The position numbers and the translations under genes were made by a program. A stretch of 31,952 bases of DNA from JBBIPZ01 sp037442505 [NCBI: Deltaproteobacteria bacterium] (GTDB lineage: Bacteria; CALINM01). Location of the stretch: the NCBI GenBank assembly GCA_037442505.1, contig JBBIPZ010000019.1:13147-45098 (forward strand), read 5' to 3'. The notes below the pieces were generated by a model that did no database searches, was not told the DNA's origin, and was given only the letters and a program-made list of their open reading frames with translations. This document shows positions 1 through 31,952 of this stretch, in pieces; the stretch's first letter is position 1; each line of letters begins with the position of its first letter.

Positions 1-132
1 CCGGGTAAACGGGACGTAACAAAAGAAGATGTTAAGTCAGGCATTAAACTTGGTTATGTTTCTTCACTTTTGTTTCTGGTTTTTGCATCTTTAGTAGAAT
101 ATCTGTTGAGGAGATTTTGGCTAAATGTATAA
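1..132 (+). CDS. cbiB: CbiB/CobD C-terminal fragment (adenosylcobinamide-phosphate synthase), 5' truncated by window edge
   Basis: An open frame runs from base 1 to a TAA at 130-132 (43 residues). It reads PGKRDVTKEDVKSGIKLGYV, then a hydrophobic segment, then RRFWLNV. A D-V/I-T-x-E-D-I/V motif followed by a terminal membrane helix is typical of the end of CbiB, the membrane protein that joins the aminopropanol arm to adenosylcobyric acid. The stop overlaps the ATG of cbiA by 8 bases, which indicates translational coupling. Only the C-terminus is visible, so the call rests on a short match from memory plus the cobalamin context. Another membrane protein with a similar tail cannot be excluded. 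Confidence 0.65.
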   Translation, partial: PGKRDVTKEDVKSGIKLGYVSSLLFLVFASLVEYLLRRFWLNV

Positions 133-1504
133 AGAGGTTCGAGGTGTTATTGTTGCTGCCACAAAGAGTGGTTCTGGCAAGACAATGGCGGCGTTGTCAC
201 TAATGAAACTTCTTGTGGATGAGGGACTTAAGGTTGCCCCATTTAAAACGGGACCTGATTTTATTGACACCTCACATTATGAAAAGGTATGTGGTGTAAA
301 AGGCAGAAACCTTGACTCATTTATGATGACAGAAGATTTTTTAAAATGGAATATATATAGCGTAATGGAAGATAGAGATGTAGCGGTGATTGAGGGGGTG
401 ATGGGGCTTTTTGATGGATATGGGGAGGATGCAAAGGGCAGTACCGCAGAATTAGCCAAAAAGTTAGGGCTGCCAGTCTTGCTGCTCGTTGATGCTAAAG
501 GGATGAGTCAATCAATAGTGCCGCTGATACACGGGTTTTTAAATTGGGATAATGGATTGCCGATTGTTGGGGTCATTCTTAACAGGGTTAATACAGAAAG
601 GCAGTATGCCTTTTTAAAAACACGTATTGAAAAGATAGGAATAAAATGTTTTGGATATATACCTACGATACCGGAAATAAAGGTTCCGGAAAGGCATTTA
701 GGCATTGCTATGGGATATGAACAAGACAAAAACTTTGTTGAAGGGCTTAAAAAGGCTGCAGCCTGTCTTGATAAGAAGAGACTGCTTAACCTGCTTGAAA
801 ACTCATCAAAAAAAATATCGGTTACTGATTTGGCACCTGTAAAGAAGGTGCCGATTAACATAGCCGTTGCTTATGATGAGGCTTTTTCTTTTATTTATCA
901 GGAAAACATCACCCTTTTTAAACAAAATGGCGCTTATGTTCATTATTTTTCACCACTGAATGACAAAACATTCGGTTTAGCAGACCTTGTTTATTTACCA
1001 GGTGGCTATCCAGAACTTTTTATGGAACAGTTAGCTGAAAATAATAAGATGAAAGATGCGATAACAGATTTTGTTGAAAAAGGTGGACATCTCATAGCTG
1101 AATGTGGAGGACTTATCTATCTTTCGAAAGAAATTATAATAGATGGTGTTAGTTTTAGCGGTGTTAACATCCTGCCTTTTACAATAGAAATGGGTAAACG
1201 ATTTTCTGCCTTGGGATATGTGGATGTTATTGTACAGGAAAATAACCCATTTTTCGAGAAAGGAACTGCACTTAAAGGGCACAGATTTCACTACAGCTAC
1301 ATTAAAAAAATAGATACAGATGTGGCGCCAAGCTATCTAATTAAAAGAAAAGAAACAGAAGAAAAAGAAGGCTTTATATATAAAAACCTTCTTGCAAGTT
1401 ATGTTCATCTTCATTTTGGGTCTAATCCCGATGCAGTAGGCATGATGTTTAAAAAAATAGATGGCAAAAAAACGACAAAAAATTTACAGCTAATAGAGGG
1501 ATAA
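125..1504 (+). CDS. cbiA: Cobyrinate a,c-diamide synthase CbiA
   Basis: This 459-residue enzyme performs the ATP- and glutamine-dependent amidation of the a and c side chains of cobyrinate, in the cytoplasm. The N-terminal dethiobiotin-synthetase-like domain has a P-loop ATKSGSGKT (12-20), and GLFDGYG follows near 94-100. The C-terminal class I glutamine amidotransferase domain begins near residue 245. It shows LPGGYPELF (291-299), the nucleophile Cys327 in AECGGL, and the VHLHFGSNP histidine region near 427-435. Length is normal for the family. The ATG overlaps the end of the cbiB fragment, and cbiX starts two bases after its stop, so it sits inside one cobalamin operon. Confidence 0.96.
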   Translation: MYKEVRGVIVAATKSGSGKTMAALSLMKLLVDEGLKVAPFKTGPDFIDTSHYEKVCGVKGRNLDSFMMTEDFLKWNIYSVMEDRDVAVIEGVMGLFDGYGEDAKGSTAELAKKLGLPVLLLVDAKGMSQSIVPLIHGFLNWDNGLPIVGVILNRVNTERQYAFLKTRIEKIGIKCFGYIPTIPEIKVPERHLGIAMGYEQDKNFVEGLKKAAACLDKKRLLNLLENSSKKISVTDLAPVKKVPINIAVAYDEAFSFIYQENITLFKQNGAYVHYFSPLNDKTFGLADLVYLPGGYPELFMEQLAENNKMKDAITDFVEKGGHLIAECGGLIYLSKEIIIDGVSFSGVNILPFTIEMGKRFSALGYVDVIVQENNPFFEKGTALKGHRFHYSYIKKIDTDVAPSYLIKRKETEEKEGFIYKNLLASYVHLHFGSNPDAVGMMFKKIDGKKTTKNLQLIEG

Positions 1505-1506
1505 AT

Positions 1507-1866
1507 ATGGAATTGATTATCATTTTGAGTCATGGCAGCAGAAGCAAAAACAGCAATTTTTTAACCGAAAAGGTTGCAAAAAAAGTCATTGAAGCTTTAG
1601 GCATTAAGGCAGTAGTAGCAAATCTTCAACTGTCACCACCATATTTAGAAGATGTGGTTGAGCAGGCTTATAAGGAGGGTGTGAGAAGTTTTGTCATCCA
1701 TCCTTTTTTTCTTCATAAAGGTGTTCATGTTGAAGAGGATATTCCAGATGCGATTAATTCATTGCAGCAGCGTTATGTTGATGCAAAATTTACATTAACA
1801 GATGTAACTGGCAGCAGTAACTTGGTTATAGATGCAGTTATAGAAACAGTTAGGGGTAACTTATGA
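1507..1866 (+). CDS. cbiX: Short-form sirohydrochlorin cobaltochelatase CbiX(S)
   Basis: At 119 residues this is the short, single-domain CbiX found in archaea and some bacteria; it is thought to act as a homodimer. It inserts Co(II) into sirohydrochlorin, the committed step of the cobalt-early pathway. The metal-binding histidines are visible: His9 in ILSHGSR and His74 in HKGVHVEEDIP, the same spacing as I recall for the archaeal enzyme. The gene sits between cbiA and cbiC, overlapping the start of cbiC by 4 bases (ATGA). A sirohydrochlorin ferrochelatase role is possible for this family, but the neighbours argue for cobalt. Confidence 0.92.
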   Translation: MELIIILSHGSRSKNSNFLTEKVAKKVIEALGIKAVVANLQLSPPYLEDVVEQAYKEGVRSFVIHPFFLHKGVHVEEDIPDAINSLQQRYVDAKFTLTDVTGSSNLVIDAVIETVRGNL

Positions 1867-2513
1867 AAACACTTTTACCAGAAGAGATTGAACAAAAAAG
1901 TTTTGCTATTATTGAGAGACGTATCCCTGAAGGTATATTTTCGGCAAAAGAACAGGAAATTGTAAAAAAGGTCATACATGCAACAGCTGATTTTTCGCTA
2001 ATAAAAAGGCTGTATTTTTCTGAAGGTGTCATTGATTTGGCAACTGACATCTTAAAAACGGGAAAGGACATCTTTACAGATGTTGCAATGGTAACAGCAG
2101 GGATATCTCCTCAATATTTAAATGGTTACAAAGGGAAAGTTATCTGTGAGATAAGAAATCCGCAGGTTGCAGAAATAGCAAAAACAGAAAAGATTACAAG
2201 ATCTGCAGCAGCAGTGAGGTATGCATTAGAACAAAACAAAAATATTGGTATATTTGCAATAGGAAACGCACCAACAGCTCTTTTTGAATTAATTAAAATT
2301 GCAAAAGAAAAGCAATTAGATGATTTTGTAATCATTGGAGCTTGTGTCGGAATGGTAGGAGCAAAGGAAGCAAAGGGCAAACTAATAAAGAGCGGTTTAC
2401 CATGCATAGCTTTACGGGGTAAAAGAGGTGGGAGTCCAATTGCAGCAACAATTTTAAATGGTTTATTTAAAATAAAAAAGGAGGAGGAAAATGAGAAGGT
2501 TGGCTCTTGTTAA
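1863..2513 (+). CDS. cbiC: Cobalt-precorrin-8 methylmutase CbiC
   Basis: This 216-residue cytoplasmic enzyme moves the C-11 methyl group to C-12, giving hydrogenobyrinate-type cobyrinate. The catalytic histidine is His39 in VIHATADFS. The conserved GNAPTALFEL segment lies near 138-147, and the glycine-rich ALRGKRGGSPIAATILNGL near the C-terminus. The ATG overlaps the cbiX stop. The 3' end runs 23 bases into cbiM, so the purine-rich stretch before cbiM (aaaggaggaggaa) lies inside cbiC coding sequence. Confidence 0.95.
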   Translation: MKTLLPEEIEQKSFAIIERRIPEGIFSAKEQEIVKKVIHATADFSLIKRLYFSEGVIDLATDILKTGKDIFTDVAMVTAGISPQYLNGYKGKVICEIRNPQVAEIAKTEKITRSAAAVRYALEQNKNIGIFAIGNAPTALFELIKIAKEKQLDDFVIIGACVGMVGAKEAKGKLIKSGLPCIALRGKRGGSPIAATILNGLFKIKKEEENEKVGSC

Positions 2514-3234
2514 AGCTTACGCAATATTTTCAGTAATTTATGCTGTTTTATACTCACAATCTGTTTATGCTATGCATTTGTCAGAAGGAATCTTGCCAGC
2601 AAGAGATGCTTTAGGGGCGGGCATTATAGTATTACCTTTTATCGTTTTGGGACTGAAAAAAATAAGACAATGCAAAAAGGAAAATCCGCTATATTTTTCA
2701 TTGGTAGGGCTGGTAGGTGCTGCAGTGTTTGTTGTTTCTGCATTTCCTATACCAGTTCCTGTTGCTGGCACGTGTTCACATCCGGCAGGAACAGGACTAT
2801 CAGCAATCATTTTAGGACCATTTCCCAGTGTAGTGGTTGCAACGGTTGCATTATTAATTCAGGCTCTTTTTATGGCACATGGTGGGTTAACTACGTTAGG
2901 GGCAAACGTCTTAACAATGGGTATTTGTGGCTCATTTTGTGGTTATTTTGCTTATAAGTTGTCGAAAAAAGTGGGGGCATCTTATTTTGTGTCAGGATTT
3001 ATAGCAGGGGTTGTTGCTGATATTGTAACTTATGCAGCCACTGCTTTTGTGCTGGCGTTTTCTTTATCCAATGATTTTTTAACTGCCTTCATAGAGATTG
3101 GTCTTGCCTTTGTTCCCACGCAGATTCCATTAAGTATTTTAGAAGGGTTTATCACTGGGTTTGCTGTTAAGTATGTATTTCAAAACAGACCAGAACTACT
3201 TAAGCTTAGTGAATATGCAAAGGAGGAGTTATGA
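2491..3234 (+). CDS. cbiM: Cobalt ECF transporter substrate-binding membrane protein CbiM
   Basis: CbiM is the integral membrane S-component that selects Co(II) in the CbiMNQO importer. The 247-residue product has an N-terminal hydrophobic signal that appears to end at VYA27, leaving Met28-His29-Leu-Ser-Glu-Gly as the mature N-terminus. In this family the free amine and the second-position histidine help bind the metal. GTCSHPAGTGLSAI (near 91-104) is a conserved loop, followed by several transmembrane helices. A strong Shine-Dalgarno (ggagga) precedes the ATG. The stop overlaps the start of cbiN by four bases. Nickel transport is an alternative for the superfamily, but the B12 operon favours cobalt. 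Confidence 0.95.
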   Translation: MRRLALVKAYAIFSVIYAVLYSQSVYAMHLSEGILPARDALGAGIIVLPFIVLGLKKIRQCKKENPLYFSLVGLVGAAVFVVSAFPIPVPVAGTCSHPAGTGLSAIILGPFPSVVVATVALLIQALFMAHGGLTTLGANVLTMGICGSFCGYFAYKLSKKVGASYFVSGFIAGVVADIVTYAATAFVLAFSLSNDFLTAFIEIGLAFVPTQIPLSILEGFITGFAVKYVFQNRPELLKLSEYAKEEL

Positions 3235-3551
3235 AAAATTGTGTAGAATCTTTTAAAATATTGTCAAAAGGTTTGTTATGGTGTATCTTGTTTATGTTTT
3301 TGCTAATTGCTGTCGACATAAAAATGGCAAAAGCTGCCGAAGAAAAATGGCCCGGAGTTGATTCCGCAGTTGTGGAAAAGTATGCAAAAAGGTTTGGCGT
3401 GGAACCGAAAGAACCGTTTATAAATACAGATCAGGGCGATTTGCTACTATTCATCTTTACACTTGCAGGTACAGTTGGCGGTTTTGTTATTGGTTATAAC
3501 TTTAGAAAAATTTTCAAGGAAAAGCAAAATGGTTCTATCTCCAGAACTTGA
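3231..3551 (+). CDS. cbiN: Cobalt transport accessory protein CbiN
   Basis: This 106-residue two-helix membrane protein has a hydrophobic segment near 15-32, a periplasmic loop rich in acidic residues (AAEEKWPGVDSAV...), and a second helix near 68-87 (LLLFIFTLAGTVGGFVIGY). CbiN is a small accessory subunit needed for full activity of CbiM. The ATG overlaps the cbiM stop (ATGA), and the last 23 bases overlap the likely start of cbiQ. Size, topology and position all match CbiN. Confidence 0.9.
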   Translation: MKNCVESFKILSKGLLWCILFMFLLIAVDIKMAKAAEEKWPGVDSAVVEKYAKRFGVEPKEPFINTDQGDLLLFIFTLAGTVGGFVIGYNFRKIFKEKQNGSISRT

Positions 3552-4287
3552 GTATCTTGCATATACTAACAATAGCATCTTAAGGAAGGTTAATCCAGTA
3601 ACCAAGTTGCTGATTCTTGCGTGCATGTTGCTGATAAATCTTAAAATTACAGCGGCTTTTCAGGTAGTTTTCTTATTTGTTATCATAGGGCTTTTTTTTG
3701 TGTCGAAAATTAGTTTTTACACTGTAAAAAGACCTATTTTTGCTGCGTTTTTTGTTGGAATAGTTTTGTTTATTGCAAAACTTCACCTTTTTAAGATAGG
3801 GATACCCTATCATTTTATAGTTGATTTCTATCCTGAAGCGTTTAGTATTGCGCTCAATTCGGGACTTAAAGTGGTGTGTGGTGTTGCATTAATATTAGTT
3901 TTTGTTTCAACGACCCCATTAAATGAGATTTTGTCTGGACTAATAATTTTAAAGGTTCCAAAAACACTGATTGAGATTTTTCTTGTCATCTACAAGTATA
4001 TTTTTATAATTAACGATGAGGGTATCAGGGCTAAAAATGCTCAAATGGTAAGGTTGGGTTATAAGAATTTTAAATGCTCGCTTGAATCTTTCGGCAATCT
4101 TGCAGGAATAATCATTACAAAAGGGGCGAGCAAAGGTGCAAACATGGTGGATGCTTTGTTAGTAAGGGGATATAGGGGAGATTTCTTTTTTCCATCGTCT
4201 GTCAACAGGCTTTTCCTCCTTGATTATGTATTAATTACATTATTGGGCTTTTTCCCCCTTATTTTGAGTTATTTATGGATGCCATAA
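3529..4287 (+). CDS. cbiQ: Cobalt ECF transporter transmembrane coupling protein CbiQ
   Basis: CbiQ (T-component) is the membrane scaffold that couples CbiM to the ATPase. The product is 252 residues with helices near 20-60, 65-85, 100-125 and at the C-terminus. The cytoplasmic coupling region carries the alanine/glycine-rich signature near IITKGASKGANMVDALLVRGY. I chose the ATG at 3529 (MVLSPELEYL) because it follows a Shine-Dalgarno-like aagga at 3516-3520 and gives the usual soluble N-terminus; a longer frame from 3463 would run deep into cbiN. The 3' end overlaps cbiO by 13 bases. Confidence 0.92.
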   Translation: MVLSPELEYLAYTNNSILRKVNPVTKLLILACMLLINLKITAAFQVVFLFVIIGLFFVSKISFYTVKRPIFAAFFVGIVLFIAKLHLFKIGIPYHFIVDFYPEAFSIALNSGLKVVCGVALILVFVSTTPLNEILSGLIILKVPKTLIEIFLVIYKYIFIINDEGIRAKNAQMVRLGYKNFKCSLESFGNLAGIIITKGASKGANMVDALLVRGYRGDFFFPSSVNRLFLLDYVLITLLGFFPLILSYLWMP

Positions 4288-5105
4288 AGACCGAAAACTT
4301 AAGTTTTTCTTACAATAAAGACTGCGAAGTTTTATCAGACATAAATCTGACAATAGAAAAAGGCAAGATTTTTGCGCTGCTTGGCTCTAACGGCGCAGGA
4401 AAAAGCACATTGCTCAGACTTTTAAATGGACTGGAGAAAAATTATAAGGGCAGGATATTTATCTTTGGTGAAAATATTCAAAAGATAAAGAGAGAAAAGC
4501 TTTTTACACAAATATGCACGGTGTTTCAGGAACCAAACGACCAGCTTTTTGCAATCACTGTTTTTGACGACATCTCGTTTGGTCCTCGTAATATGGGACT
4601 TACTGAAAAAGAAGTAAAAGATAGGGTGTTTTATGCCCTTGATGCGGTTGGCCTTAGCAATTTTGCTGATCGTCCCATAAAGACTCTCTCTTATGGACAA
4701 AAAAAAAGAGTGTGTATTGCGGGTGTGCTTGCTATGGTTCCGCAGATAATGCTTATGGACGAGCCTCTTTCAGGGCTTGACCCGATGGGTGTTGGAGAAA
4801 TTGTGAAGCTTTTGAAACGTCTGAATGTAGAAAAAGGTTTAACGATTGTTATGGCAACTCACGAAGTGGATTTGGTCCCGCTTTATGTTGATAATGTGGC
4901 GATTATGAGTAAGGGAAAGATTATTCGGGCAGGATCTCCAGAACAGGTTTTTAATGAACCACAGGAGATTAGAGGCGCAAAACTGCGACTACCTTATGTA
5001 GCAAAATTAATGGAACAGCTACGGCAAGATGGTGTGGTGGATTATCATAGAGTTCCACTTACAATTGGCGAAGCAAGAAGAGAGCTGCTTAAAAAGCTGA
5101 CATAA
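4275..5105 (+). CDS. cbiO: Cobalt ECF transporter ATPase CbiO
   Basis: This is the ATP-hydrolysing subunit of the cobalt importer, peripheral on the inner membrane face (276 residues). Walker A GSNGAGKST is at 37-45, the Q-loop VFQEPNDQLF at 83-92, the ABC signature LSYGQKK at 138-144 and Walker B IMLMDEP at 158-164, followed by the D-loop SGLDP. NDQLF after the Q-loop is typical of ECF ATPases. It overlaps cbiQ upstream and shares one base with the start of cbiD (TAATG), so the whole importer is co-translated with the corrin-ring enzymes. Confidence 0.95.
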   Translation: MDAIKTENLSFSYNKDCEVLSDINLTIEKGKIFALLGSNGAGKSTLLRLLNGLEKNYKGRIFIFGENIQKIKREKLFTQICTVFQEPNDQLFAITVFDDISFGPRNMGLTEKEVKDRVFYALDAVGLSNFADRPIKTLSYGQKKRVCIAGVLAMVPQIMLMDEPLSGLDPMGVGEIVKLLKRLNVEKGLTIVMATHEVDLVPLYVDNVAIMSKGKIIRAGSPEQVFNEPQEIRGAKLRLPYVAKLMEQLRQDGVVDYHRVPLTIGEARRELLKKLT

Positions 5106-6202
5106 TGGAAAAGTTAAAAAAACGCGATAATTTAAGAACGGGATTTACAACAGGAACAGCTGTTACAGCAGCTGCCGTTGCAGGTATGTATGCGGTTTTT
5201 GGCAAGCAAACAAAATCTTACGTAGATGTGTGGGCTCCAGCAGGACAGTTACGTGTTGCTGTTAAATATTACTGTTACAATGATGAACAGGCTGAGGTGT
5301 GTGTTATAAAAGATGCAGGGGATGACCCAGACTGCACGCATGGAATTGCATTCATAGCTCAAATTTTTAAATCTCTACCAGATAAAGATTTTTTCAAGGG
5401 AAAAACAAAACTAAATTTGAGCAAACTTTTTGAATGTTTTACTGCAGAAGGGATTGGCATTGTGACTTCTGAGGGCTTACCTGTAAAAGTGGGAGAGCCA
5501 GCTATTAATCCCGTACCGAGAGAGATGCTGAAAAAAAATATCGAGCAGGTGATTGATGATTTATCAATAAAATGTAAGCCATTAGTTGTTCTTTCGGTCC
5601 CATCAGGGAAGGAAGTTGCAAGACACACATTAAACGAGCGGCTTGGAATAAAAGGTGGCATTTCTATTCTTGGCACAACTGGCGTCGTTAAACCCATATC
5701 GATGGAGGCGTTTACCGCTACAATTGATCTCTCGCTAACAAGGGCAAAGAAGCTCGGATTAAAGGATATTGTGCTATGTTTTGGAAGAAGTAGCGAAGAG
5801 GCAGCGATGAACATTTTTAATTATCCAGCAGAAGCTTTTGTAATGATGGGAGACTTTTTTAACTACGCGGTCGAAAAGGCTAAAAAAATGAAATTTAATG
5901 TAATATTGGCAGGACAACTTGCTAAGACACTAAAGGTGTGTCTTGATACGACAGAAAACACAAATGTAAAATATGGTGTATTTTCTCCTGCACAGATAAC
6001 AGAACTGCTAAAAAAGTTGTCAGTTGAACCAAAAACGTTAGAACTGCTTTCTAATGCAAAAACCGCAAGACACATCACGGAAATTGTTGAAAAAGAAAAA
6101 ATAACCGGTTTGTGGGAAAAAATAGTCAAGCATGTTGCAGAAACATACAATATAGACGTGTGTTTGTTTTCTTATAATGGAGATTTGCTTGCAAAGGCTT
6201 AA
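5105..6202 (+). CDS. cbiD: Cobalt-precorrin-5B (C1)-methyltransferase CbiD
   Basis: CbiD (365 residues) transfers a methyl group to C-1 of cobalt-precorrin-5B during the anaerobic ring-contraction branch. The family hallmark RTGFTTGTA is at 11-19. Further conserved stretches are VPSGKEVARHTLNERLGIKGGISILGTTG (start near 161, spanning about 29 residues) and a glycine-rich segment near 197-205. It starts in a TAATG overlap with cbiO. Its last 26 bases overlap the start of cbiET. CbiD marks the anaerobic (cobalt-early) route, as opposed to the aerobic CobF route. Confidence 0.95.
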   Translation: MEKLKKRDNLRTGFTTGTAVTAAAVAGMYAVFGKQTKSYVDVWAPAGQLRVAVKYYCYNDEQAEVCVIKDAGDDPDCTHGIAFIAQIFKSLPDKDFFKGKTKLNLSKLFECFTAEGIGIVTSEGLPVKVGEPAINPVPREMLKKNIEQVIDDLSIKCKPLVVLSVPSGKEVARHTLNERLGIKGGISILGTTGVVKPISMEAFTATIDLSLTRAKKLGLKDIVLCFGRSSEEAAMNIFNYPAEAFVMMGDFFNYAVEKAKKMKFNVILAGQLAKTLKVCLDTTENTNVKYGVFSPAQITELLKKLSVEPKTLELLSNAKTARHITEIVEKEKITGLWEKIVKHVAETYNIDVCLFSYNGDLLAKA

Positions 6203-7430
6203 AATTTTTATAATTGGAATCAGAGCTGGTAGCGAAGAAGTTGTTTCAAAGGAAGCTTTGTCACTGCTTGCTTCTTGCGACGGGATATTTTTAACCAGGC
6301 GTTTTATCAATTATTTTGAATCGCTTGGTTTTAAAGATAAACTCTATGAATTTCCTGCCAGTCTGTCTGAATTACCAGATAGCATAAAAAGTTTTGCTAA
6401 AAAAATAGCTGATAATTGTGGCATAGCTATTCTTGCAACAGGAGATCCCAATTTTTTTGGAATCACGCCTTTCTTGAAGAGGAAGATACCAGAAGCAGAA
6501 ATTGTTGTTAAGCCAAACGTTTCAACAATGCAGGAGGCGTTTTCAAGATTAAACTTAAACTGGGAAGATGCAGCATTTTTTAGCCTTCACGGTAGACAGA
6601 AAGATAGTTTATTGGGATTTGTTTTAAAAAACCATAAGGGTTTTATATTCACGTCAAATGCTTTAGATGTGTTGTATCTATTGAATTTACTGAAATATTA
6701 CAGGCTTGATGATTTTAAGGTTTATATTTTTGAGAACATCGGGACAGTAAATGAAAATTTGACAGAACTTTCTTATCCATTTCTGCTAAAAAAGCCTGTC
6801 TCAGACCTAAATGTGGTTATTTTCGTAAGAAACGAGACCTTAGGAAGTTACCCAGGCATTGGCTTGGAAGAGAGTTTGTATAAATTTAAGTCTGGAATGA
6901 TAACAAAGAGAGAGGTGCGCTGTAACGCCATTTCCTTACTTTCTTTGAAAGCAGGCGATGTTATCTGGGATATAGGTGCAGGCTCAGGATCAGTTTCCAT
7001 AGAAGCTACCTTTAATCCCATTGGGACACTTTCATTCGCTATCGAGAAGGATGAAGAGGCGTATCAAAATTTAAAAGAAAACATTAAAACGTTTTCTGCC
7101 TTTAATGTAAGACCAATTTTTTCTGATTTTGAAGCAGTGAGTGATGTTTTGCCAAAACCTGACAAGATATTTATTGGAGGAGGTAAAATAAAATCGACCA
7201 TATCGGTAGCATTTGAAGCCTTAAAAGAAAATGGCGTTATGGTAATAGCTCTTGTTTCGGTTGATAATCTCTTTGAAACGCTTTCGTTCATAAAAAATAA
7301 AGGGTTAAACTATAGTCTTATCCAGATTAGTTCCGCAAAAAATCAACCTGTCAGGAAAAGCAGTATCATAAAGTCAGCTAATCCAGTCTTTTTGGTTAGA
7401 ATAGATAAAAATCCAACAGCAAAAAACTAA
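6177..7430 (+). CDS. cbiET: Fused cobalt-precorrin-7 C5-/C15-methyltransferase CbiE-CbiT (CobL-like)
   Basis: This 417-residue bifunctional enzyme methylates C-5 and C-15 and decarboxylates the C-12 acetate. Residues ~8-220 form the CbiE tetrapyrrole methylase domain, with GDPNFFG at 89-95 and SLHGR at 136-140. Residues ~230-410 form the CbiT Rossmann methyltransferase domain, with MITKREVR at 241-248 and the SAM loop DIGAGSGS at 265-272. CbiE and CbiT are separate in Salmonella but fused in CobL and in many anaerobes. It is the last cobalamin gene here and is followed by an 82-base gap. Confidence 0.94.
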   Translation: MEICLQRLKIFIIGIRAGSEEVVSKEALSLLASCDGIFLTRRFINYFESLGFKDKLYEFPASLSELPDSIKSFAKKIADNCGIAILATGDPNFFGITPFLKRKIPEAEIVVKPNVSTMQEAFSRLNLNWEDAAFFSLHGRQKDSLLGFVLKNHKGFIFTSNALDVLYLLNLLKYYRLDDFKVYIFENIGTVNENLTELSYPFLLKKPVSDLNVVIFVRNETLGSYPGIGLEESLYKFKSGMITKREVRCNAISLLSLKAGDVIWDIGAGSGSVSIEATFNPIGTLSFAIEKDEEAYQNLKENIKTFSAFNVRPIFSDFEAVSDVLPKPDKIFIGGGKIKSTISVAFEALKENGVMVIALVSVDNLFETLSFIKNKGLNYSLIQISSAKNQPVRKSSIIKSANPVFLVRIDKNPTAKN

Positions 7431-7433
7431 CTG

Positions 7434-7452
7434 AAAATTAAGTTAATTTTTT
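7434..7452 (+). terminator. Weak AT-only hairpin after cbiET
   Basis: AAAATTA (7434-7440), a three-base loop AGT and TAATTTT (7444-7450), with two further T residues, could act as a weak factor-independent terminator at the end of the cobalamin operon. The stem has no G-C pair, so it may only be an AT-rich coincidence. Confidence 0.25.
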
Positions 7453-7453
7453 A

Positions 7454-7483
7454 TTGTAAAAGCTTTTAATTGTGTAGTATATT
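7454..7483 (+). promoter_or_regulatory. Candidate sigma-70 promoter for the cytochrome/porin/chemoreceptor operon
   Basis: TTGTAA (7454-7459) and TATATT (7478-7483) are separated by 18 bases, a four-of-six and a five-of-six match to the -35 and -10 consensus. A Shine-Dalgarno-like aagggg follows just before the ATG at 7513. The new operon begins here because the gap is long compared with the overlaps upstream, and function changes. Confidence 0.4.
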
Positions 7484-7512
7484 AAAACCAAATATCAAAA
7501 AAGGGGCTATTT

Positions 7513-8475
7513 ATGACGCGTGTTTTGGTTTTGTTGATATTGTTGCTGGTTTCCGCTTGTAGCTACTTATCTGAATCTAAGCCCATTCTTAAACAAACAG
7601 ACTATGAAAAGATGATTGCAGGCAGCTTTGATGCAGACTATATCGGAACTGATAACTGTCTTTTCAAGTGTCATCAACACGATAAAATCAGGGATAATTT
7701 TGACAAGAGTGTTCATGCATCACAAATTAACAAAGAGACTATGCTACCATTGATAAATTGCGAGACCTGCCACGGACCCGGTAGTAAAGCAGTAGAAGAA
7801 ATAAGGCTTGTTAATGGTAATCCACAATGTAATTATAGTTCTCTTATCGATCTTAAAAAATTGCCTGCAGCTGCTAAAAACTTGACATGCATAAAATGTC
7901 ACTCTTTGGTTTCTACTCCAAACCTCGCATTGTGGAGAGGATCAACACATGAGGTGGCAGGTGTTGCTTGTAGTGATTGTCATAAACTTCATGTTTCGCC
8001 AAATCAAAAGGTTTTACATGACGATCAGTTTGAACTCTGTACCAGTTGTCATAAAAAGGTAAAGGCAGAGGTTAAAAACATTTCACATCATCCTGTTGGT
8101 GAAAAAAAGCTTATTTGTACGGATTGTCATAACCCACATGGTTCAGTCACAGATAAGCTTTTAAAGCGAGAGAATATCAGGGAGACCTGTATTTACTGTC
8201 ATAAAGAAAAAGGAGGTCCTTTCACATTCGAGCATGCAGATTTGATGGATGATTGTAACAACTGCCATAAACCGCACGGTTCTATGAACGATAATCTTTT
8301 AAGGAAAAGAGAACCTATTTTATGCTTGAACTGCCACGCTGGACATAACTCTGCCTCTTCAACGTCTTTGCAAGGGCTGTCTAATTCACTAAAGGCAAAA
8401 CTTTATAACCGTTGCACAGATTGTCATGGAAGTATCCACGGGACAGATTTACCCGGCAAAAAGATGTTAAGGTAA
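7513..8475 (+). CDS. Lipid-anchored decaheme c-type cytochrome, DmsE/MtrA-like
   Basis: The 320-residue product starts with a lipoprotein signal whose lipobox VSAC puts the acylated cysteine at 16; Ser17 does not signal inner-membrane retention. It carries nine CXXCH heme sites, at 83, 126, 153, 176, 202, 226, 248, 271 and 301. A tenth site is CLFKCH at 49-54, with three residues between the cysteines. Ten hemes with regular CXXCH..PHG blocks match the DmsE/MtrA family, periplasmic electron carriers that plug into an outer-membrane porin. The porin-like gene follows 11 bases downstream. A role in electron transfer to or across the outer membrane is inferred; the terminal acceptor is unknown. 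A DMSO-type system is less likely without a molybdoenzyme gene nearby. Confidence 0.88.
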   Translation: MTRVLVLLILLLVSACSYLSESKPILKQTDYEKMIAGSFDADYIGTDNCLFKCHQHDKIRDNFDKSVHASQINKETMLPLINCETCHGPGSKAVEEIRLVNGNPQCNYSSLIDLKKLPAAAKNLTCIKCHSLVSTPNLALWRGSTHEVAGVACSDCHKLHVSPNQKVLHDDQFELCTSCHKKVKAEVKNISHHPVGEKKLICTDCHNPHGSVTDKLLKRENIRETCIYCHKEKGGPFTFEHADLMDDCNNCHKPHGSMNDNLLRKREPILCLNCHAGHNSASSTSLQGLSNSLKAKLYNRCTDCHGSIHGTDLPGKKMLR

Positions 8476-8486
8476 AGGGGCGTAAA

Positions 8487-10316
8487 ATGAAAAAGATAAT
8501 TCTAATTTTTGCATCTATACTTTGTTTGACAGCAGTAGCGATAGCACAAGAAGAGAAAAATTACGAGACAACTGTTGAAGTCGGTTATAAATTTTACTCT
8601 GTCGATAAAAATCCTTCTATTGTTAATGAATACTCTAATTCTACTTCGTTTCCTCTATTAAAACTTGCCACAAAAGGTTACAGTGAAAGCTACAAATATA
8701 ACATAATCCTGGACGTTAATGAAAAGGAAGATTACAATTTTGATATTCATGCATACTATCAAGACAAGTTCAGAATAGAAATGACAGGAAATTACCTCGA
8801 CCATAATTTAGGTTTTAAAGATAACAAAGCAATGACATCCCTTTCTTTGGATGAAGAGTACTTTGTTAAATTCAGAAATCAAATGGCTACACTTAAATAT
8901 AAACCTTTTACATATCCGTTCCATATTAGAGTTTCTGCGGAAAAGATAGAAAAAGAAGGTGATTATCAAAAGCGTTTTTATGGAAACTCAAGTTTGAATC
9001 CAGCATATTCAAGTTCGGATGATATATTTAGTAGAAAGGCGCCTGTTAATTACGTTACAAATGTTAGTGGCGTAGCTGTAGACGGATTGTTGGGGGGCGT
9101 GTTGTTTTATTTAGAAGCATCTAAAACCAACTTCAGAGACGAGGCAAAAATAACTGACGATATGCTTTTGAAATCGCCGCAATTTGAAGAAAACTCCTAT
9201 TCACTAAAACTTAATTCAAATCAGGCGGGTAAAATAAGTTATGCATTATCATTTAAAAGGATTGAAAGAGACAATGAGGGACATGATGAGATTAAAAGAG
9301 CAGGGGCAACAAGTAGTTATAATAATACGGGGTTCTTTTTGTCTTTTTATCCAGAAAGCAGATTAAAAGTTAGTTTCAAAGCGTCTTATGAAGACTATGA
9401 TCAGAACAACCCAGACTTTTGGCGTTACAATGGCACAGATTATGTCGCTTCTTATGCAACTTCCTATATTAGAAAATCAGCACAAATTAATGCAAAATAT
9501 ATTATAACAAAAAACTCATATTTTTCAGCCACGCTTAAAGGTAAGGAGCAAGAAAGAGATACAATATATTTCAGCATGCCAGAATACACCAGCCAAACCT
9601 CTGCTAAAATTGAATTTGGCACATCTATAAAAGATAAATGTAGTTTAAAAATCAGCCAATCTTATGTTCATAACAATAACCCGCCATATAAAAATGTAGC
9701 AGAGAATTCTCATAAAACTAATCTGTCGTTTGAACACACAATATCTGATTCTATGTGGTTTGATGTAAATGCTTCGTATCTTTTTGAAACAAGTAATGAC
9801 TCTTTCACTTACTTTGTCGAAAGTAAGACAAAATCAATAAATGCTAACTTTTTCTTCACTCCTTCTGACACCTTAAATCTTGGCTCATATGGTTTAATCG
9901 AAATTCAAGATTATAAGTCTGATTTAAATTTTGGCAAGCCAACAACTGCCGAATACATTATCTCAAGAACACCATACGAGGCAAAAACATATCAATTAGG
10001 TCTAAATGCAAACAAGAGGTTTAGTGTAAAGCAAGAAGTTTATGGAGATATCTTTTATTTAAGAGGTTATGGCACATATATGCCACAATTTGTTTCTGGT
10101 GTAGTAGGCAGCTATAGTTATGATACCACTGACCTTGCCAGATTGGCGGAAGTTGACTTTTATCAATATGGATTACTTTTGGGTACTAAATATAAATTGA
10201 GTTTTAAAGATACGTTGAAATGTGAAGTTAGTTATAAAGATCATAACGAAAATGCAGATACAGCCTTAAATGGTTCAATCAAAACCTTTTTCGTGTCGTG
10301 GGAGCGAAAATGGTGA
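8487..10316 (+). CDS. MtrB/PioB-like outer-membrane beta-barrel protein
   Basis: The 609-residue product has a signal peptide with a likely cut after AIA20. The rest is alternating polar/aromatic beta-strand sequence, and it ends in the aromatic-rich VSWERKW, with the C-terminal aromatic residue that outer-membrane barrels use for assembly. Large size, a position directly after a decaheme cytochrome, and the acidic N-terminal region fit the MtrB/PioB family, which sheathes the cytochrome across the membrane. I see no CXXC near the N-terminus, unlike Shewanella MtrB. I chose the ATG at 8487 because aaagggg lies just upstream and the signal peptide begins there; a longer frame from 8412 has none. 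The 3' end overlaps the next gene. Confidence 0.78.
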   Translation: MKKIILIFASILCLTAVAIAQEEKNYETTVEVGYKFYSVDKNPSIVNEYSNSTSFPLLKLATKGYSESYKYNIILDVNEKEDYNFDIHAYYQDKFRIEMTGNYLDHNLGFKDNKAMTSLSLDEEYFVKFRNQMATLKYKPFTYPFHIRVSAEKIEKEGDYQKRFYGNSSLNPAYSSSDDIFSRKAPVNYVTNVSGVAVDGLLGGVLFYLEASKTNFRDEAKITDDMLLKSPQFEENSYSLKLNSNQAGKISYALSFKRIERDNEGHDEIKRAGATSSYNNTGFFLSFYPESRLKVSFKASYEDYDQNNPDFWRYNGTDYVASYATSYIRKSAQINAKYIITKNSYFSATLKGKEQERDTIYFSMPEYTSQTSAKIEFGTSIKDKCSLKISQSYVHNNNPPYKNVAENSHKTNLSFEHTISDSMWFDVNASYLFETSNDSFTYFVESKTKSINANFFFTPSDTLNLGSYGLIEIQDYKSDLNFGKPTTAEYIISRTPYEAKTYQLGLNANKRFSVKQEVYGDIFYLRGYGTYMPQFVSGVVGSYSYDTTDLARLAEVDFYQYGLLLGTKYKLSFKDTLKCEVSYKDHNENADTALNGSIKTFFVSWERKW

Positions 10317-11224
10317 AGCGAGCACTTTTTCTAATTTTGTTTGCGATGATTTTAGGACATAACGCATATACAAACGATAGAGTTGTTGCGGTTATTCTTG
10401 CATCTAATTTGGCAAAATTTAAGATTGCTTACGAGTTTTTTCAGAATAAAATCAAGGCTAATGGTATTGCAGGAACTATCCAATTTGTTCTTTCCACCAC
10501 TAATCCGGATCCTTCTTCATGGGCAAATGCTGTGAAAAGGGCGGAAGGGCAAGATGTTGATTTTATCATTGCGTTTGGTGCTCCGTTAGTATCTGCTGCT
10601 CTCAGAGAAAAAATAGAAATACCAATAATCTTTGCAGATTTATACGAAACGAAACTTATAGAAGGTGCAAAAGGAAAGATAGGCGGGATTTATAATAACA
10701 TACCAGTAGCGACTGTTATTAAACATCTAACAGCTATTAAAACAATGGGTACTCTTCATGTGTTATTTTGTCCTTTTGAAAAAGAAACAGAACTTCAAGC
10801 AGAAAAAATCAAACAGATCGCTACATTAGAAAAATTGAATGTGTCTTTACATCCAATTACGTCATCATCGAAGATTCCTGATATTAAATTAGCTAACAAC
10901 GATGCGATTTTTCTGACATCATCAATTGTATTAGAAACTGGAATTTCAAGAATTATCGCATTTGCCAATACGCACAAGACACCTGTGGTAGGTTTATCTG
11001 AAACTATCGTCAAAAACGGCGGTTTATTTGCTATAGTTCCAGTGCCAGCTGAACAAGGCTTTGCGTTGGGCAATTATGTTACTAACTACGTTAAAACTGG
11101 GAAATTACCACAAAACCTTCAGTTGACAAAAGTTGATTTTGTCATTAATCTAAGGGTTGCTAAAGATCTGAACATTACAGTGCCGTTTTCGGTACTAAAC
11201 TATGCAACAAAGGTTATAAAATGA
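10310..11224 (+). CDS. Orphan periplasmic substrate-binding protein (ABC_sub_bind/TrpX-like)
   Basis: The 304-residue product has a signal peptide of about 20 residues, then a periplasmic-binding-protein type 1 fold. VVAVILASNLAKF leads lobe one. AEGQDVDFIIAFGAPLVSAAL and EIPIIFADLY resemble the PF04392 ABC_sub_bind family. The ATG at 10310 follows gggag; a GTG at 10298 is possible but lies further inside the porin gene. No permease or ATPase of this type is adjacent. The stop overlaps the ATG of a chemoreceptor gene (ATGA), so it probably delivers ligand to that receptor rather than to a transporter. The ligand cannot be told from sequence. Confidence is high for a binding protein and moderate for the family. 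Confidence 0.75.
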   Translation: MVKRALFLILFAMILGHNAYTNDRVVAVILASNLAKFKIAYEFFQNKIKANGIAGTIQFVLSTTNPDPSSWANAVKRAEGQDVDFIIAFGAPLVSAALREKIEIPIIFADLYETKLIEGAKGKIGGIYNNIPVATVIKHLTAIKTMGTLHVLFCPFEKETELQAEKIKQIATLEKLNVSLHPITSSSKIPDIKLANNDAIFLTSSIVLETGISRIIAFANTHKTPVVGLSETIVKNGGLFAIVPVPAEQGFALGNYVTNYVKTGKLPQNLQLTKVDFVINLRVAKDLNITVPFSVLNYATKVIK

Positions 11225-13281
11225 TAAAGAAAGAAAAAAGTTTAAAAAAGACATTGATGATAATGATTTTTATAGCTGTTGCATTTTCTGTAACAGTGAC
11301 AGGGACAATAGTTTCTGTCAACTTTTATTTAGACTACAAGAAAAGTCTGAAAACCAACGTGATTAAGATAGGTGACAAGATAAAAGCAGACCTTGAACGC
11401 ATTTACTCACTTGGGCTCTCTTTTAAAGACCTGCCAGGCTTTGAATCTGATATCAAAAAATTAGTAGCAGATGAAAATGTGCTCTCTTATATAATGGTTA
11501 CAGACAAAGAAGGCTATGTTCATGTAACTACCGTTGATACTTTTAAGGAAAAAGGCTTTAAGCGCCAGGACGGTGATAGAATAAGAATTAATGGAGAAGA
11601 TGTTATAAATATTGCTGTTAATGTTTTGGGGAGTGATAAAACGGTTGCTTATCAGATTCACTTAGGACTAAAAGAGTCGTTGCTTAATGATAAAATATAT
11701 TCAACTTTTTTTACTTTAATCGTAGTTTGTTTGATGACAGTGGTTTTTATTTTTGCTATCACAAAAACTTTTATTGAAAATAGGCTGTTAGGCCCACTTC
11801 TCGTACTGAAAGAAGGTACTGACAAGATTGCGAAAGGCAATCTCACTGTAAAGGTTGATACCATTCATCATGACGAAGTAGGAATCGTAACTTCAAACTT
11901 CTCTAAAATGGTAGAGGAGATAAGAGAAATTGTAATAGGACTAAAGGAAGGCACAAAGCAGTTACTTCAGGTTAGTGATGTTGTTGAACAGCTGAGCCAT
12001 AATGTGAAAGATGGTTCACTTGGGCAGTTAAATAGTGCTTCACAAATTTTACAGCTTTTTAATGACATTGAAGACAGAATAAACACATTAAAAGGGAAGG
12101 TTAACTCATTAAATGACTTTATAGAATTAACCACCTCCACCTTTTTAGAACTTTCCTCTTCTTCTGAAGAGATATTTAAGACTATGGAAGAACTACTTAA
12201 AAGTGTAGAAAAGGTTGACGATTCATATAAAAAGATTAACCAGATTAATGATAAGCTTGACAAAGGAGCAGATGCATTATCTGTGGAGGTTCAAAATATT
12301 CTCTCCTTTGTGAGTCAGATGGATTCTTCTGTTAAAACGACCCTTAAAACAGTCTCAGAAACTTCTAATATTGCAGACAAAATGGACACTCTTGCGAGAG
12401 AGAGTAAAAAAACACTTAGTGGTACAATTAAAAGCATCGACAAAATTGCTTTTGCTTCTCAAGATGCAAAGGCTTCTTTTTCTATTCTAAAAAACAATAT
12501 TGGGAAAATTAATAGCATTTTAAGCGTGATCGAGGAAGTTGCCGAACAGACAAATATGCTTGCATTAAATGCCGCAATTATAGCAGCACAGAACGAAGAA
12601 GGAGGAAGCGCTTTTTCAGTTGTTGCAGACGAAATAAAGGAACTTTCCAGAAAGACACAATCATCGACTAAAGAGATTGCGGATTTGATAGGGATTATTA
12701 CAGAACAAACAGAAAAAGTTTTTTCAAAGATTCAGGAGAATGCAAACGATGGTGAAGTTGCTTCAGCATATTCCAAAGAGATAGAGCAAAAGATATCTGA
12801 AATAATCGATTTGATTGCAAAGGTTACTGTTGGTGTAAAAGAAATTCTTAAAGCGTCAAACGAACAAGCTCAGGGCAGCTCTACGCTAAGAAATGAAGCT
12901 GAAACACTTAGTGCTCTCTCGAATGAATTGAAGAACCTGCGTGATGAAGGCAAAATTGGAAGCAGGAATTTAGGAGAGATGGTTGATTTTATCTCCGAAG
13001 TTGCAGGGAAGGTTGGCGCAGCGGTTAAAGAGCAGACAGAATCAATTGGGAGCTTAAAACATTCTGTAGTTGATTTAAGTGGCTTTTCCAAAGATATGTT
13101 GGAACATATTGAGAACGAAATAAAACAGTTCAACATTGCAAAGCCTGTCTTAGCTGATATACAGAAACTTGCAACTCATAATAGTGAATTGGCAAGAACT
13201 CTGGATGATAAGCTTTCTGAGTTAAAACAACAGATTGCGAGATTCAAAGAGGTTACACAGCGTTTTATAGTAGAAGAATAA
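11221..13281 (+). CDS. Methyl-accepting chemotaxis protein with single-Cache-like periplasmic domain
   Basis: The 686-residue receptor has helix TM1 near 11-36 and a periplasmic domain near 37-159 containing SYIMVTDKEGYVHVTT, which looks like a PAS-like sCache fold. TM2 lies near 160-181, a HAMP domain near 183-240, then a long helical cytoplasmic rod. The signalling hairpin is clear: VAEQTNMLALNAAIIAAQ (440-457) followed by AFSVVADEIKELSRKT. It would control CheA and so bias flagellar or pilus motility. The ATGA overlap with the upstream binding protein suggests the two work together. No che genes are in the window. The C-terminus has no CheR/CheB-tethering pentapeptide. Confidence 0.93.
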   Translation: MIKKEKSLKKTLMIMIFIAVAFSVTVTGTIVSVNFYLDYKKSLKTNVIKIGDKIKADLERIYSLGLSFKDLPGFESDIKKLVADENVLSYIMVTDKEGYVHVTTVDTFKEKGFKRQDGDRIRINGEDVINIAVNVLGSDKTVAYQIHLGLKESLLNDKIYSTFFTLIVVCLMTVVFIFAITKTFIENRLLGPLLVLKEGTDKIAKGNLTVKVDTIHHDEVGIVTSNFSKMVEEIREIVIGLKEGTKQLLQVSDVVEQLSHNVKDGSLGQLNSASQILQLFNDIEDRINTLKGKVNSLNDFIELTTSTFLELSSSSEEIFKTMEELLKSVEKVDDSYKKINQINDKLDKGADALSVEVQNILSFVSQMDSSVKTTLKTVSETSNIADKMDTLARESKKTLSGTIKSIDKIAFASQDAKASFSILKNNIGKINSILSVIEEVAEQTNMLALNAAIIAAQNEEGGSAFSVVADEIKELSRKTQSSTKEIADLIGIITEQTEKVFSKIQENANDGEVASAYSKEIEQKISEIIDLIAKVTVGVKEILKASNEQAQGSSTLRNEAETLSALSNELKNLRDEGKIGSRNLGEMVDFISEVAGKVGAAVKEQTESIGSLKHSVVDLSGFSKDMLEHIENEIKQFNIAKPVLADIQKLATHNSELARTLDDKLSELKQQIARFKEVTQRFIVEE

Positions 13282-13328
13282 TTTTTTGCACAATAAAAAT
13301 TTCCCTAAAAATTTTTTTTAAAAAAACG

Positions 13329-13334
13329 TATAAT
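13329..13334 (+). promoter_or_regulatory. Candidate -10 box for the amino-acid ABC transporter operon
   Basis: A perfect TATAAT lies 36 bases before the ATG at 13371, in an 89-base gap rich in A and T tracts. No good -35 is present at 16-18 bases (taaaaa occupies that position); TTGCAC at 13286 is 37 bases away and too far. The A/T tracts may act as an UP-like or bent element. A transcription start near 13341 is an inference. Confidence 0.35.
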
Positions 13335-13370
13335 CTATAAGTTAAAATTTTCACAGCAGATGGAGTATAA

Positions 13371-14105
13371 ATGATAAAGTTTGAAAACGTTCATAAATGG
13401 TTTGGAGAATTGCACGTGCTTGATGACATTAACCTTCATGTCAATCAAGGCGAGGTAGTAGTTGTGTGTGGACCGTCTGGCTCAGGGAAATCTACATTGA
13501 TAAGAACTATAAATAAATTAGAGCCCATTGATAAAGGCATGTTGATGGTTGACGGTATAGATCTGACAAATAAAAAAAGTGATCTTAATAAATTAAGGGC
13601 AGAAGTTGGTTTTGTGTTTCAGCAGTTTAATCTTTACCCGCACCTCTCTGTGTTAAAAAATATAACTCTTGCACCAATAAAAATAAGAAAGATGCAAAAA
13701 AAAGATGCAGAAGAGCTTGCGGTTTCTCTTTTGGAAAGGGTGGGACTTGCACATAAAAAAGATACATATCCTTCCCAGCTTTCTGGAGGGCAGCAGCAAC
13801 GTGTTGCTATTGCAAGAGCCCTTGCGATGAAGCCAAAGATAATGCTTTTTGATGAACCTACGTCAGCCTTAGATCCTGAAATGATAGGAGAGGTTCTTGC
13901 CGTTATGCAAGATCTTGCAAGCACAGGTATGACGATGGTGGTTGTTACCCATGAAATGGGATTTGCAAAGCAGGTGTCGCACAGAATAGTGTTTATGGAT
14001 CACGGTAAGATTCTGGAAGAGGCAAAACCAGAAGAGTTTTTCAAAAATCCGCAACATGATAGGACCAAGCAGTTTTTGAAGCAACTGTTAAATCCAATGC
14101 ACTAA
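13371..14105 (+). CDS. Polar amino-acid ABC transporter ATPase (GlnQ/GltL family)
   Basis: This 244-residue ATPase of the polar amino-acid uptake family has Walker [10 protein letters not shown] at 34-42, Q-loop VFQQFNLYP at 82-90, signature LSGGQQQR at 137-144, Walker B IMLFDEP at 157-163, and the switch histidine in [15 protein letters not shown]. The family-typical ending [11 protein letters not shown] is present. It is the first gene of a four-gene importer operon and lies 20 bases before the binding-protein gene. By the specificity hints in the binding protein, glutamate/aspartate is the likeliest cargo. Confidence 0.94.
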
Positions 14106-14125
14106 TAATAAAAGAGGAGGACAAA

Positions 14126-14938
14126 ATGAAAAGATTGTTTTTAGTTTTGTTGGTATTGTTGATTGTTGCATTATCTGTTGGTAAATCGGTTGCTGCAGAT
14201 ACCCTTGAAGAAGTAAAGAAAAAGGGCGTATTAGTTGCTGGAGTTAAAGACTCTTCTCCGCCGTTTGGATTTATTGATGAGAAAACAAGGGAAATTGTAG
14301 GATATGACATTGACTTTGTTAAAGCAATAGCTAAAAAGTTGGGGGTTAAGTTAGAGCTAAAGCCAGTAACTTCTGCTAGTCGTATGCCTCAGCTAATCGA
14401 AGGAAATATTGATATAATTGCTGCGACAATGACAAAAACGCCAGAAAGAGCCAAGCAGATAGATTTTAGTTACACCTATTTCTTGACTGGACAAAAATTT
14501 ATAACAAAAAAAGGTACTATAAAAACATTAAAGGATTTAGATGGAAAAAAGATTGGAACAGCAAAAGGTTCAACATCTGAGCAGAATGCAAAAAAGGTAT
14601 TACCGAACGCAACTATCCTGTCATTTGATGACTATCCACAGGCATTTCTTGCTTTGCAGCAGGGCAAAGTACAAGCTGTAACAACAGATGAATCTATCTT
14701 AGCTGGTATTCTTGCAAAAGCACCAAATAAATCAAAGTTTGAGATACCAAACATACAAATTTCTGACGAACCATATGGACTTGGTATGAGAAAAGGCGAT
14801 ACTAACTTTGTAAACTTTGTTAATAAAACATTGCTCGGAATGGAGAAAAGCGGAGAAGCTAAAAAAATTTTTGATAAATGGTTTGGACCTAATTCACAAA
14901 CACCTTTAAAAAGAAATTTCAAAATTAAGGCAGAATAA
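14126..14938 (+). CDS. Amino-acid ABC transporter substrate-binding protein, glutamate/aspartate type (SBP family 3)
   Basis: The 270-residue periplasmic protein has a signal peptide with a likely cut after VAA24. The family 3 layout follows: VKKKGVLVAGVKDSSPPFGF, GYDIDFVKAIAKKLG, then SRMPQLIEGNIDIIAATMTKT. The motifs TSASRMPQL, KGSTSEQN and TTDESILAG resemble GltI-type glutamate/aspartate binders more than histidine or arginine binders, so acidic amino acids are the best guess. A strong Shine-Dalgarno (gaggagga) lies before the ATG. A hairpin follows the stop, which probably raises this gene's mRNA level relative to the permeases. Confidence 0.92.
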   Translation: MKRLFLVLLVLLIVALSVGKSVAADTLEEVKKKGVLVAGVKDSSPPFGFIDEKTREIVGYDIDFVKAIAKKLGVKLELKPVTSASRMPQLIEGNIDIIAATMTKTPERAKQIDFSYTYFLTGQKFITKKGTIKTLKDLDGKKIGTAKGSTSEQNAKKVLPNATILSFDDYPQAFLALQQGKVQAVTTDESILAGILAKAPNKSKFEIPNIQISDEPYGLGMRKGDTNFVNFVNKTLLGMEKSGEAKKIFDKWFGPNSQTPLKRNFKIKAE

Positions 14939-14945
14939 ATTTAAC

Positions 14946-14973
14946 GAGGGGTTTTAAAACCCCTCTTATATTT
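14946..14973 (+). terminator. GC-rich hairpin between binding-protein and permease genes (partial terminator)
   Basis: GAGGGGTTTT (14946-14955) pairs with AAAACCCCTC (14956-14965) as a perfect 20-base palindrome, followed by the T-rich ttatattt. It lies eight bases after the stop of the binding-protein gene and ends within 15 bases of the first permease start. Such intra-operon hairpins commonly stabilise upstream mRNA or stop part of transcription, giving an excess of binding protein. The stem also contains the only purine-rich gaggggt before the permease gene. Confidence 0.75.
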
Positions 14974-14979
14974 GTGTAT

Positions 14980-15684
14980 ATGCTAAAGTATCAGTTTGAT
15001 TGGTCAGTAGTTACATCGGGTAAGTATTTTTATTGGCTTGTGTCGGGAGTAAAGGTTACTCTTCAGCTTTCTTTTATCTCTATTATTTTGTCCTTTCTGT
15101 TAGGATTGCTAATAGCGATTATGAGAATGAGCAACTTTAAACCTATACGCTGGTTTTCTATTGGGTATCTTGAGTTTTTTAGAAACACACCTTTACTTGT
15201 TCAGATATTTTTCTGGTATTTTGGTTCTTATAAGATATTGCCAGAAGGTATAAATAGTTGGCTAAATGAACATAACTTTGAGTTTGCGTCTGCTGTGATT
15301 GCCCTTACAATTTACACTTCTGCATTTATTGCTGAAGACATACGTTCAGGAATTTTATCTATTCCAAAAGAGCAGATGGAGGCAGCTCGAAGCTCAGGTT
15401 TTTCATATTTAGGCTCAATGAGATATATTATCTTGCCACAAGCTATAAGATTAACAGTTCCGCCATTAATTGGACAGTTTCTGAATCTGGCAAAAAACTC
15501 TTCGTTAGCTATGACTATAGGTGTTGCAGAATTAACATATCAGGCGCGTCAGGTCGAAAGCTATACATTTAAAGGTTTTGAAGCGTTCACTGCTGCTACT
15601 ATAGTTTATTTATTTCTGTCGCTTTTAATAACGTGGCTTGTAAGCGAATACGATAAACGTTTTTTAAAGATTATAAAGGGCTAA
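14980..15684 (+). CDS. Polar amino-acid ABC transporter permease (HisM/GltJ family)
   Basis: This inner-membrane permease of the HisMQ type (about 234 residues) begins MLKYQFDWSVV, a start that matches family members. Helices lie near 20-45, 55-75, 90-115, 185-205 and 210-230. The EAA coupling loop EQMEAARSSGFSYLGSMRYIILPQAIR is complete (27 residues, starting near 126). The ATG at 14980 is preferred; a GTG at 14974 is in frame. Neither has a recognisable Shine-Dalgarno, because the space is filled by the hairpin. Translation may depend on hairpin folding or be weak by design. Confidence 0.92.
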   Translation: MLKYQFDWSVVTSGKYFYWLVSGVKVTLQLSFISIILSFLLGLLIAIMRMSNFKPIRWFSIGYLEFFRNTPLLVQIFFWYFGSYKILPEGINSWLNEHNFEFASAVIALTIYTSAFIAEDIRSGILSIPKEQMEAARSSGFSYLGSMRYIILPQAIRLTVPPLIGQFLNLAKNSSLAMTIGVAELTYQARQVESYTFKGFEAFTAATIVYLFLSLLITWLVSEYDKRFLKIIKG

Positions 15685-15693
15685 TTAATTAGT

Positions 15694-16392
15694 ATGTCTG
15701 CTTTTGAATTTTCTGTTATAGCCAACAATATCGTTTATTTTATGATAGGTAGATATCCAAAAGGTCCTTTGGGTGGGTTGGGGCTTACTATTTATTTGGC
15801 GGTAGTCTCTTGCATACTTTCGTTTTTTGGTGGCTTAATATTAGGATTAATGAATATTTCGAACAGGTGGTACCTCAAATACCCGTCACAGCTAATTATT
15901 CATTTGATAAGGGGGCTCCCACTTTTAATGGTAATTTTCTGGATGTATTTTCTTTTGCCGGCAGTCTTTGGGAAAACTGTTCCAGAAACCATGACAGTTA
16001 TTATGGGGCTGACAATATTTACTTCTGCATATATGTCTCAGATTGTAAAGGCGGGAATACAAGGCGTTCCGAAAGGCCAGATGGAAGCTGCTTTGGCAAC
16101 AGGTTTAAAACCCTGGCAGGCAATGCTATACATAATTTTGCCTCAAGGTTTAAGAAATATGATACCGTCATTTGTTAATCAGTTTGTTTCTATGATTAAA
16201 GACACTTCTTTAGCATTTATTGTTGGTGTTTCTGAACTTACACATGTTGCCACACAAATAAATAACAGAACAATGGCGTATCCTTTTGAAATTTTTACGT
16301 TTGTCGCTGTAGTTTATTTTATGATCTGTTATGCTTTTACGACTTTTTCGAGATATCTTGAAAAAAAATCAACATGGAAAAAGACAATTTAA
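15694..16392 (+). CDS. Polar amino-acid ABC transporter permease (GltK family)
   Basis: This second inner-membrane permease subunit (232 residues) would pair with the preceding one to form the channel. It has five predicted helices and a coupling loop GVPKGQMEAALATGLKPWQAM (starting near 126) that contacts the ATPase. Its N-terminus includes a family-typical GGLGLTIYLAVVS segment. It starts nine bases after the previous stop, with aaaggg at 15675-15680 as a distant ribosome site. Its stop is five bases from the stop of the convergent MerR gene. Confidence 0.92.
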   Translation: MSAFEFSVIANNIVYFMIGRYPKGPLGGLGLTIYLAVVSCILSFFGGLILGLMNISNRWYLKYPSQLIIHLIRGLPLLMVIFWMYFLLPAVFGKTVPETMTVIMGLTIFTSAYMSQIVKAGIQGVPKGQMEAALATGLKPWQAMLYIILPQGLRNMIPSFVNQFVSMIKDTSLAFIVGVSELTHVATQINNRTMAYPFEIFTFVAVVYFMICYAFTTFSRYLEKKSTWKKTI

Positions 16393-16424
16393 AGAAATTA
16401 CTGCTGATTGTTAAGTTTAAATTG
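16385..16424. terminator. AT-rich inverted repeat across the convergent permease/merR ends
   Basis: CAATTTAAA (16385-16393) and TTTAAATTG (16416-16424) are perfect 9-base inverted arms around a 22-base loop. They span both stop codons, the permease TAA at 16390-16392 and the MerR TAA at 16398-16400. The arms have only one G-C pair each, so terminator strength would be low, but the position is right for a two-way end. Confidence 0.3.
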
Positions 16425-16799
16425 CTCTATAATCCTTTGTTTATATTCCACAATGTCTTTTTCAAGGGATTGCAGGTGAGATATTTTTTTCTTAATTTTG
16501 TCAATATGATAATCAAGCAATTCAATCAGTCTTGGCATTATTTTGTCAGGAACCTTATACTGATTGTATATCTGTGCAAGCTCCTGCATCTCTTGAAGCG
16601 TAAGACCAAGCTCTTTGAGCTTCAGGACAAATTTAAAGCGTTTTATGTCAGATTTATCATAGACACGTATGCCTCCCTCTGTTCTTTTAGGAGGCTCGAC
16701 CAGCCCCATCTGTTCGTAAAGCCTGATTGTTCTTGTGGTGATGCCCAATTTTTTCGCAAGATCACTAATTTGAAGATATTCGTCAGAGCTTATTCTCAT
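16398..16799 (-). CDS. MerR-family transcriptional regulator
   Basis: This 133-residue DNA-binding protein has a MerR winged helix-turn-helix near residues 9-78: YLQISDLAKKLGITTRTIRL then YEQMGLVEPPKRTEGGIRVYD. A long dimerisation coiled coil follows to the end (about 85-128). There are no C-terminal cysteines, so metal sensing of the MerR/ZntR kind is unlikely. It is divergent from etfB and shares a 152-base control region with inverted repeats, so regulation of etfBA and of itself is the simplest inference. MerR regulators next to Etf genes often respond to acyl-CoA metabolism, but no ligand pocket can be inferred here. Confidence 0.9.
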   Translation of the reverse strand: MRISSDEYLQISDLAKKLGITTRTIRLYEQMGLVEPPKRTEGGIRVYDKSDIKRFKFVLKLKELGLTLQEMQELAQIYNQYKVPDKIMPRLIELLDYHIDKIKKKISHLQSLEKDIVEYKQRIIEQFKLNNQQ

Positions 16800-16802
16800 A
16801 TT

Positions 16803-16847
16803 TAACCTTTTAGTTAGCGTTAAATATTAAAATAAACCAAAAGGTTA
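16803..16847. repeat. Widely spaced inverted repeat in the merR leader (possible autoregulatory site)
   Basis: TAACCTTTT (16803-16811) and AAAAGGTTA (16839-16847) are perfect 9-base inverted arms separated by 27 bases. The right arm falls inside the spacer of the candidate merR promoter, and the left arm lies four bases before the merR start codon. This could be two half-sites of a looping operator or a leader hairpin. Confidence 0.4.
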
Positions 16848-16858
16848 TAAATAGTCAA
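16829..16858 (-). promoter_or_regulatory. Candidate merR promoter
   Basis: On the minus strand TTGACT (16858-16853) and TATTTT (16834-16829) are 18 bases apart, about 30 bases before the ATG at 16799. The -35 is a five-of-six match; the -10 is weak. Its -35 faces the etf -35 box 30 bases away, so the two promoters are divergent and non-overlapping. Confidence 0.4.
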
Positions 16859-16886
16859 GTTTTTTTTGTGAAAAACCTCACTTAAT

Positions 16887-16906
16887 ACTTGACACTAATG
16901 TTAAGT
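16887..16906. promoter_or_regulatory. 20-bp operator-like dyad over the etfBA -35 box
   Basis: ACTTGACACTAATGTTAAGT is an inverted repeat with eight of ten positions matching perfectly; the two exceptions are G/T pairs. It includes the whole -35 TTGACA (16889-16894). Classical MerR activators bind between -35 and -10 in a long spacer, whereas this dyad covers the -35 of a normal 17-base promoter. Repression is therefore a better guess than MerR-type DNA-twisting activation. Confidence 0.5.
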
Positions 16907-16917
16907 AGTAATATCAT
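16889..16917 (+). promoter_or_regulatory. etfBA promoter
   Basis: A perfect TTGACA (16889-16894), a 17-base spacer and TATCAT (16912-16917, five of six) precede etfB by about 35 bases. This is one of the two best sigma-70-like promoters in the window; the one before the ferritin-like gene has the same hexamers and spacing. Confidence 0.6.
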
Positions 16918-16951
16918 ATACGAAAAATGATAAAATGTAAAGGAGGCTGGG

Positions 16952-17728
16952 ATGAAGATATTGGTTTGTATTAAACAGATTCCAGATATGGAGTCCAAGT
17001 TTAAAATCAACGCCGAAGGCGATTGGTTTAATGAAACAGATGTGTCGTTTTGGATGAATGAATATGATGAATATGCAGTAGAACAGTCTATCCAATTAAA
17101 AGAACAGTTAGGCAATGAGCCTGACGTCACTGTTCTTTCTATTGGACCTGACAGGGTAGTAGAGTCAATAAAAAAGGCATTAGCAATGGGTTGCGATCGT
17201 GGCGTTCATATTAAAGATGATGAAGCGTTTCGCAAGGACCCAGCTCAGATAGCCTCTATAATTTATGAGTTTGCTAAAGACAAAGGATTTGACATTATTT
17301 TTACAGGGATGCAGTCACAGGATAGAGGTTCTGCACAGGTTGGAGTGTTGCTTGCGGAGATGCTGGGTTATTCATGTGTTACTACTGTTGTGAACTTTGC
17401 TTATGATAATGGTGTAATAAATGCAAAAAGAGAGTTAGAAGGTGGTATAAAAAGTTTAGTAAAGACTAAAACACCCGCAGTTATTACCTGTCAGTTAGGG
17501 TTAAATACTCCTCGTTATCCAACATTACCTAATATCATGAAGGCAAAGAAGAAAGAACTCATTACGCTTAATGTAGCAGACCTGCTAAAACAAGAAGCAG
17601 TTGCGAAGACAGAAAAGTTCTACTATCCAGAGAAGAAGGGTGTTGGTATGGTTATAGAAGGCGATCTTGCTGCAATGGTAGACCAGTTAATTAGCGTATT
17701 AAAAGAAAAAACAACGGTTGTAAAATAG
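16952..17728 (+). CDS. etfB: Electron transfer flavoprotein beta subunit EtfB
   Basis: This 258-residue cytoplasmic subunit binds AMP (or a second FAD in bifurcating types) and pairs with EtfA. MKILVCIKQIPD at the N-terminus and TGMQSQDRGSAQVG at 118-131 are EtfB hallmarks; LNTPRYPTLPNIMKAKKKEL lies near the docking region. The ATG is preceded by aaaggagg. It lies 15 bases before etfA. No acyl-CoA dehydrogenase, quinone oxidoreductase or FixCX gene is adjacent, so the electron partner is unknown. Whether it bifurcates cannot be decided from this reading. Confidence 0.95.
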   Translation: MKILVCIKQIPDMESKFKINAEGDWFNETDVSFWMNEYDEYAVEQSIQLKEQLGNEPDVTVLSIGPDRVVESIKKALAMGCDRGVHIKDDEAFRKDPAQIASIIYEFAKDKGFDIIFTGMQSQDRGSAQVGVLLAEMLGYSCVTTVVNFAYDNGVINAKRELEGGIKSLVKTKTPAVITCQLGLNTPRYPTLPNIMKAKKKELITLNVADLLKQEAVAKTEKFYYPEKKGVGMVIEGDLAAMVDQLISVLKEKTTVVK

Positions 17729-17743
17729 AAAAAGGAGGAGAAA

Positions 17744-18661
17744 ATGAAAGCACTTCTTGTATGTGAATATAGAGATGGTAAACTATTGGAGTCAAGCTAT
17801 GAGCTTTTTGCATTTGCAGATAAGCTTAATGCTGAAAAGGTTGCTTTAGTCATTGGAAATGATGCTAATGTGCCAGCATTTGGTGGCAAGGTTTATTTGG
17901 CAGATGTCTCTAAATATGGCGAATATAATCCAGATATCCACAAAAAGCTTGTTTTAGAGGTAGTAAATAAAGAAAATCCTGATGTAATTGTTTTGGTTCA
18001 CACTTCTTATGGATGGGATTTAGCTCCAAGGCTTGCAGCATCATTAAAAGCCGCTCAGCTTTCAGAAGTTGTTAATATCGTTGACGGTGGTTTTGAGTTA
18101 AGCTGTCTTAACGGAAAGATGAGAAGAATTGTTGCACCAAAAACCGATAAAAAGGTTATTACAATTCAGTCGGGTGCTTTTACTCCTCAGGCTCCACTAT
18201 CGGGTACACCTGAAGTTATAAAATTAGATTTGTCATTAGAGTCTGGCAATATCGAGTTTTTGGGATACGAAGTGGCAGAAAAGACAGGTGTTGATTTGAG
18301 TAAAGCAGAGATAATTGTTAGCGCAGGAAGGGGCATTGGTAAAAAGGACAATATGCCAATTATAGAGGCTCTTGCAAAAGCCCTTGGCGGCGAAGTAGGG
18401 GCAACAAGGCCGGTAGTGGACGCTGGATGGCTGGAGCAATCAAGACAGGTTGGTATAACTGGCCAAACAGTTTCACCAAAGCTGTATATTGCTTGCGGAA
18501 TATCTGGTGCGGTGCAGCATATCGCTGGAATGAAAAAATCAGATTTTGTGGTTGCAATTAACAAAGATAAGGATGCGCCTATTGGTGAAGTTGCAGACGT
18601 TTTAGTTGTCGCTGATATTTTGCAGTTTGTGCCAGCCTTAACAGAAAAACTTTCAAAATAA
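17744..18661 (+). CDS. etfA: Electron transfer flavoprotein alpha subunit EtfA
   Basis: This 305-residue subunit binds FAD in its C-terminal domain. The motif SAGRGIGKKDNMPIIEALAK begins at 193, followed by GATRPVVDAGWL (219-230) and the GITGQTVSPKLYIACGISG stretch beginning near 237. There is no N-terminal ferredoxin domain, so it is the short form. A strong ggaggag precedes the ATG, and a bidirectional hairpin follows the stop. With etfB it forms a two-gene operon carrying electrons between dehydrogenases and the respiratory chain. Confidence 0.95.
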   Translation: MKALLVCEYRDGKLLESSYELFAFADKLNAEKVALVIGNDANVPAFGGKVYLADVSKYGEYNPDIHKKLVLEVVNKENPDVIVLVHTSYGWDLAPRLAASLKAAQLSEVVNIVDGGFELSCLNGKMRRIVAPKTDKKVITIQSGAFTPQAPLSGTPEVIKLDLSLESGNIEFLGYEVAEKTGVDLSKAEIIVSAGRGIGKKDNMPIIEALAKALGGEVGATRPVVDAGWLEQSRQVGITGQTVSPKLYIACGISGAVQHIAGMKKSDFVVAINKDKDAPIGEVADVLVVADILQFVPALTEKLSK

Positions 18662-18663
18662 AA

Positions 18664-18698
18664 TAACAGGGGGCAGCGTTGTTATGTTGCCCCTGTTA
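18664..18698. terminator. Bidirectional terminator between etfA and the radical SAM gene
   Basis: TAACAGGGG (18664-18672) pairs with CCCCTGTTA (18690-18698), and an inner CAGC/GTTG extension continues the stem past a single bulged G. On the minus strand the hairpin is followed by a T-rich tail (atttattt-like, from the end of etfA), making it a good terminator for the radical SAM gene that ends at 18706. On the plus strand the tail is poorer. Confidence 0.7.
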
Positions 18699-18705
18699 CT
18701 CTCTA

Positions 18706-19845
18706 TCATAAAGAATTTGACCTTAGTTCAAGAAATAATTTTTCTCTATCTGTCTTGCTCATTACAGATATCTTTTCATACATTTGCAAAACATTGGCAT
18801 CTGGTTTAATGTTTAAAAACTCATTTAATTCAAAAACGGAGTTTAACCTTCTTGATAAAATAAACTTAAGTTTTAAATCGTCTGGAAGAGACAAAAAACG
18901 ATCAATTTTTTTTAAAATTTCAGACTTATCATCTGGCAAAAAACCATTTATATCCATAAGCAGGTTTAGTGTATGGTCAGAAAAGATAAATACTGGTACA
19001 ATAATTCCAGAAACGAACTGTTTAATTTCTATCACCAACTCTTCTTCAGAAGGGACTAAAAATTCGCCTGACATATAAAGATTATACAATGGTATTGTAG
19101 GATTTAGAGCAAGTGTTCGTAAACGAACAAATGCCGGCTTTGAGTTGTTTATTGCATCGAGAGTTTCGGTAATATGTTCATTTTGTAGTGACTTTCCACC
19201 TAATCCTGGCATAACATATAAAGACAGTTGAATATCTGCTTCAGCCAATTTATTGCTTGCCAGAATCACGTCTTCTTTTTTTATCCCTTTTTTAACATAA
19301 TTTAATACCTGATTACTTCCCGATTCTAATCCCATGTGAATCCTTGATAAACGATAGCTTCTAAGAACTTTTAATGTTTCTTGTGGTATCCTTAAAATCG
19401 TAGTTGCCCTTGCATAAGCAGTAACTCTTGTAACTTCTGGAAACAAGGTGCTTATCGTTGACATAATTTTAATTATCTCATCAGGTTTTCTCAGTAAAGG
19501 ATCTGCATCCTGTAAAAAAATTGTATATTCACCGTGATAAAGCCAATGTAAAATTCTGTGAGCATCGTTAACTGAACGTGTTTCAAAAAACTTTGCCAGA
19601 TTAAGCGAAAGAAAACGAAAAGAATAGGTTTTAAGTAGTTCTTGCAACGTATTTTTAATTGAAGCAAGGAACGAAATTTCATCAATCAATTCTGTCAATG
19701 CTCTTATTGAAAAAGAATTACCCTTGTAAACTGGACAAAATAAGCATCGATTCCATGGACAGTTGCGACTAAGCCTGATTAATAGGCTATGTGATTCACT
19801 TGGAGGCCTTATCGGACCTAATTCTGATGTAAATATTTGTGCCAT
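18706..19845 (-). CDS. Radical SAM protein with CX4CX2C cluster motif
   Basis: This 379-residue protein has RNCPWNRCLFCPVYKG near 27-42; Cys29, Cys34 and Cys37 form a CX4CX2C [4Fe-4S] site. It is the spacing seen in the CPWNxCxFC group of radical SAM proteins rather than the usual CX3CX2C. A TIM-barrel pattern follows, with IFLQDADPLL, GLESGSNQVL near 195-204 (the SAM-binding segment) and YVMPGLGGKSLQNE. There is no B12-binding domain, and the C-terminus (about 290-379) is helical. It shares one base with the stop of the upstream lipoprotein gene, so the two are co-transcribed. The substrate is unknown. Confidence 0.85.
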   Translation of the reverse strand: MAQIFTSELGPIRPPSESHSLLIRLSRNCPWNRCLFCPVYKGNSFSIRALTELIDEISFLASIKNTLQELLKTYSFRFLSLNLAKFFETRSVNDAHRILHWLYHGEYTIFLQDADPLLRKPDEIIKIMSTISTLFPEVTRVTAYARATTILRIPQETLKVLRSYRLSRIHMGLESGSNQVLNYVKKGIKKEDVILASNKLAEADIQLSLYVMPGLGGKSLQNEHITETLDAINNSKPAFVRLRTLALNPTIPLYNLYMSGEFLVPSEEELVIEIKQFVSGIIVPVFIFSDHTLNLLMDINGFLPDDKSEILKKIDRFLSLPDDLKLKFILSRRLNSVFELNEFLNIKPDANVLQMYEKISVMSKTDREKLFLELRSNSL

Positions 19846-20576
19846 CAGTAGTACCTTTTAGCGCCGACAAAACGTTTTGAGAAATAGTCGCTATCTATAG
19901 AAGCGCGCTTAATTACATCCCCTCTTTTGGGTGCATGAACCATATAACCATTACCAACATAAATCCCCACATGAGTTATATGATTTTTTGAACTGCCAAA
20001 GAATACAAGATCACCTTCTGATAAGTCGTATTTATGAACATAATCGCCCAGTAAAAATTGTTCATTAGCGGTACGAGGGAGATTTATTCCACAGAGGTTA
20101 TAGACAGCCTTAACAAAACCGCTGCAATCCATACCTTCTACAACATTGTTACCGCCCCACTTATACGGAATGCCGACAAAACGCTCAGCGGTCTTTGCAA
20201 TAATAATACCTATATCATCTTCGCGATATTTCTTTCTCTCAGTAATAGTTAGCCGCTTAAAGGATACTGGTGTGGCGATAAAATAATCTGATATAAGACC
20301 GGAAGAAGCAAACTTTTTTGCGTCTTTTTCAGCCATATCTTTAGTTTTATAACTGCCAAAACGAACTACAAAAAACCCCTCAGGTTTTTTAAAATAAAAT
20401 GCGTCTATCCCTTTATTTTGAAGTTTAGAAACTAAATTAATAGCATTCTGTACATCAGAAAAGGCACCTACCTGTATAGCATAGCCAGCTTTTTCAACGT
20501 AAGACCTGTTTTTATGTAAAACTGGTGAACAGCAAGTTAAAAATATAAATAGCGATAAAACAAAAAAAATTCTCAT
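19845..20576 (-). CDS. SPOR-NlpC/P60 cell-wall hydrolase, probable lipoprotein
   Basis: The 243-residue product starts with a hydrophobic signal ending in FLTCCSP; Cys15 or Cys16 could be lipidated, though the lipobox is not ideal. Residues ~31-103 form a SPOR peptidoglycan-binding domain (AIQVGAFSDVQNA...FFVVRFGSYKTKDMA). Residues ~122-243 form an NlpC/P60 peptidase, with Cys151 in DCSGFV, His202 in THVGIY and His214 as the likely triad. It would cut peptide stems in the periplasm. It precedes and overlaps the radical SAM gene by one base (TGATG). A TATAAT lies very close (20596-20591 on the minus strand), but no proper -35 accompanies it. Confidence 0.9.
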   Translation of the reverse strand: MRIFFVLSLFIFLTCCSPVLHKNRSYVEKAGYAIQVGAFSDVQNAINLVSKLQNKGIDAFYFKKPEGFFVVRFGSYKTKDMAEKDAKKFASSGLISDYFIATPVSFKRLTITERKKYREDDIGIIIAKTAERFVGIPYKWGGNNVVEGMDCSGFVKAVYNLCGINLPRTANEQFLLGDYVHKYDLSEGDLVFFGSSKNHITHVGIYVGNGYMVHAPKRGDVIKRASIDSDYFSKRFVGAKRYY

Positions 20577-20714
20577 CTTTTCTAAAATAAATTATAAATG
20601 AAAAAGACATTTTTTACAGCATAATGTTGAGAATGTTGTTAAATTTTAAAAATCGTAAATTTAAAGATAAATTTATGTCATTTCAAAGGTATCATAACTT
20701 TAGTCGTGATTGTT

Positions 20715-20764
20715 CGTTCAGAATGTTCAGTCGAATAAGTGAAATGGGTGTGTCATTCTGAGCG
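20715..20764. repeat. REP-like inverted repeat with a CATTCTGAGCG arm
   Basis: CGTTCAGAATG (20715-20725) and CATTCTGAGCG (20754-20764) pair over 11 positions with one G-T wobble, around a 28-base loop. CATTCTGAGCG is, as far as I recall, the core of a dispersed intergenic repeat found in many bacterial genomes, usually followed by a GAAGAATCTC-like part. Here only a degraded aaatatctctc follows. It is probably an old, decayed copy. Confidence 0.5.
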
Positions 20765-20810
20765 TTAGTAAAATATCTCTCAAAGTATAATTAATCCAGA
20801 TTAAAACTTT

Positions 20811-20847
20811 AAGCTGTAAATTAATAAAATTTTATTAAAAAAAGCTT
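20811..20847. repeat. Nested palindrome upstream of the ATP synthase promoter
   Basis: TTAATAAAATTTTATTAA (20821-20838) is a perfect 18-base palindrome made only of A and T. Outer arms AAGCT (20811-20815) and AGCTT (20843-20847) extend the symmetry. It lies about 36 bases before the -35 of the ATP synthase promoter, where an operator or bent-DNA element could act. A chance AT palindrome is possible in such AT-rich DNA. Confidence 0.4.
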
Positions 20848-20873
20848 GATTTTATTTTCGTGATAATTTATTC

Positions 20874-20903
20874 TTGACAATGCTTTTTGCTTTATGGTAG
20901 TAA
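20874..20903 (+). promoter_or_regulatory. Candidate ATP synthase operon promoter
   Basis: A perfect TTGACA (20874-20879) is followed after 18 bases by TAGTAA (20898-20903), a weak -10. About 33 bases separate this from the ATG at 20937, where ttttttggaggggga supplies a strong ribosome site. The -35 is convincing; the -10 assignment is not. Confidence 0.45.
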
Positions 20904-20936
20904 GTAAAGCGGTAGTTTTTTGGAGGGGGAGATATA

Positions 20937-21365
20937 ATGATTGATCTTAACGTCAGCTTTCTAATACAGCTGGGTCTATTTTGGTTTGTAATAATTGTCT
21001 TAAACAGCATGTTTTTCAAACCAATGCTCAGATATCTTGATTATCGCAAAACCCTTGTTCAGGGCAGAAAGGAAGAAGCAGAGAAGATACTTAAGGACAT
21101 AGAAGAGCAGGAAAAATATTATAATAGTCGGGTAAGAGAAGCTAAGGAAAAAGGATTAGAGCATAAAAAGTCTATACGTGAGGAAATTTTAAAAGCCCAG
21201 AAACAAAAAATAGAAGAAGAACTAAAAAAGTTAGATGAAGATTTTGTTAAAAACAAAAATATGATTCTTGGCGAAGTTGAAACGATTAAAAAAGATTTAG
21301 ATAAAATTGCATTGGATTTAGGTAAAGTGATGGCTACAAAGGTTTTAGGCAGGGAGGTCCAGTGA
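20937..21365 (+). CDS. F-type ATP synthase subunit b' (F0)
   Basis: This 142-residue peripheral-stalk subunit has a single N-terminal membrane helix near 5-24 (NVSFLIQLGLFWFVIIVLNS), then MFFKPMLRYLDYRK and a long charged coiled coil to the end. In split systems b' and b form a heterodimer that links the membrane sector to F1. It is the first gene of the operon, and its TGA overlaps the GTG of the next gene. It lacks the signal-like extension seen in the b subunit that follows. Confidence 0.88.
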   Translation: MIDLNVSFLIQLGLFWFVIIVLNSMFFKPMLRYLDYRKTLVQGRKEEAEKILKDIEEQEKYYNSRVREAKEKGLEHKKSIREEILKAQKQKIEEELKKLDEDFVKNKNMILGEVETIKKDLDKIALDLGKVMATKVLGREVQ

Positions 21366-21922
21366 AACTTTTATTGACACTAATTATCATATTAATAAAC
21401 GCCGTTGTTTTTGCTGCTGAGGGGCATGGTGCTGCACCATCTTTGTTTTCTCTCGATTTTCTTTTCAGGTTAATAAATTTTGCAATTTTGTTTGGTGGAT
21501 TGGGATATATTCTATCTAAACCTCTTAAAAACTTTCTTAAACAGAGAAGCCAGAACGTTAGGCAGGCGATAGAAGAGGCAAAAAAGGCAAAGGCAGATGC
21601 AGAGAGTAAGGCTCGTTTTTATGAGGAAAAGTTGTCTCAGCTTGAAGCTGAGGTAACTGCAATGATGGAACAGTTTAAGAAGGAAGCTGAGGAAGAGAAG
21701 TTGAGGATTGTCAAAGAGGCTGAAGAGCAGATTGAGAAAACAAAAGAAAGAATGCAAAAATCTTTAGAACAGGAAAAGCTTCGAATTAAAGAAGAGGTCA
21801 TGAGAGAAGCAGCAAATATGGCGGTAATTCTTGCTGAAGAGATGATAAAGAAAAATCTAACAATTGAAGATCAAAAGAAATGGGTTCAGGAATATATTAA
21901 AATGATGGAGAGGGTACATTGA
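21362..21922 (+). CDS. atpF: F-type ATP synthase subunit b (F0), with signal-like N-terminal extension
   Basis: This 186-residue stalk subunit begins with a cleavable-looking signal (MKLLLTLIIILINAVVFAAEG). A second membrane helix near 30-50 (LFRLINFAILFGGLGYIL) precedes a long coiled coil rich in Ala, Glu and Lys. The start is a GTG in a GTGA overlap with the b' stop, supported by gggagg just upstream. Similar signal-bearing b subunits occur in Geobacter-like bacteria. The stop overlaps the TTG of atpH. Confidence 0.9.
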   Translation: MKLLLTLIIILINAVVFAAEGHGAAPSLFSLDFLFRLINFAILFGGLGYILSKPLKNFLKQRSQNVRQAIEEAKKAKADAESKARFYEEKLSQLEAEVTAMMEQFKKEAEEEKLRIVKEAEEQIEKTKERMQKSLEQEKLRIKEEVMREAANMAVILAEEMIKKNLTIEDQKKWVQEYIKMMERVH

Positions 21923-22461
21923 TTAAGCTATCATCCGCAAAAAGATATGCAAAGACAATTTTTGAGCTGGGCCAAGAGAAGGGAATGCTTGAAAGATTCT
22001 CGAAAGATTTCTCTGCTTTAAAGCAGACTATTGAAAGTGTCCATGAATTTATACCTTTTCTTGCGAACCCAACATATGATTTTTCACAAAGAGTGGAGCT
22101 CTTTTTAGAAGTTGCCAAAAAGATTGACTTAAGCGACATTATAATAAACCTTGTCAAGTTGCTTATGGAAGGCAACAAGGTGAAGTTACTCCCATATATA
22201 TGTAACTTTTTTCAGAGCCTGATGGATTTTTATGCGGGTAAAGTTAGAGGAACACTTAAAACCGCAATTGAGTTAAGTAGCGGTGAACTTGATGCGATTG
22301 CATTGGCTGTTGAAAATGCCCTTAAGAAAAAGGTAGAGCTTAAGGTTGAAGTGGATAAAGATGTTATTGGTGGCTTGATGCTAAAGATTGGCGATGTTGT
22401 TTATGATGGAACTGTAAAAAAACAGCTTGAAATTTTAAAAGATAATTTAATAAAGGGGTGA
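21919..22461 (+). CDS. atpH: F-type ATP synthase delta subunit AtpH
   Basis: The 180-residue delta subunit connects the top of the alpha-beta hexamer to the b stalk. It opens [22 protein letters not shown], the family N-terminal helix. The conserved C-terminal part, [21 protein letters not shown] (starting near 147), precedes the closing helix VKKQLEILK. The start is TTG in a TTGA overlap with the b stop, with ggagaggg upstream. It lies four bases before atpA. Confidence 0.94.
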
Positions 22462-22465
22462 AAGA

Positions 22466-23974
22466 ATGGAAATTAGAGCAGACGAAATCAGTAGAATAAT
22501 AAAAGAGCGTATAGGTGGTTTTGAGAAAAAGATCGACGTTTCTGAAACTGGTGTCGTTTTAAATGTTGGTGACGGTATTGCCAGAGTTTATGGACTTGAA
22601 AAGATTATGGCGGGAGAGCTTGTTGAATTTCCTAATAACATTTATGGAATGGCATTAAACTTAGAAGAGGATAATGTTGGATGTGCCATTTTTGGTGAAG
22701 ATAAGTATATTAAGGAAGGGGATACCGTTAAGAGGACTGGAAGAATTGTTGAGGTTCCCGTTGGCGATGCGCTTTTTGGAAGGGTAGTAAACCCACTTGG
22801 ACAGCCTATCGATGGGAAAGGGCCTATAGATGCTAAGGAGTTTAGAAGGGTAGAAATTAAAGCACCCGGTATAGTCGTTAGACAGCCAGTTAAAGAACCC
22901 CTTCAGACAGGACTAAAGGCCATAGACTCGATGATTCCGATTGGAAGAGGACAGAGAGAGCTTATCATTGGTGACAGACAGACAGGTAAAACTGCAATTG
23001 CCATAGACACCATCATTAACCAGAAAGGCAAAGGTGTTATCTGTATATACGTTGCTATTGGTCAGAAGCAATCTACTGTTGCACAGGTTATGGAAAAGCT
23101 TAAAAGCCATGGTGCTCTTGATTATACAATTATCGTTTCAGCTACGGCAAATGATCCTGCCCCAATGCAGTTTATTGCTCCATATTCGGGTTGTACTATT
23201 GGTGAGCATTTTAGGGATACTGGAAGACACGCACTTGCTATTTACGACGACCTTTCGAAACATGCTGTTGCTTATAGACAGCTTTCCCTTCTTCTTAGAA
23301 GACCGCCAGGACGTGAAGCATATCCGGGAGACGTTTTCTACTTACATTCTCGTTTGTTAGAAAGAGCCGCCAAAATGAGAGATGATTTGGGTGGAGGTTC
23401 ATTGACAGCATTACCAGTCATCGAAACACAGGCTGGAGACGTATCAGCATATATCCCAACTAATGTCATATCTATTACAGATGGACAGATTTATCTGGAA
23501 ACAGACCTTTTCTACTCTGGCATAAGGCCTGCAGTTAACGTAGGTCTTTCGGTCTCCCGAGTTGGAGGTAACGCTCAGATAAAAGCAATGAAACAGGTTG
23601 CAGGTTCATTAAGACTTGATCTTGCACAGTACAGGGAACTGGCTGCTTTTGCGCAGTTTGGTAGCGATCTTGACAAAGCTACACAACAGCAGCTGGCGAG
23701 AGGAGCAAGGCTTGTTGAGTTACTTAAACAGCCACAGTATTCTCCTTTAAGTGTTGCAAAGCAGATTGTCGCAATTTATGCAGGAACGAAAGGCTTTCTT
23801 GATGATTACCCTGTCGAGGCTGTTGGAAAATTTGAAAATGAACTTTATCAGCTTATGAATTCTAAATATCCAGAAATAGAGAAAGGGATTGAGGAAAAGA
23901 AACAGATTGATGACGAATTGAGGGCAAAGATTGAAGGAATGTTAAAGGAGTTAAAAGAAGTCTTCAAATACTAA
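22466..23974 (+). CDS. atpA: F-type ATP synthase alpha subunit AtpA
   Basis: The 502-residue alpha subunit forms the non-catalytic sites of F1. Walker A GDRQTGKT is at 169-176. The characteristic [24 protein letters not shown] stretch and the arginine-finger region [19 protein letters not shown] sequence (here [15 protein letters not shown]) are intact. Length is normal. It is preceded by aaggggtg. Confidence 0.98.
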
Positions 23975-23989
23975 ACATTAGGAAAAGAC

Positions 23990-24862
23990 ATGGCAAGCTT
24001 AAGGGATATTAGAAAAAGAATACAGAGCGTTAAAAGCACTCAGAAGATAACTAAGGCGATGAAGATGGTTTCTGCTGCCAAGTTGAGAAGGGCTCAGGAT
24101 GCTATCTTAACTGCAAGGGCATACGCAGAAAAGCTTTATGATGTCATTGCATCTTTATCGGCAAGAATCGAGACAAAGACACATCCTCTCCTCCAGGTTA
24201 GAGAAGAGAAGAAAAAACAGCTCCTTTTAGTCTTTACTTCAGATAGAGGGCTTTGTGGTGCGTTTAACTCTAACTTGTTAAAACAGGTGGAAGCATACGT
24301 CAGAGAGAATATTACAAAATATCCTGATGGTATCGAAATTTTTGTGGTTGGTAAGAAAGGCACGGAATATCTGAAAAAAAGACGTTACAACGTAACGGAA
24401 AGCTGGGTTGGTGTTTACCAGAAAGAACAGTATGAAACTTCGCGCGAAATAGGTGAAAAGATTATAGAAAAATTTATCAGTGGTGAGTGTGATGAGGTTG
24501 TGATAGTTTATAACAAATTTCGTTCGGCAATTTCTCAAGTGCCAACTTTTTTAAAGCTTTTACCAGTCGATCCCATAGAGATACCAGAAAATGTTCCAAA
24601 GACTGAATATATTTATGAGCCAGACAAACAAACATTGATAGATGAACTTTTGCCACGTAACGTTTATACGCAATTACATAGAGGTATTCTTGAGTCGATA
24701 GCCAGTGAGCTGGGGGCGAGAATGACGGCTATGGACAATGCTACCAATAATGCAAGGGATATGATAGATAAACTAACGCTTTTATTTAATAAAACAAGAC
24801 AGGCGTCTATAACAAAAGAGTTGATGGAAATAATCGGTGGCGCCGAAGCAATTAAAAAATAA
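23990..24862 (+). CDS. atpG: F-type ATP synthase gamma subunit AtpG
   Basis: The 290-residue gamma subunit is the rotor shaft. The N-terminal helix MASLRDIRKRIQSVKSTQKI and the TKAMKMVSAAKLRRAQ segment are typical. The C-terminal helix ends ASELGARMTAMDNATNNARD-MIDKLTLLFNKTRQA..., the near-invariant gamma signature. It lies 15 bases after atpA and 15 before atpD, with a modest ribosome site (taggaaaaga). No redox-regulation insert is present. Confidence 0.96.
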   Translation: MASLRDIRKRIQSVKSTQKITKAMKMVSAAKLRRAQDAILTARAYAEKLYDVIASLSARIETKTHPLLQVREEKKKQLLLVFTSDRGLCGAFNSNLLKQVEAYVRENITKYPDGIEIFVVGKKGTEYLKKRRYNVTESWVGVYQKEQYETSREIGEKIIEKFISGECDEVVIVYNKFRSAISQVPTFLKLLPVDPIEIPENVPKTEYIYEPDKQTLIDELLPRNVYTQLHRGILESIASELGARMTAMDNATNNARDMIDKLTLLFNKTRQASITKELMEIIGGAEAIKK

Positions 24863-24877
24863 TTTAGGAGGCATTAG

Positions 24878-26287
<1,410 letters not shown>

Positions 26288-26296
26288 GGGTGTAAT

Positions 26297-26713
26297 ATGG
26301 CAGATACCTTTAAATTGGAAATAGTTACACCGTACGGGATTGTGGTCAACGACGTAGTTGAGGAACTTACAGCCCCGGGTGTTGCAGGACAGATAACAAT
26401 TTTACCCGGGCACCATCCACTGCTCACATCACTTAAAGTGGGAGAGCTGAGTTATAAAATAAAAGGCAAGACAGAGTTTCTTGCTGTTAGCTGGGGCTTT
26501 GCTGAGGTTACTTTTGATAAAGTGACTGTGCTTGTAGAGACAGCAGAAAAGGCTGTGGATATTGATTTGACAAGGGCTGAAGCTGCAAGAAAGAGGGCAG
26601 AAGAAAGGCTTAAATCCCTTACAGAGGATGATGCTGATTACTTCACAGCGAAAACTTCTTACGAAAAGGCTCTGGTAAGATCAGAGATAGCTAAAAGGGC
26701 AAAAGTACAATAA
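26297..26713 (+). CDS. atpC: F-type ATP synthase epsilon subunit AtpC
   Basis: The 138-residue epsilon subunit has an N-terminal beta-sandwich (FKLEIVTPYGIVVNDVVEEL, GVAGQITILPGHHPLLTSLK) and a C-terminal two-helix domain (LTRAEAARKRAEERLK...) that can inhibit ATP hydrolysis. It is the last gene of the operon. Genes for the a and c membrane subunits are absent, so they must be encoded elsewhere. Confidence 0.95.
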   Translation: MADTFKLEIVTPYGIVVNDVVEELTAPGVAGQITILPGHHPLLTSLKVGELSYKIKGKTEFLAVSWGFAEVTFDKVTVLVETAEKAVDIDLTRAEAARKRAEERLKSLTEDDADYFTAKTSYEKALVRSEIAKRAKVQ

Positions 26714-26793
26714 CATTAACCCTTGAAAAGGTGTTTAACTCTGGGCATATCCCGGTTCTCTGTCGGTAAATAGTCAACTTATAAATTTAAGAA

Positions 26794-26829
26794 AGCGGTT
26801 TAAGTGAACAACTTAAGCCGCTATTTTTT
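26794..26829. terminator. Strong terminator after the ATP synthase operon
   Basis: AGCGGTTTAAGT (26794-26805) pairs with ACTTAAGCCGCT (26811-26822), a 12-base stem with one wobble and a GAACA loop, followed by A and six T residues (26824-26829). It sits about 80 bases after atpC and overlaps the stop of the minus-strand gene that ends at 26821. It can also serve that gene, since the other side has a tttctt tail. Confidence 0.88.
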
Positions 26830-27375
26830 CTTGGTAATCTTCGTTTTGATTTTCACACCAGTTTCTGTTTCTTCAAAACTAAAATTTGCCTCAGCATTGT
26901 CGCCGTATTTTGATTTTATATTTTGCTCATACTTTTGAATATTTTGTTTAAAAACGTCAAGAGGAGGTGGTTCTTTCTTTTGTTTCATTAAAATGATAAC
27001 ATATTCGTCATAAAGTTTTTTGTAAACATCTTGTTCAGTTTCCTGAAGCTTTGTTATAAGCGGTTTTTTATAAATAGCTAACCTTCTGTAATCTTTGGGA
27101 TTTTTCCCCTCTTCAATTAGTTTAAGGATACGATTCCAGTATTCCTGATATGTTAAAAACCGTGCAGTAAGGTTTTTGTACCTGAAAACAAGCATTACAT
27201 TATTTATTTGATTTAGTTTTGAAGCATATTTTCTTATAATTTGTTGAATCTGATTTTTTAGAGAGAGTGGTTCAACATTTATGATACCAACAAAGAATTT
27301 TTCATAATCAACTTTAAGTTGTTCTATTTTTTTTTCTAATTCGTCTAAGTCTTGCTTGATTTCACTTTTAATCAT
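26821..27375 (-). CDS. Coiled-coil protein of unknown function (possible MXAN_5187 C-terminal-domain family)
   Basis: This 184-residue soluble protein is rich in Lys and Glu. It starts with a coiled coil (QDLDELEKKIEQLKVDYEKF) and continues helical, ending in a basic tail KTKITKKK. The pattern of FFVGI, ..EPLSLKNQI.., LTARFLTYQEYWNRIL and a Glu-Glu-Gly turn recalls the MXAN_5187 C-terminal-domain family of delta-proteobacteria; this is from memory and unproven. I chose the ATG at 27375; the alternative at 27426 adds a hydrophobic stretch and overlaps the divergent gene. Neither has a good ribosome site. Confidence 0.65.
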   Translation of the reverse strand: MIKSEIKQDLDELEKKIEQLKVDYEKFFVGIINVEPLSLKNQIQQIIRKYASKLNQINNVMLVFRYKNLTARFLTYQEYWNRILKLIEEGKNPKDYRRLAIYKKPLITKLQETEQDVYKKLYDEYVIILMKQKKEPPPLDVFKQNIQKYEQNIKSKYGDNAEANFSFEETETGVKIKTKITKKK

Positions 27376-27417
27376 GGTTAAAATTAAAACATAAAAGTAA
27401 AAAAAAGTAAATAAAAG

Positions 27418-28299
27418 ATGGAGCAAATCAAGATTTCATTTATTGGGGCTGGAAAGGTAGGAACTACATTAGCCTATCTTCTTAAAAATAAAGGTTACAA
27501 CGTAATTGGTGTAACAAGCAGAAATATAGCTTCCGCTGAGAGAGCAGCCACATTTATGGGCAACAATATTTCGTACTCAAATGACCTTTATGTTTTTATA
27601 GATGACTCAGACGTAGTGTTTATTACCACAAACGATGATGCAATAGGTAATGTTGCAAATAGCATTATCAAAAATTGTCAAATAAAAGCCGGGCAGATTT
27701 TTATTCATACAAGCGGCAGCCTATCCTCTTCAGTTCTAAAACCCTTAAAAGACAAAGGTGGTTTTATAGCTTCTATGCACCCATTACAAACGGTAGCAAA
27801 TCCTGAAGAAGGAATCAAAAATATTATGGGCAGTATTTTTGCAATTGAAGGGGACGAAACTGCATTACCAGTAATTACTGAAATTGCTAAAAAACTCGAT
27901 GGGGTACCATTCCAAATAACAGAAGATAAAAAACCCTTATATCATTTAGCTGCCGTTATTGCTTGCAACTACTTTGTAACGTTGCTAAATACCAGTCTTG
28001 ATATTTTCAAAATTATAAATATTGACGAAGATATTGGGCTAGAAGGACTATTAAAGCTTGTACATGGAACCATTAACAATGTTGAAAGATTAGGCACAAA
28101 AAATGCGTTAACCGGTCCTATTGCAAGAGGCGACATAGAAACAGTTAAAGGACATCTTAAGGCAATGAAAAATTTTGCTCCAGAGCTATTATTGCTTTAC
28201 AAGGTATTAGGTGATAGAACTATTGAAGTTGCCTTGGAAAAAGGAACTCTTAAATCAGATGATGCAAAAAAATTGAAAGACCTATTCAGCATAGTTTGA
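27418..28299 (+). CDS. Rossmann-fold/DUF2520 oxidoreductase-like protein
   Basis: This 293-residue cytoplasmic protein starts with a Rossmann nucleotide-binding motif IGAGKVGTTLAYLL (9-22) and continues as a 6-phosphogluconate/ketopantoate-reductase-like NAD(P) domain to about 165. A C-terminal helical DUF2520 domain follows (LYHLAAVIACNYFVTLLNTS... LTGPIARGDIETVKGHL). The family is widespread, and its substrate is not established. The gene is only 42 bases from the divergent unknown gene and has a poor ribosome site. The promoter of the ferritin-like gene begins inside its stop codon. Confidence 0.85.
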   Translation: MEQIKISFIGAGKVGTTLAYLLKNKGYNVIGVTSRNIASAERAATFMGNNISYSNDLYVFIDDSDVVFITTNDDAIGNVANSIIKNCQIKAGQIFIHTSGSLSSSVLKPLKDKGGFIASMHPLQTVANPEEGIKNIMGSIFAIEGDETALPVITEIAKKLDGVPFQITEDKKPLYHLAAVIACNYFVTLLNTSLDIFKIINIDEDIGLEGLLKLVHGTINNVERLGTKNALTGPIARGDIETVKGHLKAMKNFAPELLLLYKVLGDRTIEVALEKGTLKSDDAKKLKDLFSIV

Positions 28300-28324
28300 C
28301 ATGGCTAAAATTATAGGGTATCAT
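28296..28324 (+). promoter_or_regulatory. Promoter of the ferritin-like gene
   Basis: TTGACA (28296-28301), a 17-base spacer and TATCAT (28319-28324) form a strong sigma-70-like promoter starting at the stop codon of the preceding gene. Its hexamers and spacing equal those of the etfBA promoter. No Fur-box-like palindrome is evident around it. Confidence 0.6.
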
Positions 28325-28350
28325 CATAAAAACTGAATAAGGAGGATAAA

Positions 28351-28773
28351 ATGGCTAATGCAAAAGGAAATTTAAAGGAATTACTTAATGAAGCAATTGC
28401 AAGAGAGATTCAAGTATCGATCCAGTACATGTGGCAACATGTTCAGGCAATTGGAATGAAAGGTGAAGCGGTAAAAGGTACATTTAAAACATTTGCTATT
28501 ACAGAAATGAAGCATGCCGAAGCTATTGCTGAAAGGTTAGTGATGTTGGGTGGTGTTCCAACAACTAAACCAACCCCGATAACCATAGGTAAAAATGCAG
28601 ATGAGATGTTAAAGATCGACCTAAAAGCTGAACAGGAAGCGATAGAAATGTATAAAAACATCATCTCTATAGCACAGGCTGAAAGTGATTACACCACTGC
28701 AAATCTCTTTATAGGCATTCTTGCAGACGAAGAAGGACACGCAGCCCAGTTTGAAAGCTATTTAAGCAAATAA
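28351..28773 (+). CDS. Bacterioferritin-like ferritin family protein
   Basis: This 140-residue four-helix-bundle protein has a full set of diiron ligands: Glu19, Glu52 and His55 in TEMKHAEA, Glu94, then Glu127 and His130 in DEEGHAAQF. Met53 is at the position of the heme-binding Met52 of E. coli bacterioferritin, but it alone does not prove heme binding. It is shorter than bacterioferritin (158 residues) because the C-terminal fifth helix is missing. It may store iron or work as a small ferritin-like oxidase. A promoter and terminator flank it, so it is likely monocistronic. Confidence 0.85.
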   Translation: MANAKGNLKELLNEAIAREIQVSIQYMWQHVQAIGMKGEAVKGTFKTFAITEMKHAEAIAERLVMLGGVPTTKPTPITIGKNADEMLKIDLKAEQEAIEMYKNIISIAQAESDYTTANLFIGILADEEGHAAQFESYLSK

Positions 28774-28788
28774 TCTTTGTGTTTAAAC

Positions 28789-28823
28789 GGAGACATTCTG
28801 ATCAAAAATGTCTCCATTTATAA
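28789..28823 (+). terminator. Terminator after the ferritin-like gene
   Basis: GGAGACATT (28789-28797) pairs with AATGTCTCC (28807-28815), a perfect 9-base stem with a 9-base loop, followed by atttata. It lies between the ferritin-like gene and larE, so larE should need its own promoter or read-through; I could not see a convincing one. Confidence 0.65.
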
Positions 28824-28832
28824 AAATTCACA

Positions 28833-29633
28833 ATGAGCCTAACTGAGAAAAAGAAACAGTTAATAGCAGAGTTGTCAGCACTAAAACGTGTTATAGTGGC
28901 ATTTTCTGGTGGCGTAGATAGCACATTTTTGCTCAAAATGGCAAAAGATACCTTAGGCAAAGAAAATGTCATTGCAATTATTGCAGAGTCTTCAACATAT
29001 CCGGAAAAAGAAAAAAAAGAGGCTATCAATTTTTGTTTACAGGAGAACATCAACTATATTCTTATAAAAAGTGACGAGATGGAAGATGTTCGTTTTACCA
29101 AAAATGATGCTAACCGTTGTTACTATTGTAAAATTAGTCTTTATAAAGAAATTCGGAAGATTGCAGTACAAAAACATATTGAACATATCATAGAAGGAAC
29201 AAATTACGATGATTTATCCGATTACAGGCCGGGAAGAAAGGCAATCATAGAAATGGGAATAAAAAGTCCACTGTTGAATGCTAAACTGACAAAAAAAGAG
29301 ATTCGCACATTATCAAAAGAGTTAGGACTTAAAACCTATTCAAAGCCTGCAAAGGCATGTCTGGCATCAAGGGTGCCCTATGGAACTAAAATTACTCCTG
29401 AGATACTCAAAAAGATAGAAATGGCAGAAAACTACATAGAGACGTTTGGCGTATCACAGGTTAGAGTACGAACACACCAGAATATCGCAAGAATAGAGGT
29501 TTTACCAGAAGATTTTAATAAAATTTTAAGTAACAGAGACAAAATAGCTAATGAAATTAAGCAAATAGGTTTTAATTATGTTACATTAGACTTGTTTGGA
29601 TACAGGACAGGCAGTTTAAATGAGATACTCTAA
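28833..29633 (+). CDS. larE: ATP-dependent sacrificial sulfur transferase LarE
   Basis: LarE (266 residues) activates pyridinium-3,5-biscarboxylate mononucleotide with ATP and donates sulfur to make the nickel-pincer cofactor of lactate racemase-type enzymes. The PP-loop SGGVDS is at 25-30, followed by NRCYYCK near 94-100. Cys176 in KPAKACLASR sits exactly at the position of the sacrificial cysteine of Lactobacillus LarE. No larB or larC is in the window. The ATG at 28833 lacks a clear ribosome site. The end overlaps the next gene by 14 bases, suggesting joint expression. Confidence 0.9.
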   Translation: MSLTEKKKQLIAELSALKRVIVAFSGGVDSTFLLKMAKDTLGKENVIAIIAESSTYPEKEKKEAINFCLQENINYILIKSDEMEDVRFTKNDANRCYYCKISLYKEIRKIAVQKHIEHIIEGTNYDDLSDYRPGRKAIIEMGIKSPLLNAKLTKKEIRTLSKELGLKTYSKPAKACLASRVPYGTKITPEILKKIEMAENYIETFGVSQVRVRTHQNIARIEVLPEDFNKILSNRDKIANEIKQIGFNYVTLDLFGYRTGSLNEIL

Positions 29634-30480
29634 TATTGATACATTTATAATTGCTGGCAGCAGTGCCCATATAGTAAAAGATTTATGGGGCGAAATCGTT
29701 GATGAAGTGATCTGTCCAACACCGTTTGGAAATTCACACAGAATAAGATTGCATAAAGTTTCAGAAAAAATATTTGGTGTAATATATAGACATGGTGTAG
29801 AAGGGTATGACGTTACTGCTTCATTCGTAAATTATCGTGCAAATATTTATGCAGCAAAAAAAATGGGATGTAAGCGTATTTTTTCCTGGACAGGTCCAGG
29901 TGCGATATCCAGCGATTACGAAATTGGAGATATTGTTATACCACACGATATACTCGATTTTACCAAAAAAAGAGATTACACCTTTTTTGAAAAGAAAGGT
30001 TTGGGTTTTATCAGAATGAATCCATGCTTTTGCCCTACGATTAGAGAAAAACTGATTGATACTTGTAAAAACAACAATATAAAACATCATAAAAAAGGTG
30101 TCTACGTTTGCACAGAAGGACCAAGACTTGAAACTGCATCAGAAATTAAGATGTTTAAAATGCTTGGAGCAGATATGGTAGGTATGACCCTTGTTCCAGA
30201 GGTTTATCTTGCACGAGAATTAGAAATTTGTTACGGAGCTGTTTGTTATATAACAAACTATGCCGAATGTGAAACAATCAAATATAAAGAGGGAGAACTT
30301 TTCGAAGGCACTCTGCCAGAAGATAAGAAGTGTCTTGTTGACAAAGCTGTTAATTATTTCCCTAAGATGATGTTAGAAATGGTTCTTACAGAGGATAATA
30401 ATGATTGCCTATGTAAAAAATCGATGCTTAGATATAAAAAAGCTGGTAAAATCACCAATAACTTTGAAGACTGGATTTAG
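29620..30480 (+). CDS. MTAP-like nucleoside phosphorylase, possibly 6-oxopurine specific
   Basis: This 286-residue protein belongs to the purine nucleoside/methylthioadenosine phosphorylase family. It has RHG (57-59), NYRAN (71-75), TEGPRLETASE (165-175) and MVGMTLVPEV (186-195). Two features depart from classic MTAP. The N-terminal phosphate loop reads IIAGSSAH instead of GGTG-like. The base-specificity segment is TNYAE (212-216), where human MTAP has TDYD; Asn at that place is seen in 6-oxopurine phosphorylases. It may therefore cleave methylthioinosine or inosine rather than methylthioadenosine. About 45 extra C-terminal residues include a Cys pair. Exact substrate uncertain. Confidence 0.8.
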   Translation: MRYSNIDTFIIAGSSAHIVKDLWGEIVDEVICPTPFGNSHRIRLHKVSEKIFGVIYRHGVEGYDVTASFVNYRANIYAAKKMGCKRIFSWTGPGAISSDYEIGDIVIPHDILDFTKKRDYTFFEKKGLGFIRMNPCFCPTIREKLIDTCKNNNIKHHKKGVYVCTEGPRLETASEIKMFKMLGADMVGMTLVPEVYLARELEICYGAVCYITNYAECETIKYKEGELFEGTLPEDKKCLVDKAVNYFPKMMLEMVLTEDNNDCLCKKSMLRYKKAGKITNNFEDWI

Positions 30481-30488
30481 GAGGAAAC

Positions 30489-30767
30489 TTGAGGTTAAAT
30501 CCATATCAAATAAACAAGCTTATAAGCTTAATAACCTCGCAGTTAGAAGCTGCGAATTTTATTCAAACGAAAGATGAACCAGAGGTAAAAAAGGTTATCG
30601 AAATGATAATCGTCAATGATTTAAAGAGAGAAGAAGAGCTTGAAAAAGAGGCAGAGGCATTAATCAGGAAGCATACCGCAAACATTCATGCTAATGAATT
30701 GGACTACGAGCTGCTTATCAAAAGGGCAAAACAAGAATTAGCCAAAAAGAAAGGAATTAAGCTATGA
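30489..30767 (+). CDS. DUF507 family protein, first copy
   Basis: This 92-residue, highly charged, mostly helical protein has an NDLKREEELEKEAEALI stretch and ends AKQELAKKKGIKL, typical of DUF507, whose function is unknown. The start is a TTG placed by a strong taggagg ribosome site at 30477-30484. It lies eight bases after the MTAP-like gene and overlaps the next gene by four bases (ATGA). Tandem DUF507 genes occur in Deferribacterota and deltaproteobacteria, as far as I recall. Confidence 0.8.
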   Translation: MRLNPYQINKLISLITSQLEAANFIQTKDEPEVKKVIEMIIVNDLKREEELEKEAEALIRKHTANIHANELDYELLIKRAKQELAKKKGIKL

Positions 30768-31036
30768 GTTTATTCTCAGATGAAAGGGTGGAACAATTAG
30801 CTGAAAAGTTTTACAACGAATTACAGAAACGAAAGCTCCTCAAGCAAGATGTAAAATTGTTTATATTTAAAGCTGAGATAAAAAAGGCTTATATCAACTT
30901 CTATCGCCTCAATGAAAACATTGAAGCCATTGTAAAAAAACGTTTGGCAACAATGTTAAAGTCAGAAACAGAATCCACCCAGAAATACAAAGTGTTATAC
31001 GAAAAAAATTTTATAGAAGAGTGGAAAAAGCATTAA
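30764..31036 (+). CDS. DUF507 family protein, second copy
   Basis: This 90-residue helical protein has SLFSDERVEQLAEKFYNELQ at the N-terminus and a middle KLFIFKAEIKKAYINFYRL. It seems to be a diverged partner of the preceding DUF507 protein; the two could form a hetero-oligomer. The ATG overlaps the previous stop. Its stop codon lies inside the first copy of a 36-base direct repeat. Confidence 0.7.
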   Translation: MSLFSDERVEQLAEKFYNELQKRKLLKQDVKLFIFKAEIKKAYINFYRLNENIEAIVKKRLATMLKSETESTQKYKVLYEKNFIEEWKKH

Positions 31037-31137
31037 TACATTTATGTTAGATGAAAAAAAACTACAACAAAGACGGGAGGAAATACTTGATGAACACGAA
31101 TAGCATTAATACATTTATGTTAGATGAAGAAAAACTA
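31029..31137 (+). repeat. 36-base direct repeat flanking the start of the DUF2400 gene
   Basis: Bases 31029-31064 and 31102-31137 are identical at 35 of 36 positions (the one change is A to G); both contain cattaatacatttatgtt. The period is 73 bases, not a multiple of three. Copy one covers the stop of the second DUF507 gene; copy two encodes residues 5-16 of the DUF2400 protein in another frame. The unique stretch between them supplies the ribosome site gggagg. Confidence 0.9.
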
Positions 31138-31935
31138 TATTTATATTTAGAAAAACTGTATCAACAATATAGCAAGTCTTACAATAATGACCCTATAAAA
31201 TTTCCCCATCAATACAGAAATGAAATTGATATAGAAGTAGTGGGATTTATTGCTTCTGCCTTAGCTCACGGGAAGGTAGAGCTTTTTATGAATGTCGTAT
31301 CAAAAATTTTAGAAAGGATGGGAAACTCTCCCGCTGATTACCTGTTAAACTTTAATTTTGAAAGAGAAAAAGATAGGTTTGCTGGTGTTAATTATAGATA
31401 TAACAACGAAATGGACATTCTTATATTACTGTACTGCCTTTCCGAGACTATAAAGAAATGGAAAAGTTTAAAAAATCTATTTCTGTCAAGTTTTAAAGAA
31501 ACGCGAAACATTAAATTTGCTCTAACTCAATTTACTGACGAAATCAGAAGTTTCAAGGAAATTAGCCCTTATTATAACTTAAGCCCACGTTTTTACTATC
31601 TTATTCCTTCACCCAAAAAAGGCTCTGCATGTAAAAGACTGAACCTATTTTTAAGGTGGATGGTTAGAGATAAGGATATCGATTTTGGTATATGGAAAGA
31701 GGTTGGTAAAGAAAATCTTATAATACCGCTGGACACGCATGTTGCAAAAATTTCTCGTTGTCTTGGACTTTTAAAAAGAAGAAGCGAAAACTGGAAGGCA
31801 GCGGAAGAAATTACCGAAGGCTTACGAAGATTTGATCCTGATGATCCGATAAAATACGATTTTGCCCTCTGTCATATAGGGATAGATGGTATATGTAATG
31901 CCAGAAATTGTGAGAACTGTCAAATAATTACATAG
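31090..31935 (+). CDS. TIGR02757/DUF2400 family protein
   Basis: This 281-residue protein has the hallmarks FIASALAHGKVELFM near 53-67, FLRWMVRDKDIDFGIW (187-202), PLDTHVAKISRCLGL (213-227) and DDPIKYDFALCHIGIDGICN (251-270). PLDTHV recalls the DTHV of endonuclease III-type HhH glycosylases. Cys261, Cys269, Cys274 and Cys277 form a cluster-like pattern at the C-terminus. The molecular function is not established. I chose ATG 31090 because gggagg lies nine bases upstream (TTG at 31087 is also possible); an ATG at 31051 lacks such a site. The TAG stop coincides with the start of a dispersed-repeat-like sequence. Confidence 0.85.
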   Translation: MNTNSINTFMLDEEKLYLYLEKLYQQYSKSYNNDPIKFPHQYRNEIDIEVVGFIASALAHGKVELFMNVVSKILERMGNSPADYLLNFNFEREKDRFAGVNYRYNNEMDILILLYCLSETIKKWKSLKNLFLSSFKETRNIKFALTQFTDEIRSFKEISPYYNLSPRFYYLIPSPKKGSACKRLNLFLRWMVRDKDIDFGIWKEVGKENLIIPLDTHVAKISRCLGLLKRRSENWKAAEEITEGLRRFDPDDPIKYDFALCHIGIDGICNARNCENCQIIT

Positions 31936-31952
31936 GGGTCAGGTCTTGCAAT
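31935..31952. repeat. Edge of a probable dispersed/REP-associated element
   Basis: The window ends in ggggtcaggtcttgcaat. I recall GGGGTCAGGTCTTGCAA-type sequence at the margins of transposase genes (REP-associated Y1 transposases) in several bacteria. The element itself lies beyond the window, so this is only a hint. Confidence 0.4.

What the first reader, a model, noticed from the sequence alone, without database searches (positions are those of the whole stretch)
7513..13281. Decaheme cytochrome + MtrB-like porin + lone binding protein + chemoreceptor in one apparent operon
The cytochrome and porin are the minimal parts of an outer-membrane electron conduit. The next two genes encode a periplasmic binding protein with no transporter, and an MCP. 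The junctions are an 11-base gap, an overlap and an ATGA overlap. This layout suggests taxis linked directly to extracellular electron transfer: the receptor may read the presence of an extracellular acceptor or shuttle (such as a flavin, quinone or metal complex) that the conduit reduces. I do not know of a described system with this exact order. No secreted extracellular cytochrome (MtrC-like) is present.
Basis: partly seen in the sequence, partly recalled or inferred. Interest (0 to 1): 0.65.

Follow-up and report, generated by a model that had tools for sequence, protein, structure and literature searches.

The report
Electron conduit genes with sensory partners
Four neighbouring genes seem to form one unit that carries electrons out through a bacterium's outer membrane and pairs this with a binding protein and a receptor; most of the unit recurs in three bacterial phyla, so the link between electron export and sensing is probably real.

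Summary
In detail: a decaheme MtrA-like lipoprotein, a 26-strand MtrB-like barrel, a soluble PF04392 binding protein and an MCP lie head to tail, with an 11-nt gap, a 7-nt overlap and an ATGA overlap. The order recurs in the three genomes held of the window's small phylum. Cytochrome-porin-binding protein recurs in 33 of 36 Nitrospirota and 52 of 58 Desulfuromonadia loci with enough flank; many continue with an MCP, or with a second binding protein plus a heme-motif kinase. Among 245 Nitrospirota genomes, 42 of 43 with the cytochrome but only 3 of 202 without it have a strong copy of the binding protein.

The conduit is of the OmcK/OmcL kind (GSU2203/GSU2204). In all readable related loci the binding protein is followed by a transducer or PhnD-like protein, not a permease. 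So binding protein plus MCP is most likely a sensory pair tied to the conduit.

Pili, attachment or matrix control are as likely. The ligand is unknown; the nearest solved relatives and six trpE-linked modules suggest something aromatic. I found no account of the combination in the open-access library searched.

The parts
7513..8475 (+). decaheme c-type cytochrome, MtrA/DmsE/OmcK-like, with lipobox (LVSAC)
   Evidence: TIGR03508 263.7 bits over the cut-off; profile matches 6r2q_A at 1e-61; 9 CXXCH plus one CX3CH (family count)
8487..10316 (+). MtrB/OmcL-like outer-membrane beta-barrel of 26 predicted strands, without a CXXCH of its own
   Evidence: AlphaFold2 model, best PDB match 6r2q_B Z 23.7; all 33 aligned family members, this one included, match NF041027 at E 0.001 or better and 21 of 33, not this one, match PF11854 MtrB_PioB at E 0.1 or better
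10310..11224 (+). soluble periplasmic binding protein, PF04392 (ABC_sub_bind, TrpX fold), signal peptide without lipobox (by eye)
11221..13281 (+). methyl-accepting chemoreceptor: TM, periplasmic domain (sCache-like in homologues), TM, HAMP, long coiled-coil signalling hairpin with tip NAAIIAAQ
   Evidence: PF00015 2e-30, HAMP 2.8e-07; Nitrospirota homologues match sCache_3_2; alignments A2, A6
10310..10316 (+). 7-nt overlap of porin stop and binding-protein start (ATGGTGA)
   Evidence: in 90 loci, taking the start codon nearest the porin stop, overlap in 38 and 30 nt or less in 81
11221..11224 (+). ATGA overlap of binding-protein stop and MCP start
   Evidence: in 33 loci, same rule, -4 overlap in 14 and 60 nt or less in 32

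Best explanation
The four genes are one unit: an OmcK/OmcL-type outer-membrane electron conduit (decaheme lipoprotein threaded through a 26-strand barrel) made together with its own sensory pair. The periplasmic binding protein captures a small ligand, most likely aromatic and amino-acid-sized. When loaded it docks on the periplasmic domain of the MCP, which passes the signal through HAMP to a CheA pathway. The likely logic is to match conduit use with behaviour towards surfaces or acceptors: twitching, attachment, matrix or, in some species, flagellar steering. Shown here: gene content, order, junctions, recurrence in three phyla, folds by prediction, co-occurrence of binding protein and conduit across Nitrospirota genomes, and that relatives of the binding protein are followed by transducers or PhnD-like proteins. 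Inferred: docking, ligand class, electron flow, and the behavioural output.
For: Order kept in the window and L001-L003 (L001 is cut inside the MCP by the contig end) with flanks differing between the window and L001/L002; these are the 3 species held in that phylum, which the window joins by AtpD identity of 94-95% against 80% in two Desulfuromonadia. By profile position, binding protein after the porin in 33 of 36 Nitrospirota and 52 of 58 Desulfuromonadia loci; MCP in 23 of 36 and 14 of 58 (10 of these 14 with the binding protein); PhnD-like protein in 5 of 36. Of 245 Nitrospirota genomes, 42 of 43 with the cytochrome and 3 of 202 without it have a binding protein at 1e-60 or better; the next genome without it is at 1e-42 (kinship not corrected, and the profile held linked members). 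Tight junctions. Of 20 further strong binding-protein loci, 19 can be read: all are followed by a PhnD-like protein or MCP, none by a permease. Two other PF04392 genes in G002 and one in G001 sit next to dCache-HAMP-GGDEF proteins or a hybrid kinase. Binding-protein tree: 5 changes of transducer label over 108 labelled rows, shuffled mean 47 (label largely follows phylum). The 5 linked kinases seen in full each have one CXXCH between the membrane spans. GSU2203/GSU2204 rise with hematite and magnetite (PMC4070692 Table 2 passage).
Against: In 42 of 58 Desulfuromonadia loci no transducer follows the binding protein, 4 have porin-MCP without it, and 5 of 94 loci have the porin alone. MCP sensor domains differ between phyla (sCache_3-like against CHASE4-like), so a single docking mode is not evident. 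In L223 and L224 an ABC ATPase and multi-span membrane genes lie upstream of the module on the same strand, so a transporter link is not excluded there. The window's own whole genome is not held. No docking, ligand or electron transfer was tested.
Confidence: 0.6

Rival explanations
1. The binding protein and MCP form an ordinary chemoreceptor pair for an aromatic amino acid or related metabolite. They are co-transcribed with the conduit because both are needed under the same conditions, not because the conduit has anything to do with the signal.
For: The closest solved structures are 3lkv, 3lft (with L-Trp) and 6hni at Z 32-34, next distinct protein 21. Six unlinked binding protein-PhnD modules lie 2-80 nt behind a trpE-like gene (three scanned; all six alike). 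Binding proteins docking on MCPs is a known general mechanism (PMC9602780, passages).
Against: The binding protein is beside this conduit in 85 of 94 loci of two groups, even where no transducer follows, and is nearly confined to genomes that have the conduit in Nitrospirota. The 5 linked kinases carry a heme motif, which suggests a redox input.
Confidence: 0.25
2. The binding protein is a working part of the conduit itself (assembly, or holding a small redox or metal ligand in the periplasm), and the MCP or kinase is a later add-on that reads it.
For: 42 of 58 Desulfuromonadia loci keep cytochrome-porin-binding protein without a transducer. Strong copies are nearly confined to conduit-bearing Nitrospirota genomes.
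Against: The same group of binding proteins stands with PhnD-like protein and kinase, without cytochrome or porin beside it, in 14 loci (one at a contig edge, L231; in one, L221, the kinase is cut off); but 13 of these 14 genomes have the cytochrome elsewhere, so this is only partial evidence. No linked binding protein has a CXXCH.
Confidence: 0.12
3. The arrangement is fortuitous: neighbours by descent, without a joint function.
For: Many loci are from related genomes, and some lack one or other part.
Against: Recurrence in three phyla with tight junctions, replacement of the MCP by another transducer at the same position, and co-occurrence even when unlinked.
Confidence: 0.03

Closest known systems
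OmcK/OmcL conduit (GSU2203/GSU2204; OmcKL operon of HotSeep-1)
   Same: Same two-gene cytochrome-porin core by family models; up-regulated with hematite and magnetite (PMC4070692, Table 2 passage); proposed conduit in syntrophic sulfate reducers, with no periplasmic cytochrome gene adjacent (PMC10553843, passages).
   Different: The main text of PMC10553843 holds none of the terms chemotaxis, methyl-accepting or substrate-binding. The window porin scores only 45.5 bits on NF041027 (cut-off 350) and has no CXXCH; 84 of 104 porin frames examined have none and 20 have one.
MtrCAB of Shewanella
   Same: Cytochrome matches 6r2q_A, barrel matches 6r2q_B (one search prints another molecule name for chain A, and that it is MtrA is recalled).
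   Different: No MtrC-like gene in the window; the cytochrome has a lipobox; sensory genes are attached.
TrpX/CD0873-type binding proteins (3lft, 3lkv, 6hni)
   Same: Fold, Z 32-34 over about 280 residues.
   Different: 15-21% identity, 64.8 bits on the TrpX equivalog (cut-off 390); partner is a transducer, not a permease, in the window and in the readable related loci.
Congregation/energy taxis of Shewanella (MtrBC/OmcA with MCP SO_2240)
   Same: Both EET genes and an MCP are needed for accumulation at minerals (PMC5789149, abstract and passages).
   Different: Locus tags there (SO_1776-1779 and SO_2240) show the genes are not adjacent, and no binding protein is named in the passages seen.

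Membership tests
porin-cytochrome (MtrAB-type) conduit | MtrA-like multiheme cytochrome | tested here: met
   10 heme motifs; profile matches 6r2q_A at 1e-61
porin-cytochrome (MtrAB-type) conduit | MtrB-like 26-strand barrel encoded next to it | tested here: met
   by predicted structure, 6r2q_B Z 23.7
porin-cytochrome (MtrAB-type) conduit | extracellular MtrC/OmcA-like cytochrome (present in MtrCAB, not needed in OmcKL) | tested here: not met
   none in the window; relatives carry large multihemes elsewhere, e.g. 36 CXXCH in G002
porin-cytochrome (MtrAB-type) conduit | electron transfer across the outer membrane | not testable with these tools
   needs biochemistry
GSU2204 equivalog domain (NF041027) | score over the curated cut-off and CXXCH | tested here: not met
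   45.5 of 350 bits, no CXXCH; a distant relative of the family
GSU2203 family (NF041028, model type exception) | score over the curated cut-off | tested here: not met
   246 of 325 bits
DmsE family (TIGR03508) | score over the cut-off | tested here: met
   263.7 bits, cut-off 192.2
DMSO-respiration cluster DmsEFAB | dmsAB reductase genes alongside | tested here: not met
   none among the 29 window proteins scanned (ORFs between 1507 and 5105 were not scanned), and the largest ORF of the window is the 686-residue MCP
TrpXYZ transporter | binding protein beside its permease and ATPase | tested here: not met
   the next ABC transporter has its own SBP_bac_3 protein; TrpX model 64.8 of 390 bits
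methyl-accepting chemoreceptor | HAMP plus MCP signalling domain | tested here: met
flagellar chemotaxis receptor | host with flagellar motor | tested here: inconclusive
   FliG clear in G001 and G002, not found in G003; 6 of 36 MCP-type genomes overall; window genome not held

The most novel reading that the evidence does not exclude
The conduit is itself part of the sense organ: electrons are sent through OmcK/OmcL to probe for an outside acceptor, and the loaded or redox-changed state in the periplasm is read by the binding protein plus a swappable transducer (MCP, heme kinase). It would be a dedicated acceptor-detection module that mostly controls non-flagellar behaviour and is distinct from the cell's respiratory conduits.
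Probability: 0.18. Interest if true: 0.87.

Novelty: new variant of a known kind. Interest (0 to 1): 0.6.

Why it matters
How bacteria find or recognise solid electron acceptors is open. A conserved unit that places an outer-membrane electron conduit next to a binding protein and a receptor gives named genes to test. The cytochrome-porin-binding protein part is common in Desulfuromonadia, the group of the laboratory genus Geobacter, so it can be tested in culture.

Tried and rejected
Partner importer: no permease follows the binding protein in the 19 readable unlinked loci or beside the other PF04392 genes of G001/G002. Caveat: in L223 and L224 an ABC ATPase and multi-span membrane genes lie upstream on the same strand; only the L223 ATPase and the 330-residue L223 protein (no Pfam hit) were scanned. 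Not testable in the window's own genome.

Separate promoter for the binding protein/MCP: 22 promoter-like sites against 20.9 in shuffles, so no signal either way.

Tree as proof of pairing: 5 changes of transducer label look striking, but 41 of 47 'none' rows are Desulfuromonadia, so label and phylum are confounded; on linked loci alone the label changes 6 times on the binding-protein tree and 8 on the cytochrome tree, a small difference. In that tree L237 counts as unlinked though a porin end lies before it, L096 as HK though no kinase was seen, and L232 as MCP on a partial hit.

Flavin or quinone ligand: no evidence found. Pocket comparison among transducer groups gave shared conserved positions but no ligand call; I had no coordinates to map them.

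TrpE-linked modules: in the three proteins scanned the best model is TIGR00564 trpE, just under its cut-off; the other three were matched to one of them only. I do not claim a phenazine or menaquinone link.

MCP heptad class: the hairpin arm is about 210 residues by my count, near the 64H class listed in PMC8235581 (passages); not classified formally.

Porin by sequence: no PDB hit even at E 1; only structure and family profiles showed MtrB kinship.

The first scan of genome contigs, with the binding protein, found no relative. The literature search is limited to open-access PMC; I found no description of the combination there. Of the papers listed I saw passages or abstracts, none in full.

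FliG counts leave out five weak hits (E 1e-13 to 1e-18, in G010, G020, G029, G053, G157) and one marginal hit (G270) among MCP-type genomes; with all six the count is 12 of 36. G436 had a marginal hit in the other group, also left out. Incomplete assemblies lower such counts too. The 4 porin-MCP genomes without the binding protein were not in this test, and only 20 genomes of the transducer-less kind were.
Full report
What is there. Four genes on the + strand, 7513-13281, follow one another with an 11-nt gap, a 7-nt overlap and an ATGA overlap, and stand 82 and 89 nt away from the cobalamin genes upstream and the amino-acid ABC transporter downstream. The first encodes a 320-residue protein with a lipobox, nine CXXCH and one CX3CH motif. 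In 108 loci (window included, one genome twice) all 108 cytochromes have nine CXXCH and 106 have a CX3CH in the first 110 residues. It passes the DmsE-family model, and the family profile matches 6r2q_A over 271 positions at 1e-61. The second encodes a barrel that no Pfam model recognises on its own. Its AlphaFold2 model has 26 long strands by my count and matches 6r2q_B best, Z 23.7 over 547 residues with a clear step to the next row. All 33 aligned family members match the GSU2204 model; 21 of 33 match MtrB_PioB at E 0.1 or better. The third is a soluble PF04392 binding protein with the fold of 3lkv, 3lft and 6hni. The fourth is an MCP with HAMP; its N-terminal third aligns with Nitrospirota MCPs, of which the four scanned match sCache_3_2, one of them under the cut-off.

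Conservation. No genome is held for the window. A scan with the cytochrome found L001-L009. L001-L003 keep all four genes; L001 ends inside the MCP. They are the three species held in their phylum. The window belongs with them: AtpD is 94-95% identical, against 80% in two Desulfuromonadia and 70-75% in two Nitrospirota genomes. The cytochrome family occurs in 43 of 245 Nitrospirota and 100 of 277 genomes of the class of G004 at 1e-70. I fetched 40 and 60 loci; 36 and 58 have at least 3.3 kb downstream. Counts are by profile hit, partial frames included. In Nitrospirota, 33 of 36 have porin then binding protein; 23 continue with an MCP, 5 with a PhnD-like protein (four of these with a kinase), 5 with neither, and 3 have the porin alone. 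In Desulfuromonadia, 52 of 58 have the binding protein, 10 of them followed by an MCP and 42 by no transducer; 4 have porin then MCP, and 2 the porin alone. In two of the Nitrospirota loci without a direct transducer (L110, L112) an MtrC-like multiheme gene comes next, and an MCP after it. Junctions are tight: porin to binding protein 30 nt or less in 81 of 90, binding protein to MCP 60 nt or less in 32 of 33, with the ATGA overlap in 14 of 33, taking the start codon nearest the preceding stop.

Co-occurrence. Of the same 245 Nitrospirota genomes, 42 of the 43 with the cytochrome have a binding protein at 1e-60 or better (the exception is G036), against 3 of the 202 without it (G073, G089, G222); the next best genome without it stands at 1e-42. 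G089 shows a porin end beside its binding protein at a contig edge. Fisher p is 1.6e-42, but kinship is not corrected and the search profile contained linked members. The three Nitrospirota loci with the porin alone (L084, L086, L105) lie in G112, G037 and G169, and each of these genomes has an unlinked binding protein-PhnD-kinase module elsewhere (L226, L225, L227).

What the binding protein does. I fetched 20 further strong relatives away from the listed cytochrome loci. Fourteen are followed by a PhnD-like protein, 13 of them with a kinase that has one heme motif and one cut by a contig end; one is followed by a PhnD-like protein and a partial MCP; four by an MCP (one of which, L237, proved to follow a porin end); one cannot be read. 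None is followed by a permease. In L223 and L224, however, an ABC ATPase and multi-span membrane genes lie upstream on the same strand. In G002 and G001 the other PF04392 proteins sit next to dCache-HAMP-GGDEF proteins or a hybrid kinase. A tree of 109 binding proteins needs 5 changes of transducer label against a shuffled mean of 47, and 6 changes for conduit-linked versus unlinked; since 41 of 47 'none' rows are Desulfuromonadia, the label is confounded with phylum and I give the tree little weight. The family behaves like a sensory binding protein whose transducer can be exchanged. The general mechanism, a loaded binding protein docking on a receptor, is described in PMC9602780 (passages).

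What the signal might be. The nearest structures include one solved with L-Trp (3lft; that 6hni binds tyrosine is recalled). In six unlinked modules the binding protein lies 2-80 nt behind a trpE-like gene. Both point to an aromatic ligand and speak against, without excluding, a flavin. On the other hand, the five conduit-linked kinases seen in full carry one heme motif each, which suggests a redox input in that variant.

What the output might be. FliG at E below 1e-30 is found in 6 of 36 genomes with the MCP version, 4 of 6 with the PhnD/kinase version and 13 of 20 with no transducer (Fisher p 0.0004 for the first against the last, not corrected for kinship, and assemblies may be incomplete). 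In the window's phylum G001 and G002 have FliG; in G003 it was not found. Non-flagellar chemosensory roles are reported or proposed in Geobacter: esnABCD mutants fail to colonise electrodes (PMC8235581, passages), and Dif-like and beta-group clusters may regulate matrix (PMC2577667, passages; stated there as under study or preliminary). I therefore do not adopt plain taxis as the output.

What is known. The core is the OmcK/OmcL conduit. GSU2203 and GSU2204 rise with hematite and magnetite (PMC4070692, Table 2), and OmcKL is proposed as a conduit in HotSeep-1 and Seep-SRB2 (PMC10553843, passages), whose main text has no chemotaxis, methyl-accepting or substrate-binding term. Shewanella congregation needs MtrBC/OmcA and an MCP (PMC5789149, passages). 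I found no paper on the combination in the searches named under Tried and rejected.

Verdict. The unit and its conservation are firm. The sensory pairing is likely. The ligand, the docking and the behaviour are open.

Noticed in passing
L221, L222, L225, L227, L228, L236: Binding protein-PhnD modules lie 2-80 nt downstream of a trpE-like anthranilate synthase gene.
   Followed up: partly
L121:3047-5941 (-), L122:7009-9912 (+): MCPs with a Phosphonate-bd (PF12974) domain after the signalling domain; in L121 no membrane span is evident between them by eye, so it is apparently in the cytoplasm.
   Followed up: no
L257:5654-10981: A 1776-residue frame with 36 CXXCH motifs begins about 4.2 kb after the linked MCP in G002.
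   Followed up: no
L263:2955-5968: A separate decaheme cytochrome and a 696-residue presumed porin in G002, without a binding protein or MCP recognised beside them (the porin was not scanned).
   Followed up: no
L239, L240: PF04392 binding protein overlapping or abutting a dCache-HAMP-GGDEF protein, next to a metallo-beta-lactamase-fold gene (the latter scanned in L239 only).
   Followed up: partly
L233: Binding protein and MCP beside CheA, response regulators and CheB, so in a chemosensory cluster.
   Followed up: no
L127, L130, L131, L133: Desulfuromonadia loci with porin followed directly by the MCP and no binding protein.
   Followed up: no
L247:896-3750: A PhnD-like binding protein followed by an MCP in G003, a second kind of binding protein-MCP pair.
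   Followed up: no
L223, L224: ABC ATPase and multi-span membrane genes upstream of the binding protein-PhnD-kinase module, same strand.
   Followed up: partly
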